Below the pieces are notes generated by a model. That model ran no database searches and was not told the origin of the DNA. It saw only the letters and a program-made list of their open reading frames with translations. Below are positions 1 through 64,000 of a DNA stretch of 64,000 bases, piece by piece. The DNA is from Thermococcus aggregans (GTDB lineage: Archaea > Methanobacteriota_B > Thermococci > Thermococcales > Thermococcaceae): positions 1,302,001-1,366,000 of the forward strand of contig NZ_CP099582.1 in the NCBI RefSeq assembly GCF_024022995.1, in the 5' to 3' direction. Made by a program: the position numbers and the translations under genes. Each line of letters opens with the position of its first letter. The first letter of the stretch is position 1.

Positions 1-570
1 GTCCCAATTACTTCGTCATACCCACTCTGGACGATGCTTTGGGCTTGGATGTTCTTTGGAAAGAAGATTACTGTGCAAACTCTCCTTGGAGCACTTCTCA
101 TATTTCTGGCAATTGTTATTGTTAGAAAGGGCGGATTAGATGAACGTCTTGACCCTAAGGGCTTTGTATATGCTATTTTAGCCCCAATTTCTTGGAGCAT
201 TGCGATAGTTTTGCTCGATCTCTTGTCTTTATATATCAGCCCCCTTTCGCTTGCAGGGTTTAGAATGATATGTGCTGCACTAGGAATTAGTATCTTCTTA
301 CCAAAGTATTCAAAGGAACTCAAAAGAGTTACTAAAAATGAAATAAAGGTTCTTTTAGGAGTTGCGCTGCTTGGATTAATAATTGGGCAATACGCTTTTG
401 TAAAATCGGTTAGTCTTGTCGGTTCCCATATCTCAACACCTATCAGCGCCATAAATCCAATAATATCTTCTCTTCTGGCAGTTACGCTCTTAAAGGAGCC
501 GCCGAACACCAAGATAATTCTGGGTCTTATACTTGCCGTTGCAGGTGTGGTCTTAATAACAACGGCGTAA
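1..570 (+). CDS. DMT/EamA-family membrane transporter, 3' part
   Basis: The open frame runs in from the window edge without a start, so only the C-terminal 189 residues are seen. They contain about six hydrophobic helices separated by short basic loops and end in the usual EamA pattern of a PISAINPIISSLLAV helix, a short KEPPN loop and a last helix (LILAVAGVVLITTA). EamA proteins have two five-helix repeats of about 300 residues, so roughly a third is missing upstream. Members export or import metabolites such as amino acids or nucleosides; the substrate cannot be read from sequence. The gene ends just before a separate small RNA transcription unit. Confidence 0.85.
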   Translation, partial: VPITSSYPLWTMLWAWMFFGKKITVQTLLGALLIFLAIVIVRKGGLDERLDPKGFVYAILAPISWSIAIVLLDLLSLYISPLSLAGFRMICAALGISIFLPKYSKELKRVTKNEIKVLLGVALLGLIIGQYAFVKSVSLVGSHISTPISAINPIISSLLAVTLLKEPPNTKIILGLILAVAGVVLITTA

Positions 571-602
571 AGGATTTAACCATTGAACCCTACTTTAGAA
601 TG

Positions 603-764
603 CCGACAGCGAGGGGACAATCAGTCTCCTCGCATGGGCTTGGTCGAACCCGCCTCCGCGAGATATCGGGCTCTATGAGCGGAGCGTGCTCACGCCAAGC
701 CCACAGGGCCGGTGCATCCACCCGCGTGAAAAATGAACGCGGGCCTCTGTTGCCGGCCCACAAT
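603..764 (+). ncRNA. H/ACA guide sRNA with two canonical hairpins
   Basis: A GC-rich block in an AT-rich gap. Hairpin A has lower stem 636-643 with 695-702, an internal pocket, upper stem 654-659 with 679-684, a G.A-rich K-turn-like apex (660-678), and ACA at 703-705. Hairpin B has lower stem 706-712 with 753-759, upper stem 721-726 with 738-743, a K-loop with two TGA triplets (727-736), and ACA at 760-762. The distance from pocket to ACA is about 15 nt in both, as archaeal H/ACA RNAs require. A further 10-bp hairpin (609-633, loop AATCA) lies 5' and is not followed by ACA. A TATA-like AAAGGATTTAACC at 568-580 would start the RNA near 600. Such RNAs guide Cbf5 (with L7Ae, Nop10, Gar1) to make pseudouridine in rRNA. 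An ORF across it has no coding character. Confidence 0.82.
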
Positions 765-813
765 TTCCAAAAAATTCTTATACCTCTCTTCTAAAGCAAC
801 CAAGAGGGATATC

Positions 814-2997
814 ATGACTACGCTCATAATTGCAGAGAAGCCCAACGTAGCCAGGAAAATAGCCTATGCTCTCGCAGAGGGCAAACCAATAAGGAAAACT
901 ATTGGTAAAGTTCCATACTATGAGCTAACAAGAGATGGGAAGAAAATAATAGTGGCTCCAGCTGTTGGGCATCTATTCTCCCTCGCACCCAAAGAAAAAA
1001 CCTATGGCTACCCGGTTTTTGATATAGAGTGGGTTCCCGTTTATGTTGCCGAAAAAGGAAAAAGCTACGCAAAGGAGTATATAAAAGCCCTGAGAGAGCT
1101 TGCAAAGAGAGCAGATGAGTTTGTCGTTGCATGTGACTACGACACCGAAGGAGAGGTTATAGGATATACAGCCTTAAAGTATGCTTGTGGAGTTGACCCT
1201 GCAAAAGCTAAGAGAATGAAGTTCTCCGCCCTTACAAAAAAAGACCTGCTAAGAGCTTGGTACAACTTAGAGCCGACTATTAACTTTGGGATGGCGGATG
1301 CTGGGATAGCGCGCCATGTTTTGGACTGGTACTGGGGAGTCAACCTTTCGAGGGCATTGAGCTCGGCCGTGAGAAAGGCCAGCGGTAAGTGGATAATTCT
1401 TTCCACCGGTAGAGTTCAAGGGCCAACCTTGAAGTTCCTGGTTGAGAGAGAGAAGGAAATAGAGAACTTCGTTCCCACGCCCTACTGGGTCATAAAAATG
1501 GTTCTCGAAAAGAACAACCAGCAGTACACTGCAACCTACGAGAAGGACAGAATATTAGACGAGGAAGAGGCCAAGAGAATCGTCCAGGAAGCTAAGAAAG
1601 GACCTGCCTTCGTCGAGAAAGTTGAGGTAAAACAGCAGCAGAGAAATCCTCCTCACCCCTTTGACCTTGGAACGCTTCAAAGGGAAGCATACTCCGCTTT
1701 TGGCTACAGCCCAAAGAAGACTTTAGACATAGCACAGAGACTTTATGAGATGTCTTTGTGCTCTTACCCGAGAACCTCGTCTCAAAAGCTCCCCAAGAAC
1801 CTAAACTTCCGCTCTATAATTCAAAACCTCGCCAAGATTTCGGATTACAAACCCTTTGCACACGAGCTTTTGGGGAAAGGGGAACTCAAACCTGTAGAGG
1901 GAAAAAAGGAAGACCCTGCGCATCCAGCTATATATCCAACTGGAGAGCTACCTAAACCCGGAGAGCTAAGCAAAGAAGAGCAGAACCTTTATGACCTGAT
2001 AGTTAGAAGGTTTTTAGCCCTTTTTGCGGATCCTGCAATCAGAGAGAGCGTAAAGGTTATCATAAACTCAAACAACCACCGCTTTATTCTCAGCGGTTCA
2101 AGAACAATTAAAGAGGGCTGGTTGAAGATTTATGGGAAATACGTTAGTTTTGATGAAGTTCTGCTTCCAAAATTTAAAGAAGAAGAGCCGATAAAAGTTA
2201 TTCAAATTAAGCGGGAGAAAAAGAAAACCAAACCTCCCACAAGATATTCTCCGGCAAGCATTATCAAAAAAATGGAAGACCTCGGTATTGGAACCAAGGC
2301 TACGAGAGCTCAGATTTTGGAGACCCTATACTCGAGGGGCTACATAGAGGGCAAGAAGAAGATAAAGGTGACTCCCCTCGGTATGAAGGTAGTAGAAGCG
2401 CTGGAAAACAGCGTTCCTGACATAATAAGCGTTGAACTGACAAGAGAGTTTGAAGAAAAAATGGAGCAGATAATGCAGAAAAAGATAAGCAAGGAAAAAG
2501 TCATTGAGGAGTCCAAAGAAACCCTGTTAAAAATCTTAAAAGAGTTCAAACAGAAAGAGGGCGAAATTGGGAAGAAGCTCCTCGAAGCATTTATTGAGAG
2601 CCAAGGAAATAAAAACAGCAAAAAGAAAAAGAAAGAGAGTAAAGAGAGTAAGGTTGCAAAAGAGCTAACTGCGGAGGAAGAAGAGAGCATCAAAAAGTCG
2701 CTTGAAGAGAAAAAGTCCGCAGATACTATAATAGTTGGAAAGTGCCCTAAATGCGGTAGTGACCTTGTGGTGAAGTACAACAGAAAGACAGGCAAAAGGT
2801 TTGTGGGCTGCTCTAATTGGCCGAATTGTGACGTTACCTATCCACTTCTCCAACGGGGTGAAATAATCCCAACGGGTAAAACGTGCCCTGAATGTGGAAA
2901 TGCCCCAATAGTGAAAATCAAAGAGCGCAACAGAGAATACGAGATATGCCTCGATATGAACTGCTACAAGAACCGAAAGAGAAGAAAAAGCTATTAG
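814..2997 (+). CDS. topA: DNA topoisomerase I (type IA, archaeal)
   Basis: Relaxes negative supercoils by single-strand passage. The N-terminal Toprim domain shows IIAEKP at the start and the acidic motif CDYDTEGE. The catalytic tyrosine is Y318 in SYPRTSS, close to the E. coli position. The last ~70 residues hold two four-cysteine zinc ribbons (CPKC..CSNWPNC and CPEC..CLDMNC), preceded by a lysine-rich linker. Length, 727 aa, is typical for Thermococcales. The ATG at 814 follows a purine-rich CAAGAGGGAT; an upstream GTG-type extension of 27 codons would read back through the H/ACA RNA and is rejected. A TATA-like TTCTTATACC lies near 775-785. Confidence 0.96.
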
Positions 2998-3022
2998 AAG
3001 TTATAACTTAAAAGTTAGAACT

Positions 3023-4204
3023 CTACAGGAGCTCTTTGAGAAGGGCAATCCTTCTTTTACTCATGAGCACTTTCGGATTCTTGAGGAGGGCTTTTATAAC
3101 TTCTGTATAATCGCCGCCTGCAATTTTCTCCGCGTCTGCCCCGCTTAAGACTTGGATGAAGACATCCAGATCCTCGTCGGTCAGCTTCTCTACGGCTTTT
3201 CTGACTTTAAGAACCCTTTCAAGTCTTTTGCCATCTTTTTCCCACCATTCTTTTGTGTAGTTCTTTAGGAGCTCGAGGTTCTCTTCTTCGAGTGCTTTTA
3301 CTATCCACTTGCTCGCTATTGTTCCCGCTTTCATTGCCTCTGCCATTCCACCGCCGTGCATGGGGTTCACTTGTCTGGCAGCATCTCCTACAACGACCAC
3401 GTTGTCTTTGGCGAGCTCTTTGACAAAGCCCCCTACTGGAACAAGACCCACATTTATTTCAAGAAGCTTCTTTGCTGGAATGTTGTTCTCTTTAAGCCAC
3501 TTGTCGAGGTAGTACTTAGCGGTTTTTGGATTATCAGAATTTATGCCTATACCGACGTTAGCTCTATCTTCATCTTTCGGGAAGACCCATACGTATCCTC
3601 TTGGTGCTATCTCATTGCCAAACCAGAGGTGAATCAAGTCAGGATCAAAGCCCTCAATAAGCATTTCATACTCATACGCTGAGTCGAACTCATGGGGAGG
3701 TGTATAGGTGTTTATGCCGGCCTTCCTCGCTATGGTGCTCTCAACACCATCCGCAGCTACAATAACCTCTGCGTAAATCTCTATGGGTTTTCCTTCGTGC
3801 TTTGCTTTTATGCCCTTTATGCGACCATTTTCTCTGATAACGTCGAGAGCTTCAGTCCTAACGAGGACATCTGCCCCAGCCCTTGCGGCATAAAAAGCCA
3901 GCATTTTATCGAACACTTTCCTTTCTAAAATAACACCACTTACGTCTTTGTACCTCATTTCAAGCTCGTAACCGCTGGGAGAATACAGCTTTGCACCATA
4001 GATTTCACGGTTTATGAAGCGTTTGTCATAGGGGATGTCGTAATTCTTAAAGACGTTTATGGTAATTCCTTCAGCACACTGCTTTGGAGCGCCTATAGCG
4101 GGCTTTTTATCTATGAGAAGAACAGAGTATCCTTCTCTAGCAACGTTTCTAGCAACTATTGGACCCGCAATCCCAGCTCCGACAACAACAACGTCGTATT
4201 TCAT
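3023..4204 (-). CDS. Geranylgeranyl reductase family protein (archaeal lipid saturation)
   Basis: FAD-dependent reductase of 393 aa that in archaea saturates the geranylgeranyl chains of digeranylgeranylglycerophospholipids. The N-terminal dinucleotide fold reads [17 protein letters not shown] and the family motif [11 protein letters not shown] follows at about residue 38. The second FAD motif [18 protein letters not shown] sits near residue 270. The gene overlaps the stop of the upstream ferredoxin by 4 nt (ATGA), so the two are translationally coupled and the ferredoxin is probably its electron donor. The topA gene converges on it from the left. Confidence 0.93.
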
Positions 4205-4404
4205 GGTTCTCCCTCCAAAGGTTCAGCACTTAACGCTCCTACTGGGCACGCATTTACACATGTCCTGCAGGAGATACATTTATCTTGAAAGAACTCCCAT
4301 TTTGAAGCTGATACCCTTATTGCAAGAGCGGGGCAAACACCTGCACAGCCCCCACAGAGGTAGCACTTATCTTCATCTACGATGACTCTGATTTTCTCCG
4401 CCAT
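4201..4404 (-). CDS. Small 2[4Fe-4S]-type ferredoxin, partner of the downstream reductase
   Basis: A 67-residue protein with two cysteine clusters, [12 protein letters not shown] and [12 protein letters not shown], the classic CxxCxxCxxxCP arrangement for two [4Fe-4S] centres. The ATG at 4404 is preceded by GAGGGGAT; a longer frame with 15 extra polar residues lacks such a site. Coupling by a 4-nt overlap to the geranylgeranyl reductase suggests electron delivery to that membrane-associated enzyme. This pairing is inference from position; the cofactor assignment is from the motifs. Confidence 0.9.
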
Positions 4405-4420
4405 GTTAATCCCCTCACTT

Positions 4421-5107
4421 CTATTCCTTTTTTCTGAGTTCTTCTTCATTAATCTCTATGAGATTTTCTTTTATGCTTAACGGTATTACCTTTGATAGTT
4501 CCTTAGCCTTTTCTTTGATTTCTCTTTCTTTAAGGTTTAGAACGTCGCTTAGTTCTTCTACTGTCGCTTTTCTATAGAGAAGGAGGTAATGCAGTATTGC
4601 AAGCTGGGTTATATCACCGATTTCCTTCAAATACCTCTCCTTAATGTTTTTCATGAGTTTGTTTCTGTAGCTCTCAATAGTTTTTAAGGCTTCTATCACC
4701 TGATCAAGCTTTTTATTTGCATCTATGAAAGCCTCTACCATAGAATGCAGGCTATCTGGGGACTTGTTAAGTTCATCAAGCCCGATTTCAAACTTCTCAA
4801 ACCTTTCCGGAGAATTTAAGTCAAAACTTGTATACCAAAATATGTTGGGTGTAATGGTTACGAGAAACGTTTTTGAAACGGCTATGGAGTAGTATTTTCG
4901 TGCAGGCCCAATAAGCCCTTCTCCTTTTTCGTAGGATTTCAAAACTCCCTCCCTTTCCATTATCTTTAGGTGCTTTGAAACGGCAGTTGAGGAAACGTTA
5001 ACCTTGTTGCTGAGCAGGCTAAAGTAGCATTCGGTACATGTCAAGTGGCTGAGCAGATCTCTCCTTACCTTGTTCCCTAGGATGTAGAATATATCCGGTT
5101 CAGACAT
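4421..5107 (-). CDS. surR: SurR, redox-sensing sulfur-response transcriptional regulator
   Basis: ArsR-like winged-helix regulator of 228 aa. Residues 10-70 form the HTH (STAVSKHLKIMEREG is the recognition region) and residues C24-T-E-C27 make the CxxC thiol switch that characterises SurR of Pyrococcus and Thermococcus. Reduced SurR binds GTTn3AAC sites, activates hydrogenase genes and represses sulfur-response genes; oxidation by S0 abolishes binding. The gene is divergent from pdo exactly as in P. furiosus, and two matching sites lie between them. ATG 5107 has AGGTGA five nt upstream; the GTG at 5116 overlaps that site and is not preferred. Confidence 0.93.
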   Translation of the reverse strand: MSEPDIFYILGNKVRRDLLSHLTCTECYFSLLSNKVNVSSTAVSKHLKIMEREGVLKSYEKGEGLIGPARKYYSIAVSKTFLVTITPNIFWYTSFDLNSPERFEKFEIGLDELNKSPDSLHSMVEAFIDANKKLDQVIEALKTIESYRNKLMKNIKERYLKEIGDITQLAILHYLLLYRKATVEELSDVLNLKEREIKEKAKELSKVIPLSIKENLIEINEEELRKKE

Positions 5108-5135
5108 GTCGCTCACCTACCCAAATCTGTATCGT

Positions 5136-5147
5136 AAAGTTTATATA
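5136..5147 (-). promoter_or_regulatory. TATA box for surR
   Basis: On the minus strand the sequence reads GGTATATAAACTTT, a strong archaeal TATA element about 30-40 nt upstream of the surR start codon. It lies on the surR side of the SurR operator at 5166. Confidence 0.6.
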
Positions 5148-5165
5148 CCGTCATCTTAACCTTTG

Positions 5166-5182
5166 GTTGAAAACTCTAAATT
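5166..5182 (+). promoter_or_regulatory. SurR operator 1 (GTTn3AACn5 extended motif)
   Basis: GTTGAAAAC at 5166-5174 is a perfect GTTn3AAC half-site; five bases later ATT (5180-5182) approximates the third GTT element of the published extended SurR consensus GTTn3AACn5GTT. It is centred between surR and pdo, upstream of both TATA-like elements. Confidence 0.75.
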
Positions 5183-5229
5183 TACAAAGGCTCCGTAGAT
5201 ATGTTGAATCCAAAGGTTAAAAAGCTTTA

Positions 5230-5238
5230 GTTTGAAAC
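5230..5238 (+). promoter_or_regulatory. SurR operator 2, near the pdo transcription start
   Basis: GTTTGAAAC is a second perfect GTTn3AAC match, 20 nt before the pdo start codon and just downstream of the TATA-like GGTTAAAAAG (5214-5223). A protein bound here would cover the expected transcript start, which suits repression of pdo by reduced SurR. Confidence 0.65.
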
Positions 5239-5257
5239 TGATTGGAGGTGTGTGGAA

Positions 5258-5932
5258 ATGGCACTTATTAGCGATGGGGACAAGAAGATAATTAAGGAAG
5301 AGTTCTTTTCAAAGCTAGTTAACCCGGTCAAGATTATCGTCTTCACGGGGAAGGAACACTGCCAGTACTGTGACCAGCTGAAGCAGCTTGTTGAGGAGAT
5401 TAGTGAGCTAAGCGACCTTATAAGCTACGAGATACACGACTTTGACAGCGAGAAGGAGCTAGCTGAAAAATACAGAATTGACAGAGCTCCAGCCACCATA
5501 ATAACACAAGACGGAAAAGACCTTGGAGTCAGGTACTTTGGCCTTCCAGCAGGGCACGAATTTGGATCATTTTTAGAGGACATCGTAGACATCTCAAGAG
5601 GCGAGACCGATCTTGAAGAAGACACTAAAGAAGCAGTGAGGAACATTGAAAAGGACGTCGAAATATATGTCTTCGTTACCCCAACATGCCCCTACTGCCC
5701 AGCAGCCGTTAGAATGGCGCACAAATTTGCAATTGAGAATGCATTAGCCGGAAAGGGCAAGATTCTCGGAGACATGATTGAAGCAATAGAATTCCCCGAG
5801 TGGGCAGACCAGTACAGCGTTATGGCGGTTCCAAAAGTCGTTATAAGAGTTGATGGTGAAGACAAGGTTTCATTCGAGGGAGCTTACCCAGAGAAGCTGT
5901 TCCTTGAGAAGCTTCTCCAAGCCCTAGAGTGA
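5258..5932 (+). CDS. pdo: Protein disulfide oxidoreductase (glutaredoxin-like, PDO)
   Basis: A tandem of two thioredoxin folds, 224 aa. The N-terminal unit carries C35-Q-Y-C38 and the C-terminal unit CPYC near residue 146, the pattern of P. furiosus PDO. It catalyses intracellular dithiol/disulfide exchange, is reduced by an NADPH-dependent thioredoxin reductase-like enzyme, and supports the many structural disulfides of hyperthermophile proteins as well as S0 metabolism. GGAGGTG at 5244-5250 sits seven nt before ATG 5258; the GTG at 5252 is too close to it. Divergent SurR and two SurR sites indicate redox control. Confidence 0.95.
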   Translation: MALISDGDKKIIKEEFFSKLVNPVKIIVFTGKEHCQYCDQLKQLVEEISELSDLISYEIHDFDSEKELAEKYRIDRAPATIITQDGKDLGVRYFGLPAGHEFGSFLEDIVDISRGETDLEEDTKEAVRNIEKDVEIYVFVTPTCPYCPAAVRMAHKFAIENALAGKGKILGDMIEAIEFPEWADQYSVMAVPKVVIRVDGEDKVSFEGAYPEKLFLEKLLQALE

Positions 5933-5975
5933 AACTTTTTAGCCCTTCTTTTCTTCTTGTATTTAGGTGTCTCTT

Positions 5976-6578
5976 GTGAGAACGTTCATAATAAAAGCCA
6001 ATAAAGCTCACACAAGGGCAGATTTCAGTCTTAAAGACCTTCCCGGAACAAGCGGAAGGATTGACCTATTGTGCAGATCCCTGAACTCAGCGTTTCTCCT
6101 TTCTCATGGGTTTAGGAAGAACGTTAGAGTATGGCTTAACCTTAACGGGCCTCCCGACCCGCCAAAGACCATTAGGTTCGAAGGGAGCGAAATAAAGCCA
6201 AAGACAATAAATCCAGACGAAATGAGCTTAGTTAAAATAATAGTAAAAGCCCTAAGAGCTGGAGAAAGCATAAAAGATCCCGCAAAAGAGCACCCCCTTC
6301 TTCCGGGCGTTTATGTGAGCAACTTAAGATTTGAAGACGTTGTAAGGAGGACACTCAAAAACTCTACCCTTTACTACCTTCACGAAGAGGGAAAGCCGAT
6401 CGAAAAAATAAACTTCAAAGGCAACGTAGCCTTTATTCTGGGAGACCACGAGGGGTTAACCGAAGAAGACGAGAAGCTCCTCGAAGGGATAGCAGAAAAA
6501 GTTAGTGTGGGAAAAAAGAGCTATCTAACATCCCATGTGATAGCTTACGTCAACATCTTTCTGGACAAGCACCTCTAA
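5976..6578 (+). CDS. trmY: tRNA (pseudouridine54-N1)-methyltransferase TrmY
   Basis: DUF358-type SPOUT methyltransferase, 200 aa, which converts pseudouridine-54 of archaeal tRNAs to m1-pseudouridine. Recognisable blocks are FIIKANKAH at the N-terminus, [19 protein letters not shown], the cofactor loop LGDHEG near residue 155, and the C-terminal knot region [18 protein letters not shown]. The GTG at 5976 has AGGTG at 5965-5969 as ribosome-binding site; the GTG at 5967 overlaps it. The stop overlaps that of the convergent amidohydrolase by 3 nt. Confidence 0.92.
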
Positions 6579-7816
6579 TCATTAAGCAGCTTCTCAATCT
6601 CGTCGGTTTTTAGAAACCTCCCGCTGTCGTAGATTAGCTCTCCCCCAACGAAGACCTTTTCCACATCGCTTCCCCTTGCTGAATAGACAATGTGCGAGAG
6701 CATGTTTTCGTGAGGCATGAAATGGAGCTTCTTTGTGTTTATGAGGACAAGATCCGCTAGGTAGCCTTCTTTTATAAGGCCGGCTTTTATTCCCAATGCC
6801 TTAGCTCCCCCAACTGTTGCCCAGTAAAATACCTCCTTTGCTGTTGGCTTTGTGGGGTCTCTTTGCTTTACCTTGTTGAGTATCGCCGCAAACTTCATTT
6901 CGAGGATCATGTCGAGGGAATTATTGGAAACTGCACAGTCATTTCCAAGGGCTATTCTTCCGCCAAGCTCCCAGAGGTCTATTATTGGAGCTACCTCTCC
7001 TTCGAGCTTTGCCAAACTTGTGGGACAGTGAACAAGGGTTGCATCGCTCTCTGCCCAGATCTTGACCTCGTCTTTTGAGAGATACACTCCGTGAACCCCT
7101 ATGAAGTATTCCTTTAACATTCCTAAGTCATTTAGGTATTCAACCGGCAGCTTCTTTTCTCTCTTTTTGACTCGGAGGACTTCCTCTTTGCTCTGGGAGA
7201 CGTGCATATGGACCAATGCATTCTCCTTCTCTGCGATTTCCTTGACTTCCATTAGCAGATCACTTGAAACCGTATCAGTTGCGTGCGGAGCCAAAGTAGG
7301 CTTTACAAGGGAATTCTTTTTCCATTTTTTGAAGAATCTAAACCCCATCTCAGGCTCTGCTATGGGCATTTCAACGAGGTCCATCATTGTCTGCCCAATA
7401 AAGGCCCTAACACCCAACTTTTCTGCTGCTTCTGCTATTTTCCATGCAAAGAAGTAGTGGTCGTTTATTATCGTCGAGCCATTTGATACTGCCTCGGCGA
7501 TTCCTATTAGAGCCCACTTGTAGATTTCTTCCTCGTTCCATTCTTTCTCCATTGGCCATATCACTTCGTTAAGCCATCTGTCTAGGGGCATGTCATCTCC
7601 AAATCCCCTAAATTTGTTCATCGCGACGTGAGTGTGAGCATTGATAAGCCCCGGTATGAGGAGATAGCCTTTTCCTCCAAAGGTTTCATCTACATCGAAT
7701 TCCTTCAGACTTTCGCGGGGAATTACTCCAGTTATCCTATCATTTTCTATAAGAACAACAACGTCCCTCTTAAGCCCCTCTGCATCGAGGGCATAATCGG
7801 CTATAATTGCTTTCAC
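6575..7816 (-). CDS. mtaD: Amidohydrolase, 5-methylthioadenosine/S-adenosylhomocysteine deaminase type
   Basis: Metal-dependent deaminase of 413 aa in the amidohydrolase superfamily. The first metal pair is in [19 protein letters not shown], further ligands lie in LVHMHVSQ and [10 protein letters not shown], and the aspartate in [14 protein letters not shown] near residue 300. The C-terminal small beta domain ([16 protein letters not shown]) completes it. The family deaminates MTA and SAH to inosine derivatives; some archaeal members act on other adenosine nucleosides, so substrate is inferred. GTG at 7816 has GGAGGTG six nt upstream; the ATG at 7831 overlaps that element and is less likely. 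Confidence 0.85.
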
Positions 7817-7890
7817 AGCTCCCACCTCCATGGGAGTTAACTTTATGATGCTTGAGCTATTTAAACTCTATGGCAAAATGACGGACAAAT

Positions 7891-8001
7891 AGCCGAAGGA
7901 TTTAAATATTCATCTGCAGTTTAGGGATGTGATAGCCATGCCTTTGATATTTGAAGTCAAGGGAAGAAGGTTCCTTGCAAAGTTTCTCTGGAATAATTGA
8001 C
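7891..8001 (+). other. Promoter plus 20-codon ORF, possible gene stump
   Basis: A TATA box GGATTTAAATATTC (7899-7912) is followed by GGGATGTGATAGCC and an ATG at 7939 that opens a 20-codon frame (MPLIFEVKGRR... to a TGA at 7999-8001). Promoter and translation start look real, yet the peptide is very short. It could be a short peptide or the 5' end of a gene whose body was deleted. I recognise no family. The asnS leader follows. Confidence 0.35.
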
Positions 8002-8064
8002 TGTTCTGGGATAGGTTAATAAAGCCAAGGTTAAAAACTCAAGCAAGATTGGAGGTGTTTTATG

Positions 8065-9357
8065 ATGATTGAGAAGGTTTACTGTGCAGATGTAAAACCT
8101 AAAATGGAAGGAGAACGGGTAAGACTTGCCGGATGGGTTTATAGAAAAAGAGAAGTTGGTAAAAAAGTCTTCATAGTCCTTAGGGACTCGAGCGGTATAA
8201 TACAAACTGTCTTCACAAAAGAGCTCAACGAAGAAGCCTACACAAAAGCAAAGCAAGTTGGAATAGAATCAAGCGTTATTATCGAAGGAACAGTTAAAGT
8301 GGACCCAAGAGCCCCAACCGGAGTAGAAGTTCAGGCGGATAAGATAGAGATCATCCAGAACGTTGAGTTCTTCCCGATAACGAAAGACGCAAGCGAAGAA
8401 TTCCTACTAGATGTTAGACACCTCCACCTCCACTCACCAAAAGTCGCTGACATCATGAAAGTTAAAGCCACACTAATGCAGGCAGCGAGGGAATGGCTCC
8501 TCCAAGATGGATGGTATGAGGTATTCCCGCCAATCCTAGTCACCGGTGCAGTGGAAGGAGGATCCACACTATTTAAGCTCAAATACTTCGACAGAGAAGC
8601 TTACCTCAGCCAGTCAGCCCAGCTTTATCTCGAAGCCGCAATCTTCGGCTTAGAAAAAGTCTGGAGCTTAACGCCAAGCTTCAGAGCAGAAAAGAGCAGG
8701 ACAAGAAGGCACCTTACCGAATACTGGCACCTTGAGCTCGAGGCGGCATGGATGGACTTGTGGGACATAATGAAGGTTGAGGAAGAGCTAGTAAGCTATA
8801 TGGTACAGCGAACTCTTGAACTCAGAAGAAAAGAAATTGAAAGATTCAGGGAAGACTTAACACCGCTCAAAAACACAGAGCCGCCATTCCCAAGGATAAG
8901 CTACGACGAGGCAATAGATATCCTTCAAAACAAGGGCGTCAAGATTGAGTGGGGCGAGGACATGGGTGCTGACGAAGAAAGAGTCCTAACAGAGGAATTT
9001 GACAGGCCGTTCTTTGTCTATGGTTACCCCAAGCACATCAAGGCATTTTACATGAAAGAAGACGCCGAAGACCCAAGAAAAGTTTTAGCAGCAGACATGC
9101 TTGCTCCTGAGGGATATGGTGAGATTATTGGCGGAAGCCAGAGAGAAGACAACTATGAGAAGCTCTTGCAGCGCATACTTGAAGAGGGCATGGATCCAAA
9201 GAACTATGAGTGGTACCTTGACCTCAGAAAGTACGGAAGCGTTCCGCACAGCGGATTTGGGCTTGGGCTTGAGAGGTTAGTCGCATGGGTGCTCAAGCTC
9301 GACCACATCAAGTGGGCTACATTATTCCCAAGAACACCCTCAAGAATCTACCCATAA
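8065..9357 (+). CDS. asnS: Asparaginyl-tRNA synthetase
   Basis: Class II synthetase of 430 aa: an N-terminal OB-fold anticodon-binding domain (about residues 1-110, starting MIEKVYC) and the catalytic core with motif 1 near LMQAAREWLLQDGWYEVFPP, motif 2 in SFRAEKSRTRRHLTEYWHLE, and motif 3 in GFGLGLERLVAWV. Sequence resembles the Pyrococcus AsnRS throughout rather than Thermococcus AspRS, which has a different N-terminal domain. It charges tRNA-Asn with asparagine. GGAGGTG at 8051-8057 is seven nt from ATG 8065; the preceding ATG at 8062 is also possible. Confidence 0.92.
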   Translation: MIEKVYCADVKPKMEGERVRLAGWVYRKREVGKKVFIVLRDSSGIIQTVFTKELNEEAYTKAKQVGIESSVIIEGTVKVDPRAPTGVEVQADKIEIIQNVEFFPITKDASEEFLLDVRHLHLHSPKVADIMKVKATLMQAAREWLLQDGWYEVFPPILVTGAVEGGSTLFKLKYFDREAYLSQSAQLYLEAAIFGLEKVWSLTPSFRAEKSRTRRHLTEYWHLELEAAWMDLWDIMKVEEELVSYMVQRTLELRRKEIERFREDLTPLKNTEPPFPRISYDEAIDILQNKGVKIEWGEDMGADEERVLTEEFDRPFFVYGYPKHIKAFYMKEDAEDPRKVLAADMLAPEGYGEIIGGSQREDNYEKLLQRILEEGMDPKNYEWYLDLRKYGSVPHSGFGLGLERLVAWVLKLDHIKWATLFPRTPSRIYP

Positions 9358-9388
9358 ACGCCCTCCCCCACTTTTAAATTTTCAAAAA

Positions 9389-9401
9389 CCGTAAGATTTA
9401 T
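9389..9401 (+). promoter_or_regulatory. TATA box of tRNA-Arg(TCT)
   Basis: GATTTATAAATGC lies about 30-40 nt upstream of the mature tRNA 5' end, the normal placement for a Thermococcales tRNA promoter. Confidence 0.6.
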
Positions 9402-9429
9402 AAATGCAATTACGCCCAATAAAGTCCGA

Positions 9430-9630
<201 letters not shown>

Positions 9631-9682
9631 CAAGACTCTCAACAAAATATTTATTTTTGGACAAGCTAAGAAAATAAATAGT

Positions 9683-10594
9683 ATGAGTCCAGTAAATGGA
9701 CTTAAAATTTTAGTGAATGGAAAGATGCTCGCTGGTGTGAACCTTAGAAGGATTGGGAGAGCCGTTAATATCAACAAGGAAAGAGTTCTAAAAGTCATGC
9801 TTCCTGAAGAAATAGTGCCGCGAGTAGTTGGTAATGAGACTGTTGAGATTTTACACGCTGAGTTCGGGAGATCCGGAATTTATGGTATCTCCCCTAAAGC
9901 TATTCTAAACGGCTGGAAGATGCTTGAAGAGTCTTTTGATATAAGAATCTCTGAGATTACTAAGTATCAGACAATTCTCGAACTTCAAAGGTATGCAGCT
10001 ACTGGATTCATAGCAGCAGTCCCTCGTGTAATTGCTCCTTTAAGCATTTCAGGATATTCCTATGGGCTCCATACTTCTCAAAATGTTCATAACTGCGAAA
10101 GTAAGATTGAAGAATTCAATAATCAGGTGGGCAAAAGGTTGCTGGATAAGATACCTAAGGCTATTGAAGATGGGAAGGCAAAAATACTTCAAGACTTTGA
10201 AAGAAAGCTAGCCTCATATAGCGTGGAATTTAAAGTGATTACAGATATTGCAAAAAGTGGGTATAGTATTGAAGTCAATAAATCTAGGGAAAGCCCTGAT
10301 TTGTATCTTGAGGGGAGTATTCCTGTAGAAATTTCTGCATTTTATGGTAAAAATCTCAAAAGAAAAATCAAAAAAGAGGCCAAGCAAGGAGATATTATAA
10401 TCCTTGATGTTACAAGTCACTTTGTGGGGATTCCATTAGTGGTAGAGAAGTTTTTTGGCAAAACTTCTATGGGAATTAGAGAAGCACTTAAAGTGGCTTC
10501 TAGAATCATTGAGCAAGGAAGTAAGGCTGTCATATTATACATGAAAACTCCAAACAATATAACAAATGCAAAAGTTTTATCATTTGGCATTTAA
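9683..10594 (+). CDS. Unknown protein, possible PD-(D/E)XK-like nuclease
   Basis: A 303-aa protein of no family I recognise. Residues around 205-220 read SPDLYLEG..PVEIS, which resembles the D...ExK core of PD-(D/E)XK nucleases but with serine in place of lysine. The rest alternates helices and strands. The ATG at 9683 lies about 30 nt after an AT-rich TATA-like element (AAATATTTATTTTTGG, 9646-9661), suggesting a near-leaderless transcript; an upstream ATG at 9527 would read through this promoter and has no ribosome-binding site. It is the first gene of the accessory island after the tRNA. The nuclease idea is weak inference. Confidence 0.6.
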   Translation: MSPVNGLKILVNGKMLAGVNLRRIGRAVNINKERVLKVMLPEEIVPRVVGNETVEILHAEFGRSGIYGISPKAILNGWKMLEESFDIRISEITKYQTILELQRYAATGFIAAVPRVIAPLSISGYSYGLHTSQNVHNCESKIEEFNNQVGKRLLDKIPKAIEDGKAKILQDFERKLASYSVEFKVITDIAKSGYSIEVNKSRESPDLYLEGSIPVEISAFYGKNLKRKIKKEAKQGDIIILDVTSHFVGIPLVVEKFFGKTSMGIREALKVASRIIEQGSKAVILYMKTPNNITNAKVLSFGI

Positions 10595-10610
10595 TTCTCG
10601 ATCTAAATAG

Positions 10611-10645
10611 TAATTACATACGTAAAATTATTTAAACAACAAATT
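10611..10645 (+). repeat. Duplicated island promoter, copy 1
   Basis: This 35-bp block matches 11267-11301 at 31 of 35 positions. It contains ACATACGT and the TATA element AAAATTATTTAAA, and ends about 25 nt before the start codon of the truncated TIR gene. Confidence 0.75.
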
Positions 10646-10669
10646 CATAGTCTTAAGTGGTGAGATCCT

Positions 10670-10822
10670 ATGAAAGTGTTTGTTTCTCATAGCCGGAGAG
10701 ACAAAGACTTGGTTATTAACATCTTCAAAGTTCTACATAGAGCAAATTTAAAGCCATTTATTGCAGTTCGAGGAATTAGGGGAAATTGGATGACTAACCA
10801 CTTTTACCCTCTTATAGTGTAA
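10670..10822 (+). pseudogene. Truncated TIR-domain gene
   Basis: A 50-codon frame with its own promoter (10611-10645) and a GGTGAGATCCT ribosome-binding site. The peptide begins MKVFVSHSRRDKDLV and continues to ANLKPFIA, which is the first strand, helix and second strand of a TIR domain (box 1 of the type VFISHSSKDK). TIR domains need about 130-150 residues; after FIA the frame reads an unrelated tail and stops. The catalytic glutamate region of NADase TIR proteins is absent. It looks like a gene that lost its middle by deletion. TIR proteins in prokaryotes are mostly antiviral or antiplasmid effectors. Confidence 0.65.
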
Positions 10823-10841
10823 TTGCTTGGGGGTGATTACG

Positions 10842-11199
10842 ATGGTTGAAGGAGAGAGGAACTCTCCTGTGGTCATATACAATATTCCCCAATCTCGATC
10901 CAAAAACTTGGGCAGAAGTTCAGAAGATGTGGGTTGATATTGAAAAGCAGAGAATTGATGTTGAGAAGCAGAAACTCAAGTCTTTAAATGACATTGTAAC
11001 TTTTGGAGTAAACAAACTTGAGGAATACTATCTGAAAAAGATGCCCAAGTTAGTATGGCCAGTTTATGGAATAATGGGGCTTGTAATTCTCGCTTCAGGT
11101 TATTTAACCTATCAAGGTCGTATTAGTGGAGACACTTTTGCTTTCCTCATGGGAACTATAGCTGGTTACTTGATCTCAGTAATTTCAAAACATACATAA
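10842..11199 (+). pseudogene. Small two-helix membrane protein gene with a frameshift in a CCCC run
   Basis: GGGGGTGATTAC precedes ATG 10842, which opens MVEGERNSPVVIYNIP and then meets a stop after 31 codons. The frame one base away runs on for about 100 residues: NLDPKTWAEVQKMWVDIEKQ, a coiled-coil-like KQRIDVEKQKLK stretch, then two hydrophobic helices (VYGIMGLVILASGYL and FAFLMGTIAGYLISV) at the C-terminus. Removing one C from the run CCCC near 10886 joins the two frames into a 118-residue protein. Without that, the second frame could only start at TTG 10846. It follows the TIR fragment closely and was probably cotranscribed with it. Confidence 0.6.
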
Positions 11200-11266
11200 G
11201 TGCACCTAGTAAGCATATTTGTTGCGTGAGCTTGACTATTATATAATGGGAAACCTGTTAAGGGTA

Positions 11267-11301
11267 ATAATTACGTACGTAAAATTATTTAAATGATAAA
11301 T
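11267..11301 (+). repeat. Duplicated island promoter, copy 2
   Basis: Near-copy of 10611-10645. Here the upstream part is the perfect palindrome TACGTACGTA (11271-11280), followed by AAATTATTTAAA as TATA element. It drives the gene starting at 11330. Confidence 0.75.
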
Positions 11302-11329
11302 TTTCCAAAATGTATTTTGGGTGAGGTAA

Positions 11330-13454
11330 ATGCAAACCTTGGGGTTGTTAGACATTTTTGAAAAATTGCCTCCCCGTTTTGTTTTGGATGGTTACTGGAA
11401 TGTTTTTCTTGCAATTCGAATGGATCTTTTCAAACAAGAAGAGTGGAGGCTTAAACTTCTTGAAGAGTTACTGTCCCTTTCAGGTCTTCCACCAAAAGCC
11501 TTAGAGGTAATCTTGGATGATGTGCTAGCTCTTCTTGTGGAAGAAAAGCTCGTAATCCCCCATAAGCAGGGAGGGTATGCTAAGGAAGAATTTGAGGAAG
11601 TTTATGGGGTGCTAAGAGGTTGTACTAAGGATTCACCCCGTCGTATGGTTGCGTGGGCACTATGGAGGGCTTGGACTCGTAAAAAAGATAAACTCACAGT
11701 AGAGGATATACTCCGAGAAATTTCATATCCTGATGAAGTGTATGAGATTATACTTGAAGAGGGCTCGTCTTGGGAACATTTTGGTGTGAGTAGTAGGGGA
11801 TTCTTGCTAACCAACCCCTCTGAGAGAATTAGAAGAGTTAAGGAGATGTATCCTGAAGAGCAAGACCCGCATACCATCATTAAAAAGATTCGCGAACTTG
11901 AAGCTAAAGAGGTTTCTAGAATTCTTAGAAGAATGGGCTTCAAAGATGAACGTCTCGAAAATATAGATCTTAAACGTATTAAGACAGATCTTATGGGAGT
12001 GCTATGGAAGAGTATGGCCTTTCTTTGGGAACATAGTTGTTAAGAACAATCCTTATTTCAAGCTATTTCGAGGTCAATCTTCCACTCTTTACGTTGACTT
12101 TCCAAATGGGATTATTATTGAGTATGTAATTACAGGGATAAAACATGCCAGTGAAACCTCTCGAACAAATAAGGAATTTTATGACAAGGCGAAAATGTTC
12201 CTAACCGAAGTAAATAAAAGACTAGACGAATTAGGTATTTCCTGGCTGAGATTTTCACTTCAGTCTAGTAAATTTATGAAGAAAAAGTCCTATGGCTTGA
12301 AAATTCTGGTAAAGTGGGATAAATTCATAGAATTTGTAGAAAGTTTCTCTAGCGACCCGAGTATTCAAGTTTGGGAGAAATACCAGTATATCTCTTCGAG
12401 TCGTCTTCCAGTCTTGGTAAAAATGCTTCCACGGGGAGAAGAACAGTATGAATACTTCAAAAGAGCGCAAAATAGAGTCAGAATGCTATGTAGTCAGGAC
12501 ATAGAGGTTATTGAGAATAAATTAAGCGAAATCAGAACTATGCTTAATGCAATGCAAAAGAAGCTTTGGCGAATTTCGAAGAAGGAAGAACTTCCCCTTG
12601 CAATGTTGGCTTACCTCCTTGAGGCGAGGGTTGTTATTGAAACTATCCGTCAGATAGCAAAAGAAGGCCTTTTCCCAAGTTGTTATAGGGAGCTCCGTAA
12701 GTTTTTAGAAAACTTCAGTTGGGCATTTTTTGGAGATTATCTCCTAACTAAGGCTTATAAGAGACATGGCCTTCTTTATCACAACTATGCTTTTATAGCT
12801 TCGAAAGGGTGGTACGAGTGGATACGAAAGAATAACAATGAATTAATCCTTAATACCACAACTGCACGAAAGAAAATAGACAATCTTCATAAAAAACTCA
12901 AGCAAACTTATTCAAGTCTTCCTGGAAAGGACAAGTTCTGGAGTACTTTTATGTCAGAAATAACATTTCCATCGTTCATTTTTCTCTTTGGTGAGGAGGT
13001 AAACGGTGAAACTCTTCCAATGGAGGTTCCACGGTATCCCCTTTCCGAGGAAATAGTACAATATGCACTCAAAGATTTTGAGAACATTGGAGAGAGTCTC
13101 GGCCTGCCTAATCCTGAAGCGTTTGGAGAAGGCGTGGTAAAAACAGTTATGGAGGTCAATAAAACTAGCAAATCGGCCTTTATCGTGCCCCCGTACCCTG
13201 CTAATGATTTGGTTCTGATGCTTGTTGAAAAATGGGGTGATATTACCAAGTTAAATAAGAAGTATGAGGAGTATAGCACCTTTGTACATTCCTATATTGA
13301 TTCATGGGTAGTGCTTCCGTTTTCCTCCGTCATGGAGGTCAAAGTGTTCAAGAAGGAAATTGCAGATATTAAAAACCTTGTCAAAGAACTTTGTAGAGCT
13401 TATTTGAACATTTTCAAAGCTAAATCTCAACATTCCTCCAAAAAGAAAGTATAA
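11330..13454 (+). pseudogene. Large unknown island protein (~707 aa) split by a single-base frameshift
   Basis: The first frame (11330-12043) starts after GGTGAGGTAA and gives 237 helical residues. The second (to 13454) is open from 11967 but has no ATG, GTG or TTG before 12195, though the intervening codons read as good protein (GNIVVKNNPYFKLFRGQ and onward). Deleting one T from TTT near 12020 in GCCTTTCTTTGG joins them as ...MAFFGNIVV.... The whole would be about 707 aa: an alpha-helical N-terminal region with possible winged-helix character, then a mixed region and a long helical C-terminus. I recognise no domain. Whether the shift is a mutation, a sequencing error or programmed recoding cannot be told from sequence. 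Confidence 0.6.
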
Positions 13455-13484
13455 ATTATTAAGGGAAAATGGATAACTTGAACA

Positions 13485-13545
13485 GGCAATGATGATCTCA
13501 AGGTCTCCCCGGCTGAACATGATGAGCTGGGCCCGTTACTGAGCC
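13485..13545 (+). ncRNA. C/D box guide sRNA
   Basis: Box C ATGATGA (13489-13495), box D' CTGA (13513-13516), box C' ATGATGA (13519-13525) and box D CTGA (13539-13542) are all perfect, with guide spacers of 17 and 13 nt. A short terminal stem GGC (13485-13487) with GCC (13543-13545) closes it. This is the archaeal double-guide layout bound by L7Ae, Nop5 and fibrillarin for 2'-O-methylation. By the box D plus five rule the modified nucleotides would pair with C13508 (D' guide) and C13534 (D guide). I could not assign the rRNA or tRNA targets. It sits between the island and the hydrogenase genes. Confidence 0.88.
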
Positions 13546-13608
13546 CCTATCTTGAATAGCCTACTCACTAAAGCAGAAGTAAAGTTAAAAATTCCACTAC
13601 ACCAAGCC

Positions 13609-14082
13609 TCAAATCTCCGCCAAAATTTTTTCTAAGAGGCTGATGAGCCTTTCTGCGCTCTCTTTAAGCTCTTTGCTCATCTCAACAAAAAGCCCGGTTT
13701 GCTTTGGCTGAGCCCCGATTAGAAGGAACTTGGCATTTATGTTCTGCCTTAGATAGCCAACCAGAAGCTTTAGGGGCATCTTGTGGGTTGAAAACGCCTC
13801 CCCAAGAGTTCCTTCTGGATCGGCCAAAACTATCTCACCCGGCTTTCCCTCAAAGTGTACCGCATCTATAAAGACCACATGGGATGGGTTTTCCCTCATT
13901 ATCTTGCCGGTATAGCTCTCAGGCATTTCGCCGCAGTTTAAAAACACAACCTTGGGGTTCGAGACCCTTTCTTTTAACGTCTCAACGACATAAACCCCAA
14001 AAGCATCGTCCCCTCTAACGTCGTTTCCAATGCCGCACACTACAACCTTTTTTGCTCCTTTAAAGAAATCCTCAAGCTCCAT
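13609..14082 (-). CDS. hycI: Hydrogenase maturation endopeptidase (HycI/HyaD family, M52)
   Basis: A 157-aa protease that trims the C-terminus of the large [NiFe]-hydrogenase subunit after nickel insertion. The start VVVCGIGNDVRGDDAFG has the first metal-sensing acidic residue, and VVFIDAVHFEGKPG carries the second with the following histidine, as in HycI. The ATG at 14082 has GGTGATAGG just upstream; a TTG start four codons earlier overlaps it. It lies downstream of hypB and hypA on the same strand and probably in one operon (29-nt gap). Confidence 0.92.
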   Translation of the reverse strand: MELEDFFKGAKKVVVCGIGNDVRGDDAFGVYVVETLKERVSNPKVVFLNCGEMPESYTGKIMRENPSHVVFIDAVHFEGKPGEIVLADPEGTLGEAFSTHKMPLKLLVGYLRQNINAKFLLIGAQPKQTGLFVEMSKELKESAERLISLLEKILAEI

Positions 14083-14111
14083 TCCTATCACCAAAAATTG
14101 AAATTTTAAAG

Positions 14112-14837
14112 TTAAAGAGAATCGGCAATTTTTTCAATTTTCTTTGCAAATTCGCTGTTTAAGAGTTCCTCCACGTTCCCTATTCTCTCCTCGAGATCTT
14201 TATAGAGAGGAATGCCGACTAGGTACGGGACGTTGAATTCCTTGGCGAGGTTTTCTATGTCCTTCTCTTCGTCAAGCTTCATGTTCTCCACTATGCCGAG
14301 TATTTTAAGATTCTGCTCCTTTAGAAGCTCCAAGAGCTTTTTGACCACGTTAACGGCAAGCTTTGAAGGTGTTGCCACAACGAGGAACTCACCTCTCTTG
14401 AGGAACCTCAAAACGTCCAAAAATTGGTCTCCCATTCCAGGAGGCATATCAATTACAAGGAAATCAAGCTCGTCCCACCTTGTTATGGCCAAAAGCTCTA
14501 TTAAAGCGTCGCTTATTTCCATCCCTCTCAATGGGGTGGGCTTATCCTCGGAGTAATAAACGATGCTCATGAGCTTAATCCCATGAACTTCTGGGGGAAT
14601 AACACCTTTATCCTCTTCCGGAAATTCCTTGGGCTCAAAGCCAAGTATAACATGGTCACTTGCCCCGTGGAAGTCAAGGTCTAAAAGGCCGACTTTATAT
14701 CCCTTCTTTGCAAGAAGGAGTGCCAGAGTTGTAGAAACCATTGATTTTCCTACTCCTCCTTTGCCGCTCACTACAGGGATGATTCTCTTAACCTTCTCGA
14801 GCCTGGCCTCGACTGCCTTTATCCTCGGGTCGATCAT
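14112..14837 (-). CDS. hypB: HypB-type (Mrp/MinD family) nickel-insertion ATPase
   Basis: P-loop ATPase of 241 aa with the deviant Walker A VVSGKGGVGKS near residue 23 and switch residues LDLDFHGASDH and VIDMPPGMGD. Thermococcales lack the GTPase HypB and use this MinD-type ATPase instead; in T. kodakarensis the Mrp/MinD-type HypB forms a complex with HypA that regulates nickel loading. The 4-nt overlap with hypA here supports that assignment over a generic iron-sulfur carrier Mrp, which also shares the fold. Confidence 0.88.
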   Translation of the reverse strand: MIDPRIKAVEARLEKVKRIIPVVSGKGGVGKSMVSTTLALLLAKKGYKVGLLDLDFHGASDHVILGFEPKEFPEEDKGVIPPEVHGIKLMSIVYYSEDKPTPLRGMEISDALIELLAITRWDELDFLVIDMPPGMGDQFLDVLRFLKRGEFLVVATPSKLAVNVVKKLLELLKEQNLKILGIVENMKLDEEKDIENLAKEFNVPYLVGIPLYKDLEERIGNVEELLNSEFAKKIEKIADSL

Positions 14838-15250
14838 TCTCCATCACCTTCAACTTTTATTGCAGCTAGGTAAACGCCCCTTCCCTTCGTGACCTCGAAA
14901 TCCCTGCTCCCGCACTTTGGGCAGGCAAGGAAGGCGTGAACTACTTCGGGTATGAAGTGTATGTCCTCCTTTATTCTCTCGTCAAACCCCTCCTTGACGT
15001 CTTTGAGCTTCCACTCATGTCCACAGTTTCTGCACTTGAATTCTGCTTCCTCAATCACGAACTCAACCTCTGCATCCTCTGCAATCGTTCCTTTCTTTAT
15101 TTCGTTGATAGCAAACTCAAGAATCTCCGGATTAACATCCTGCAGCTCTCCGAGAACAATCCTCATGCCCAAAACTTTTTCTTTTCCATGCTGTCTTGCA
15201 AATTCAATTGCAGTCCTAACTATACCGTCAGCGAGCGCCCATTCGTGCAT
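14834..15250 (-). CDS. hypA: Hydrogenase nickel metallochaperone HypA
   Basis: A 138-aa protein starting MHEWALAD, the MHE nickel-binding motif that requires the start to be exactly at the ATG at 15250. The zinc site is CRNCGH in one half and CPKCGS in the other, separated by an archaeal-type insertion of about 45 residues. It delivers nickel to the hydrogenase large subunit, with HypB, encoded immediately downstream. Confidence 0.95.
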   Translation of the reverse strand: MHEWALADGIVRTAIEFARQHGKEKVLGMRIVLGELQDVNPEILEFAINEIKKGTIAEDAEVEFVIEEAEFKCRNCGHEWKLKDVKEGFDERIKEDIHFIPEVVHAFLACPKCGSRDFEVTKGRGVYLAAIKVEGDGE

Positions 15251-15328
15251 ACCTCTCACCAGAAAAGTCTAAACGATGGAGTTTATAAATGGTGGCGTTT
15301 TGAACAAAAGGTGTTAAAAAGAAAAGGA

Positions 15329-16705
15329 TTAGTGCCACGTAACGGTTTTGTGCTTGACCTTCCCAGCAAGGGCATCTTTTAGTGCCTGCTCCATAATATC
15401 CAATCCCTTTTCTGCAATTTCTTTCGTTATTACAAGCGGTGGCGTTATTCTTATGACGTTTCCGAACATGCCGTAGCTCGGCAAAATTAAGCCAAGCTCA
15501 AATGCTCTCCAGCAGATTTTTCCAGTCAATTCTGGGTCAGGAACGTTAGTGTTGGGCTTCACTATCTCCGCACCAATCATTAGCCCTTTGCCCCTAACAT
15601 CTCCAATGACATCGTAGCTCTCCTTCATCTCAAGCAGACGCTTCTTTATGAACTCTCCAACCTTCAGAGCGTTCTCAAGGAGGTTTTCCTCTTCTATTAT
15701 CCTAAGAGTTGCGTATGCGGCTGCTGAAATAACTGGGTTAGCGGCTGGTGTTAATAGTGCAGAACCGCTTGTCATATCCATAAGATGGGCTTTTCCGATT
15801 ACTCCACTAAGCCCCATTCCACTGGCCACTCCTTTTCCGAAGGTTATAAAATCGGGTTCTACTTCAAACCACTCGCTTGCAAACCACTTTCCAGTTCTTC
15901 CAATCCCCGTCTGCACTTCATCCATTGCCAAGAGGATTCCATGATCATCAAGCACTTTCTTGAGCTCTTTGAAGAAGTTATCGGGTGGAACTACTATTCC
16001 AGCATCTCCTTGAATAGGCTCAGCTAAGAGCATGCCCACTTCATCAGGGGGCACAACATGTGCGAAAATATAGTTCTCAAGGTAATCCAAGAAGGCATTT
16101 ATCAGCTCATCAGGCTCTTCGTATCCATCTATCCTCCATGGGTTCCTATAGGGGTTTGGATATGGAACCCAGACTACGTTTGGAACTAATGGGTGGAAGC
16201 CTCTTTTTTGTGAGCTCTGAAAAGCGGCGACAGAGGTTGCTCCGTAAGTTTGCCCATGATATGCTCCAATAAACGCTATAATCCATGGTCTTCTTGTTGC
16301 AAAGCGGGCAACTTTCATAAGCAAGTCAATTGAATCACTTCCGCTTAACCCAAAGAGTATTTTTGGGTTCTCTATTGGAGACTTCTCAGCCAAAATTTCC
16401 GCAACTTCTATCGCTCTTTTGCTGTAAGTGTAGCCAATCATCGAGTGCTGTATTTTTGAGACCTGCTCCTGCACTTCTTTGACCAACTTGGGGTGAGCAT
16501 AGCCCGTTGAAGCTGCAGCGGCTCCAGCTAAAAAGTCTATAAAAACATTGCCATCCACGTCCTCTATCAAAGCTCCATAACCCCTCTCCGGCACAACGGG
16601 AAAGAGCTTAACCCCTAAACCTTGAGAAACTACCTTTTTCTCCCTATCTACCAGTTCCTTGGCTTTTGGTCCAGGCGGAGTAACAACAAGCTTTGGATAC
16701 TCCAT
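15329..16705 (-). CDS. Class III PLP enzyme: aminotransferase or amino-acid racemase
   Basis: Fold-type I PLP enzyme of 458 aa in the 4-aminobutyrate aminotransferase family. Visible motifs are SGSDSIDLLMKVAR (phosphate contact), GAYHGQTYGA, the PLP aspartate in LLAMDEVQTGIGRTGKWFA and the Schiff-base lysine in FITFGKGVASG. Thermococcales have several paralogs of this family that were shown to be ornithine aminotransferases or broad/moderate-specificity amino-acid racemases rather than GABA transaminases. The adjacent sodium:alanine symporter, 39 nt upstream on the same strand, favours a role in alanine or related amino-acid use. Start at ATG 16705 follows GGAGGTGATCTGA. Confidence 0.82.
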   Translation of the reverse strand: MEYPKLVVTPPGPKAKELVDREKKVVSQGLGVKLFPVVPERGYGALIEDVDGNVFIDFLAGAAAASTGYAHPKLVKEVQEQVSKIQHSMIGYTYSKRAIEVAEILAEKSPIENPKILFGLSGSDSIDLLMKVARFATRRPWIIAFIGAYHGQTYGATSVAAFQSSQKRGFHPLVPNVVWVPYPNPYRNPWRIDGYEEPDELINAFLDYLENYIFAHVVPPDEVGMLLAEPIQGDAGIVVPPDNFFKELKKVLDDHGILLAMDEVQTGIGRTGKWFASEWFEVEPDFITFGKGVASGMGLSGVIGKAHLMDMTSGSALLTPAANPVISAAAYATLRIIEEENLLENALKVGEFIKKRLLEMKESYDVIGDVRGKGLMIGAEIVKPNTNVPDPELTGKICWRAFELGLILPSYGMFGNVIRITPPLVITKEIAEKGLDIMEQALKDALAGKVKHKTVTWH

Positions 16706-16744
16706 TCAGATCACCTCCACAAACGATAAAAAGTTAAAGAAAAG

Positions 16745-18292
16745 TCATGGATTCTTGGAAACAAAATCATCTGTGTACCGTTTGATAACTGGAGCCAATA
16801 GCAAGAGTCCGATGAGGTTTGGTATTGCCATAAGTCCGTTCATCATGTCTGAGAACGTCCATACGTTTTCAAGGGCTGTTGTGGCACCTATGAATATGAA
16901 GACAACGAAGAGCAGGTTGTACACTAAGTGAAGCTTTGGATACAACCTTGCGAACTTCTCTGGGTCGCCCTCGATCCATTTTGCAAGGTACATGATGTTC
17001 TGTCTGCCATAGAATGACCACGCGAGCACTGTAGAGTAAGCGAAGAATATAACGCCTATGACCACCATAACTTCACCTATGTGTCCAAACGCCCTAGCGA
17101 AGGCTTCCTGTGTTAGAGGGGTGCTTGTCTTTCCGGATTGCCAAGCTCCGGTTGCTACAATTGAGATACCTGTGAGGGTACAAATAATAAGCGTGTCAAT
17201 GAGTGGACCAAGCATTCCTACGTGAGCCTGTCTTGATGGGTGATCTGTCCTTGCTGCAGCGTGTGCAAGTGTAGCAGTTCCAAGACCAGCTTCGTTGGAA
17301 AAGAGACCTCTGGCTACGCCCCATCTTATGACTGTACCAATCGCACCGCCGGCAACTGCCTTTCCTGTGAATGCATCCTCAAAGACAAGGGCAATTGCAC
17401 TTGGCAACTGCCCCGCGTATTTTATCCATACGCCAACTGCGAAAACGAAGTAGATTATTGCCATGAATGGAACTAATCCCTCTGTGAATTCACCAATTCT
17501 CTTAATTCCACCCACAATAACTATGAAGGTTATGAACGCAAAGAACGCTCCAGTTACCCAGTACGGTACATTAAAGGCTTGCTTCATTCCCAATGCTAGG
17601 GAGTTTGCTTGTGTCATGTTTCCAATTCCAAAAGCTGATATTGCCGCAAATAGGGCGAACAATATTGCAAGGGTTTTGCCAAGAGTCGGAAGTGAGCGAC
17701 CGGCTAATAGGTAAAGTGCCAGTATGAGGAAGAGAACTGCAATTATAATAGCTAATATCATTAGACTTCCGCTTAGTTTGGTGGCCTCATATCCAATAAA
17801 CAGAGCAAACAGCATTACAAATATTCCGGCTATGGTTCTCCAAGTGGGTGAGATTTCCTCTTCAGAGAGGCCTCTTTCAAGGAAGTTGAAAGTTCCACCA
17901 ATCATTGTGCCGTCCGGCAGTTTGCTTCTAAATGCCACACCCAAAAGAGCTTCTGAATACCTTGTTGCCATTCCCACTAACGCTGTAACCCACATCCAAA
18001 ATAGGGCGCCAGGCCCACCAGAGGCTATAGCAGTTGCAACACCTGCAATGTTTCCTATACCAACGGTTCCGGCAATAGTTGCCGTTAAAGCTTGGAAAGG
18101 GGTAATGTCACCTTCACCTTGCTTTTTTCTTCCCTCAAAAAGTGTGAACTTTATAGCCCAGCCAAGTCTGCGGAACTGTATGCCCCTAAGATATAATGTT
18201 AGCAACAGCCCTGTACCTACAAGCAAAATCATTATTGGGGGGCCCCAGACCATGCCATCAAGCCAGTTTATAAAGTCCATAATGGCACTCAT
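16745..18292 (-). CDS. agcS: Sodium:alanine/glycine symporter (AGCS family)
   Basis: Integral membrane protein of 515 aa with about eleven hydrophobic helices. AGCS hallmarks are GTVGIGNIAGVATAI near residue 93, FSNEAGLGTATLAHAAA near 345 and the C-terminal AYSTVLAWSFYGRQN. It couples sodium entry to uptake of alanine or glycine. GGAGGTG lies five nt before ATG 18292. It probably forms an operon with the downstream PLP enzyme; a TATA-like CTTAAATAATTC is near 18332-18343. Confidence 0.93.
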   Translation of the reverse strand: MSAIMDFINWLDGMVWGPPIMILLVGTGLLLTLYLRGIQFRRLGWAIKFTLFEGRKKQGEGDITPFQALTATIAGTVGIGNIAGVATAIASGGPGALFWMWVTALVGMATRYSEALLGVAFRSKLPDGTMIGGTFNFLERGLSEEEISPTWRTIAGIFVMLFALFIGYEATKLSGSLMILAIIIAVLFLILALYLLAGRSLPTLGKTLAILFALFAAISAFGIGNMTQANSLALGMKQAFNVPYWVTGAFFAFITFIVIVGGIKRIGEFTEGLVPFMAIIYFVFAVGVWIKYAGQLPSAIALVFEDAFTGKAVAGGAIGTVIRWGVARGLFSNEAGLGTATLAHAAARTDHPSRQAHVGMLGPLIDTLIICTLTGISIVATGAWQSGKTSTPLTQEAFARAFGHIGEVMVVIGVIFFAYSTVLAWSFYGRQNIMYLAKWIEGDPEKFARLYPKLHLVYNLLFVVFIFIGATTALENVWTFSDMMNGLMAIPNLIGLLLLAPVIKRYTDDFVSKNP

Positions 18293-18447
18293 TCTAGCAC
18301 CTCCGGATGCATTATAGCATTAAAATTAACGGCAAAGAATTATTTAAGACTTTTGAGTACATTTATGAACTTCGATGAAATGAAATTAAAGAAAAGAGTG
18401 CTACAAGTGAACGTATTTTCAAAGGTTTTATAAAACTAAATGAAAGA

Positions 18448-19566
18448 TTACCAGAATTTCCCGTGTTCTTCTCTGGGAATTGGACACAGAACTATCCTTC
18501 TTGCCCACAAACAATCTCCACAGCTTGGTACGTTTCCCCAGCAGTCCATTTTTGAACCCTTGGCATAGTCACAAGCGTCAACTACTGGACAATCAGTGCA
18601 CGATGGGTAGAGAGAGTTTCTAACACTGAATCTAAACCATGTATATCCCCTGCTAGTCCATATTTCTTTCAAGGATTTTTCTTTTACATTGCCGAAAGAA
18701 TAAGCCTCGACTCTCTTCTGCCTTCCAAAGATGTATTCTGGATACGTGTGAAGGAATCGGTAACACGGGACAACTTCCCCGTCCCATCTAACTACCGCAA
18801 CGTTGTTTTCAACAAAATCGCAGTGTCTTTCGGTTCTAAGTTTAAATTCTGGCATTTTAACAAGAAATCCGCGGTATATTTGGGGATAAACCTTCAAGAG
18901 GATCTCGCTTATGTCAACGCTTCCGTCGTAGATTATGCTCTCTGCATGCTCTGGTGTAATTGGCATTAGATTCGAGAAAAGCAGGACATCTATGTTGAAC
19001 TGAGAAAGATACTTTACAAGCTCTGCCATTTGAGTGTAGTTCTCCTTTGTCAAAACTACCTCAACCCCGATGTGTGGAATCTCTGTCTTTTCTCTTCTCT
19101 TTATTTCGGCAAATTTTTTGAGCCGTTCAATGGTAACGCTTGGCATTATATGTCCCAATCTCATTGGCTGTGTTGGAATGGCATCTAGGGAAATATATAT
19201 CAAATCAACCCTAAGCTTTACAAGCTCCTCAATTAGCTCATCGGTAAGAAGAAACCCGTTTGTTGAAATGCCTACGGCATATCCTCTCCTTTTTACCTCT
19301 TTTACCATATCCATAAAACGGGGATGGACGAGAGGCTCGCCAATACCCCCAAAATACACCATCTTTAAGTTGGGAAACTCCTTCGCATCATCCAAAATTT
19401 TCAAGAAGAGGTCGTAGTCCATGTCCCCTTCTTCATCTTCCCAGTACTGTTTAAAACACATTTCACATCTAAGATTACAGCGGTTCGTTATTTCAAGGTA
19501 AAGGTATTTCATATCGGGAGCCTTGGGTATGAGAATCTTGGCATTGTCCCAGTGGAATTTGTGCAT
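18448..19566 (-). CDS. Radical SAM/SPASM protein of the tungsten oxidoreductase maturase type
   Basis: A 372-aa radical SAM enzyme: CNLRCEMC binds the SAM cluster, GGIGEPL and STNGFLL are the core strands, and the C-terminal part has many cysteines (C..C.DCPVVDAC, CWGNVPSCGDC) of a SPASM domain for auxiliary [4Fe-4S] centres. Proteins of this type are annotated as tungsten cofactor oxidoreductase radical SAM maturases and occur next to AOR-family genes. Here the start directly abuts the stop of the MoaD-like gene, and aor lies upstream in the same operon. The chemical step it performs is not established. Confidence 0.85.
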   Translation of the reverse strand: MHKFHWDNAKILIPKAPDMKYLYLEITNRCNLRCEMCFKQYWEDEEGDMDYDLFLKILDDAKEFPNLKMVYFGGIGEPLVHPRFMDMVKEVKRRGYAVGISTNGFLLTDELIEELVKLRVDLIYISLDAIPTQPMRLGHIMPSVTIERLKKFAEIKRREKTEIPHIGVEVVLTKENYTQMAELVKYLSQFNIDVLLFSNLMPITPEHAESIIYDGSVDISEILLKVYPQIYRGFLVKMPEFKLRTERHCDFVENNVAVVRWDGEVVPCYRFLHTYPEYIFGRQKRVEAYSFGNVKEKSLKEIWTSRGYTWFRFSVRNSLYPSCTDCPVVDACDYAKGSKMDCWGNVPSCGDCLWARRIVLCPIPREEHGKFW

Positions 19567-19815
19567 TTAACCGCCCCCAACAGGCGGGAATATGCTCACA
19601 ACGTCGTCGTCTTTGAGTTTGGTGTTAAGCTTCTCTAGATGTTCAATATTCTTCCCATTAACGAGGATAATGGCTCCTTTTTCAAGTTCTTTTTTCATTT
19701 CAGGATATTTGCTGTATAACTTTTCTAGTAGCTCTCCAACAGTGCTGGCCTGAACTTCCAGCTCGTTCTTTCCTATAATATTCTTTAAAGTAGCAAAAAC
19801 TTTCACTTTCACCAT
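19567..19815 (-). CDS. MoaD/ThiS-like ubiquitin-fold sulfur carrier
   Basis: An 82-aa beta-grasp protein ending VSIFPPVGGG. The C-terminal double glycine is the site adenylated and thiocarboxylated by E1-like enzymes in MoaD. MoaD supplies the dithiolene sulfurs of pyranopterin cofactors, and the location between aor and the radical SAM maturase suggests a tungstopterin-dedicated carrier. GGTGAG precedes ATG 19815. Confidence 0.9.
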   Translation of the reverse strand: MVKVKVFATLKNIIGKNELEVQASTVGELLEKLYSKYPEMKKELEKGAIILVNGKNIEHLEKLNTKLKDDDVVSIFPPVGGG

Positions 19816-19848
19816 TTTTACTCACCCAAAAATAAAATGGGAGAAGAG

Positions 19849-21669
19849 TCAATAATACTTGTCCAAGCCGAGCTCCTTAAGCTTCTCCTCGGTTGGATAT
19901 CCTTTCTCGTCCCAACCTCTAAGCTTGTAGTACTTTGGAAGTATTTCGTGAAGCCTTACGACGTGTCCTTTGTTTGGTCCTTCTGGCATTGGCTCTTCTA
20001 ATAAGCGCTTGGGTAGTGTGTCGTCCTTTTCTGGAACTAAGCCAGCTTTGAGGTTGAAGATTCTCTCAAGGTTCCATACTCTTTCTCCTGCCTTAAGCCA
20101 CTCATCAGTCGTAAGCTCAAAGCCTGTTGCTGCGTTTAACATCTCTGCATAGTCCTCAGCTCCAAGTGCAAAGCTTGTAAAGAGGCACAGTCCAGAGGAG
20201 TCTATGACTGCAGTTAAGTCTTGGAATATCTTAACCCACTTGGCCTTCTCCTCGCTTACATCGTGGGGGTCAAGTTTCACTGGAACGCCGAGGATTTCTG
20301 GGCTGATCATGTAACCCCTAACGTGACATCCACCTCTGTTTGATGTCGCATAGGTAACTGCATGCCCCTCTGCACCTCTGGGATCATATGCTGGAAGCTC
20401 CTGCTTCTTAACGCTCATTGAGTACTCTGGGTGTCCATAGCTCTCAGCCAAGCGGTAGCTTCCTTCTGCAAGCTTGTCACCAAAGCCTTCTCTCTTCGCA
20501 ATCTTCTCAATGTAATAGTGAAGAACTTCACTGTTACCAAACCTCAATGGTGGCGCATCTCCAAGCTCCTCCTGTTTTATGATGCCCTTCTCATAGAGCT
20601 CCATAGCTGCGGCGATTGTTGCGCCGGTTGAGATCGTGTCAAGACCGAAGTCGTCACAGAGGTGATTTGCAATTACTATGCTTGCCAGGTCGTTTATGCC
20701 ACAGTCTGCACCGAGCGCCCATATGCTTTCATATTCGGGCCCCTCGGTAATTCCTACGGCTGGGTGGTATGTGACTCTTCCACAGCCGATTGGACAGGCA
20801 AAGCATGGTTGGTTTCTTACCAAGTACTTTGCAGCCAGAGCCTCACCGCTCTGCTCGTGGGCATATTTGAATACTCCAGTTTGGAAGTTGTACGTTGGGT
20901 AAAGGCCGTTTTCGTTGATTATGTTAACCAGAACTGCGGTTCCATACTGTGGAAGTCCTCCACCAGTAATTGGATTCTCCTTTATCTTCTTTATCTTCTC
21001 CTTAACTACGCTCATGAACTTTTCTTTGTCGGCAAGTTCAACTTGTCTTTTTGTTCCCTTAACTACGACAGCCTTCAAGTTCTTGCTTCCCATCACTGCA
21101 CCTACTCCACTTCTTCCAGCTGCTCTGTGCTTGTCGTTCATTATGTTGGCGAATCTAACCAATTTTTCTCCCGCAGGACCTATACAGGCAACTCTTGCAT
21201 TCTTGTCACCAAACTCCTCGAGAAGCTTGTCGGTAGTTTCTCCAACTCTCTTACCCCATAAGTGAGAAGCGTCCTTAATTTCTACGTCTTCGTCTTTTAT
21301 GCTTATGTATACTGGGTGGTCTGCTTTTCCTTCGATAATGAGCATATCATAGCCCGCATACTTAAGTTCTGGCCCAAAGAAGCCGCCTGAGTTGCTTGAG
21401 GCTATAAATCCTGTTAGTGGAGACTTTGTGATTACCATGTATCTGCCGCCTGTTGGGGCAGTTGTTCCGGTCAAAGGTCCGGTAGCGAAGATTAATTTGT
21501 TGTCCGGACTGAATGGGTCAACTTTTGGGTCTATTTCTTCCAAAAGAATCTTTGATGCAAGACCTCTGCCACCGATAAAGTTCTTTGCATCTTCTTCCTT
21601 AAGTTCTTCCACCTTTATTTCTCCTGTTGTTAAGTTCACTCTCAATATTTTTCCCATGTACCCAAACAT
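19849..21669 (-). CDS. aor: Tungsten-containing aldehyde:ferredoxin oxidoreductase
   Basis: A 606-aa enzyme that oxidises aldehydes to acids with ferredoxin, using a tungsto-bispterin and one [4Fe-4S] cluster. The cluster ligands CFACPIGC are near residue 290 and the fourth cysteine is in SSGLCLF near 497. Pterin-binding signatures [23 protein letters not shown] and [13 protein letters not shown] are present. Length and sequence follow P. furiosus AOR (605 aa) closely. ATG 21669 has GAGGTG eight nt upstream; a 27-residue upstream extension is hydrophobic nonsense covering the promoter. It heads the aor-moaD-rSAM operon. Confidence 0.96.
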
Positions 21670-21692
21670 AAAGCAACACCTCAAACAAATGT

Positions 21693-21705
21693 CAATATAT
21701 AATTG
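21693..21705 (-). promoter_or_regulatory. TATA box of the aor operon
   Basis: Minus strand AATTATATATTG lies about 25-35 nt upstream of the aor start codon with no competing gene. Confidence 0.6.
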
Positions 21706-21846
21706 CACTTTTTTGATTATAAAACTTGACGAAAACAAAACAATTTTCAAAAGAGGAGAATGTTAAACAATAATATTCACACGGAGGATGTAAATATTGA
21801 ATAAACTTTTATCATGAACCTTTGCCAATGAATATGTGTTCACTAG

Positions 21847-23124
21847 CTATGAGTTTCTACTTTTTCGCACCAAATGTACTGTAGCGAAAACTCTAACGTG
21901 GGTTACCACTGCCAGTATGATAAAAATCCATTCTATTTTTCCTATCAGACAAAGAACCATCGTTATGAATGTCCTTTCATCCCTCTTTCCGAAAAGATAT
22001 TTCATTTGGGGAACCGCTTTATATATGTCAACAGAATATTCACCTTTGTAACGCTCTGTTGAGTAGCTTACCATGGCGGATCCGAAGAGAGCCAGGGATA
22101 CTATTGCCCACTCCCATATGTCCGGATTTAAATGGAGGGCAAGTGCCAACAGCACGAAAAAGTCGATGTAGCGGTCTAAAATAGAATCGAAATATCCTCC
22201 AAACTTGCTTGTTTTCATCGCAGCCCTCGCTATCTCTCCATCGACTCCGTCGAGAATTGAATTCAGCTGATACAACACTCCACCGAGAGAAGGGCTAAAG
22301 AAAGCGACAACAGCCGCAACTATACCCACGACAAAGGAGAGTATCGTCATGTGAATCGGTTCAACATAATCAACGAGAATTTCACTAATCTTTGTGGATA
22401 TCTTCCTGTTTAAATACCTCGATACAATTCCATCCCCACTACCTTTTACGGCATTTTTTATCAAGAATTTCTTGGCTTTTTTGATGTCTTCCGGCGTGTC
22501 AATATCCATCCAGAAGAGACCGCTTACCTCACTTACTTCCAATTGTGCTTCTTTAACGATTTCAGACAATTCCAAACTATCTTTTTCTTGAAGTAGTTTT
22601 TCGATGACATTAAATATTTCCGCTTCGAGGACAAAGAATCCAGTGTCCAAGGCGTCATATTCTTTTAGGTTCTTTCCAATGTCCTTTACCCTTCCGTTTT
22701 CTATTTTTACTTTTGTGGCTTCTTCTTTATCTGTGAACTTCCCTTCCCTATCAACAATGAGCCCCTTACCTTTCAGGGCCTCTCTGATAAACGCCTCTTC
22801 ATAGATATGGTCGCTCATTACTAAAACGAACTTCTCCGAAACATACGGACGAGCAAGATAGAGGCTGTAACCATTTCCCTTCTCAGGGGAATTGTTGATC
22901 ACAAGCTGATATCTGAAGTTGTTTTTCTTTAGAAACTCTTCAAACTTATCTTTGTATAGCGGATTAGTAACGATCACAAACTCCTCAATTCCTTCGTTCT
23001 CAAGAGTTTTCATAGTTCTGTAAAGTATTTCCCGCCCTGCAACCTTTATTAGTCCTTTCGGGGTTTTACTGCTGAGTTTCCCCATCCGAGTTCCTAACCC
23101 GGCCGCTAAAATTACCGCCTTCAT
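21847..23124 (-). CDS. Bifunctional inositol-1-phosphate cytidylyltransferase / di-myo-inositol-phosphate-phosphate synthase
   Basis: A 425-aa two-domain enzyme. Residues 1-230 form a nucleotidyltransferase (VILAAGLGTRMG...TPKGL, then MSDHIY). Residues 240-425 form a CDP-alcohol phosphatidyltransferase with the signature D-G-(x)2-A-R...G-(x)3-D-(x)3-D seen in DGEIARAAMKTSKFGGYF followed by DSILD, plus transmembrane helices. This fusion (IPCT/DIPPS) makes di-myo-inositol-1,3'-phosphate, the heat-stress osmolyte of Thermococcales and Archaeoglobus. The partner inositol-phosphate synthase gene is not in this window. Confidence 0.92.
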   Translation of the reverse strand: MKAVILAAGLGTRMGKLSSKTPKGLIKVAGREILYRTMKTLENEGIEEFVIVTNPLYKDKFEEFLKKNNFRYQLVINNSPEKGNGYSLYLARPYVSEKFVLVMSDHIYEEAFIREALKGKGLIVDREGKFTDKEEATKVKIENGRVKDIGKNLKEYDALDTGFFVLEAEIFNVIEKLLQEKDSLELSEIVKEAQLEVSEVSGLFWMDIDTPEDIKKAKKFLIKNAVKGSGDGIVSRYLNRKISTKISEILVDYVEPIHMTILSFVVGIVAAVVAFFSPSLGGVLYQLNSILDGVDGEIARAAMKTSKFGGYFDSILDRYIDFFVLLALALHLNPDIWEWAIVSLALFGSAMVSYSTERYKGEYSVDIYKAVPQMKYLFGKRDERTFITMVLCLIGKIEWIFIILAVVTHVRVFATVHLVRKSRNS

Positions 23125-23256
23125 CTTGCATCCTTAGTGTCGTTATTTTTTGTTTTCTAAAAGTTTTTGGTATTTTTCAAGCAGGTTTTTGCGTTAAGAT
23201 GTACATCGAAAGAATTAAAAGCATCACATAGGTTTAATATCTACAGGTGAACAACA

Positions 23257-24759
23257 ATGGCTGAGGAAATATTTCAAAACGATACCATAAAACAAATTTT
23301 GGGCCACTATAGGAAGATATGGGCAATTGGACATGCTCAGAGTGTTCTTGGGTGGGATATGGAAGTAAATATGCCCAAAATGGGGATAACAGAAAGAAGC
23401 ACCGCCCAAGGAGAACTTTCAGTTTTATCCCACAACTTTATGCTGGAACCAAAGTTCGTTGAGCTGGTAGAGAAGGCAGCAGGAGAAGAGCTGAACGATT
23501 ACGAGAGAGGAGTCGTCAGAGTACTACAAAGGGAAATAAAAATAGCAAAGGCGTTCCCACCGGAGTTCGTTAGGGAGCTAAGCGAGGTCAGGAGCAAGGC
23601 AACCATGGCGTGGGCTGAAGCAAAAGAAAAGGACGATTTCAAGAAGTTTGAACCTTGGTTAGATAGAATAATAGAGCTCTCAAAGAAGGCAGCAGAGTAC
23701 CTCGGATACGACGAATACCCATACGATGCCCTTCTCGATCTCTATGAAGAGGGCCTAAGAACAAGGGACTTAGAGCCAATATTTGGAAAGCTGGAGAAAG
23801 AGCTGAAACCAATTCTTGATAAAATACTCGAAGAAGGCAATGTTCCTAGAGAACACCCCTTAGAGAAAGAAGAATACGACATTGAAGCCATGAAAAAGGT
23901 CAACTTGAAGGTCCTTGAGCTTCTGGGATACCCCTTGAGAACAAGAGGACGCTTGGATGTTTCACCGCACCCGTTCACTACAGGGTTCGGAATACACGAT
24001 GTGAGAATTACAACGCGCTACGAGGGCTTTGACTTCAGAAGAACTCTCTTAGCAGTAGTTCACGAATTCGGTCACGCACTGTATGAGCTCCAGGTAGATG
24101 AGAGGTTCATGTTCTCCCCAATAGCTGGCGGCGTTTCCCTTGGAATCCACGAAAGCCAGAGCAGATTCTGGGAGAACATCATCGGAAGAACCAGAGAATT
24201 CGCGAGACTAATTTATCCGATCCTCAAGGAAAACCTTCCATTTATGTCAAAATATACAGAGGAAGACCTTTACAGCTACTTCAACATAGTTAGGCCAGAT
24301 TTCATAAGGGTAGAGGCCGATGAAGTAACCTACAACATGCACATTATCTTGAGATACAAACTTGAGAAGCTCATGGTAAACGAAGATGTCAAAGCCAGTG
24401 AACTCCCAGAGCTCTGGAACGACGAGATGGAGAGGCTTTTGGGCATAAGACCAAAGAACTACAAAGAGGGAATCCTCCAAGACATCCACTGGGCTCATGG
24501 AACAGTCGGTTACTTCCCCACTTACAGCCTCGGGACACTCTTAGCGACACAAATTAGAAGCTACATCCTTAAGGACATCCCGGACTTCTACGAAAAAGTT
24601 GCAAACGGAGAATTCGCTCCAATAAGGGAGTGGTTAAGGGAGAAAGTGCACAAGTACGGAAGCGTGTATCCACCAAAGGAGCTATTGGAGAGGAGCTTCG
24701 GAGAGGGTATAAACCCAGAGTACTTCATAAGCTACATAAAGGAAAAATATCTAGGCTGA
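23257..24759 (+). CDS. M32-family metallocarboxypeptidase (carboxypeptidase Taq type)
   Basis: A 500-aa cytosolic carboxypeptidase with the zinc motif HEFGH near residue 269, the third ligand in HESQSRFWEN and a further family motif RPDFIRVEADEVTY. It matches P. furiosus carboxypeptidase (499 aa) along its length and removes C-terminal residues with broad specificity, feeding peptide fermentation. GGTGA precedes ATG 23257. The end overlaps the convergent ASCH gene by 9 nt. Confidence 0.95.
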   Translation: MAEEIFQNDTIKQILGHYRKIWAIGHAQSVLGWDMEVNMPKMGITERSTAQGELSVLSHNFMLEPKFVELVEKAAGEELNDYERGVVRVLQREIKIAKAFPPEFVRELSEVRSKATMAWAEAKEKDDFKKFEPWLDRIIELSKKAAEYLGYDEYPYDALLDLYEEGLRTRDLEPIFGKLEKELKPILDKILEEGNVPREHPLEKEEYDIEAMKKVNLKVLELLGYPLRTRGRLDVSPHPFTTGFGIHDVRITTRYEGFDFRRTLLAVVHEFGHALYELQVDERFMFSPIAGGVSLGIHESQSRFWENIIGRTREFARLIYPILKENLPFMSKYTEEDLYSYFNIVRPDFIRVEADEVTYNMHIILRYKLEKLMVNEDVKASELPELWNDEMERLLGIRPKNYKEGILQDIHWAHGTVGYFPTYSLGTLLATQIRSYILKDIPDFYEKVANGEFAPIREWLREKVHKYGSVYPPKELLERSFGEGINPEYFISYIKEKYLG

Positions 24760-25092
24760 GTCCTCGTCAGCTATTGGCTCAACTTCGATTGCAACGACTC
24801 CATATTTCTTTTCTTCTTCTTCACTGTAAAACTTCCTGTAGACTTGGACTCCTTCCTCTATGCTCTTTACGTTTGGGAGAACCCTTTCCAGCCCTTCTTT
24901 TTCGAGCATTTCTCTGAATGAAGAATAAACCCTCAAAGCCTTTACCCTCACCTTTAAACGTCCCTCAAAGTTTATTATGTCTCCCGGCTTTATCTGCCTT
25001 CGCTTTTCGTCGTATAGTCTCCCTTCAATCTTCTTCTTGCCCTCTTTTATCAGCTTCAGGTATTCCTCTTGGAGCCCCATTTCCCACTCCAT
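24751..25092 (-). CDS. ASCH-domain protein
   Basis: A 113-aa PUA-related protein. The ASCH signature is visible as LIKEGKKKIEGRLYDEKRR followed by IKPGDIINF. ASCH proteins bind RNA or act as small nucleases or amidohydrolases; the function of this archaeal clade is not established. AGGTGAT sits just before ATG 25092; other ATGs three codons upstream or four downstream are possible. It is 13 nt downstream of no gene in the same frame but shares direction with the upstream FAD oxidoreductase, whose stop-side is at 25106, so the two could be divergent in expression only by readthrough. Confidence 0.8.
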   Translation of the reverse strand: MEWEMGLQEEYLKLIKEGKKKIEGRLYDEKRRQIKPGDIINFEGRLKVRVKALRVYSSFREMLEKEGLERVLPNVKSIEEGVQVYRKFYSEEEEKKYGVVAIEVEPIADEDSA

Positions 25093-25105
25093 TTGCATCA
25101 CCTTT

Positions 25106-26221
25106 TCACACCAAGTACCTTAACAGCATTGGAGTAATTCTCAAGGCTTTCGCAAGCAGTCGTGGTTGCTTCACAAGAGCAGTTATCGTTTTTCTATGGT
25201 CGTCGAAATCAGCGTAATTCTCTATCACGTCTATTGCTTCCTTGCTTGAGAGTATCTCAAAAAGTTTCTCTATCTTTTCCTGGTCAAGGGCTTTGAAGAG
25301 CCTTCTAACCCTCAGCCCAAAGGCTATCTGCTTCTTTATATCTCCACAGAGTTTTTCGTAAATGCTCAGGTCGTTCTTTCTTATAGCGTGCCTAAGTGCA
25401 TGAGCACAGAGCATTCCATAGACGATACCACCGGCTGTTAAGGGCTTTATTTGCAAAGCGGCATCTCCGAGGAGTGCAACGTTTCCCTTTACCCACGGCT
25501 TTCTAAACCCAAGACCTACGTTTCCAGCTTTTATCTCAATTATCTTCGTTTCATTGAGAAGCTTCAATCTCAGAAACCTCATGAGAACATCGTAGCTCCC
25601 AAAAGTCCCTATCCTTGCGAGGGATTCATTCACCGGAGCAACCCACATAAAGAACTCATCGTTGATGTCTTTATTTACCCACACTTCAACGAAGTCTTTT
25701 CTCGGGAACTCTCCCACCACTTCAACTTCATAACCGCTTAGAAACTCCGCTTCCGTTTTTGCCCCAATTTCTTGGGCAACTTTGCTTGACACCCCATCAG
25801 CCCCTACGTAGAAATCTGCTTCTATCTCAAATCTCTCGTTAAACCTCTGCACAAGGGCTTTCCCGTTTTTAAACCCCAGAAACTTAGTCCCCATGTAGTA
25901 TTCGGCACCTTTTTTAATTGCCCTCTCTGCGAGGGATTTTTCGAGGACTTTTCTATCAACAATATAAGCTTGCGGTGTTTTTCTTTTTATCTCAAAGCTC
26001 TGGATTCGGGAATAAAATACTGCCCCGGTGAACTCGTTAAGAATGGCCTCTCTGGGAAGATTGAGCTTTTCATAGCTTTCTGCTCCAATTATTCCGGTAC
26101 ACGCCTTACCCCCAAAAGAGGTCTTTGCTTCAATTAATGCAATATTAAACTCGCCCGCGAGAAGATCTGCAAGATAATTTCCCACCGGGCCTCCACCTAT
26201 TATCGCAACATCATACTTCAT
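25106..26221 (-). CDS. FAD-dependent oxidoreductase, geranylgeranyl reductase family
   Basis: A 371-aa flavoprotein: the FAD-binding VAIIGGGPVGNYLADLLA opens the protein, CTGIIG replaces the usual PxxCxxG substrate-side motif, and VALLGDAALQIKPLTAGGI is the second FAD motif. It is a paralog of the reductase at 3.0-4.2 kb, and its substrate may be another isoprenoid. The ATG at 26221 has GGTGA eight nt upstream. The ASCH gene follows 13 nt downstream on the same strand and is probably cotranscribed. Confidence 0.85.
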   Translation of the reverse strand: MKYDVAIIGGGPVGNYLADLLAGEFNIALIEAKTSFGGKACTGIIGAESYEKLNLPREAILNEFTGAVFYSRIQSFEIKRKTPQAYIVDRKVLEKSLAERAIKKGAEYYMGTKFLGFKNGKALVQRFNERFEIEADFYVGADGVSSKVAQEIGAKTEAEFLSGYEVEVVGEFPRKDFVEVWVNKDINDEFFMWVAPVNESLARIGTFGSYDVLMRFLRLKLLNETKIIEIKAGNVGLGFRKPWVKGNVALLGDAALQIKPLTAGGIVYGMLCAHALRHAIRKNDLSIYEKLCGDIKKQIAFGLRVRRLFKALDQEKIEKLFEILSSKEAIDVIENYADFDDHRKTITALVKQPRLLAKALRITPMLLRYLV

Positions 26222-26285
26222 GAACTTCACCAAGAGGGTGTAACCTTTAAATCCTAATTAAACTTTAGCCTTTTTGGTGATTTAA

Positions 26286-26888
26286 ATGAGAGTTTTGGTC
26301 ACAGGTTTTGAGCCATTTGGAGGGGAGAAAATAAACCCCTCTTGGGAAGCCGTTAAAGAGCTCCCCGAAGAAATTGAAGGTGCAGAGATCGTAAAACACG
26401 AACTTCCAGTGAGCTTTAAGAAAGTCAGAGAAATGCTGCCCGCACTTATAGACGATGTTAAGCCAGATGTCGTAATTCTCACGGGCCAGGCTGGTGGAAG
26501 GGCAAACATAACCGTTGAAAGGGTCGCGATAAATGTAATGGACGCAAGGATGGAAGACAACGAAGGCTATAAGCCAGAGGACGAGCCAATCTTCGAAAAC
26601 GCTCCAGCAGCATATTTTGCCACGATACCTATAAAGAGGATTGTAAAAGCCTTGAGAGAAAACAGAATCCCCGCTATGGTGTCCAACACTGCCGGAACTT
26701 ATGTATGCAACACCGCCATGTATACGGCTCTGCACCATATTTCCTCAAACGGACTAAAGGCAAAAGCTGGCTTTATACACGTTCCCTACATCCCAGAGCA
26801 GGTCTTAGAAAAGCCACAGCCCTCGATGAGCCTTGAAATGATTAGAAAGGCAATAGAGATAGCAATAAAAGAAAGCCTAAAAGACTAG
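26286..26888 (+). CDS. pcp: Pyroglutamyl peptidase I (pyrrolidone-carboxylate peptidase, C15)
   Basis: A 200-aa cysteine peptidase that removes N-terminal pyroglutamate. The start [19 protein letters not shown] is diagnostic; the catalytic cysteine lies in [13 protein letters not shown] and the histidine in [11 protein letters not shown], with the glutamate in the middle region. The length agrees with Pyrococcus and Thermococcus enzymes. Transcription is divergent from the FAD oxidoreductase across a 64-bp gap; the stop overlaps that of the convergent proS. Confidence 0.96.
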
Positions 26889-28351
26889 TAAGTCCTTGCA
26901 AACCTTGCTATATATTTTGCTTCTTTTCCACAGTGGGCGCACTTCTTTCCTTCAACCTTTGCCATCTCTTCTGGGTACGGTATTCCGAGCATGCTGGCAT
27001 CAAGGATTTCCTCCATTTCAACACCACAGCTCTCTTCGCCACACCATGGAAGCTCGACTACGCCTCTTCTGTCTTCAAAGAGCTGCTTCGCTTCTTCTAT
27101 TGTGTCTACTCTCTTTATGTGGCTCTCCATGAATTCCTTTGCCCTAGCGTAGAGGTTCTCCATTATTGTGTCAAGGGTCTTTCTGACCTCCTCAACGATT
27201 TTCTCCCTTTCGACGCTGAACTTTTCGAAGGTGTCCCTTCTTGCCAGCACTGCCTTGTTTTCTTCAACATCCCTTGGCCCTACTTCAATTCTCAGTGGGA
27301 CACCCTTAATCTCCCAGTCGTAGAACTTTCTTCCGGGTCTTATGTCCTCTCTGTCATCTACGTGAACTCTAATGCCTGCCGTCTTGAGCTCCTCAGCAAG
27401 CTCCTTGGCATAAGCACTGACATCGTAGGGAGAGTCTTTCTTCGGGATGGGGACTATCACTACCTGAATTGGTGCTATCGTTGGGGGCAGTACAAGACCG
27501 TTGTCGTCTCCGTGTATGGCCATAACTGCCGCCAGTAGCCTCTCGCTCATTCCAAAGGTAGTCTGGTGGACATAATCGTGAGTCCCATCTTCCTTTTCAA
27601 AGGTTATCTCGTAAGCCTTTGCAAAGTTCTGCTTGTAGTTGTGCATCGTTCCAATCTGCAAAGTCCTTCCGTCGGGCATTATTACCTCTGCACCAAGGGA
27701 ATAGAATGCTCCCGGGAATTTGTCCCAGTCAGGCCTTTTTGAGATTATGTAGGGCAAGGCGAGTTTTTTGGCAAGGTTGTCGAATATTTCGAGGTCTTCT
27801 TTTATTTGCCTCTCAGCGTCTTCAAAGCTTTCATGGGCTGTGTGGGCCTCAAAGAACCTGCTTATCTCCCTTACTCTAATTAAAGGTCTTGTGTGCTTTG
27901 TCTCGTATCTGTAAACGTTAACTATCTGATAAACCTTGAAGGGAAGGTTTGCATGAGATCTTATCCAGAGGTTAAACATGGGATACATTGCAGTCTCGCT
28001 AGTTGGTCTCAAAATAAGTCTTACATCCAGAGGCCTCTCACCAGCATGAGTAACCCACAAAACCTCTCCATGGAATCCCGCTATATGTTCAGCCTCTTTC
28101 TCAAACTCCGTCTCGGGGATTAGAGCGGGGAAGAGCACTTCATCATGCCCAGTTCTTCTCATCTCTTCATGTATGAAATTCTCGATATTCCTCATGATTT
28201 TAAGACCGTAGGGCAACCAGACGTTCATTCCCTTTACTGGATATCTCTTATCCTGTATTCCAGCGAGTTCTATCATTTCATTGTACCATTCGCTGAACTC
28301 GTTCGACCACTTTTCTCTCTTCACTTTTGGTCTATTGTTACTGTTACTCAT
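26885..28351 (-). CDS. proS: Prolyl-tRNA synthetase (archaeal/eukaryotic type)
   Basis: Class II synthetase of 488 aa without the bacterial editing insertion. The start region [20 protein letters not shown], motif 2 around [15 protein letters not shown] and [21 protein letters not shown], an HGVH-type anticodon-binding domain, and a C-terminal zinc domain (CGEESCG...CAHCG, ending in RTY) are all of the archaeal type. It charges tRNA-Pro. The gene is convergent with pcp. Confidence 0.97.
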
Positions 28352-28458
28352 AAACTCATCACCTATCCCTTAAAAATGACCAACGTTTTTTAATCTTTCG
28401 CAGATTTCTCAAAAAGTTTTATTAACATGTTTTGATGAGTGTCTTAGCGGTGAATAAA

Positions 28459-29460
28459 ATGAAGCCAAAAGTTTTAGTCCTTTTTAACATGAAAAGCGAA
28501 CCTCTAAAACTCTTAAAGCAGTACTGCGATGTTGATGTCCTAGTTTATCCGGAGAGAGAAAAAATATCGAACGTAATTGAGAAATACGATGGGCTGATAG
28601 TTTCTCCTTTAAACAGAGTGGACAGGGAAATAATTGAAAAAGGGAAGAACCTTAAAGTTATAAGCACCCAGTCCGCTGGCTATGATCATATAGACGTCGA
28701 AGCGGCAACCGAAAAGGGAATATACGTAACAAAGGTTAGCGGAATTTTAAGTGAAGCCGTTGCAGAGTTTGCAGTTGGATTAACAATTGCCCTCTTGAGA
28801 AAAATAGCCTACTCGGATAAGTTCATAAGAAGAGGCCTTTGGGACTCACACAGGACAGTGTGGGGATGGTATAAGAGAGTGGAAACGGTGTACGGCAAAA
28901 AGGTTGGAATCTTGGGTATGGGTTCAATAGGCAAGGCTATAGCAAGAAGAATGAAAGCCCTCGGAACGGAAATTTACTACTGGAGCAGAAGCAGAAAAGA
29001 GGACATAGAAAAGGAAGTAAATGCAAAATGGCTCCCGCTCGAAGAAGTATTGAAGCAGAGCGACATAGTTATCCTCTCTTTACCCGCAACACCTGAAACC
29101 TACCATATAATAAATGAGGATAGGCTTAAGCTCTTGGAAGGGAAATATTTGGTAAACATAGGCAGAGGAAGCTTAGTTGACGAAAAAGCACTCATCAAAG
29201 CTTTAAAGGAAGGAAAGCTCAAGGGATTCGCCACAGACGTTTACGAAAAAGAGCCGCTTCAGGAGAGCGAGCTCTTTGAAATGGAGTGGGAGACCGTGCT
29301 TACACCCCACCACGCTGGATTGGCAAAGGAGGCTATGGAAGACATGGGCTTTCAAGCGGTGAACAACTTGCTATCAATATTCAAGGGAAAAGTTCCAGAG
29401 AACCTTGTGAACAAGGAGGTTCTTAAAATAAGACCCATTGAGGAAGTGAAGAGGCTTTAA
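28459..29460 (+). CDS. D-isomer-specific 2-hydroxyacid dehydrogenase, NAD-dependent
   Basis: A 333-aa dehydrogenase. The Rossmann motif is VGILGMGSIGKAIARRM near residue 150; the catalytic Arg is in NIGRGSLVDE, the Glu in DVYEKEPL and the His in LTPHHAGL. The sequence is nearest to glyoxylate or phosphonate dehydrogenase-like members, but the substrate cannot be fixed. The ATG at 28459 has GCGGTGA upstream; earlier in-frame ATG/TTG codons at 28432-28435 lack a site. Confidence 0.88.
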   Translation: MKPKVLVLFNMKSEPLKLLKQYCDVDVLVYPEREKISNVIEKYDGLIVSPLNRVDREIIEKGKNLKVISTQSAGYDHIDVEAATEKGIYVTKVSGILSEAVAEFAVGLTIALLRKIAYSDKFIRRGLWDSHRTVWGWYKRVETVYGKKVGILGMGSIGKAIARRMKALGTEIYYWSRSRKEDIEKEVNAKWLPLEEVLKQSDIVILSLPATPETYHIINEDRLKLLEGKYLVNIGRGSLVDEKALIKALKEGKLKGFATDVYEKEPLQESELFEMEWETVLTPHHAGLAKEAMEDMGFQAVNNLLSIFKGKVPENLVNKEVLKIRPIEEVKRL

Positions 29461-29578
29461 GTTTCTACTTTCTACCTTTTAACTTGTAAGTTATAACTTA
29501 ACAGCTCAAGCGTTCTTGAAGTTCTTTGTGAGTTTTTAAACAAACAAAGAGGAGAGTAAGAAAATGAAAAAAACTAAA

Positions 29579-30496
29579 TCACTCGCCCTTCAGAACCTTA
29601 ACGACTTTCTCGGCAACTTCCATACCAGCCCTTTCTTGGGCTTCAACCGTCGATGCTCCAATGTGAGGAGTTAAAACCACGTTGTCGAGTTTTGTCAATG
29701 GGTGGTCTTTTGGAAGAGGCTCTTCTTCAAAGACATCCAATCCGGCCCCAGCAATCCAGCCTTCTTGAAGCGCGTTTACTAAAGCGTTTGTATCAACAAC
29801 GGCTCCTCTTGAGGTGTTAATGAGAATTGCATTGGGCTTCATAAGCTTGAGCTCTCTTTCTCCTATCATGTGGTATGTCTCTTTAGTGAGGGGAACGTGT
29901 AGAGTAACGATATCGCTGTTCTTTAAAAGCTCGTCAAGCTCCACTAACTTTCCACCAACTTCCTTTGCCCTCTCCTCGTTTTTGTTAACATCGTAAATGA
30001 GGACGTTCATTCCAATGGCATTTGCTATCTTCGCTACGATGTAGCCTATCCTTCCAAACCCAACAACACCGAGAGTTTTTCCTTCCAATTCGAAGCCCAT
30101 GCACTGTTTCTTAGCCCATACCCCCTCTCTCATCTTCCTGTCAGCAAAAGCAACCTTTCTGGCAACGTTAAACATCAATGCGATGGCCAACTCAGCAACG
30201 CTTCTGCTTGATGCGGCAGGAGCGTTAACGATTTCTATTCCTTTGCTCTTTGCGTATTCAACGTCTATGTTGTCCAAACCAACACCAGCTCTTGCTATAA
30301 CCTTAAGGTTTGGTGCGACATCTATAATTTCTTTTGTTACTTTGGGCTTGCTCCTGACTATTATGGCGCTAACATCTTTAACAAGTTCCTTAAGTCTTTC
30401 TTGGTCTGGATATTCCTCGTAGACTACTTCTAATCCAGCGTTCTTCAAAATCTCAATCGCCTTTTCATGCAGAGGTGCGGCAACCAACACTTTCAT
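29579..30496 (-). CDS. serA: D-3-phosphoglycerate dehydrogenase-like enzyme
   Basis: A 305-aa D-2-hydroxyacid dehydrogenase with Rossmann motif LGVVGFGRIGYIVAKIA, Arg in INTSRGAVVD, Glu in DVFEEEPLP and His in LTPHIGAST. RSKPKVTKEIIDVAPNLKVI and VGLDNIDVEYAKSKGIEI match Pyrococcus SerA-type proteins, which lack the C-terminal ACT domain of bacterial SerA. It would open serine synthesis from 3-phosphoglycerate. GGAGGGG precedes ATG 30496. It is 2 nt downstream of the DUF47 gene, so the two share an mRNA. Confidence 0.85.
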   Translation of the reverse strand: MKVLVAAPLHEKAIEILKNAGLEVVYEEYPDQERLKELVKDVSAIIVRSKPKVTKEIIDVAPNLKVIARAGVGLDNIDVEYAKSKGIEIVNAPAASSRSVAELAIALMFNVARKVAFADRKMREGVWAKKQCMGFELEGKTLGVVGFGRIGYIVAKIANAIGMNVLIYDVNKNEERAKEVGGKLVELDELLKNSDIVTLHVPLTKETYHMIGERELKLMKPNAILINTSRGAVVDTNALVNALQEGWIAGAGLDVFEEEPLPKDHPLTKLDNVVLTPHIGASTVEAQERAGMEVAEKVVKVLKGE

Positions 30497-30498
30497 TT

Positions 30499-31146
30499 TC
30501 AACCCCTCCTTTTTAATGCCATAAGCAGGACCTGATCGGAGGCGTCTTCAGCCCTATCGGCTATATCCCCGATCTTTGTTATGACTTTATCCCATACGAT
30601 TTTTGCAAATGTTGTTATTTTTTCACTTTCAAAAACTTTTCTCAAGAGAGAATACTCAATTTTATCGGCATCTTCCTCGGCCACCTCGGTCTTTTTTGCA
30701 TACTCAATTGCCTCATCAACATTCTTATTGAGCGCTTTAACAGCCTCCTCAAGTAGCTGATAAGTTTTTAAAGAGTAATCAAGCAGCTCCAAGATCTCTT
30801 GCTTTAGGTCTGCGGGCACTTTTGGTTTTGCCAAAATTAGAGAATGGGCAGCGCTTTCCGCGGCATCTGCGACGCCATCAATGAGCTCAGACAAACGAGC
30901 GTAATCACCTCTGTTAACCGGTAAAAACGCTCCCTGATAAAGCATTGTCTCTATTTCTCTCCTTAAGCTGTCCGCCTTTCTCTCAAGTTCTTCAACTTCA
31001 CCCATTAACATCTCTGCTCTCTCAATTTCTCCATTTACGTAAGCTTCCACAAGTTCTCTGAGCTTTATTATTGTTAATTCCACGGCTTCAAGATGCTTGT
31101 CAATTGTTACAAAAACATTGTTTTCCTTTCCTCCGAATATGGGCAT
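30499..31146 (-). CDS. DUF47 (PhoU-like) family protein
   Basis: A 215-aa all-helical protein with the repeated heptads of the PhoU-like DUF47 family, for example VEELERKADSLRREIE and GVADAAESAAH, and the E/DxxxD metal-cluster pattern in IADRAEDASDQVL. Family members often accompany PiT phosphate transporters and are thought to regulate them; no transporter is next to this one. GTG at 31152 is possible but ATG 31146 has GGGGAGTG upstream. Confidence 0.85.
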   Translation of the reverse strand: MPIFGGKENNVFVTIDKHLEAVELTIIKLRELVEAYVNGEIERAEMLMGEVEELERKADSLRREIETMLYQGAFLPVNRGDYARLSELIDGVADAAESAAHSLILAKPKVPADLKQEILELLDYSLKTYQLLEEAVKALNKNVDEAIEYAKKTEVAEEDADKIEYSLLRKVFESEKITTFAKIVWDKVITKIGDIADRAEDASDQVLLMALKRRG

Positions 31147-31179
31147 GTTCACTCCCCATTATATATCCCACAGGGTCCT

Positions 31180-32079
31180 TTATTTAGTTTGTGATTCCTT
31201 AGCTTTCACCAAGCTCCAGAGTGCAAAGTTAAGAGGCGTTTTTAATCCCATGTCCTTACCGTATTCAATGATTTTGCCATTTATGAAGTCAATTTCCGTC
31301 CTTTTGCCTCTTTTTATGTCTTGAAGCATGGAGTTATAGTTGTCCCTTGTCCTCTCAAGGGTTTCGAGGAGAAGATTCATAGGGTGCACTTCAAACTCGA
31401 TGCCTCTTTGAGTCGCAATCTGGCACCCTTCCTTCACGACTTCCATGGCCAAAGCTAGGAGATGTTCATTTTCCAGTATATATCCGTTTTTGGCTTCCAT
31501 AATGGCACCAATTGGATTTATCGCCGAGTTAACTATGGCTTTCGCCCACTTCCATCCGACTATATTCTCGCTGACTTTTGCCTCCAATCCAGCTTTCTTA
31601 AAGAGGACAGCAACCCTTTCGGCAAATTCTCCTTTCCCCAGTGGGTAGTTCCCGATTATCGTTATTCCCTTCCCAGCCCATCTAACAACTCCCCACCTTT
31701 CAAGGGCGGCTCCATTGGTAGTTATCCCGCCAAGGACATTTTTGGTGTATTTTAACGCCTCGTCCTCGTTTCCAAGCCCGTTTTGAATGCTCAATATCCA
31801 AGTGTCCTCTCCTATGCTTTCCTTTGCACACTCCAAAGCGTAGGCTGTGGAATAGGATTTTGTCGCCAAAATTATCAAGTCCGGCGGCTCGGGAGGGACT
31901 TCAGTAACAGCCTTGGGGTAAACAGTGAACTCTTCAACGCCAACAACTCTAAGCCCATTATTGTTTATTGCATTTACGTGTTTTTCACGGCCTATTAGCG
32001 TTACGTCTTCCCCTATTTTGGATAAAAGCGCTCCAAAGAGAGAACCTATGGAACCCGCACCAAGAATGTAAATTTTCAT
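31180..32079 (-). CDS. panE: Ketopantoate reductase
   Basis: A 299-aa NAD(P)H-dependent reductase of the ApbA/PanE family: IYILGAGSIGSLFGALLSK is the nucleotide fold, the catalytic lysine is in VGWKWAKAIVNSAINP near residue 180, and TEIDFINGKIIEYG the C-terminal substrate loop. It reduces 2-dehydropantoate to pantoate in coenzyme A synthesis; the Thermococcus homolog prefers NADH and is feedback-inhibited by CoA. The gene lies 33 nt upstream of the DUF47 gene. Confidence 0.92.
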   Translation of the reverse strand: MKIYILGAGSIGSLFGALLSKIGEDVTLIGREKHVNAINNNGLRVVGVEEFTVYPKAVTEVPPEPPDLIILATKSYSTAYALECAKESIGEDTWILSIQNGLGNEDEALKYTKNVLGGITTNGAALERWGVVRWAGKGITIIGNYPLGKGEFAERVAVLFKKAGLEAKVSENIVGWKWAKAIVNSAINPIGAIMEAKNGYILENEHLLALAMEVVKEGCQIATQRGIEFEVHPMNLLLETLERTRDNYNSMLQDIKRGKRTEIDFINGKIIEYGKDMGLKTPLNFALWSLVKAKESQTK

Positions 32080-32125
32080 TTTCGCTCACCTTCCGACACA
32101 CACCGTAACCATTTTAATACGCTTC

Positions 32126-32136
32126 TTTAAATATCT
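32126..32136 (+). promoter_or_regulatory. TATA box of trmJ, leaderless transcript
   Basis: CTTTAAATATC lies only about 20 nt before ATG 32144 and there is no ribosome-binding site, so the mRNA probably begins at or next to the start codon. Confidence 0.55.
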
Positions 32137-32143
32137 TGCAGTC

Positions 32144-32884
32144 ATGGAGCTTGCGGTAATACTCGTAGAGGTAGAATACCCAATAAACCTGGGTTCAATT
32201 GCAAGGGTAATGAAGAACTTTGGCGTGAAGGAGCTTATTCTGGTTAATCCCAAGGTTAGTCCTGATGATAAAACTGCCAGAAAATTTGCCGTCCATGCTG
32301 TGGACATATTAGAAAACGCAAAAATTGTTAAAACTCTCGATGAAGCCCTCGAAATGGTGGACTTAGCCGTAGGGACGAGCGGGGTAGCCGGGGAAGACTA
32401 TATTCCAGAGAGAACGCCTATAACCCCAGAGGAGTTTGCAAAAAGGATATTTCTTTATGAAGGAAAAATCGGAATAGTATTCGGGAGAGAAAGTAGAGGG
32501 CTGGACAATGAAGAGCTTAAGAAGCTTGACTTCACAGTTACGATTCCCACTAGCGATGAATACCCGGTAATGAACTTGAGCCACGCAGTTGCAGTGATAT
32601 TGTACGAGATTTACAAGCAAAGGATAAGGAGCGAAGAAACTGAAGTCAAAGAAAAGCTCAGAAAGTCAACGAGAGAAGAGAAAGCCCGGTTAGTTGAGCT
32701 CTGGGAAAAGCTTCTAAACACACTGGACTACCCAAAAGACTTGGAAAGGAGAAAGCTCTCCGTGCTGATGTTTCAGCGCTTTTTGGGAAGAGGGTTTATA
32801 TACGCGAAGGAAGTACACTCCATGTACGGACCTTTAAGAAAAGCCATTGAAATGTTGGAGAGGTGCAAAAATGATAGCTATTGA
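32144..32884 (+). CDS. trmJ: tRNA 2'-O-methyltransferase TrmJ (SPOUT)
   Basis: A 246-aa SPOUT methyltransferase. LVEVEYPINLGSIARVMKNF is the N-terminal signature; the knot is formed by GIVFGRESRGLDNEEL and TIPTSDEYPVMNLSHAVAV. It methylates the ribose at position 32 of tRNA anticodon loops. The C-terminal ~80 residues are a helical extension. It overlaps the ogt start by 14 nt, and the TPR gene overlaps ogt in turn, so these three form one operon. Confidence 0.9.
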   Translation: MELAVILVEVEYPINLGSIARVMKNFGVKELILVNPKVSPDDKTARKFAVHAVDILENAKIVKTLDEALEMVDLAVGTSGVAGEDYIPERTPITPEEFAKRIFLYEGKIGIVFGRESRGLDNEELKKLDFTVTIPTSDEYPVMNLSHAVAVILYEIYKQRIRSEETEVKEKLRKSTREEKARLVELWEKLLNTLDYPKDLERRKLSVLMFQRFLGRGFIYAKEVHSMYGPLRKAIEMLERCKNDSY

Positions 32885-33398
32885 CTCCTTCAAAATAAAC
32901 GGGCGGCAAATCCAGATAGCCGTAATACACAACGAGAAAATCCACGGCATAACGTTTTCTCTTGACGGAGAAGCTTTTCTTCGAGAACGAATTGATGCTT
33001 TAGTCAAGCATTTACAAAAGCGAGGCGTGGAAGTTGATCTTAAAGAAAGAAAGAGCGATTTTCCTTGTCTGGTTTATAAAACCCTCACAGGAGAAATCGA
33101 AAATGAGGAAGCATTAAAGTATCTCAGCTTTGAAGGGACTACTCCCTTTGAGAAGAAAGTTTACGAGACTCTTACAAAAAAGGTTAAAAGAGGGGAAGTC
33201 ATAACTTACAGTGAGCTTGCCAAAATGCTCAACAGCTCACCAAGAGCCGCCGGTGGAGCGATGAAAAGGAACCCCTATCCAATAGTCGTTCCCTGTCACA
33301 GGGTTGTTGCATCAGAGGGGTTAGGCAATTACACTCCAAAAGTGGAGTACAAGAAGTTTTTACTTGCGCTGGAGGGGGTGAGAAAGTGGATAGGCTGA
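32871..33398 (+). CDS. ogt: Methylated-DNA--protein-cysteine methyltransferase (O6-alkylguanine repair)
   Basis: A 175-aa suicide repair protein. The acceptor cysteine is in NPYPIVVPCHRVVA, the DNA-recognition helix in SPRAAGGAMKRNPY. The C-terminal domain matches the crystallised Thermococcus enzyme well, while the N-terminal half is more diverged, as usual. ATG 32871 has GAGAGGTG upstream and lies within the end of trmJ. It directly removes alkyl groups from guanine O6. Confidence 0.95.
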   Translation: MIAIDSFKINGRQIQIAVIHNEKIHGITFSLDGEAFLRERIDALVKHLQKRGVEVDLKERKSDFPCLVYKTLTGEIENEEALKYLSFEGTTPFEKKVYETLTKKVKRGEVITYSELAKMLNSSPRAAGGAMKRNPYPIVVPCHRVVASEGLGNYTPKVEYKKFLLALEGVRKWIG

Positions 33399-34417
33399 AA
33401 CTTTACATCATAGGATTCCTCGTGGCTATTATTGCGATAGCAGCTGGCATAATATACAAATGGGGCTTCTGGATGCTGGTTAGGGTCGTGCTGAGCTTAG
33501 GATTTTTAGGACTAACCTTAATGCTCGGATTTTTCCTGGCATTGACTCTTTATGCAGAAAGCTGGAAGTATGCTGGGCTTTTGGTAATTCCAACGGCTTT
33601 GAGTGCTTATGCGACGTATCTGAGCATTACGTGGCAGAAGCTCAAGGTAGTTGGCGGGATAATACTTCTCTTTGCTCTCGGGCTTGCGTTTGGCATATGG
33701 TACATAAGTGAGCCCGATCTAAGCTTGACCGACCGTTTTAGAAGTGCCGAAAGCCTTGAGAGAGCTGGCAAATACAAGGCCGCCGCAAGAAAATACGAGA
33801 AGAAAGGGAACTACCTAAAAGCTGCGGAAATGTATGAGAAGCTCGGCTGGATGGAGAGTGCAGCTTGGGCATACGAGAAGGCCGGAAAATACGAAAAAGC
33901 TGCAGAGATCTATGAGCAACTTTACGAGAAGGAAAAGGATACCTATTACCTCAAAGAAGCTCATGAATACTGGAAGAAAGCTGGTAACATGGAGAGGGCT
34001 GCAAAGGCATTGGAGAGGTATGCCGAAGAAGAACCGTGGTTCTGGGAAGATGTAGCGAAGCTTTATGAAGAGCTAGGCAATGAAGAAAAAGCCAGAGAAG
34101 CCTGGGAAAAAGCCTTGGAATACTACAAGAGTGAAGCCCAAGAAGAAGGGGTCTTCTGGGAAGATGTCGGCAATATCGCAAGAAAGCTCGGAAATGAAGA
34201 GCTCGCGAGAGAGGCTTATCAAAAGTTCCTTGAGTATTGTCTAAAAGAGGCCGAAGAAGACCCCATGTGGTGGAAGCACGTTGCAGAGGCTTACGAATAT
34301 CTTGGAGAAAAGGAAAAAGCCGAAGAGGCCAGAAAGAAATACGAAGAATACAGGCAGAAAATAATGAAGAGCAACGAAGAAACTTCAAACTTCCCAGAAG
34401 AAACGGAGGAATCTTGA
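33386..34417 (+). CDS. Membrane-anchored TPR-repeat protein
   Basis: A 343-aa protein with four hydrophobic helices in the first 115 residues followed by a soluble domain of about five TPR-like repeats (ESLERAGKYKAAARKYEKKG, AEMYEKLGWMESAAWAYEKA, LYEELGNEEKAREAWEKALE and others). TPR domains bind peptides or assemble complexes; the partner is unknown. GTG 33386 has GGGGGTGA upstream and overlaps the end of ogt by 13 nt. Confidence 0.85.
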   Translation: MDRLKLYIIGFLVAIIAIAAGIIYKWGFWMLVRVVLSLGFLGLTLMLGFFLALTLYAESWKYAGLLVIPTALSAYATYLSITWQKLKVVGGIILLFALGLAFGIWYISEPDLSLTDRFRSAESLERAGKYKAAARKYEKKGNYLKAAEMYEKLGWMESAAWAYEKAGKYEKAAEIYEQLYEKEKDTYYLKEAHEYWKKAGNMERAAKALERYAEEEPWFWEDVAKLYEELGNEEKAREAWEKALEYYKSEAQEEGVFWEDVGNIARKLGNEELAREAYQKFLEYCLKEAEEDPMWWKHVAEAYEYLGEKEKAEEARKKYEEYRQKIMKSNEETSNFPEETEES

Positions 34418-34440
34418 CAACATTTTCATTTTTGGGAAAC

Positions 34441-34452
34441 CGTTATATATTC
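34441..34452 (+). promoter_or_regulatory. TATA box of nac
   Basis: CGTTATATATTC lies about 30-40 nt upstream of ATG 34481, in the short gap after the TPR gene. Confidence 0.5.
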
Positions 34453-34480
34453 TTTTCTTGATTCCTTTCTGGTGATAATT

Positions 34481-34822
34481 ATGATGCCAATGAAGGGTAT
34501 GAATCCCAAGCAGATGCAGAAGCTCATGAAGCAACTTGGAATTAAGATGGAAGAGCTTGAGGGCGTTAAAGAGGTCGTAATAAAGCTCGAAAACAAAGAA
34601 ATTATAATCAAAGACGCCGCAGTGACAGTAATAACTGCGATGGGCGAAAAGAGCTACCAAATAGTGGGCAAGGAGGAGGTTAGGGAAGTCCTCAACATCC
34701 CAGAAGAGGACATAAAGCTCGTTATGGAGCAGACCGGCGTTGACTATGAAACTGCAAAGAAGGCACTAGAAGAAACGAAAGGTGATTTAGCGGAGGCAAT
34801 TCTAAAGCTCCAGGAGTCTTAG
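34481..34822 (+). CDS. nac: Nascent polypeptide-associated complex protein
   Basis: A 113-aa ribosome-associated chaperone. A short basic start ([15 protein letters not shown]) leads to the NAC domain ([19 protein letters not shown]...SYQIVG) and a C-terminal UBA domain ([20 protein letters not shown]). It forms a homodimer in archaea. ATG 34481 follows GGTGATAATT. Its position marks the left, conserved border of the PTS locus. Confidence 0.96.
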
Positions 34823-34836
34823 CCTTGCCTTTTCTT

Positions 34837-34953
34837 ATGTACCTTTTCTCAGGGGATTCTCAACTTTTAGCCAATGAAGAGATCCGAGAAAAACTAATGT
34901 CTGCAAAAACTCCAGAAGAAGGCATCTCAATATTAAAAGGAAACAGAAAGTGA
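34837..34953 (+). pseudogene. C-terminal remnant of a PTS EIIA-type gene
   Basis: A 38-codon frame without ribosome-binding site. Its product contains QLLANEEIREKLMSAKTPEE, which lines up with LLQNKEFQKRLKHAKTPQQ near the end of the EIIA encoded at 36.7 kb, on the other strand. This is the last two helices of a fructose/Ntr-type EIIA; the phospho-histidine domain part is missing. It lies in the gap between nac and the end of the enzyme I gene. Confidence 0.55.
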
Positions 34954-34954
34954 A

Positions 34955-36661
34955 CTAAAAAGGCAACTCAACGCCTAGCTTTTTTCTAAAAAAGGCTCTT
35001 GCTTTTTCTCTTACTTCTTCACCATTATCTGAATTTAATGCCTCCTTAGCTAATTGGAAAGCTTCCTCATATGAAATACTTTTTACTATCCACTTTACCA
35101 ATGGGATTCTTGTTGGACTAACACTAAGTTCATTTATCCCAAGCCCAACTAGGATTGGGACTGCAAGGGGATTACTTGCCAGTTCCCCGCAAACGTCAAC
35201 TTCCACACCTGCTTTTTGAGCCTTATTAGAAATTTCTGAAATTGCTCTTAACACTGCTGGATGCATATCATCGTATAAATAAGAGACATTTTCATTTGTC
35301 CTATCTGTAGCAAAAATGTATTGGGTTAAGTCATTTGTCCCAATGCTGATGAAGTCAACTTCCTTTACAATTTTCTCGATCATAAAAACTACAGAAGGCA
35401 CCTCTGCCATGATACCGAGTTTTATATTTGCTGAATTGTCTTCAGAAAGCTCTTTGAGTATCTCTTTCAGCTTAGTTATCTCTTCCAATCTGCTTATCAT
35501 TGGAGCCATGATCCTTATATTGCCACCAGTCTCTTTGGAAGCCATTAGAATTGCTTTTACTTGTTCCTCTAAGATCTCTGGATGTTTAAGTAGATACCTT
35601 ATCCCTCTAACTCCGAGGAATGGATTATCCTCCTTGGGAAACTGCAAATAGGGCACTTCCTTATCTCCACCCACATCGAGAAGTCTAATAGTCAGGGGCT
35701 TGTTTCCAAGCTTTTTCACAAATTTCGTAAAGAGGCTAGCAAGCTCTTCCATAGATGGAGGTGTTGCTCGGTTTATGTAGTAAAATTCCAATCTAAAAAG
35801 ACCAACTCCATCACAGCCGTTTTTTACTGCAACATTTAGATCATCTTCACTTCCAACATTTGCGGTAACTAATATTTTTCTGCCATCTTTAGTAGACACC
35901 ACCTCATCTCCTATGCCCTTAAACTTCTCCTTAAGAACCTCAAAGGACTCTTTTTTCTTCAGATATTCCCCAATAGTCTTTTCATCCGGATTAACGATTA
36001 CTTCCCCCAAGAATCCATCAACTATAATCTTATCCCCATCCCTAACAGTTTGTGTTATGCCCGGAACTCCCAAAACTGTAGGAATTTCGAGGGCTCGTGC
36101 AATTATTGCAGCATGAGATGTGTAACTTCCTTTTTCTGCCACAATTCCACGTACACCCATTTTTGCATAGATCAAGACCTGAGATGGATAAAGGTCAGGA
36201 AGTATTACTATAGCATTAGCATTGTTTCCAATTTTTTTAGGTTCATATCCGGATAAGCTCATTAGGAGTATGTTTTTTATATCTTCTAAATCTTCAGCTC
36301 TACTCTGTATTAAAGCTGATTCTGAGGATTTTAAAAGCTCCACGTATTTTTTAGTAGCTAAGCTTATTGCATTAACTACACTTTCCCCCTGTTTGACAAG
36401 TTCGAAAGCCTCATCCACGATCCCTTCAACCATGAGTTTGTGAGCATTAACAATACCTGCAATCTCTTTCTGTGAGTTATCTTCCCCTATGAGGGTATCC
36501 AATAGTTGGATTGTTTTCTCCTTCGCAAGTTGAAGAACTTTTTTAGGGTCTTTCTCTTGAATATTTTCTATTTCATTAGCCTTTGGGACTATAACTGTGG
36601 CTTTCCCAAATGCAATTCCCCATGAAGCACCTACACCTTTTAATCGAAGAGGTTCTTTCAT
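34955..36661 (-). CDS. ptsI: PTS enzyme I (phosphoenolpyruvate-protein phosphotransferase)
   Basis: A 568-aa enzyme that takes phosphate from PEP and gives it to HPr. Residues 1-145 form the HPr-binding helical domain; the phospho-histidine is H183 in GSYTSHAAIIARA; the PEP-binding barrel shows RLLDVGGDKEVPYL, MAEVPSVVFMIE, SIGTNDLTQYIFA and the cysteine loop DVCGELASNPLAVPILVGLG. All active-site blocks are intact, which separates it from PEP synthase, the usual archaeal relative. ATG 36661 has GGAGGGGGAT upstream. It is the last gene of the PTS operon, 2 nt after the EIIA gene. Confidence 0.95.
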   Translation of the reverse strand: MKEPLRLKGVGASWGIAFGKATVIVPKANEIENIQEKDPKKVLQLAKEKTIQLLDTLIGEDNSQKEIAGIVNAHKLMVEGIVDEAFELVKQGESVVNAISLATKKYVELLKSSESALIQSRAEDLEDIKNILLMSLSGYEPKKIGNNANAIVILPDLYPSQVLIYAKMGVRGIVAEKGSYTSHAAIIARALEIPTVLGVPGITQTVRDGDKIIVDGFLGEVIVNPDEKTIGEYLKKKESFEVLKEKFKGIGDEVVSTKDGRKILVTANVGSEDDLNVAVKNGCDGVGLFRLEFYYINRATPPSMEELASLFTKFVKKLGNKPLTIRLLDVGGDKEVPYLQFPKEDNPFLGVRGIRYLLKHPEILEEQVKAILMASKETGGNIRIMAPMISRLEEITKLKEILKELSEDNSANIKLGIMAEVPSVVFMIEKIVKEVDFISIGTNDLTQYIFATDRTNENVSYLYDDMHPAVLRAISEISNKAQKAGVEVDVCGELASNPLAVPILVGLGINELSVSPTRIPLVKWIVKSISYEEAFQLAKEALNSDNGEEVREKARAFFRKKLGVELPF

Positions 36662-36663
36662 AT

Positions 36664-37140
36664 TTAATCCCCCTCCTCCTGTATAACAAACTCTTTGAAG
36701 ATTGAAACAACCTGTTGAGGCGTTTTTGCATGTTTAAGCCGTTTTTGGAATTCTTTGTTTTGAAGCAACATTCCAAGCTCTTTTAAAAGCTGAATATGGG
36801 CCGAATTAGTTGGTGCTGAGAAGCCAATTATAATTTTCACGGGGTCGTTAGGAGAATCAAAATCAACTGGAACACGAAGAATGACTACAGACAACCCAAA
36901 ATCAAAAGCCCCATCTTCGGGTCTAGAGTGGGGCAACGCTATTCCAGGAGCAATAACAGCATAAGGGCCTAATCGATTTGTTGTTTTAATCATTCCCTCA
37001 ATGTATTTTTTTGAAACTTTTCTTGCCTTGTACAATAGGGAACCACTGATCCTCACAGCTTCTTTCCAGTTATTGACCTCCACATTTGTTAAAACACAGG
37101 TAGTATCCATTTTTCTGACAATATTTGGAAGTATCTCCAT
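36664..37140 (-). CDS. PTS EIIA, fructose/nitrogen-type domain
   Basis: A 158-aa phosphocarrier of the PTS_EIIA_2 fold. The phospho-histidine is H71 in APGIALPHSRPEDGA, followed by the family block VKIIIGFSAPTNSAHIQLLKE. This type pairs with fructose or mannitol EIIB, or works in regulation (EIIA-Ntr). No fructose-type EIIB or EIIC is present here, and the transporter is mannose-type with its own EIIA, so this protein may be a regulatory output of the phosphorelay. AAGGTGATC precedes ATG 37140. The AAA+ gene ends 5 nt upstream. Confidence 0.9.
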   Translation of the reverse strand: MEILPNIVRKMDTTCVLTNVEVNNWKEAVRISGSLLYKARKVSKKYIEGMIKTTNRLGPYAVIAPGIALPHSRPEDGAFDFGLSVVILRVPVDFDSPNDPVKIIIGFSAPTNSAHIQLLKELGMLLQNKEFQKRLKHAKTPQQVVSIFKEFVIQEEGD

Positions 37141-37145
37141 TAAGA

Positions 37146-38438
37146 TCACCTTCTCTGTTGAATAGTTATTTGAAGTATCTCCGGAATTTCTTTAGGGTCG
37201 AATTTCCTATGAAGCCTCTCAGAAAGCACCATTTCGACAGTTTTTAGTATTATGTGGGAGTTCTCTGTTAAGTGGAATACAAGAGTACGTCCTTTCCCGC
37301 GCCCTAGACCTTTCTCCCTTGATGTTATTAGTCCAATACTCTCTATTTTGGGAGTTATATAATGCATTACATGTCTCATACTGCGGGGTCTCCATCCTAG
37401 TTCTTCACACACTAGTTTGTATGTTTGGTAAACTTCTCCAGTTACAGGAAGAATCTTATTTTCCTCCAAAAAGGCAATAGACCATAGAATGACCAACTGG
37501 TGATTAGTCAAAGAATTTATTGTAGTGTGCAATATGTTACGTTCTACGCTTTTCATGGCTTCATTAATAATCTCCTTCGTAAGTTTTTCAGAGGTTCTCA
37601 GAGCAGCTTCCGTTAGGATTTTAAATCCCCATCTCAGGTCTTTCTCATTTTGCTTTATCAATTCGACCAAATACCTGATAGATTCGTCATCAAAACTCCC
37701 GGGTAGGAGTGCTTTTTCTGCCCTATCTCTAAGTATCTCAAACAATTCTTCACTGTTATATTCTCTGAAATACAAAGTCCGAGGTATAAATTTTGCTATC
37801 GTGGCATGTTCAATTCTTTCCAGTATGTTGGCCTTATTGGATATCATCACAATCAAAGGCCCTTCTTTGTCTATAACCTCATCTAATCTCGACATCCTAT
37901 AGATTAAAGCATTCATGGGGTCTTCCTTATCTTTATATGTCTTTTTGAGCTTGTCTATTTCATCAAAAACAAAAATAGGTCTTTCTTCACTATTTTTTAA
38001 ATAAGTAACAAGAGCGTCAATGGCTTCTCCGATCCCCAATCCCCGTTCCGGGAAATTTATACCCAAATTATGCAAAAGTGTTATCAATGTTTGATAATAT
38101 GTTCTATCTTTGCAATTTATGTATAGTATCTTTGAATTGATATCGTTTTCTTTTACAAATTCTGTATACGTCTTTATGACAAGCTTTATTGCATGAGTTT
38201 TTCCAGTACTCGGAGGCCCATGAATTAATAGGTGGCCTGGATGGATTCCTCTTGCATATCTACCAAAATGTCTCGCTATTTCAGTTACTTCATTCTCTCT
38301 AAAAAGGAGATATTCTGGAACATAGCTCTCGGTAAGAACACTGGGATTTTTTAGTATGTTGTTGCTTTGGAACTCTTTACGAATTATCTCTTTGAGATTT
38401 ATTTTCGTATTAACCACCCATATATACTTGGTTATCAT
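37146..38438 (-). CDS. Orc1/Cdc6-like AAA+ ATPase within the PTS locus
   Basis: A 430-aa protein with Walker A HGPPSTGKT near residue 92, Walker B IFVFDEIDKL near 155, sensor 1 VMISNKANI, sensor 2 region RWGFKILTEAA, and a C-terminal winged-helix region (VYQTYKLVCEELGWRPRSMRH...IGLITSREKGLGRG). This is the Orc1/Cdc6 architecture. It is diverged, and it sits between sugar genes with no origin-like repeats beside it. A transcriptional role for the PTS operon is a plausible inference, since Cdc6-like proteins bind DNA through the winged helix; a replication role, or derivation from a mobile element, is the alternative. The start may be the ATG at 38438 or GTG at 38417 (see the dyad at 38424). 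Confidence 0.85.
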   Translation of the reverse strand: MITKYIWVVNTKINLKEIIRKEFQSNNILKNPSVLTESYVPEYLLFRENEVTEIARHFGRYARGIHPGHLLIHGPPSTGKTHAIKLVIKTYTEFVKENDINSKILYINCKDRTYYQTLITLLHNLGINFPERGLGIGEAIDALVTYLKNSEERPIFVFDEIDKLKKTYKDKEDPMNALIYRMSRLDEVIDKEGPLIVMISNKANILERIEHATIAKFIPRTLYFREYNSEELFEILRDRAEKALLPGSFDDESIRYLVELIKQNEKDLRWGFKILTEAALRTSEKLTKEIINEAMKSVERNILHTTINSLTNHQLVILWSIAFLEENKILPVTGEVYQTYKLVCEELGWRPRSMRHVMHYITPKIESIGLITSREKGLGRGKGRTLVFHLTENSHIILKTVEMVLSERLHRKFDPKEIPEILQITIQQRR

Positions 38439-38456
38439 AAGTATTTAAGATTTATC
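38424..38456 (-). promoter_or_regulatory. Internal promoter and dyad over the AAA+ gene start
   Basis: ATACTT (38424-38429) and AAGTAT (38439-38444) form an inverted repeat with a 9-nt spacer that covers the ATG at 38438. A TATA-like ATAAATCTTAAAT (minus strand, 38444-38456) lies next to it. If used, transcription would begin near 38422 and the first in-frame start would be GTG 38417. This could be an autoregulatory operator of the AAA+ protein. Confidence 0.4.
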
Positions 38457-38469
38457 CATATCGCAAACA

Positions 38470-39702
38470 TCACTTTGTCAAGAGCTTCTCTATAGTTCCT
38501 TTTATTCTTTGGTATTCTGAGGGATCTACGATTGAAACGGCTACTTCATAGGTGTCCTCCTTGAGAGGTTCAAAGGGTATATAAGCAGTGTACCCATTTG
38601 CATATCCAACAAACATCGTATACTTGTAGGGGGAAATTCGCTTAGCTGTGATCTGGTATTCAACGAACATTTCCGCTGGTGTAAATAATGCAACAAAATT
38701 TTCTCCTATAGTAAGCTTTGCAATATTGAAGTTTATCACATTGATTTTTTTGAGATACTCTGAAATCTTTTTTAAAATCTGAACTCCTAAGAGGTTGTTT
38801 TCAATTATCCTGCGCTCTTGGGAGGAAATGTTACTTTGATTTAGCTTTGCAAGGAGCTCTGCTTCAAAATCTTCGATTTTTGTCCTGCTTGGTGGTTGTT
38901 TGGGTTTAACTTTAAGTTTTTTCCACGTTAAATCCACATCACCCGTAAGTTTCTCACAACTATTGAGCTTGTTTTTCACTTGAGAAAAGAAAAGCTTCGC
39001 TAGTCTATTCACTTCTTCATATTTCTGGGATTTTCTAGTAAATCTTGTACTTACGTTTCCAGCAGCTCCATTGAGAAAGAGCGCTACATTGAACTCTTTT
39101 TCAAAAAGTCTTGAAATTGCACCAGCTAAATCACCAGAAATCTTATTGTTTGAGTAAGGAAGAACTGTTGGATGGCAAGAGAAGTTCAAAGCTATGGTTT
39201 TCTTTTTTGAATCAAATAAGAATACAGACTCTTTGTCAACTATTCCATTTGGATCAATCCTGTTTGATGAGACCCCTTCAATTATTGCTTTTCCCGCAAA
39301 AAGCGATGTGTTGTCAAAGTTTATTTTCTTTAATGCCTCAGCTAGACGTGTAATTATAAATTCTTGGTAATTTTTTATTATTTCTCTTTCGTCCTCTATT
39401 CCCCACAAATTTGTTAAAAAACTTAAAGATGACTCCGGAGCTGAATGAGTGTGCGTTGCAGTTACTATCACGTTGCTTTCTGGAATCCCAAGTTCTTTGC
39501 TTACTTTCAGTGCTATCTCTTCTCGAAGTTTTTCATCGACAATAAGTAGATCTAGAGCAATTATAACTACAGAATCAATATATAATATCCTCCCGTAGAT
39601 CCTATCTAAGATGTCACTACTTCTTCCAGTTCTAAGTGCATACCCTGCTAGAGGCATTGGGTTTTCAGGCGTTATATCAACTTTTGCCCAACCAATCTTC
39701 AT
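38470..39702 (-). CDS. Neutral/alkaline ceramidase-fold amidase, cytoplasmic
   Basis: A 410-aa member of the neutral ceramidase family. Signatures are WAKVDITPENPMPLAGYA at the start, the zinc-histidine motif ATHTHSAPE near residue 84, FSCHPTVLP near 175 and the nucleophile block LNGAAGNVSTRF near 210. Ceramidases cleave the N-acyl bond of ceramide; there is no signal peptide and archaea lack ceramide. Within an amino-sugar operon an N-deacylase of a sugar derivative is a reasonable guess. GGTGAG precedes ATG 39702; nagA is 26 nt upstream. Confidence 0.8.
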   Translation of the reverse strand: MKIGWAKVDITPENPMPLAGYALRTGRSSDILDRIYGRILYIDSVVIIALDLLIVDEKLREEIALKVSKELGIPESNVIVTATHTHSAPESSLSFLTNLWGIEDEREIIKNYQEFIITRLAEALKKINFDNTSLFAGKAIIEGVSSNRIDPNGIVDKESVFLFDSKKKTIALNFSCHPTVLPYSNNKISGDLAGAISRLFEKEFNVALFLNGAAGNVSTRFTRKSQKYEEVNRLAKLFFSQVKNKLNSCEKLTGDVDLTWKKLKVKPKQPPSRTKIEDFEAELLAKLNQSNISSQERRIIENNLLGVQILKKISEYLKKINVINFNIAKLTIGENFVALFTPAEMFVEYQITAKRISPYKYTMFVGYANGYTAYIPFEPLKEDTYEVAVSIVDPSEYQRIKGTIEKLLTK

Positions 39703-39728
39703 TATTTCTCACCAGGTATGCTTCTTGT

Positions 39729-40898
39729 TCAACTCAACATATTTTTTCCATTTATGTATACTGAGTCCACATTCAGATCCTCGTCCAAAATAACTAGATC
39801 AGCTGAATACCCTGGTAATATCGCTCCACTTTTGTGAAGTTCTATAGCTCTTGCCGGATTATATGTCATAGCTCTAATGGCGTCTTTTAGAGAAAATCCT
39901 GTTTGAATCAAGTTTCTCAAGGCTTTGTCCATAGTTAGGGTACTCCCCGCGAGTGTGCCATCCTCTAAGCGACAAATTCCATCTTTGACTATTACTTTCA
40001 ACCCTCCTAGAGAATACTCTCCATCAGGTAAATCGGTTGCAATAATCGAATCAGTAATTACGACAACCCTTTCAATTCCTGTGTGGTTTACAGTAAATTT
40101 GATAATCTCTGGGGAGAGGTGGATTAAGTCTGTTATTAATTCCACATACACCTGCGGGCTTTCTAGTGCCGCCGCAATTACTCCAGGATCCCTGTGATTT
40201 ATGGGTCTCATGGCATTATATAAATGACTCGCTCTGTTTGCCCCCGCATATATTGCGGCTTTTGCCTCTTCATACGTAGCATTTGTATGCCCTAAAGACA
40301 CAGAGACTCCTAGCCTTCTTGCGTACTGGATGAACTCTAGTGCTCCTTCCAATTCTGGAGCAATTGTTATAGTTTTTATGTTGCCTTCAGAAGCCTTCCA
40401 GTATTCTTTAAGCTCTTGGATGTTGGGAAGACGAATAAACTCTGGATTTTGGGCTCCTTTCTTTTCCTTATTTATATAAGGTCCTTCTAAATGTAATCCC
40501 CCAATCTTTGCTCCTGTTAGTTGATCCTTTTGATAACTGACTGCATTTTTAACTCCCTTAGCCGCCGTCAAAAGGACTTCATGAGAAGCTGTCACAGTAG
40601 TGGGAAGAAAGTATACCACCCCGTGCGTTAAATACTTCTCGCTCATTTTGATTAGAGTTTCTTCAACTTCTTGCTCCGATCCTCCCATAGCACTGTATGT
40701 GACATCAAATCCCCCTATCCCATGAGTATGCACGTCAATGAATCCGGGAGCAACTATCTTACCCTCTAAGTTCTCTCCGCCAGAAGTCCTCCCTTCGTAA
40801 ACCTTTTTTATTATTCCGTTTTCAATCTCTACAGTTCCGGGATAAATTTCTTCAAAGGGAGTTATTACTCTTGCATTGGTTAAAATTACTTTCGACAT
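39729..40898 (-). CDS. nagA: N-acetylglucosamine-6-phosphate deacetylase
   Basis: A 389-aa amidohydrolase. IDVHTHGIGGFDVTYSA carries the first HxH, LHLEGPYINKEKKGAQNP the substrate/metal glutamate, VSLGHTNATYEEA and ASHLYNAMRPINHRDPG the further ligands and substrate loop, and VVITDSIIATDLPDG the catalytic aspartate. The residue after KKGA is Q where bacterial NagA usually has H. It removes acetate from GlcNAc-6-phosphate, the product expected of the PTS permease. GGGGGTGAG precedes the ATG; it follows the SIS gene by 11 nt. Confidence 0.93.
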   Translation of the reverse strand: MSKVILTNARVITPFEEIYPGTVEIENGIIKKVYEGRTSGGENLEGKIVAPGFIDVHTHGIGGFDVTYSAMGGSEQEVEETLIKMSEKYLTHGVVYFLPTTVTASHEVLLTAAKGVKNAVSYQKDQLTGAKIGGLHLEGPYINKEKKGAQNPEFIRLPNIQELKEYWKASEGNIKTITIAPELEGALEFIQYARRLGVSVSLGHTNATYEEAKAAIYAGANRASHLYNAMRPINHRDPGVIAAALESPQVYVELITDLIHLSPEIIKFTVNHTGIERVVVITDSIIATDLPDGEYSLGGLKVIVKDGICRLEDGTLAGSTLTMDKALRNLIQTGFSLKDAIRAMTYNPARAIELHKSGAILPGYSADLVILDEDLNVDSVYINGKNMLS

Positions 40899-40909
40899 AT
40901 TCTCACCCC

Positions 40910-41647
40910 CTATAGATATTTTAAACGAGCCCTATATCTCTCAATTACTTTAGAATTGTGCTCTTTGGCGCCAGGTAGGTGTGCACTTAGGAATACAGGA
41001 GGCTCAATTCCTTTCTCAACTAGTTCTTTAATTGCTAAAGCGACGATTGATTGGGCTATAAATGCCCCAGTAATAGTGGATACCGGGAAAATTTTCATCT
41101 TGAATCCCGGGATCTGTAATATGGCGTCTCCTCTTGGAACTTTATTGTCTATAACAACATCAGCTACTTCAAAGAGTCGTTTGTTATACTTGTTTCTAGG
41201 AGCTAAGCTTCTAGAATATTCCACAGATGTTATTGCAATAACTGGGCATCCAATAGATTTTGCTTTTATAGCGGTCTCTACGGGAAACACGTTAACCCCA
41301 GAAGTAGATACTACCAGTACTGTATCATCTTTTTGGACACCCATCGCTTTCAACACTATTTCTGCATATCCTTCTACATGTTCCATTTCTGTTGACTTAA
41401 AGGCTCCGTGGTAAACGTTTATGTCAGTATCCATTATTGGGTTTACAGGAACTAGTCCTCCAGCTCTATAGGAGAGCTCTTCACCAATTATTGCCGAGTG
41501 GCCAGCCCCAATTACATGCAATATCCCGCCCTTTTCTAGAGACTTTGCTAGTATTTTGGCTGCGTTTTCAATATTTTCTTTCTCTTCCTCTTTCACCCTT
41601 TCCAATAGGGAGTTAACAACCGAATAGGCTTCATCCAAAAGTTCCAT
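40910..41647 (-). CDS. SIS-domain sugar isomerase-like protein
   Basis: A 245-aa single SIS domain protein of the SIS_2 type. Phosphosugar-binding elements are ILHVIGAGHSAIIGEEL and the serine-rich loop VLVVSTSGVNVFPVE. A helical lid follows (TGAFIAQSIVALAIKELVEK). Homologs in bacterial sugar-PTS operons are annotated only as sugar isomerase domain proteins. It may handle an aminosugar phosphate or act as a sensor. GGAGGT precedes ATG 41647. Confidence 0.82.
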   Translation of the reverse strand: MELLDEAYSVVNSLLERVKEEEKENIENAAKILAKSLEKGGILHVIGAGHSAIIGEELSYRAGGLVPVNPIMDTDINVYHGAFKSTEMEHVEGYAEIVLKAMGVQKDDTVLVVSTSGVNVFPVETAIKAKSIGCPVIAITSVEYSRSLAPRNKYNKRLFEVADVVIDNKVPRGDAILQIPGFKMKIFPVSTITGAFIAQSIVALAIKELVEKGIEPPVFLSAHLPGAKEHNSKVIERYRARLKYL

Positions 41648-41666
41648 TTTTCATACCTCCTGTTAG

Positions 41667-43349
41667 TTATTTCTCAACCATTTTTACCAAACCTCGGGGG
41701 AAATCTATTGGGGTGTTGTTATACACCCCAAGCCAGTAAGAGAGGAGTTGAACAAACAGTACGGCGTGGAAGGGATATAGCATTGTGTCGGAATAATCAA
41801 TATTTACAAGAGAAATGTTTTCAGTGTTTTTGGCCTTTTTCTGAACCTCTTGAGTTGCCCCAATTACAACAAAATGGCCTAGATTTTCATGGAATTTTTC
41901 AAACTTCTGAAGGAATCGTTTCTTTGCAAATTCTTCGCATGGTTGTATTACTATATTATACATATCCTCAGAAAGGGCTGCGCTGGGGCCGTGAAGGTAC
42001 TCTTCAAGCTCAATGGGTTCAGCATGGGAGTACGCTGCTTCTTTTAGCTTGAGAGCACCTTCGACAGCTATGGGATATGTCATTCCAGCAGATATTATGT
42101 ACCCGCCTCTCAAGTTAGAGAGGTATTTTGCAATTGTTTTTGCTGAGGTTTCATACTGGGGAAGTATATCAGGTAATTTGTTCGTGAAATCTGAAAAGTT
42201 CTGTAATCGCTTTTCCATTTCATTGTCATTAATCAAGCCAAGCTTTTTCCTGGAAGTTAGAGCTAGCAGATAGAGAACTCCTAAAGTCCCTGTAAAGCTT
42301 TTTGTAGCAGGAATTGCTGCTTCATATCCAGCCAATATTGGAATGATAACATCTGAATACTTTGTTACCTTACCCAAGGACGGATTATTTGTAATCGATA
42401 TTACATTTGCCCCTCCTTTTTTGGATTCCTTTACAACTTCTAGAACTCCCCACGTGTTACCAGATTGTGTTATTGCTACTACTGTGTCGTCTTTATCAAG
42501 GGATGAAAGCTTGTGTAGTTTAAATTCAAATGCAGGAATCGCAATTATATCAAGTTCTGGGAGGAAATACTGGAGTTCAAGCCCTCCGTTTAGAGAAGAA
42601 CCACTCCCAACTACCCATATTCTTTCAGTATTTCTAATCATTTCCGTTGCCAGCTGTATAGACGGGTAATCTTTAAGGAAGTATGTTCTCTTTAAAACGT
42701 ACGGGGTCTCATAAATTTCCCTTATCATACGGTGTTTAAATTGTCGACTTATTCTCGTTTTTTTCTTGGTTCCTACAAACGTTCGCTTTTGTGACGACCA
42801 AAATGCTAAAGAATTCGGCGGGAGCCTATAAACTTCTTCTGGAGCTAGCTCGTTAATCGTAGTTAAAAAAACACTTTCTCCATTTTGATCAATAAATATG
42901 TCTCTATATGTCGAAAAGGCTATTAAAAATTCTTCTTCCCTTTCTTTAAAGTAACCGACAATTGAGAATGCGCCAGTTTCACGACTTAAAGCATCTTTTA
43001 ACCTTTTGGCAAAGTCATTTTCAGAACCCGTACTTTGGAAAATCTGCCAGAGTTTTTCTGAGAGTTCTTTAAGGGGCGTCTTTGGAAGTCCTTCAATAGC
43101 AGTTATTGCAGTACTTTCTTCTTTTCTGATAATAAAACTTGAATTTATCCCAGTTTCATATTTGTTTGTATTCAGTAAAAAATTCGTTCCAGGAGGCATT
43201 TCTTTGAGATTAGTGGATCCAATAGAGATGTAGTTATTTTTGTTCCAAGTGATAAGATCAAACTTCGGCATTAATCTAAGGACGTGTTGTTCAAGTATAT
43301 TTCTTTGTTGTTCCGAGCAATCTATGCATAGAACAATTGCTCCCAGCAT
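41667..43349 (-). CDS. GlmS-like protein lacking the glutaminase cysteine; likely glucosamine-6-phosphate deaminase/isomerase
   Basis: A 560-aa protein with the layout of glucosamine-6-phosphate synthase: an N-terminal Ntn-type region (about 1-215) and two SIS domains (VVGSGSSLNGGLELQYFLP and VVAITQSGNTWGVLEVVKE; then GGYIISAGMTYPIAVEGALK and HAEPIELEEYLHGP). GlmS starts MCGI with the catalytic Cys after Met; here it is MLGA, so glutamine hydrolysis should be impossible. Thermococcales are known to use a GlmS-isomerase-like protein as GlcN-6-P deaminase, which suits a catabolic role: GlcN-6-P to fructose-6-P and ammonia. GGAGGAATTGAA precedes ATG 43349. Confidence 0.83.
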   Translation of the reverse strand: MLGAIVLCIDCSEQQRNILEQHVLRLMPKFDLITWNKNNYISIGSTNLKEMPPGTNFLLNTNKYETGINSSFIIRKEESTAITAIEGLPKTPLKELSEKLWQIFQSTGSENDFAKRLKDALSRETGAFSIVGYFKEREEEFLIAFSTYRDIFIDQNGESVFLTTINELAPEEVYRLPPNSLAFWSSQKRTFVGTKKKTRISRQFKHRMIREIYETPYVLKRTYFLKDYPSIQLATEMIRNTERIWVVGSGSSLNGGLELQYFLPELDIIAIPAFEFKLHKLSSLDKDDTVVAITQSGNTWGVLEVVKESKKGGANVISITNNPSLGKVTKYSDVIIPILAGYEAAIPATKSFTGTLGVLYLLALTSRKKLGLINDNEMEKRLQNFSDFTNKLPDILPQYETSAKTIAKYLSNLRGGYIISAGMTYPIAVEGALKLKEAAYSHAEPIELEEYLHGPSAALSEDMYNIVIQPCEEFAKKRFLQKFEKFHENLGHFVVIGATQEVQKKAKNTENISLVNIDYSDTMLYPFHAVLFVQLLSYWLGVYNNTPIDFPRGLVKMVEK

Positions 43350-43402
43350 TTCAATTCCTCCAGATAATTAATATAAGGGAGTGTAATGAAAGAGAGTAAT
43401 AA

Positions 43403-43903
43403 TTATGTTAGACCTTTCCTCTTTAGGAGCTCATAGAAATCCTGAGGTTTTTCGTCTGGAAGCATTTGGTAAACTAACCGATATCCTAGGTCCACAAGCT
43501 TTTTAAATTCTTCAACGTCTTTCTCGTCAACTGAAAAGTTCTTTGTAACAACTATTTTTCCCTCTTTCCACCCTGATTGTCCGACGTTAATCCAGTCTAC
43601 ATCATTTATACGTACATTTTCGAGAACTTTTCTACATGACTCTGGCGTGGCAAAGATTATCATTATGTTCTTCGAAGCATCATAGTTTTTGTTTTTGAGT
43701 TTTTCTATTGCCTCTTGAATTGTAATAATCTCTACTTTCTTTCCTGGTGGGGCCATTGCGAGTTGAATTTTTTTCAAAAATTCATTTGTTGCCAATTTGT
43801 CATCTACTAACCAGATCTCTTGTATTCCATAAGCACTTACCCAACCAACCGTTACTTGTCCATGAATATACCTATCGTCTATTCTTATTAGTTTTATAGG
43901 CAT
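43403..43903 (-). CDS. PTS EIIB, mannose family
   Basis: A 166-aa phosphotransferase of the PTSIIB_sorb/mannose family. The phospho-histidine is H14 in RIDDRYIHGQVTVGW, followed by IWLVDDKLATNEF and the TPES loop region IIFATPESCRKVLE. It passes phosphate from EIIA to the sugar bound in EIIC-EIID. Unlike E. coli ManX, EIIA and EIIB are separate proteins here. GGGGGGAT precedes the ATG. Confidence 0.94.
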   Translation of the reverse strand: MPIKLIRIDDRYIHGQVTVGWVSAYGIQEIWLVDDKLATNEFLKKIQLAMAPPGKKVEIITIQEAIEKLKNKNYDASKNIMIIFATPESCRKVLENVRINDVDWINVGQSGWKEGKIVVTKNFSVDEKDVEEFKKLVDLGYRLVYQMLPDEKPQDFYELLKRKGLT

Positions 43904-43914
43904 TCATATCCCCC

Positions 43915-44187
43915 CTAATTATCCTCTTGTGGTAATACCTCCTCCACAAGATGTACAAGTTCTTTTAGTGCATCACTTTCATCTTCCCCACTTACTCTTA
44001 ATATAATTTCGTCTCCATATTCAATACCCAACGCCAAAACTTGAAGAATGTTTTTTGCATTGGCTGAGTTGTTCCCTTTAAGTATGGTAATCTCCGACTT
44101 AAATTTTCTAGCAGTTTCGACAAACATTGCTGCTGGTCTCGCATGCAATCCAGTTTTATTTTTTATTTTAAGTTTAGCTTCAAGCAT
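43915..44187 (-). CDS. ptsH: HPr phosphocarrier protein
   Basis: A 90-aa HPr with H15 in NKTGLHARPAAMFVE, the residue phosphorylated by enzyme I. The position equivalent to regulatory Ser46 is N46 (NSANAKNILQVLALG), so HPr-kinase control of the Firmicute kind is not possible. GAGGGATG precedes ATG 44187. The flanking EIIA and EIIB genes are 10-11 nt away. Confidence 0.96.
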   Translation of the reverse strand: MLEAKLKIKNKTGLHARPAAMFVETARKFKSEITILKGNNSANAKNILQVLALGIEYGDEIILRVSGEDESDALKELVHLVEEVLPQEDN

Positions 44188-44197
44188 AGTTCATCCC

Positions 44198-44599
44198 TCA
44201 CTCAGAAAACCTTTCTGAAAGCACTACAATTGAGCCCTTTCCTTGAACTGCAATCTCTCTAGCAAGAGTTTTAACGTCCTTTTCATTAAGATCAATCAAT
44301 GCTTGAAGGACCATTGGTAAATTTACACCTGAAACAACCTCGTACTTCTTATTAGAAGCTAAAACAACTTCAGCAATAACCCTTGAAGGAGTACCCCCAA
44401 GGATATCTGCAAAAATAAGTGCTTCTTCGGTTGCTTGTAGTGTGTCTTCTAGTTTTTGTTTTATTTTCTCTGCAGTATCTTGGGGATAGAGCTCTATTGC
44501 AACTATATTTTCTGCAACTTTTCCCAAAAGCATTTTTGCACTTTCCTTAAGTGCTGAGGGGAAAGGCCCATGTCCCATTATTATTATCCTCTTGTTCAT
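44198..44599 (-). CDS. PTS EIIA, mannose family
   Basis: A 133-aa protein of the EIIA-man fold with the phospho-histidine H10 in IIIMGHGPFPSALKES and the family block ALIFADILGGTPSRV, then GVNLPMVLQALI. It takes phosphate from HPr and gives it to EIIB. AGAGGTGAAAAT precedes ATG 44599. A 97-nt gap with a TATA-like element separates it from the permease gene upstream. Confidence 0.95.
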   Translation of the reverse strand: MNKRIIIMGHGPFPSALKESAKMLLGKVAENIVAIELYPQDTAEKIKQKLEDTLQATEEALIFADILGGTPSRVIAEVVLASNKKYEVVSGVNLPMVLQALIDLNEKDVKTLAREIAVQGKGSIVVLSERFSE

Positions 44600-44667
44600 A
44601 TTTTCACCTCTCTTGTTTTTCTTATTTTTTCTTTTCTTATTTTCAGACTAACCCAATATCAAAGAGA

Positions 44668-44680
44668 ATTATAAAAGATA
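44668..44680 (-). promoter_or_regulatory. Possible internal promoter before EIIA
   Basis: Minus strand ATCTTTTATAATTC lies in the only long gap of the early operon (44600-44696), about 70 nt before the EIIA start. It could raise expression of the soluble phosphocarriers relative to the permease. Confidence 0.4.
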
Positions 44681-44696
44681 AAGAGACTTAAAAAGA

Positions 44697-46406
44697 CTAC
44701 ACACTCAAAAAGCCTACGAGACCAAGTACGAAACCAACAACGAAGATTATTACTAAAGCTTTTCCTGGAGTAACACCCTTTCTGTAAAGTTGATAAGTTC
44801 CAAGTAATGTCGCAAGTGGTAGAAGCCTTGGAAGTATCATGTCAATTGCTTCTTGCAACTTAAATGCTTCTCCGCTTTGGAATGTTATGGTAACGGGAGT
44901 ATGAATGTTTATATAAGTGACTCCAAGCGCTCCGATTATGCCTATTGCAAGCATTGCTCCAATCTCTCTTATGACTTCAAACTGACCACTTTGAAGAATT
45001 CCAACTACTCTTTCACCATACTTGTATCCCATGTTAAGAAGCTTCCACGTAACTGGGACTATCAGTCCAAACCAGAGAATTACTGCAAGAATTGGTCCAA
45101 GTGAGCTTCCGTTGAGTGCCAAGGATGCTCCTAAACCAAATGCTATCGGTCTCCATGTAAACCAGAATAATCCATCTCCAAGACCAGCTAATGGTCCCAT
45201 CAGCATTGTTTTAATAGATCTTATTGTGTCTATATCTGCTCCCTTTTCTTCAAGAGAAGCATCAAGTCCAACAACGAATGGTATCATCGCTGGATTAGTA
45301 TTGAAGAATTCATTGTGCATTTTCATCCATTCAACAAGTTCTTCCTTTGTTTTTCTCAGTTTCTTTTCTATACCTTTCATAATATTAGCATAAGCTTGTC
45401 CCTGCATTCTTTCGTAGTTCCATGCCCACTGGCTCATGAAGGCAATTTTTAAGTATGTTTTCAAAAGATCCTTCTTGGAAAGAATAGACTTACTGGTATC
45501 TACATTTTCTTCACCTACAGATTCAAATACGGATTTAACAGCATCGGCCTTAAGTGCGAGAGCTAGTGCGATAATCATTAGTGCAATTCCAAGAATTGGC
45601 ATATTTAGATATGCAGCTAGAATGTAACCAAAGATAAACCAAGGTATCATTGACCTGTCGAACATAAGTTTCATTAGGTATGCAAGACCAATAGCTGGCA
45701 TCATTGCTCCAGCAACGCCAAGTGCGTCCATTACCTTTGCAACTGTAGCATTTTGCACAAAAGATCTTATTGTTTCAACTGCTCCTTCCGAAGCTCCCAA
45801 AATTCCAAACAATAAGATAGGAATTGCTTTTGAAAGAGCCCACTGAAATGTTCCAAGTGTTACTATAAGTTGAAGTCGATCTACATTTCCTTGTTCTATT
45901 ACCTTATCCGCTAAGTGGGCATACGGGGTACATCCTGTTCTTGCTAGCAAGACTTCTAAATACATCGAAAGGATACCGATTGGAACTGCAAATGCTATAA
46001 GAGATGAAAGCTGAGATGGATCTACTGAGGTATAACCAAGAATCTTTGCGAAAAATACTGCAACAACTGTAGCAACAGTAGCGTCTGGGGCAGCTGCACC
46101 CCCTATTGGGTACATACCCAAATATACTAGTTGAAGCAAAGCTGATAAAACTAGAGCTGTTTTTGGAATTCCAACAATTATTCCTGTAAGTGCACCAATG
46201 ACAAGAGGCTCTCCTATTCCAATTGGCCTGAAACCTAAGAACTCAAAGACTGCTATCATAACAAGAATTGTTGTTGCAAGTACCTGGCCAAATGTGATAG
46301 TAGCACTTCCTCCACCTGCCGCTTTCACCGCTGGAGACATTAAGAGGGCAAAAAACACTATCAGTCCTATCAAAATTGCCCTTTCTTTACCGTTTTCTCG
46401 TTTCAT
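44697..46406 (-). CDS. PTS permease, fused mannose-family EIIC and EIID
   Basis: A 569-aa integral membrane protein. After a hydrophobic start that looks like a signal-anchor (LIGLIVFFALLMSPAVKAA), residues 30-290 are EIIC (FLGFRPIGIGEPLVIGALTG, then GGAAAPDATVATVVAVFFA) and residues 305-569 are EIID (KIAFMSQWAWNYERMQGQAY, MKMHNEFFNTNPAMIPFVVG, GPLAGLGDGLFWFTWRP). In bacteria these are normally two genes; here they are one continuous frame. It forms the sugar channel and, with EIIB, phosphorylates the incoming sugar. GAGGGGGTAATT precedes the ATG. Confidence 0.94.
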   Translation of the reverse strand: MKRENGKERAILIGLIVFFALLMSPAVKAAGGGSATITFGQVLATTILVMIAVFEFLGFRPIGIGEPLVIGALTGIIVGIPKTALVLSALLQLVYLGMYPIGGAAAPDATVATVVAVFFAKILGYTSVDPSQLSSLIAFAVPIGILSMYLEVLLARTGCTPYAHLADKVIEQGNVDRLQLIVTLGTFQWALSKAIPILLFGILGASEGAVETIRSFVQNATVAKVMDALGVAGAMMPAIGLAYLMKLMFDRSMIPWFIFGYILAAYLNMPILGIALMIIALALALKADAVKSVFESVGEENVDTSKSILSKKDLLKTYLKIAFMSQWAWNYERMQGQAYANIMKGIEKKLRKTKEELVEWMKMHNEFFNTNPAMIPFVVGLDASLEEKGADIDTIRSIKTMLMGPLAGLGDGLFWFTWRPIAFGLGASLALNGSSLGPILAVILWFGLIVPVTWKLLNMGYKYGERVVGILQSGQFEVIREIGAMLAIGIIGALGVTYINIHTPVTITFQSGEAFKLQEAIDMILPRLLPLATLLGTYQLYRKGVTPGKALVIIFVVGFVLGLVGFLSV

Positions 46407-46413
46407 AATTACC

Positions 46414-46470
46414 CCCTCTAGTAGTTTTTAACCAAGACATATCAAACAGTAGTCAGCCGAGTAGAGGCTT
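46414..46470 (-). promoter_or_regulatory. PTS operon leader with a possible Shine-Dalgarno sequestering structure
   Basis: In the minus-strand mRNA, CCTCTA (46467-46462) can pair with TAGAGG (46420-46415), which is the Shine-Dalgarno of the permease gene. The same 5' segment can instead fold as AGCC-N7-GGCT (46469-46455). The two pairings exclude each other. Confidence 0.35.
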
Positions 46471-46494
46471 GCAAGAAATAATTATGGCGCTTTC

Positions 46495-46506
46495 TTTAAA
46501 TATTTT
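46495..46506 (-). promoter_or_regulatory. Main promoter of the PTS operon
   Basis: Minus strand AAATATTTAAAG is a strong TATA box. Transcription should begin near 46470, giving a leader of about 65 nt before the permease ATG. No Thermococcales glycolytic motif (TATCAC-N5-GTGATA) is seen nearby. Confidence 0.6.
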
Positions 46507-47060
46507 TCGGTTTTAAGATTTTGGATAGCACTATAGCAAATTTTGAGGCATTATCGGGGATTTTCATAAAATATGAGACATGGTTATCATTAGTAACTAA
46601 TGCGCTTCAATAATGAACATTGAACAAACAAATACGATAGGGTATAAGAATTATTAAACACAACGCCTTCTTCATTCAACATAACTGGTTCTCCAAATCG
46701 AATACATATGATAACCTAGTCCCTCTAGGTTATGAGTATTTTCATAGTTTTCATCAGCATCAATAATTTCAACATGTTTAAGAATCAGTAAATCAGAAAG
46801 AGTTGGTGACCTTGAGATACACAGAAAAGACTACCCGATTAACCTTTTTTAGCCCCCACAGTCTGCCAATTGGCTCTAAGATATTTCAGCATAATCTGAC
46901 AAAGAATTTTTAAGGAGATAAAGCACCGGCCTTTACATACATTGAATTAAATACCCTGAGTCTTAGCATTACTTTATAATTTGGTCAGAAGAACCTTTCA
47001 GTTGCTTCCATTATTCAAGTAACTGTTCTCACTACTTGTCTTCGCAGTATGAGTTATTTG
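46507..47060. other. Gene-poor stretch between the PTS promoter and the next gene
   Basis: I see no full gene. The only coding-like trace is on the minus strand at 46672-46830 (separate entry). The rest is AT-rich without repeats, tRNA or C/D box elements that I could recognise. It marks the right border of the PTS locus. Confidence 0.6.
46672..46830 (-). pseudogene. Possible degraded gene fragment
   Basis: A 52-codon frame between stops, without start codon or ribosome-binding site, with a protein-like composition (SPTLSDLLILKHVEIIDADE, then GLGYHMYSIWRTSYVE). I recognise no family. It may be the end of a lost gene. Confidence 0.3.
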
Positions 47061-47068
47061 TGCAAAAG

Positions 47069-47136
47069 GTTTTTATATTACGTTTGCATATTGTATGGTG
47101 AGCATCTCTACTTGGGGCAAATGTAGAGTTGAATAA
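47069..47136 (+). promoter_or_regulatory. Promoter and long structured leader of the 47.2-kb gene
   Basis: AGGTTTTTATATTACG (47068-47083) is a TATA box, putting the transcript start near 47105 or slightly before and leaving over 100 nt of leader. The leader holds an inverted repeat CTCTAC (47106-47111) with GTAGAG (47123-47128), and a 13-codon ORF (47095-47136). Confidence 0.45.
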
Positions 47137-47216
47137 CAATTGAGCATCGCAAAACTTTGCATTTGTTGCTAGGGATAAAGAATATTGGATAATAGAATTT
47201 GGATGAGGGATAGCGA

Positions 47217-48137
47217 ATGAACAGACGAAAAGCTATCTTTATTGTTATTTTACTCTTGGCCTTTTATTTTCTTCCCAAGGGGGTAATTATTGAGACAGAC
47301 GAACCTACCGGTGTTAGCTTTGATGAAGACAAATCTCTTCCAAAGTACTGCCCCTTCACAATCAAGACTAAATCCCTGTTTGTCGAGTCCGGATTGAATA
47401 ACGTTACGTTCCACCTCCTTAAAGACAACACTGTATTGGTTAATTACACGCTCAAAGGCGTTAAAGGCTCATACCTCTGTCTTCCGGATGGGATTCTGCT
47501 GTATGCATACTCTCCGGGCGATGACCTTAGTGATACCCCGATGGTGTTCTTGGATTACAATTTAAGTGAAAAGTGGAGAAAAAAGTTTGAGGGTCTTGTT
47601 CTACCCAAACATTATGAGGACAATTCTTTACTTCTCGTAAAGCGCGGAAGTTTTGAACTAAGCATAAAGTCGTGCATATATAAGATAAACACCGCCACCG
47701 GGAATTTGACGTATAAATTCTGTCCTGACATCTCAAGGGGCTCTAGAATCTCGGATATTAAAATCCTTGGAGATAGGTACTATTTCGTGGCAACTTGGGT
47801 TGATGCCAGAATGTTGTGGGTTAAGACCAACGGAGATTTGTACCTTGTTAGGGGTTATGAAGCCAGAAAAGCCCGCGTTGCGAGCATCGATAGCAGTGCT
47901 CTAGGTGCGGGCTTCTGGGTTGATGCCAATGACAAATATGTCGCTGTTGCTTACTTCCTTGCGAATGAAGTGGGGGACTGGAAGAATGGACTGTGTGTCT
48001 TTACGAGTGGCCATTTAATCAAGATGGCCTGTAAAAAGCTCGATAAAACTCCCAGAAACGTAAGAATTGAAGGTAGAACGATCTATGTAAAATTCAGGGA
48101 TGGCACCGTTAAGACTTACAAAATCATAGCACCTTAA
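47217..48137 (+). CDS. Membrane-anchored extracellular protein, propeller-like, unknown function
   Basis: A 306-aa protein. Residues 5-22 form a signal/anchor helix (AIFIVILLLAFYFLPKGV); the rest is beta-rich with four spaced cysteines and repeated short strands of the kind seen in beta-propellers (NNVTFHLLKDNTVLVNYTLK, RISDIKILGDRYYFVATWVD). Several N-x-S/T sites are compatible with surface glycosylation. The next gene has a similar layout. GAGGGATAGCG precedes the ATG. No function can be assigned. Confidence 0.75.
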   Translation: MNRRKAIFIVILLLAFYFLPKGVIIETDEPTGVSFDEDKSLPKYCPFTIKTKSLFVESGLNNVTFHLLKDNTVLVNYTLKGVKGSYLCLPDGILLYAYSPGDDLSDTPMVFLDYNLSEKWRKKFEGLVLPKHYEDNSLLLVKRGSFELSIKSCIYKINTATGNLTYKFCPDISRGSRISDIKILGDRYYFVATWVDARMLWVKTNGDLYLVRGYEARKARVASIDSSALGAGFWVDANDKYVAVAYFLANEVGDWKNGLCVFTSGHLIKMACKKLDKTPRNVRIEGRTIYVKFRDGTVKTYKIIAP

Positions 48138-48164
48138 GGAGTAAAAGTCGAGAGGTGAAAAGAA

Positions 48165-49302
48165 GTGAAGCCCTCAAAGACGCTTTTGGTTGCTGTTTCT
48201 TTACTTCTAATTTTGGCACTTTTTATTTCGCATGAATATCGAAGCTACAGCTGGAGTTACGAGAATGCTTCTCTGATCGGCGTCTGGAATGGGAAGGTTG
48301 CAGTTCTTAAGGACAACACCTTGTTAATCCTCAACGTAACAAATGGCCAAGTTCTTAAAGAATTTCCCAATACAAGCAAAGCATTTCTCGTAGGGAATAC
48401 GATCTCAGCGGTAAGCAGCTTTAGGCTCTTAAACATTAACTTAGAGGACTTTACAACTGCTGAGCTTAATATTCCCGAAGGGATTGATTCGGCTGAGCTG
48501 GTGTTCGGTGTCAGCTTTGGAAATTTCTCACTCTATTCCACTATTCATCCCGTCAGAGGGAAGTATATTTTTGATGTTATTGAATATCATGTCTGCACCC
48601 AGAACTGCTCGGTTTATTCCTTTAGAACACCTCCGGGCTCTTATCCGATGGTTTATACATTCCCGAAGGGATACATTTTAACATTTGAAACTAATGAGGT
48701 CTTTGCCAAGGGCTCTGCAGTGGTTCTCGACAAAAATGGGAGTTTTATGTGGAATTTGACCACAAATTATGCAATCAGCGACTTTGAATATTCCAATGAT
48801 ACCCTGTTCTTTTCAACCGGAGGCACAGAGCCCGGAGGAACCACCATCGCCGGCGGCGATATTTATGCGTTTTCTCTCAACGGTCCCCTTAAGTGGCACA
48901 TTGACCTCGGCAGGTATGATGGAAAGTTCTATGATTGGGCTGTCGCCGGAATGAAGGCTCGTGATGATTTATACGCTATAGGCTACACCGGCAGAGTCTA
49001 TGTTATTGATTTTAATGGAACGCTCAAGAGGATTACAGCTTCGCCAGTCTCCATGGGGCTGAAGACCCCATCTTTAATAAAAGGAGTTAAGGCTGCAAAA
49101 AACGATTTAATGGCCTTTGCCTATACTGACATAAAGAGATCCGGCTTGTTTCGGGAAGCCAAAGGCATCTGTGTCTGCGATTTCAAGGGGTTTAAGTGCT
49201 GGAAAACAAAAAAAACGGTTGGTAAAGATATTGGTCTGGGATAAATGGGTAATTGGAGAAGGAACTAAAGGAATTTACGTATGGAGAGTGAGCATTGGCT
49301 AA
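48165..49302 (+). pseudogene. Second propeller-like surface protein, frameshifted in an A8 run
   Basis: GTG 48165 after GAGGTGAAAAGAA opens a protein with a signal/anchor helix (LLVAVSLLLILALFI) and PQQ-like beta-propeller blades (LIGVWNGKVAVLKDNTLLIL, DIYAFSLNGPLKWHIDLGRY, YAIGYTGRVYVIDFNGTLKR). The frame stops at 49244, but one base over, the sequence continues as LVKILVWDKWVIGEGTKGI and YVWRVSIG to a stop at 49302, exactly what a last propeller blade looks like. The shift maps to the AAAAAAAA run near 49209-49216. An intact protein would be about 378 aa. The visible truncated form (359 aa) might still fold poorly or partly. Confidence 0.7.
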
Positions 49303-49385
49303 TGAAGTTAAAGCCTCCCGGATTTTTGCCATTGCTGATATTCGCTTTTTATTTTTTCACGAGGTATTGATCATGAAGCCAAAAG

Positions 49386-49396
49386 AATATAAACCC
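49386..49396 (+). promoter_or_regulatory. TATA box of hflX
   Basis: AGAATATAAAC lies about 25 nt before ATG 49417 and no ribosome-binding site is present, so the transcript is probably leaderless. Confidence 0.55.
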
Positions 49397-49416
49397 CAAA
49401 CCTTTAGCTCATTCCG

Positions 49417-50691
49417 ATGAAGGCTATTGGAATAATAAGGCACTCCCCGAATAAAAGGGTCAATAGAGAGGAGTTTGAAGAGCTTTTGAGGAGTGCCGGC
49501 TACGAGATTCTCGCAATAGTTGAACAGGTTAGAGAGGAGCATCCAAAATACAACATCGGTCCTGGAAAGCTCCAAGAGGTAAAGGAGCTGATAAAAGAGC
49601 TCAATCCGGATAGGGTAATATTTGCAAATCCTCTGACACCTTCCCAGTCATTCAACATAACTAAAGAGCTTAGAATTGATGTAATTGACAAATGGCAGCT
49701 CGTTCTTGAGATATTCGAGAAGAGAGCACACTCAAAGGAGGCCAAGCTCCAGGTCGAGCTTGCAAACCTCCAATACGAGCTGCCCCTCGTAAAGGAAGCA
49801 ATTAGGAGAATCAAGCTCGGAGATAGGGCAGGTTTTAAAGGTATGGGTGAATACCAGACGCAGCAGTATCTGAAGCACATTCGTTATAGAATGGGCAAAA
49901 TAAGGAAAGAGCTGGAAAAGGTTAAGGCAGACAGAGAGGTAAAAAGGAAGAGAAGGGAAGAAGTGGGTTTTATTCTTGTTGCCTTGGCTGGCTACACCAA
50001 CGCCGGAAAGTCCACCCTCTTAAATGCCCTCGCAGATGAAAACATAGAAGCAAAGACGCAGATGTTCACCACCCTCGACACGACCACAAGGAGGTTTACA
50101 ATAAACGGAAAAAGAGCGCTAGTGACGGATACCGTTGGATTTATAGATGACCTCCCTCCGTTTATAGTTGAAGCGTTCCACTCTACATTAGAAGAGATAG
50201 TGAGAGCTGACATTGTCCTTCTCGTTTTGGATTCGAGCGAACCCTGGAAAGAGATAAAGAGGAAGTTCCTAGCATCTATAGAGGTCTTAAAGGAGCTTAA
50301 AGCCCTCGACAAGCCCATTTTGGTTGTCCTAAACAAGAAAGACCTCACGAGCGAGGAAGACATCTCAGACAAAAAGAGAGCAATTGAGGAGCTAGTCAAC
50401 AGGAAGGGAATAACCATAAGCGGGATAGTTTCCGTGTCTGCAAAAGAAAGAGATTTGGAGGAGCTCTACAGCGCTCTTGAGAACTTGATGTTCACGCTTC
50501 CAAAATACAAGCTCTTTGAAATCCTTGTTAGGGAAAAAGAGAAAGTGCCCAAAGTGATGGCACTAATAAACTCCATTGGCGAGGTAATTGACGTAAAATA
50601 CGGCGAGACAACGAGGATCTCAGCTTACATTCAGGTTGGAATGATAAAAAGCCTGACAAAAATGGGGATAGAGCTGAGGCATCCGAGCTGA
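49417..50691 (+). CDS. hflX: GTPase HflX
   Basis: A 424-aa ribosome-associated GTPase. Residues 1-170 are the HflX domain (NIGPGKLQEVKELIKELNPD, ANLQYELPLVKEAIRRIKLG, GMGEYQTQQYLKHIRYRM) and the G domain follows with G1 GYTNAGKST, G2/G3 FTTLDTTTRRF and DTVGFIDDLP, and G4 LNKKD. HflX binds the 50S subunit and helps recycle stalled ribosomes in bacteria. The stop abuts that of the convergent RNA-binding gene. Confidence 0.95.
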   Translation: MKAIGIIRHSPNKRVNREEFEELLRSAGYEILAIVEQVREEHPKYNIGPGKLQEVKELIKELNPDRVIFANPLTPSQSFNITKELRIDVIDKWQLVLEIFEKRAHSKEAKLQVELANLQYELPLVKEAIRRIKLGDRAGFKGMGEYQTQQYLKHIRYRMGKIRKELEKVKADREVKRKRREEVGFILVALAGYTNAGKSTLLNALADENIEAKTQMFTTLDTTTRRFTINGKRALVTDTVGFIDDLPPFIVEAFHSTLEEIVRADIVLLVLDSSEPWKEIKRKFLASIEVLKELKALDKPILVVLNKKDLTSEEDISDKKRAIEELVNRKGITISGIVSVSAKERDLEELYSALENLMFTLPKYKLFEILVREKEKVPKVMALINSIGEVIDVKYGETTRISAYIQVGMIKSLTKMGIELRHPS

Positions 50692-51099
50692 TTACTCTAT
50701 TGGCACTCCATCTTTTGTTCTCGGAGCTAGCCACTTCATAAGCCTTTGCGGGTCTTTTGTCCTTATTGTTATCGTTATTGGGCCGAGAGGGGACTCTTCG
50801 TTAAAGTTGACCTTGCCAACGTATGCGACCTGCTTGTGCACCTTGATTATTATCTCTTCTCCGAAGTACCCTTCCTCCAGCATTGCCCTCGCTGTATCGA
50901 GAATCTGCTGCCCTCTAAAGAGCTCATATAGTCTTTGAAGTGCTCTCTTGTCCCTTGTCCTTCCGACTAAAATGATGTACTCTCCTTTGTCAAATGCCTC
51001 GAACTCGAGAGGTGAGACTAAGTTAAGCATAGCCCTCTTAACCTTCTCTATGTCCTCAGTGGGGTAAACGTAAGCTTCAACTTCAACTTCCTCAAACAT
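50692..51099 (-). CDS. RNA-binding protein, DUF54/COG1325 type
   Basis: A 135-aa protein, [20 protein letters not shown] at the start and [20 protein letters not shown] in the middle, matching the small archaeal RNA-binding family COG1325, sometimes listed as exosome-associated. The ATG at 51099 has GGTGATG upstream. No enzymatic motif is seen. Confidence 0.78.
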
Positions 51100-51203
51100 C
51101 CTCATCACCTGTGATACTTAAGTGTGGGGTTTTTGAAGTTTTCCACCCTATTCACCGAAACCATTTTATCTATAATGAAAGCCATTTAACTTTGGTGAAA
51201 TAC

Positions 51204-52247
51204 ATGGGAAGAATTGAAAGCATAAAGAAATATCTGGAGGAGAACGAGGTCGATGCCGCTTTAATAACAAGCGCCCCAAATCTCTTCTATTTCACAAACA
51301 CCGCACCGCTCGTGGGTGGATACCTCGTGGTAACCCCAGAAGAAGAAACCCTACTTGTCCCAGAGCTTGAGTATGAGCAGGCAAAAGAAGAAGCCAGCGT
51401 TAGCGTTGAGAAGTTCAAAAAGATGGACGAGCTATACGAGTACCTTAAGCGCTTTAAATCACTCGCAGTTGAAGGCACAATGAGCTTATCCTTCAACAAC
51501 ACCCTAAAGGAGAAAGCAGGCATCAAGGAGTTTAAGCTCTTAGATGATGTAATAAAGGAGCTCAGAATGGTAAAAAGCGAAGAGGAAATAAAGATAATCG
51601 AAGATGCATGCAGATTAGCAGATATAGGCGTAATGACGGCCATAGAAGAGATAAGCGAAGGAAAGCGGGAGAGAGAAGTTGCAACCAAGGTTGAATACGT
51701 AATGAAAATGGAAGGCGCTGAAAAGCCAGCCTTTGACACTATAATCGCAAGCGGCTATCGCTCTGCCCTGCCGCACGGAGTTGCGAGCGACAAGAGAATA
51801 GAAAAAGGCGACCTCGTGGTCATGGATTTAGGAGCCCTTTACAGGCACTACAACTCTGACATAACGAGGACAATAGTAGTGGGAAGCCCAAACGAGAAGC
51901 AGAAGGAAATTTACGAAATAGTCCTTGAGGCACAGAAAAAGGCCGTTGAAGCTGCAAGGCCTGGAATGACTGCAAAAGAGCTCGATAGCGTTGCAAGAAA
52001 GATAATAGAGGAGTACGGCTATGGCGACAAGTTCATCCACTCACTCGGACACGGAGTAGGGCTTCAGGTTCACGAGTGGCCAAGGGTCTCTCAGTACGAT
52101 GAGACGGTGTTAAAAGAGGGTATGGTAGTAACCATAGAGCCGGGCATCTACATTCCAAAGTTCGGCGGCGTCAGAATTGAAGATACCATAGTTATCACAA
52201 AGAATGGTGCGAAAAGGTTAACAAAGACCGATAGAGAGCTTATTTGA
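51204..52247 (+). CDS. pepQ: Xaa-Pro dipeptidase (prolidase, M24B)
   Basis: A 347-aa cytosolic enzyme that cleaves dipeptides with C-terminal proline. The creatinase-like N-terminal domain spans about 1-120. The dinuclear metal ligands are the two aspartates in VMDLGALYRHYNSDITRT, the histidine in SLGHGVGLQVHEWP, and glutamates in VTIEPGIYIP and GVRIEDT. It agrees closely with P. furiosus prolidase (348 aa), a cobalt enzyme. ATG 51204 has GGTGAAATAC upstream; upstream in-frame codons cover the promoter. Confidence 0.96.
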   Translation: MGRIESIKKYLEENEVDAALITSAPNLFYFTNTAPLVGGYLVVTPEEETLLVPELEYEQAKEEASVSVEKFKKMDELYEYLKRFKSLAVEGTMSLSFNNTLKEKAGIKEFKLLDDVIKELRMVKSEEEIKIIEDACRLADIGVMTAIEEISEGKREREVATKVEYVMKMEGAEKPAFDTIIASGYRSALPHGVASDKRIEKGDLVVMDLGALYRHYNSDITRTIVVGSPNEKQKEIYEIVLEAQKKAVEAARPGMTAKELDSVARKIIEEYGYGDKFIHSLGHGVGLQVHEWPRVSQYDETVLKEGMVVTIEPGIYIPKFGGVRIEDTIVITKNGAKRLTKTDRELI

Positions 52248-52297
52248 CTTTTCTACCGCTTTAAATTCTTTTCTTCTCTCTTGAATTTCAAATAAAC

Positions 52298-53572
52298 TCA
52301 ATCCACTACTTCGCCCAGAAAGTACGTTGAAGTTGCTTTCGTGACTTTTACCTTCATGAACTCTCCAACTGGGGCTTCTGGTAAGATTATATCCTTATAG
52401 TTCATAGTTCTGCCTTCTATTCCTCCTTTCTTCCCCTCGCCGTGTGTCAACACTTCTACCTCTCTGCCCACATATCTCTGGTTTATCTCATAGCTTATTG
52501 AAAGCCTGAGCCTGTGTAAATAGCGGGAGCGTTCCTTTACCTTCCATCCTACTATCTGGTCTTTCATCCTTGCCGCTACCGTTCCAGGTCTCGGTGAGAA
52601 GCGTGAAACGTTTATCTTATCCGGCTTAATCCTCCTTATGAGCTCCACCGTGTTTTGAAATGCCTCCTCGCTTTCTCCAGGAAAGCCAACGATTATGTCG
52701 GTGTTGAGGTTAAGGTCTTTGATATGCCTTCTAAACTCTCTAACTATCTCTTCAAACTCCTCAACCGTGTAGGTTCTCCCCATTCTCCTCAGGATCTCGT
52801 TATCTCCGCTCTGCACCGGCAGATGCAGGAACTTGTAGATTTTTTCATCCTTGTAGGCATCTATCAGCTCGTCGAGTATTTTGATAGCATTGTTGGGGTT
52901 CATCATGCCGACTCTTATCCTAAACTCGCCCTCTATGGACGTGAGCTCATCCAAAAGCCTTGCTAAGTTAGTACCTATGTCAAACCCATAACAGCCAGTG
53001 TCTTCGCTTGAGAGCTGGATCTCCTTGTATCCCCTGGCTACGGCTTCCTTCACCCACTTCACAACAAGCTCAGGCTTGTAGCTCTTCAAAACTCCCCTTG
53101 CTAATTTTGTGGCACAGTAAGTGCACGCGTTCAGACAGCCCTCGCTTATGGGAACTACGAAAACAACCCCTCCTTTCCACACCCTCGGAAGCTCAAGCTT
53201 GTCAATGCTTCTCTCTTTCCACCCTTCAACGCTGATTAGCTTTTCTCCTCTTTCGGCGAGTTCAATCGCTTCGGCAATTCTATCTATGCTTTTGACACCG
53301 AGAACAGCAGAGACTCTCTCATCTATTGCTTTAAGATTCACGTGGGGCAAGCAGCCGGTAACTATTACCTTTTTTCCGCTGTCCAAGAGCTCTTTAATCC
53401 TTCTCGTCATGTGCTTTTCCGTTGGGTCTTTAACGGCGCAGGTATTCACGATGATATAGTCTGCGCTATCCAAGTCAGTTATCTCATACCCCGCCTTAAG
53501 GAGCAGGGCTTCCATTATCTCAGCGTCTGCCTTGTTCCTTGTACATCCATAGGTTTCTATGTGGACCCTCAT
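52298..53572 (-). CDS. tRNA t6A37 methylthiotransferase (MtaB/CDKAL1-like)
   Basis: A 424-aa radical SAM methylthiotransferase. The UPF0004 domain has cysteines in TYGCTRNKAD, VNTCAVKD and VTGCLPH; the SAM cluster is SEGCLNACTYCATKLARG; a TRAM domain closes the protein (GRTMNYKDIILPEAPVGEFM). The archaeal/eukaryotic subfamily converts t6A37 to ms2t6A in tRNA-Lys. The ATG at 53572 is preferred; a TTG three codons upstream exists. Confidence 0.93.
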   Translation of the reverse strand: MRVHIETYGCTRNKADAEIMEALLLKAGYEITDLDSADYIIVNTCAVKDPTEKHMTRRIKELLDSGKKVIVTGCLPHVNLKAIDERVSAVLGVKSIDRIAEAIELAERGEKLISVEGWKERSIDKLELPRVWKGGVVFVVPISEGCLNACTYCATKLARGVLKSYKPELVVKWVKEAVARGYKEIQLSSEDTGCYGFDIGTNLARLLDELTSIEGEFRIRVGMMNPNNAIKILDELIDAYKDEKIYKFLHLPVQSGDNEILRRMGRTYTVEEFEEIVREFRRHIKDLNLNTDIIVGFPGESEEAFQNTVELIRRIKPDKINVSRFSPRPGTVAARMKDQIVGWKVKERSRYLHRLRLSISYEINQRYVGREVEVLTHGEGKKGGIEGRTMNYKDIILPEAPVGEFMKVKVTKATSTYFLGEVVD

Positions 53573-53660
53573 CGCACTCAAAATATCTCGAAGCCTTTAA
53601 AAAGATATGGTAGCAAGGAGAAGTATTTAAACACCGAAGAAGAACATGAAGTGATGCAGC

Positions 53661-54098
53661 ATGAAAGTATGCATAGTCTATGACTCCAAGCACGGGACAA
53701 CGGAAAAGGTGGCGGAGGCAATAAGAGAAGCCATTGAGAAGTACGCCAGCGTAGAAGTCAAAAGGGCAAGCAATGTAGAAACCCTTAAAGACTGCGAGCT
53801 CATTATTATCGGAACCCCAATTTACTACGAGAGACCTCTAAAAAGCGTCCTTGAGTTTCTGGAGAAGCACTCTGCTGAGCTTGAAGACAAAAAGACGGCA
53901 GTTTTCATCGTTTGCTTTGCAGTTGCATTTGGAAGTCTTGTTAGATGGCACATTCAAAATCATTACATAAAACCCCTAGTTGAGAAAATTCCCGGAGAAA
54001 TCATTGGTACCCTCGTGCTTAAAGGTGGGATTGGAAGTGTAAGCGAAGGCGAAATAGAGAAAGCAAAGAGATGGGCTATAAAGCTTCTAGATTTTTGA
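53661..54098 (+). CDS. Flavodoxin-domain protein
   Basis: A 145-aa flavodoxin-like protein. The FMN phosphate loop is VYDSKHGTTEKVAEAI and the second FMN loop IIGTPIYYERPL. The C-terminal half (FIVCFAVAFGSLVRWHIQNH) resembles menaquinone-dependent protoporphyrinogen oxidase HemG-like proteins, but archaea of this order do not make heme, so it is probably a general electron carrier or oxidoreductase. It overlaps the convergent small membrane gene by 12 nt. Confidence 0.88.
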   Translation: MKVCIVYDSKHGTTEKVAEAIREAIEKYASVEVKRASNVETLKDCELIIIGTPIYYERPLKSVLEFLEKHSAELEDKKTAVFIVCFAVAFGSLVRWHIQNHYIKPLVEKIPGEIIGTLVLKGGIGSVSEGEIEKAKRWAIKLLDF

Positions 54099-54290
54099 TC
54101 TTCTGTCTAGGAGCCATAAGATAAACCCTATCACGCCAATAAACGCGATGATTCCGAGCATTGTTACCAAGAGGTTAGTATACACTATGAGAATTCTCGT
54201 AAGGATTATCAAAAAGATCCCCGCAATGACAAAGCCCAGGATTAGAAAGAGAGTTCCAAATTCTTCTAAGATTCTTCTAAGAGCTCTCAT
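54087..54290 (-). CDS. Small two-helix membrane protein
   Basis: A 67-aa protein with two hydrophobic helices (TLFLILGFVIAGIFLIILT and LLVTMLGIIAFIGVIGFILW) and charged ends (MRALRRILEEFG, LLDRRSKI). A strong GGAGGTGAGG ribosome-binding site stands before ATG 54290. The function is unknown. Confidence 0.75.
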   Translation of the reverse strand: MRALRRILEEFGTLFLILGFVIAGIFLIILTRILIVYTNLLVTMLGIIAFIGVIGFILWLLDRRSKI

Positions 54291-54432
54291 TTCCTCACCT
54301 CCTTTGCGGGCTGGAAGCTTCTCCCTTTACGAGAGGGCAAGTGTATATACATTTTCTTCTCATTTTTTGATTTAAAATTTTTCCAAAAATGCTTATACAG
54401 ATGAAAAGTCTTAAAGATTACTAGGTGATCAC

Positions 54433-55263
54433 ATGAATATTATGGATGAGTTATCCAGAGGAAAGGCAAAAAATCAAAAATCCATTTCAGAACTTATCTC
54501 TCTTAAAGGTAAAAGGAGCCTCATAACTGGTGCCGCCTCAGGAATAGGGAGAGCCACAGCCATTCGCTTTGCAGAAGCTGGTTCTGATTTGATTCTTATT
54601 GATATCAATGAGCCGGAGCTTGAAAAAACAAAGAGTCTTGTGGGAAAATTTGGTGTTGATGTAGAAACATACCAAGTAGACTTATCCAAAAAGGTTGAAA
54701 TAGACACCCTGTGGAAAACCTTAGAGGGGAGAGACCCAGATATACTTGTTAACAACGCTGGAGTTTACTGGTTTAAGGACTTCACGGACATAGACGAGAC
54801 ATTTTATGAAAAAACGATGGCAATAAATCTACATGCAGTCTTCTGGATGTGTCAGCACTTCGTAAAGGCTAGGAAGGATAGAGGAGGCATTATCATAAAC
54901 GTAAGCTCGATAGAAGCATTCCTTCCATTTGCAAAAGGGCTTGTGCATTACGATGTTGCAAAACTCGGCGTCGTAGCCCTAACGAGGGCAATAGCAAGAG
55001 AGTACGGAAAGAAGATAAGAGCCAATGTTATAGTGCCTGGAGGAATAGAAACGGAAGGAGTGAAAAAGCTCAAAAAAGAGGCAATAATGGGCCTAGACGC
55101 AGGGAAAATAGGTCTATCTTTTCACTTCAATGCCCGCCTTCCAATGGGCCGCTTTGGAGACGCTGATGAAGTTGCAAAAGTTATGCTCTTCCTTGCGAGC
55201 GACCTAGCGAGCTACGTTAACGGTGCTATAATTCCGGTAGATGGTGGCTTTCTCTCAACTTAG
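54433..55263 (+). CDS. Short-chain dehydrogenase/reductase
   Basis: A 276-aa SDR of the classical type: LITGAASGIGRATAIRFAEA binds the cofactor, NNAGVYWF follows, INVSS supplies the catalytic serine, and Y/K are in VHYDVAKLG. The aspartate at the end of strand 2 (LIDINEP) indicates NAD rather than NADP. An extra ~25-residue polar N-terminus precedes the core. Substrate is unknown (glucose or 3-oxoacyl-type alcohols are common). GGTGATCAC precedes ATG 54433. Confidence 0.88.
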   Translation: MNIMDELSRGKAKNQKSISELISLKGKRSLITGAASGIGRATAIRFAEAGSDLILIDINEPELEKTKSLVGKFGVDVETYQVDLSKKVEIDTLWKTLEGRDPDILVNNAGVYWFKDFTDIDETFYEKTMAINLHAVFWMCQHFVKARKDRGGIIINVSSIEAFLPFAKGLVHYDVAKLGVVALTRAIAREYGKKIRANVIVPGGIETEGVKKLKKEAIMGLDAGKIGLSFHFNARLPMGRFGDADEVAKVMLFLASDLASYVNGAIIPVDGGFLST

Positions 55264-56160
55264 GCTAAATGGAACTTCTACCTTTTCTCCTTTCTCAATT
55301 TTGTGCAGTTCTTTTCTATAGGCTTCCAACGGTCTGTCTTCCTTTTTTAAGAAGCGGGCAAATGTTAAGGGTTCTTTTTCGAGCTGGGCAAAAAATTCGG
55401 GGTATCTCTTGTCCCTAATTAGGTGATGATCCAAGATAATCTCGGCGTTTGTTTCTTTTATTATCTCATTGAGATTTTTGAGACCCGTTTTCCAGGCTTC
55501 CTTGACTCTATAGCCTTCGAGGTACGTCGGAGGGCCGCCGGTGATTAATACATCAGGCATCTGCTTGATTATCCAATCCTTTGAGGCTTTGTTTAAAAGC
55601 TGAATGTCGCTTGCATGGATTACTCTTTTTCTTCCATCATCAACCATGACCATCACAACAAAGCCGAGTTTCGAGCCTTCGCTTCCATGGGGGACAGCCG
55701 GAGAGAACTCAATTATGAAGTCTCCAAAGTCAAAGAACTTTCCGTCGGCATATTCAATTTTCTTCGCTATTTTTTCTGCCTCTTTAAGGAACGCCTGTGC
55801 TCTTTTTCTCTGGCTAAAGTTTATGTTTTCTGTGGGGTGCTTTATAAGAAGGATTTTCCCGCTGTAAAGTTCCTTCGCTTTTTCAGAAGAAGAGCTTTCG
55901 TAAATACCCTCAAAGAACGGAGTGTGGTGATCGTAATGGTAATGGGAAATCGTTATTATCTGGGCTTTTTTTGAATACTGCTGTATTTTTTCTCTTGCTT
56001 TTTGCAGGGCTTCAAGCTCTGCCTTGGCAGGGGGTAGGGAATAGCGCTTTGGACCCAACGCTACCCCTGGATCGATAAGAATTCCTATCTTTCCAATCTG
56101 CAAAAACGTTGCAAGGCTCCTAACGCCTAAGCTTTCCGATGCAAGCGGGACGAGCTTCAT
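55255..56160 (-). CDS. UPF0282-family metallo-beta-lactamase-fold protein
   Basis: A 301-aa predicted hydrolase. The metal motif is ISHYHYDHHTPF (HxHxDH), with further ligands in PAVPHGSEGS, HASDIQ and LDHHLIRD. The UPF0282 family is conserved in Thermococcales and methanogens and has no established substrate. AAGGTGG precedes ATG 56160. It is convergent with the SDR, overlapping by 9 nt. Confidence 0.88.
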   Translation of the reverse strand: MKLVPLASESLGVRSLATFLQIGKIGILIDPGVALGPKRYSLPPAKAELEALQKAREKIQQYSKKAQIITISHYHYDHHTPFFEGIYESSSSEKAKELYSGKILLIKHPTENINFSQRKRAQAFLKEAEKIAKKIEYADGKFFDFGDFIIEFSPAVPHGSEGSKLGFVVMVMVDDGRKRVIHASDIQLLNKASKDWIIKQMPDVLITGGPPTYLEGYRVKEAWKTGLKNLNEIIKETNAEIILDHHLIRDKRYPEFFAQLEKEPLTFARFLKKEDRPLEAYRKELHKIEKGEKVEVPFSLS

Positions 56161-56235
56161 AGAGCCACCTTAAGTTTTAGGCTTCCGAGCCTCTTAAACT
56201 TAACTTTGGAAGTTATAACTTAAAAGTTCTAACTT

Positions 56236-57324
56236 CTAACTGAAAAGTCTTCTTAGAATTGCAAGCTGGCGTTTGTCCCAAGCTTCTTCGTCAATGACTA
56301 CAAGGAGCACTCCCATATTTACCACTGCAAAATCCTTCAATGATGCCAAAAATTTCGCAATAGACTCAAAACCGTTGTACATCACCAAATACTCTGGACA
56401 GTCTATTACCACGACACCCCTAACGCCCTTTTCTTTTGCCTCTTTAAAATACTCGTTTACAAGATGAGTTATGTATGCGAGGTTTGTTGGGGAAATCCGG
56501 CCTTCTCGCTCTTCAGTGCTCAAATAGTAAACCCTCCATTTTTCTGGCACATTTAAACTTCTAACAAACGCCAGCGCGGGGTAATCCTTGAATTCCTTCT
56601 TTACCTGCTCATACTCTTCCGGAGTTATAACCTTGGCACCAGGCTCTAAAACGACTTTTACTTCAACTGGTTCCTCAAAGAACAAGAACTCTCTGGAAGT
56701 TACAAGCTTTATCATGAAAAACGCCATGCCTACAGAGAGTACAGTACCAATGAGTATCCATGCGAAGTGAAGGCGAAGTATCCACACAAAAGGACAGTGT
56801 GAAAAACTCATTCTTACTAGATAGAGAAGAACGAAGATACCAAATGCAATTGTCAAGATGCCGAGGTAAAAGCTATTTCTTTGTTTTTTGCCCATCGCCA
56901 ATAAAACAAAGCCAGAAAATAGAAAGAAGATTCCAGAAAGAATAACAGAGGGGACTTCAACTGAGGAAAAACTATACGGAAGGTCTAAACGAACTAGGAG
57001 CATACTGTAGAGGGCAAACAGGGGAGGAATAACTCCTATCAGCTCCGGTTTTATTGACGTTCTGAAGTCTCCGTGCTCCTTGAAGTATACCAAAGCTCCG
57101 TATATCAGAGTTCCTGAGAAGAAAGAGTAAAAAATTGCGACCCTTTCCTTATTCCCTGTATAAAACGCTACCTGCATTAGTATGAAAAACATCCAAGCAG
57201 CTGACCAGAAAAAGAGGGCTTTTATCTTGTACTTTAGGTAAGTGTAAACAAGTACCCCAAAAGTTCCGGTAGCTACGAATAAACTAAAAAGATATATGAA
57301 CAATGTCAAATACTCCTCGTTCAT
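56236..57324 (-). CDS. Seven-helix membrane protein with C-terminal DUF835 domain
   Basis: A 362-aa protein. The first 215 residues form about seven hydrophobic helices; the C-terminal 140 residues are a DUF835 domain (WRVYYLSTEEREGRISPTNL, GVRGVVVIDCPEYLVMYNGF, SLKDFAVVNMGVLLVVIDEE). DUF835 is related to degenerate RecA/KaiC-like or signalling domains found mainly in Thermococcales; the role is unknown. A second DUF835 protein is encoded at 58.4 kb on the other side of the tRNA gene. Confidence 0.85.
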   Translation of the reverse strand: MNEEYLTLFIYLFSLFVATGTFGVLVYTYLKYKIKALFFWSAAWMFFILMQVAFYTGNKERVAIFYSFFSGTLIYGALVYFKEHGDFRTSIKPELIGVIPPLFALYSMLLVRLDLPYSFSSVEVPSVILSGIFFLFSGFVLLAMGKKQRNSFYLGILTIAFGIFVLLYLVRMSFSHCPFVWILRLHFAWILIGTVLSVGMAFFMIKLVTSREFLFFEEPVEVKVVLEPGAKVITPEEYEQVKKEFKDYPALAFVRSLNVPEKWRVYYLSTEEREGRISPTNLAYITHLVNEYFKEAKEKGVRGVVVIDCPEYLVMYNGFESIAKFLASLKDFAVVNMGVLLVVIDEEAWDKRQLAILRRLFS

Positions 57325-57403
57325 GCAACCACACCTACATCACACTCCTCTAGTATTTAAGTATAACGCAAATAAATTTAAAGTTCTCATAGTAGAGAGG
57401 AAA

Positions 57404-57416
57404 AAGATTTTTAATC
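57404..57416 (+). promoter_or_regulatory. TATA box of tRNA-Arg(CCG)
   Basis: AAGATTTTTAATC lies about 35-45 nt before the tRNA 5' end. Confidence 0.5.
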
Positions 57417-57448
57417 CCCTTTTTCATGGATATTATCGATATTATCGA

Positions 57449-57526
57449 GGGCCCGTAGCTTAGCCTGGATAGAGCGTCGCCCTCCGGAGGCGAAGGTCGC
57501 GGGTTCAAATCCCGCCGGGCCCGCCA
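57449..57526 (+). tRNA. tRNA-Arg, anticodon CCG, CCA encoded
   Basis: Acceptor GGGCCCG (57449-57455) pairs with CGGGCCC (57516-57522), then G and CCA. The anticodon arm loop is CTCCGGA between CGTCGCC-side and GGCG-side stems, giving anticodon CCG. The T arm is GGGTTCAAATCCC. The gene is intronless, and accessory genes follow it as with the other tRNA-Arg. Confidence 0.96.
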
Positions 57527-57710
57527 TTTCGAACTTTTCTTATTGTGTTTGCTTTTTAAAGGCCCTAAACTTATTTTTTGCAGGCAAAACGGTTTTGTTA
57601 TAAGAATGGTGGTAAAAATGGAAGAGAAGGAAGGAAGCAGTTAGAACTTTAGAAATGTCTAAGAAAGTTCTGTATGAATCCGGATATCCCGGATAACAGA
57701 TGGGAAATTC

Positions 57711-58332
57711 TCAATAAAATAGATTGTGTAAGTCTTCCCAAGACCTTTCCTTTTCTTTTGACTGTTTTTTATCAGGCTTGGTGGATTCTTTGGTATTTTC
57801 TATATGTTTTCTGATACTTTCTATATGCTCTTGCAGGATTTTTGGGAGTTCAGGGACATAGCAACCAAAACTTTCATCTCTTGCAACTATTATGGGAATA
57901 TTTTCGAGGAATCCCCTACTCTCCCTCTTGTCCAAACTATAATCTTCTTTCCTGCTGAAAAGTCCTTTATTCTCTCTACTGCTTCCTCGAGAGAGTGCCT
58001 ATGCTCAACTTCTATTAGTATCGTCCTAAAAGCTATTTCTTCTGCACTTTTTCTAACAAAGAATGTATGCAGAGGCATTCCCATACAATCAGTATAATAT
58101 ATGCCCACTACATCCAGCCTCGTTTGAAACTCGGGGTTGTGTAAACTTATCCATGGGCTCTCTTTTCCGAGAAAAGCATTTGCCATATTAAATTTGAACT
58201 TTTCGATGCTATTTAGTGTTTTACTAATCCAAGCTTCCGTTTTAACAATATATCCCCAGTTTATAAGTGCATTCACTACAACATTCACAACTTCTCCATG
58301 AGAGCATCCTGAGGAATTGTTCCACCCCTCAT
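57711..58332 (-). pseudogene. PD-(D/E)XK-like protein gene with two frameshifts
   Basis: Three reading frames carry successive parts of one protein. The first starts at ATG 58332, 22 nt after TATTTAAA (58351-58358), as a leaderless gene reading MRGGTIPQDALMEKL. The next gives VNVVVNALINWGYIVKTEAW, FQTRLDVVGIYYTD and ILIEVEHRHSLEEAVERI. The last gives ESRGFLENIPIIVARDESFG and a charged tail. The joins lie near 58285 and 57925 (a GGG run). The RLDVV...IEVEH spacing resembles the D...ExK centre of restriction-type nucleases with the lysine replaced. About 205 residues if repaired. Confidence 0.55.
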
Positions 58333-58398
58333 TTTTAGAGTATGAAGATATATTTAAACATCCAACATCCATTGAAGATATTATCTAGTGGTGAGATA

Positions 58399-59263
58399 AT
58401 GTATCTAGACCTCCCTAGAATTCTGATCGGGAGTGTCCTCACGATACTTGGGTTGTCCCTCATTAGGAGGGCATTTGATCACTACAAAAACACTCGAGGG
58501 TCAGGGAAAAAGACTAGCTAAAAACTTTCTAATTTCCGTTTCCCTTTTTACCGCGGGCTCAATCGGGACTGTAATAGACTCTCTAACCAAAGCTCCTTTA
58601 TGGTTTATCATGGGGGTTTTCTACCCTCTCTCTTACCTGCTTTTGGTCTCTTCAGTTGGAGTTTACCTCAGAGCTTTGAGTTCTCAAGAAGCGAGACCAA
58701 GACAACGCCATGAAAAAACTCCAACTTTACCAGTAACTGGAGCATACGCGTTTAAAAAGCCAGCAAGCCCCAAGACATTAGCATTTCTGTCAGAGATTTC
58801 AAGCGGACTGCTTGTGGTGAGCAGAATGAGAAAAGAGTTTTGGATGGAGAAATACCACTTAGAGCCAGATGAATTCATATGGCTAAGCAGAGTGGAGGAA
58901 AAAGATGCCGTAGACCCTACAAAACTCCACGTGCTTCAAGATAAAATTATCAGGTTTTTGAAGGAGAATGGCGGGAAGGCAGTTGTATATTTTGAGGGTG
59001 CTGAATACCTCATCCTTTACAATGATTTTCCCTCGGTTGCAAAGTTTTTGTTCTCGCTAAAAGATCACGTGACTTTTAATGAGTCATTGCTTATTTTGTA
59101 CTTCCCGTTGAATGTTTTAGACAGGGTTCAAGAAAGTATGCTCTTGAGAGAGTTCGAGGAGAAAGAAGAGGAAGAGCTCCTCAGGGAAATTTCCCAAAAA
59201 ATAGTTGCGCGGGCAGTAGAGGGAGAAACTCATGCCAGTGCCTCATGGGATATAAGATCATGA
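58399..59263 (+). pseudogene. Membrane-anchored DUF835 protein gene, frameshifted in an A5 run
   Basis: GGTGAGATA precedes ATG 58399, which opens MYLDLPRILIGSVLTILGLS and a basic stretch ending in a stop after 40 codons. One frame over, from about 58510, the protein goes on: LAKNFLISVSLFTAGSIGTV, more hydrophobic helices, then a DUF835 domain (GGKAVVYFEGAEYLILYNDF, SLKDHVTFNESLLILYF) and an acidic tail. Removing one A from AAAAA at 58507-58511 restores a 287-residue protein. It is the paralog of the DUF835 protein at 56.2 kb, with three helices rather than seven. Confidence 0.7.
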
Positions 59264-59465
59264 GTTTTGGCATAACATTTAATTTTTGAAAATGATTGGG
59301 CTCGGGCTCTTTGAGTGGTGGCTTTAAAAATGGGGCAGAGGCCCAATTTTCCATTTTTCCTGTAATCGTTTCCTTTTATTTAGTATTTTCCCATTAGTAT
59401 GGTTAACGTGCAATAATAAAACTTTTTTAACTTTAAGGACAAAAATTCTATTTGGTGGGTTGATT
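59264..59465. other. Intergenic stretch with a hairpin at 59295-59347
   Basis: ATTGGGC (59295-59301) and GCCCAAT (59341-59347) form a 7-bp stem, with CTCT/AGAG as an inner stem, followed by a T-rich run. It could end transcription of the DUF835 gene. The remainder is AT-rich leader for the next gene; a TATA-like element lies near 59410-59425. Confidence 0.35.
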
Positions 59466-60206
59466 ATGAAAGTTGTAAAGACTGGATGGGAGGATATAGA
59501 TGAGGCTTTGGGTGGTGGGATTATTGAGAGAGGAAGTTTGTTAATAGCGTATGACAAGAGGTCGTTAGGCTGGATACTAGGCTTGAAGATACTTAAAACT
59601 CTGATGGAAAAGGGTGCGATTGGAGTTATTCTCAACACAGCAATGCCAGTCTCCAAGCTTGAATTAAGGACAAGGTGTGCGGGCCTTGATCTTCATAAGC
59701 TTGGAGAGGAAGGGAAACTTTATGTGGTTGACCTTTTTGGCTCTAAGTACGAGGTTCCCTCTAAAAAACCGTACATCCTTCAAATACCAGAGTGGAGTGA
59801 TGAAACAGCCATTGCGAAATTGATCGATTTGTATAATGAGTTAAGCTCTAAAATTCCTAAGGACGTGTTAGTTGTGGCTCTTTTAGCTACCATTGAGGGA
59901 ACTTACTATGAGTTTGGAGAGGATATGATGCACAAGCTAATTAGAGTATCAATTGCAGCCTTGGAAAAAGAGCCTTTAAATGCTTTCAGATTTATTACAG
60001 TTTCACTCGTGAACATGAGTGCTGTTCCAGAGCATATTACTGCTTGGCTCTTCACTCTGAGCGATCAAGTTATAGAATTTGTTTCTCATATAAGCCCCTC
60101 AGGTTTAGAAGAGACTATTTTAGTGCCTAAGTCTGTGATTCCAGAGTTTATGCCACGTCATTACAAAATAAGAGTATCAAAAGAGCACTTTATTAAACTC
60201 TTTTAA
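59466..60206 (+). CDS. KaiC/RecA-like protein without a Walker A motif (DUF257-like)
   Basis: A 246-aa protein whose start, VVKTGWEDIDEALGGGIIER followed by GSLLIAYDKRS, follows the TG..LDE.LGGGI.RG pattern of KaiC-like ATPases, but the P-loop GxxxxGKT is replaced. A later strand (DVLVVALLATIEG) corresponds to the Walker B region without its acidic pair. It probably does not hydrolyse ATP. Related degenerate families (DUF257, DUF835) are expanded in Thermococcales. ATG 59466 is preceded by GGTGGG. Confidence 0.7.
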   Translation: MKVVKTGWEDIDEALGGGIIERGSLLIAYDKRSLGWILGLKILKTLMEKGAIGVILNTAMPVSKLELRTRCAGLDLHKLGEEGKLYVVDLFGSKYEVPSKKPYILQIPEWSDETAIAKLIDLYNELSSKIPKDVLVVALLATIEGTYYEFGEDMMHKLIRVSIAALEKEPLNAFRFITVSLVNMSAVPEHITAWLFTLSDQVIEFVSHISPSGLEETILVPKSVIPEFMPRHYKIRVSKEHFIKLF

Positions 60207-60233
60207 TGCTTCTTTTTCTTCAGGATGCCAAAA

Positions 60234-60411
60234 TTAAAGAGAATACAAGAATAAGTCATTGATGATGCAAAGTTTCTTAATCTCAACTGTAACGCCTTCG
60301 ATTAGTTTTTTTCGTCCATCGTATTCTGTGCTTTTGAGCGCCGAAACCTTAATATCATTTCGAGTAAAAAGAAAGTAAAGCTCAGCCGCTAACAACTTTC
60401 ACTATTTCCAT
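60234..60411 (-). pseudogene. Small gene (58 codons) with a single-base frameshift
   Basis: GTGGAGAAGA precedes ATG 60411. The frame reads MEIVKVVSG and stops; the neighbouring frame continues AELYFLFTRNDIKVSALKST, then EYDGRKKLIEGVTVEIKKL, to a stop at 60234. Removing one G from GG near 60388 joins them. I recognise no family, but the composition is that of a real small protein. Confidence 0.5.
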
Positions 60412-60640
60412 TCTTCTCCACTATGATTGTGATTGTAGGGAATACGCCCTCTGAAGGGGGTACATCTAACAAGATATAGCAAAGTCTTAACTTTAGTAAT
60501 TCTATGAATTTTCAAAAATTATATCATTTTTTGAATATTCTATAACACCTACCCGTGAAAATTGTACATTCTCCAACATAGAGTTTAAATATTCGTAAAG
60601 TATTTAAGGAAAAATGACAAAAAACTGGGTGGTGAGTCAT
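60412..60640. other. Intergenic stretch with the promoter of the DUF257 gene
   Basis: A TATA element GAGTTTAAATATTC (60581-60594) lies about 50 nt before the next start. The rest is AT-rich and without other recognisable elements. Confidence 0.45.
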
Positions 60641-61273
60641 ATGAAAGATAATTCTCATAGAATTTGGGACTCATTGAAGTGGGGAGAGACGGTATTGATA
60701 GAATATGATTCAGTGACGAGTCCAGCTTTGCTGTTTTATTCCTTGATAAACTGGGCGAGAGAAAAAGGACACGAGATCGTAGTGGACGACATTCTGGACA
60801 GTTTTTACTTGTACAAGAGGCATTTAGAGTTGGCTGGCCTCGATACAAGCATTCTGGGCAATATTACAGTTATCAAAATTGGTGGCAGGCTCAGTGTTGG
60901 CCAAGTTATCGGACGTATTGGTATTAAAGAGCCTACAGTTCAGAGCAGTGAGTACAAAAAGATCGTTGACTCCCTGTCAGCTGAAACAATAATTAACCCG
61001 ATTTTGGGGTTTGAAAAGTTGCTGTTCATGTCTGAATCCAAAGAAGAAGTTTTAAGTATGACAAATACTATTTTGTCTTTCAGTGAATCTGCTAGGACAG
61101 CACTCTACTTCGTTAATGTTAATTTGATTAAGGAGACCACTAGCGGGGCTTTACCATTGCTTGAAGAGATTGCGACTACTGTGATTAGAATGCACAAGAG
61201 AGAAAGAAAGACTTTCTTTAATGTTGTGAAGTCTGTGAACAATGAGATTGACGGAGTAGAAGTGGAGATTTAA
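60641..61273 (+). CDS. DUF257-family protein
   Basis: A 210-aa protein of the Thermococcales-specific DUF257 family, seen in IWDSLKWGETVLIEYDSVTS, HEIVVDDILDSFYLYKRHLE and GLDTSILGNITVIKIGG. The fold resembles a RecA/KaiC domain stripped of its ATP site. Its role is unknown; paralogs are numerous in Pyrococcus and Thermococcus. ATG 60641 follows GGTGAGTCAT. Confidence 0.75.
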   Translation: MKDNSHRIWDSLKWGETVLIEYDSVTSPALLFYSLINWAREKGHEIVVDDILDSFYLYKRHLELAGLDTSILGNITVIKIGGRLSVGQVIGRIGIKEPTVQSSEYKKIVDSLSAETIINPILGFEKLLFMSESKEEVLSMTNTILSFSESARTALYFVNVNLIKETTSGALPLLEEIATTVIRMHKRERKTFFNVVKSVNNEIDGVEVEI

Positions 61274-61299
61274 CTTCCAAGCCTCAACGGGCTTCTTTT

Positions 61300-61479
61300 T
61301 CATTTCTTTTTTCTTAAAAGAGCTTTTTGCATTAAAGGGTATACATTATAACCCAATCCAAATCCAATAAATAGCATGCCAACAAGTTTATTACTATTTA
61401 AGAGAGCAATTCCCACTACAACCAGACCAGCTCCCAATGTATCGAAACCGGTTCTTGATGTATTGTCTTGAATTTTCAT
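61300..61479 (-). CDS. Small two-helix membrane protein, coupled pair, second gene
   Basis: A 59-aa protein: a polar start (MKIQDNTSRTGFD), hydrophobic helices TLGAGLVVVGIALL and LVGMLFIGFGLGYNV, and a basic tail LLRKKK. The ATG overlaps the stop of the upstream small membrane gene (ATGA), which indicates translational coupling. Function unknown. Confidence 0.6.
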   Translation of the reverse strand: MKIQDNTSRTGFDTLGAGLVVVGIALLNSNKLVGMLFIGFGLGYNVYPLMQKALLRKKK

Positions 61480-61688
61480 TCTTCAAAAAACCCCTTTCCA
61501 ATTAATACTCCTACCACAATACCCATAAGAGATAATATTAATGGGCCAACATCTCCTCTGGATAGCAATATTCCAATTACCGGGAACGTAGAAACAATAC
61601 CAATAAAAGCTTTTCTTGGAATTGTTATGAACTCTTTTGATTTTTTATTTATTTCTTTGGTCATATATACAGTTTCAACATTTTTCAA
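61476..61688 (-). CDS. Small two-helix membrane protein, coupled pair, first gene
   Basis: About 62-70 aa: a basic N-terminus (MTKEINKKSKEFITIPRK) then AFIGIVSTFPVIGILLS and GPLILSLMGIVVGVLIGKG. The start is uncertain: TTG 61688, ATG 61664, or ATG 61695, which has AAGGAGAT upstream but is one base out of frame across a TTTT run. If the last is right, this gene too carries a frameshift. The stop overlaps the next gene by 4 nt. Confidence 0.55.
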   Translation of the reverse strand: MKNVETVYMTKEINKKSKEFITIPRKAFIGIVSTFPVIGILLSRGDVGPLILSLMGIVVGVLIGKGFFEE

Positions 61689-61888
61689 AACTCATCTTTG
61701 TATCTCCTTAAATTTATCTCCATTAGAGAACAGAACAGCGTATTATTGGGGTATTCAGTTCCGCGCTCTAATTGGAGTTTTCTTCGCATTCGTTCTAATC
61801 TTCTTTGCTTTATAAATGTTTGCACATGCGGAAGCCCTTTTATTTCTCAGTATGGGCAGACTCCCAAATAAAGAAAATTGAAAAAAGC

Positions 61889-62929
61889 TCATCCTGCCTC
61901 GGCTTCTCCCTCGACTCTTGCAAATCCAAGTTTGTGAGTTATGTAGAGGACGATGGGCAGCACTATGAACGCCATTAGGTCGCCAGTGTCTCCAGCAAGA
62001 CCAAGAACGCTCACGAAGTCTCCAACTCCTAAGAGATAAACTACCAAGGGCGGGACTACCGTTATTACCCACGCTAGCTTTCTGTCCATGCCAAGGTATT
62101 CCTCCATGTTGCTCAACTGTGCAAGGCCCAGTCCAATGTAGCTTGTGGTTATTGCAAAGAGAGGGATGAGGTTACCGATAAGGAAACCCCTCCTCCCGAA
62201 GAGGCTTTCGAGGGCCTGTGTGGCTATCTGGGGTGTCTCCTTTCCAAAGACGAGCAGAAATGATGCCATGAACAGGGCGTAGATAGCGGTTGGTATAATG
62301 AAAGCCCATGTGAGGAGCTTCTTGGTCTCTTCATAACTACCAAGACCCTTGTACACGTCAGGAATAACTGAGTGGCAGCCGAGGGCAAATATGGAAACTC
62401 CCACAATCTTCCAGAGGGAGGAAATGCTTGAGTACATGGCATTCTCAAGTTTGCCCTTTGGAAGGAGCATTACTCCAACGGCCATAAAAAGGACGAGCAT
62501 TGCAAGGCTCATGGCGAGTTCGCTTTTTCCGCTAACTTCGAGACCCAGGTATATCACGAGGGACGCGAAGGCCCAGAAGACAAGGGCACCGACCTTGGGG
62601 CTCACTCCAAAGAGAGACGCGAACACGTCTCCCATTCCCGCTATATACGCGAGGAGCGCTCCAAAGCTCATGAAGACTAGGCTAAAGAGCATCACTAAAC
62701 CGCCACCGCGTCCGAGCATTTTTCTTGCCACTGTGCTCAGCTGAGCACCGCCCATTTTTGCAGAGAAGTAAAGAACTATCCTAGCTGTGAAGAGCATAAG
62801 GAGCATTATTCCAATGAGTACAAGAATCGATAGGATTAGACCGACTTCCTTGGCTGCGTAGGGTAATCCGAGAACACCGGCACCTATTTGAGTTCCGATT
62901 AAAACTGCGAGGGCTTCACTCCTTTTCAT
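61889..62929 (-). CDS. Aromatic/neutral amino-acid permease (APC superfamily, HAAAP-like)
   Basis: A 346-aa integral membrane protein with about ten hydrophobic helices. The start, SEALAVLIGTQIGAGVLGLP, is the unwound helix 1 typical of the family; IFALGCHSVIPDVYKGLG corresponds to helix 6. Likely a proton- or sodium-coupled amino-acid uptake carrier; the substrate is not fixed. GGAGGTGATCGT precedes ATG 62929. Confidence 0.85.
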   Translation of the reverse strand: MKRSEALAVLIGTQIGAGVLGLPYAAKEVGLILSILVLIGIMLLMLFTARIVLYFSAKMGGAQLSTVARKMLGRGGGLVMLFSLVFMSFGALLAYIAGMGDVFASLFGVSPKVGALVFWAFASLVIYLGLEVSGKSELAMSLAMLVLFMAVGVMLLPKGKLENAMYSSISSLWKIVGVSIFALGCHSVIPDVYKGLGSYEETKKLLTWAFIIPTAIYALFMASFLLVFGKETPQIATQALESLFGRRGFLIGNLIPLFAITTSYIGLGLAQLSNMEEYLGMDRKLAWVITVVPPLVVYLLGVGDFVSVLGLAGDTGDLMAFIVLPIVLYITHKLGFARVEGEAEAG

Positions 62930-63290
62930 ACGATCACCTCCAGCACTATGAAAGCTTTTCGGAGCTAATAACCCTTTTCCTGCGAAAAAAACTGGCTTGA
63001 AAGCTCTATAGGGTGCCAAAATGGACGACAGTGGGGAGAACTGGACAGCAAGAGGCAGAAGAGTATGAAAAAATTTTCAAAAAATAACCCAATTGACCGA
63101 ATGAATACATAGGTAAATACATAGGCACGTGGAAGATGTGGTGGCGTTAAATCCCCTTTTGTCGGCTGAGGTTCTTGTGGTTAGGAGAGATATTTAATCA
63201 AACACTTTTCTTGCTCAGCCTTAGTGAAAGAAAACTGCAGCTCTTCAAAAGAAATTTAAGAGAAGAAATGAACTATAAGTGGTGGCTGAA
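62930..63290 (+). other. Intergenic stretch before the lipoprotein gene
   Basis: A 10-bp direct repeat AATACATAGG (63104-63113, 63116-63125) and a short plus-strand frame ending MALNPLLSAEVLVVRRDI-like at 63196 are visible; neither is convincing alone and the frame may be the tail of a lost gene. A TATA-like AGAAATTTAAGAG lies at 63250-63262, just before the lipoprotein gene. Confidence 0.35.
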
Positions 63291-64000
63291 ATGAGAAAGA
63301 TACTGCCCATATTATTTATAGGACTATTGGTTTTCGCGGCTGGGTGCACCCAAACTTCTACCACAACTACCACTACAACCACTCAAGAAGGAATTGATTT
63401 CAGATCCTACAACAGAGGGGAAATAATCCAAAAATGGGCGGAAATATTCAACACCGAAACCATATATGTAAGCGAAGGCTATGAAGAGCTCGCGAAACAT
63501 TATTTTCCAAATGCCCTGATAAAGCCCAAAGATAAGTTTGAAAGCGGCATAGCGATACTATCTCCAGAAGATGCAAGGGAGCTTCTTAGAGGAAAGCCCA
63601 TCCTCACAACTCCGAGGGAGTATTTTGGGTACGTAATTTACAAGTCCGGGATTAAATTCGTGGGTGCTGAGATGGGAGCGATAGTGGCATACAAAGAAAA
63701 CGGCAAAGATAGGCTTATTTTCACGGGAAACGGAAAATCGGGAATAGGCGCAGCCTTGGAGTTTGCAAAAGAGTTAAAAGATGGCAGAAAACTGAACTCA
63801 TCTTTTGTATTGAGAAGAGGAGACTTTGAGGGAATAGTCGTTAAGGTAATAGGGGATAACGACTGGGATGGAGTAAAAGACAGCGATGAATACTGGCTTC
63901 TAAAGGAAGTATACGTAGAAGAGCCCTTTATCTACAATTGGAGGGTTGTTAAGGGAGAGAACATAACCGTAAGCGGAGGCTTCATAAGGCTTGTAAACGG
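63291..64000 (+). CDS. Secreted lipoprotein of unknown function, 5' part
   Basis: A 236-residue start of a protein that runs off the window. MRKILPILFIGLLVFAAGC is a lipoprotein signal with the lipobox cysteine C19, then a Thr-rich linker (eight consecutive threonines) that is probably glycosylated. The folded part follows from about residue 32. DNDWDGVKDSDE near residue 190 looks like a calcium-binding loop of the dockerin/thrombospondin-3 kind. GTGG precedes the ATG. Confidence 0.8.
   Translation, partial: MRKILPILFIGLLVFAAGCTQTSTTTTTTTTQEGIDFRSYNRGEIIQKWAEIFNTETIYVSEGYEELAKHYFPNALIKPKDKFESGIAILSPEDARELLRGKPILTTPREYFGYVIYKSGIKFVGAEMGAIVAYKENGKDRLIFTGNGKSGIGAALEFAKELKDGRKLNSSFVLRRGDFEGIVVKVIGDNDWDGVKDSDEYWLLKEVYVEEPFIYNWRVVKGENITVSGGFIRLVN

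Follow-up and report, generated by a model that had tools for sequence, protein, structure and literature searches.

The window, a 64-kb stretch of the Thermococcus aggregans genome, contains eleven minus-strand genes between positions 34955 and 46406, all present as open reading frames and separated by gaps of −4 to 97 nt (Table 1). An earlier note had read them as a complete mannose-type PTS for an amino sugar in a Thermococcales genome. This reading was supported, and the families assigned to all eleven products were upheld with strong E-values (Pfam and NCBIfam). The upper bound had been placed at 46506, a position that falls inside the BRE/TATA box; coding ends at 46406.

Table 1. Features of the amino-sugar PTS locus, with positions in the window.
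Feature	Position	Strand	Evidence
Insert, read as acquired	34827..49380	.	between NAC gene and hflX; empty site in relatives, low GC3
Enzyme I (EI), phospho-His183	34955..36661	-	TIGR01417 2e-143
EIIA-2 (PF00359), phospho-His74, candidate signal carrier	36664..37149	-	Pfam 5e-32
Orc1/Cdc6-like AAA+ winged-helix protein, candidate DNA-binding switch	37146..38438	-	TIGR02928 1.4e-67; Cdc6_C winged helix
Weaker box ATACTTATGATAAC	38431..38444	-	just after conserved TATA-like CTTAAATA, Orc1-like gene start
Neutral-ceramidase-fold protein	38470..39702	-	Pfam Ceramidase_alk 3.7e-15; human ceramidase 4wgk 1e-6
NagA, N-acetylglucosamine-6-phosphate deacetylase	39729..40898	-	TIGR00221 1.7e-99, over cut-off
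SIS-domain sugar isomerase-like protein	40910..41647	-	NCBIfam PRK02947 family, 2.5e-90
GlmS-like protein, predicted hexosamine-6-phosphate deaminase	41667..43349	-	NCBIfam PRK00331 7e-57, C-terminal half only
EIIB, sorbose type, phospho-His14	43403..43903	-	Pfam PTSIIB_sorb 1e-40
HPr, phospho-His15	43915..44187	-	Pfam PTS-HPr 1.8e-30
EIIA-man, phospho-His10	44198..44599	-	Pfam EIIA-man 1e-21
EIIC-EIID fused permease, mannose/sorbose/galactosamine family	44697..46406	-	Pfam EII-Sor 4e-46, EIID-AGA 1.5e-76; NCBIfam EIID-AGA 6e-52
BRE/TATA element CCGAAAAATATTTA, predicted operon promoter	46497..46510	-	consensus match
Promoter-proximal box AGTTACTAATGATAACCATGTCTCATAT	46571..46598	-	86 bp upstream of BRE/TATA; second-best match in window (matrix from other species only)
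Distal inverted box GAATACATATGATAACCTAGTCCCTCTA	46700..46727	+	106 bp from proximal box; top match in window (matrix built without the T. aggregans genome)

The site between the NAC gene and hflX is empty in five relatives, and the PTS genes have a GC3 of 0.26–0.35, against 0.47–0.56. On these sequence grounds, the PTS locus is an insert gained laterally, which also includes two plus-strand genes of unrecognised family at 47217–49244. A scan for sigma-70-type promoters was uninformative, as expected in an archaeon.

The mannose-family PTS set is complete: PF03610, PF03830, PF03609, and PF03613 all exceed their cut-offs, and EIIC and EIID are joined in one 569-aa protein. All family scores are far under the AgaE/AgaW equivalog cut-offs. 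Matches to the EIIC-EIID protein reached only about 32–35% in the plasmid collection, and among Thermotogota separate EIID and EIIC proteins at 34–36% were found in only 1 of 103 genomes. The proposed phospho-histidines were confirmed for EI (H183, within TSHAAI), HPr (H15), EIIA-man (H10), and EIIB (H14), but that of the second EIIA is H74 and not H71. Position 46 of HPr is Asn, without serine. This PEP-dependent system would import and phosphorylate what is presumably an N-acylated amino sugar.

Among the catabolic enzymes, NagA matches its equivalog family with 333 bits (TIGR00221 cut-off, 226) and carries the metal-binding motifs HTHG, HLEGP, and LGH. The GlmS-like protein retains the GlmS isomerase half, while its glutaminase-type N-domain is devoid of the catalytic Cys: four aligned homologues begin with MLGA, MLGT, MFGN, and MIGT. 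Its score is under the GlmS cut-off, and the protein does not fit a glutamine-dependent synthase. E444, H453, and K556 are invariant in the alignment of the four homologues, and we take them to represent the catalytic Glu, the HGP loop, and the C-terminal Lys of GlmS; a low-confidence structure model resembles GlmS/GFAT. The protein fits the GlmS isomerase half, or a NagB-II-like deaminase, and is predicted to be a hexosamine-6-phosphate deaminase. The ceramidase-fold protein is a probable N-acyl amidase. Only the N-terminal ~200 residues match, and the full catalytic and C-terminal domains of a neutral ceramidase are absent. As the earlier note had proposed, a pathway from N-acylhexosamine through its 6-phosphate and (by NagA) hexosamine-6-phosphate to (by the GlmS-like protein) fructose-6-phosphate can be drawn within the locus; NagA and the Cys-less deaminase would turn the PTS product into fructose-6-phosphate.

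The Orc1/Cdc6-like protein belongs to the family in which it had been placed (TIGR02928, 228 bits against a cut-off of 181; Pfam lid and Cdc6_C; Walker A and B motifs), and its structure model matches the DNA-bound archaeal Orc1 proteins 2qby and 2v1u. It had been listed as one gene among the others; comparative evidence indicates that, together with EIIA-2 and the promoter boxes, it is the most unusual part of the locus. A role as the host replication initiator was rejected, given 29% identity to the host's other Orc1 and placement in a separate clade. The Pfam search found no PRD and no sigma54 activator AAA+ domain, which sets it apart from LevR/PRD-type PTS regulators. A genome scan with the Orc1-like protein alone as query returned no relative, and viral contigs gave Orc1 relatives at 27–29% only. 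The EIIA-2 reading frame and the Orc1-like gene, at its stop codon, share 4 nt. The EIIA_2 family has 11 copies in 7 of the 94 Thermococcales genomes, and the non-fructose copies are all within loci that share an Orc1-PTS core; in each of these four loci, one copy directly follows the Orc1-like gene.

PTS transport is rare in archaea. Within Thermococcales, the rarity that had been claimed holds for the mannose-type permease, unique to this genome (across the phylum, 1 of 115 genomes has a mannose-type EIIB), and less so for enzyme I, found in 11 of 94 genomes, in PTS of fructose, Dha-kinase, and amino-sugar types. A complete PTS is likewise known in haloarchaea (Haloarcula, Haloferax), but of the fructose class, unlike the amino-sugar locus described here; Thermococcales also have a fructose PTS, in a separate locus (L049–L052). 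The core, common to three further Thermococcales, consists of the Orc1-like protein, EIIA-2, EI, HPr, the GlmS-like protein, the SIS protein, and NagA. The three other loci have a permease of ascorbate type, with a UlaA-like EIIC and, in the two complete ones, a separate EIIB. Only four species are known to have this core, two of them a close pair (G087 and G093), and the loci occupy different sites in different genomes. By this comparison, the T. aggregans locus was built on a conserved thermococcal core in which the permease was exchanged. A further contig (L059), filed under Thermotogaceae, lacks the EIIB between HPr and GlmS and the ceramidase gene; since it is 96% identical to the T. aggregans locus, we take it as mis-binned. 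No EIIC-GAT was found in the MAG that contains it.

The core-locus promoters carry a 28-bp box, TTACAAATGATAAC...GTCTCTC, upstream of BRE/TATA. The spacing between the two is 90 bp in four complete promoters and 86 bp in T. aggregans, and in a fifth promoter, at a contig end, 90 was counted from sequence; the DNA in between diverges while the spacing holds. Usually, the boxes form an inverted pair 91–94 bp apart (106 in T. aggregans), and they occur at two separate promoters per locus. The exact 13-mer TTACAAATGATAA has two copies in G087 and two in G079, 4/4 inside the PTS locus, and all three matches to the degenerate pattern in the T. aggregans genome are in the PTS operon. The core-locus promoters share ancestry, and in G087 those of EIIC and HPr arose by recent duplication. 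The weaker box at the Orc1-like gene start could reflect autoregulation. We rejected the canonical thermococcal origin box as the identity of the box, the best score at the host canonical orc1 locus being 4.8 bits (4.1 kb scanned).

The same box is present on the plasmid pTBMP1 as an inverted pair 92 bp apart, with scores of 23.7 and 21.6 bits; as a background, no single match exceeded 14.1 bits in the 2.2 Mb of G001, a Palaeococcus-like genome. The plasmid encodes an Orc1-like protein (WP_013747412, 38% identical) and no annotated PTS. This protein and the boxes presumably have a role in replication. The pair differs from those of the PTS loci: the closest start codon is 422 bp away, and there is no BRE/TATA at 90 bp. 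GC skew of pTBMP1 showed no clear origin at the boxes. G001 has similar boxes, four symmetric, in an origin-like array beside orc1/mcm genes. With a matrix from these origin boxes alone, the T. aggregans boxes rank only 16 and 19 in the window; the link to the G001 boxes runs via pTBMP1. Furthermore, G001 has an orthologue of the Orc1-like protein (50% identity) but lacks a PTS and, anywhere in the genome, a strong box pair, and the box is missing from a related T. profundus plasmid, so the association between protein and box is not universal.

The explanation that we consider probable as a whole is that an amino-sugar PTS was acquired laterally and that a plasmid-type initiator was exapted as the locus regulator. 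The Orc1-like protein, with its inverted origin boxes, would act as a PTS-coupled transcription switch that binds origin-recognition-box-like sites ~90 bp in front of the core promoters and activates rather than represses them. The adjoining EIIA-2, phosphorylated via EI and HPr, would report sugar influx and set Orc1-like activity through a putative EIIA-Orc1 interaction. More tentatively, as an almost even call, we propose an archaeal phosphorelay in which a plasmid Orc1/Cdc6 initiator and its boxes gained a dedicated EIIA, so that the PTS phosphorylation state may control an Orc1-type ATPase. The explanation as a whole is backed by comparison among sequences, which shows a conserved core, a swapped permease, an Orc1-linked EIIA that was kept, fixed box geometry, and a plasmid box pair accompanied by another Orc1-like gene. 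If the switch is real, replication-initiator machinery has been reused for carbon sensing, the locus lets one test directly how Orc1 paralogues turn into transcription factors, and this is a first candidate for a PTS-controlled regulator of archaeal type. The switch is open to testing because close relatives (Thermococcus) are cultivable.

It is unlikely, in our view, that this is an ordinary acquired amino-sugar PTS in which the Orc1-like gene is a plasmid passenger and the boxes are leftover or active plasmid origins. The closest non-PTS relatives and box pairs are indeed on plasmid-like elements and the locus position varies between genomes, but a passenger would not readily explain the Orc1-like/EIIA-2 adjacency kept in four loci despite the permease change, the conserved ATPase motifs and winged helix, or the boxes found at two separate promoters of each locus with a constant 90-bp distance to BRE/TATA; moreover, the operon contains neither an integrase gene nor mcm nor any further plasmid gene. 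For an archaeal activator, 90 bp is a long way upstream, which counts against the switch. The core of the box has partial palindromic symmetry, as for dimeric repressors, and another thermococcal regulator might bind it, its proximity to Orc1-like genes being a coincidence. This appears improbable, as the only core protein with a known DNA-binding domain is the Orc1-like one, and pTBMP1 shares an Orc1-like gene, the box pair, and its spacing, with no annotated PTS genes.

Most EIIA_2 family members are transport components, and the top NCBIfam matches of EIIA-2 are ascorbate/mannitol-type EIIAs. EIIA-2 might be a transport part (a second donor to the permease) or a feeder of the fructose PTS, sending no signal to the Orc1-like protein, which we judge unlikely. 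The mannose EIIB is already served by the locus's own EIIA-man. UlaA-type loci have two EIIAs, and the one absent from T. aggregans is the convergent one. The convergent transport EIIAs group in a separate clade (100/100), outside which the T. aggregans EIIA-2 falls. The fructose PTS of T. aggregans has an EIIA, EI, and HPr of its own, all intact, and was ruled out as the reason for two EIIAs. The permease was swapped while the Orc1-like gene and the adjoining EIIA-2 were retained, an indication that they serve regulation and not transport.

Our literature search retrieved no description of a PTS in Thermococcales and no link between PTS and Orc1/Cdc6. Bacterial mannose/N-acetylgalactosamine PTS (AgaF, AgaV/W, AgaE, NagA/AgaA, deaminase) use the same EIIA, EIIB, EIIC, and EIID families, and Aga operons likewise combine NagA deacetylase with a sugar-phosphate deaminase. 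Unlike these, T. aggregans has EIIC-EIID as one protein, EI and HPr within the operon, and an Orc1-like candidate regulator in place of the DeoR/GntR or LevR types. In bacteria, mannose PTS operons have PRD activators of the LevR/ManR/MptR type, which are AAA+ sigma54 enhancer-binding proteins (PMC2941500, PMC8262876). The parallel is an analogy only: in both cases an AAA+ ATPase is linked with a mannose PTS, sites are predicted ~90 bp upstream of the promoter, and the signal is proposed to be PTS phosphorylation. The T. aggregans protein differs in its Orc1/Cdc6 fold with winged helix, without PRD or sigma54-interaction domain, and in having a separate EIIA and an archaeal BRE/TATA promoter. 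A precedent for an Orc1/Cdc6 paralogue as transcription regulator is Saccharolobus Orc1-2, a non-initiator that acts in the DNA-damage response via its AAA+ and winged-helix domains (PMC9738581), although in another phylum, with another signal and other target genes, and with no PTS link.

The eleven minus-strand open reading frames that the earlier note had read in the locus are all present and lie −4 to 97 nt apart; domain and family profile matches confirmed every assignment proposed for them. The proposed phospho-histidines also stood, except that of EIIA-2, the PTS_EIIA_2 protein adjoining the Orc1-like gene, whose residue is H74. In the predicted pathway, the sugar-6-phosphate would be deacetylated by NagA, then deaminated and isomerised to fructose-6-phosphate; we infer the identity of the substrate of this amino-sugar path. 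An alignment of the GlmS-like protein of the host with three homologues showed that the N-terminal nucleophile Cys is missing from all four, and that the isomerase half has E444, H453 (HGP loop) and K556 in every one of them. For a protein of the GlmS type, such a combination fits a deaminase/isomerase releasing ammonia rather than a glutamine-dependent synthase. A low-confidence structure model of the protein still resembles full-length GlmS/GFAT.

The locus lies within an acquired insert, placed between the NAC gene and hflX. Five congeneric relatives have hflX after the NAC gene, some of them with a single short gene separating the two; here, GC3 is 0.26-0.35 in the PTS genes vs 0.47-0.56 in the flanking genes. 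Of 115 genomes in the phylum, 1 has a mannose-type EIIB, and EIICD-type relatives of the host permease (a fused EIIC-EIID) elsewhere in the searched collections reach only about 32-36% identity. The same insert carries two plus-strand genes with no Pfam match, the proteins of which begin with a hydrophobic segment.

Coordinates of the features discussed
Feature	Sequence	Position	Remarks
Acquired insert	window	34827-49380	between NAC gene and hflX
EIIA-2	window	36664-37149	minus strand
Perfect 9-bp stem	window	46711-46733	ATAACCTAG/CTAGGTTAT
Two genes without Pfam match	window	47217-49244	plus strand
Fructose PTS of host	G000:C1	1752000-1758000 (L049 7331-12892)	outside window; DeoR-like regulator, 1-phosphofructokinase, EIIA, EIIBC, HPr, EI
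Split EI gene, G076	L057	7832-10354	transposase pair
Truncated Orc1, boxes and MCM, G001	L204	9990-14031	
Inverted repeat, T. profundus plasmid	L108	24890-25208	upstream of Orc1-like gene

Orc1-like proteins at 69-70% identity to that of the host were found in three other Thermococcales genomes (G087, G079 and G093). In G087 and G079, EIIC/EIIB genes of the UlaA-like ascorbate family are divergent from Orc1-like, EIIA-2 and EI, and further on lie a second, convergent EIIA-2 and then HPr, GlmS-like, SIS and NagA; the G093 contig is cut off at both ends and covers the stretch from Orc1-like through the second EIIA-2. Non-fructose EIIA_2 genes among 94 genomes all fall within Orc1-PTS loci. The convergent copies, presumed to be transport EIIAs, group in one clade (support 100/100). 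The window EIIA-2 falls outside this clade, among the Orc1-linked copies, which form no supported clade of their own. This placement indicates that, on the permease switch, the host was left without the presumed transport EIIA-2 and kept the Orc1-linked copy; its mannose-type permease comes with its own EIIA. Furthermore, on contig L059 (96% DNA identity to the host locus), HPr directly precedes GlmS-like and NagA directly precedes Orc1-like, and the EIIB and ceramidase genes are not present in that locus; thus, permease and ceramidase are movable parts. This contig (JAGHBG010000188.1) is filed under a Thermotogaceae MAG despite that identity, and is probably mis-binned.

A box with consensus TTACAAATGATAACnnnGTCTCTC is common to the DNA upstream of the core operons. 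G087 and G079 each have two exact copies of the 13-mer TTACAWATGATAA, all of them in the PTS locus, against only 7 in the remaining 92 genomes together; all three occurrences of the pattern WTACNWATGATAAY in the host genome are in the PTS operon. When the 64 kb window was scanned with a matrix built without host sites, the two boxes upstream of EIICD ranked 1 and 2 (26.5 and 21.1 bits), followed by the Orc1-like gene start (9.8 bits) and a next match of 6.1. In both G087 and G079, at the EIIC promoter as at the HPr promoter, the proximal box begins 90 bp upstream of BRE/TATA; at host EIICD this distance is 86 bp; at the G093 EIIC promoter, which is cut by the contig end, a distance of 90 bp was counted from the sequence. 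Another 91-94 bp upstream (106 bp in the host) there is an inverted second box, which is degenerate in G087 and was not called at the HPr promoter of G079. The DNA between the promoter elements is near background similarity across species, with the exception of a recent EIIC/HPr promoter duplication within G087. In the host, a perfect 9-bp stem overlaps the distal box.

Among the core proteins, Pfam assigns a known DNA-binding domain to the Orc1-like one alone. This protein has intact ATPase motifs, and its structure model resembles DNA-bound archaeal Orc1. The Orc1-like proteins of the four PTS loci form a clade (98/99 support) separate from canonical and plasmid Orc1 proteins. Its members have H211, H313 and a C-terminal tail that are not found in the relatives from plasmids or from G001, a Palaeococcus-like genome, and that are candidate contact or modification sites. 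In the switch that we propose, sugar influx would drain phosphate off EI/HPr, EIIA-2 would then lose its phosphate, and the dephosphorylated EIIA-2 would alter the Orc1-like protein at the boxes. The upstream position of the boxes suggests activation by the Orc1-like protein, and a weak box directly 3' of the TATA-like element of its own gene suggests autorepression.

A non-initiator role has a precedent in Saccharolobus Orc1-2, an accepted transcription regulator (PMC9738581). The proposed switch would work like the AAA+ PRD activators described as acting from upstream at bacterial mannose PTS operons (PMC2941500, PMC8262876), but the host protein is not a member of that group, having neither PRD nor sigma54 domain. 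In the openly searchable literature, no paper was found that couples Orc1/Cdc6 to a PTS in such a way; four papers containing both terms concern, by their titles, haloarchaea or general archaeal genetics.

The box also accompanies Orc1-like genes outside the PTS loci. The T. barophilus plasmid pTBMP1, whose annotation holds no PTS gene, encodes an Orc1-like protein 38% identical to that of the host, and the two highest-scoring boxes on it (23.7 and 21.6 bits) are an inverted pair with a spacing of 92 bp. Across the whole of G001 (2.2 Mb, with overlaps), neither matrix gave a match above 14.1 bits or a box pair. One of the higher matches pointed to four boxes of 21-25 nt, in a symmetric two-plus-two arrangement, between an MCM gene and a truncated gene for Orc1 that shares 54% identity with the pTBMP1 one. 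This layout is origin-like, and the region is probably a decayed integrated replicon. Matrices from the G001 origin-type boxes plus pTBMP1 put a PTS promoter box at rank 1 in all four loci; the G001 boxes alone gave ranks 1-2 in G079, 2 and 4 in G087, and only 16 and 19 in the window. On these sequence comparisons, we read the PTS box as descended from an origin recognition box that belonged to a plasmid-type Orc1 family; the links are strong from the PTS loci to pTBMP1 and moderate to G001. A T. profundus plasmid carries a perfect 23-bp inverted repeat, GTTCCACTTCGCAACATACCCCC, a candidate for a different origin box.

A complete fructose PTS, with EI, HPr and EIIA of its own, is present as a separate locus elsewhere in the host genome; similar loci are in G015, G035 and G076. 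Judging from identities, neighbourhoods and E-values of the matches, PTS-type EI occurs in 11 of 94 Thermococcales genomes; the many matches at E about 1e-53 to 1e-61 were PEP-synthase-sized proteins. In 2008, a survey was aware of just one PTS in archaea (PMC2405797). Other Thermococcales have a fructose PTS or DhaKLM-linked EI/HPr, and the latter clusters are a third kind of archaeal PTS use. In several Thermococcales (regions L053, L054, L055 and L056), genes for a DhaK-DhaL-DhaM-like dihydroxyacetone kinase are accompanied by a dedicated HPr and EI, in some cases adjoining glycerol genes. In the Dha-type cluster of G076, a transposase pair is inserted in the EI gene, splitting it.
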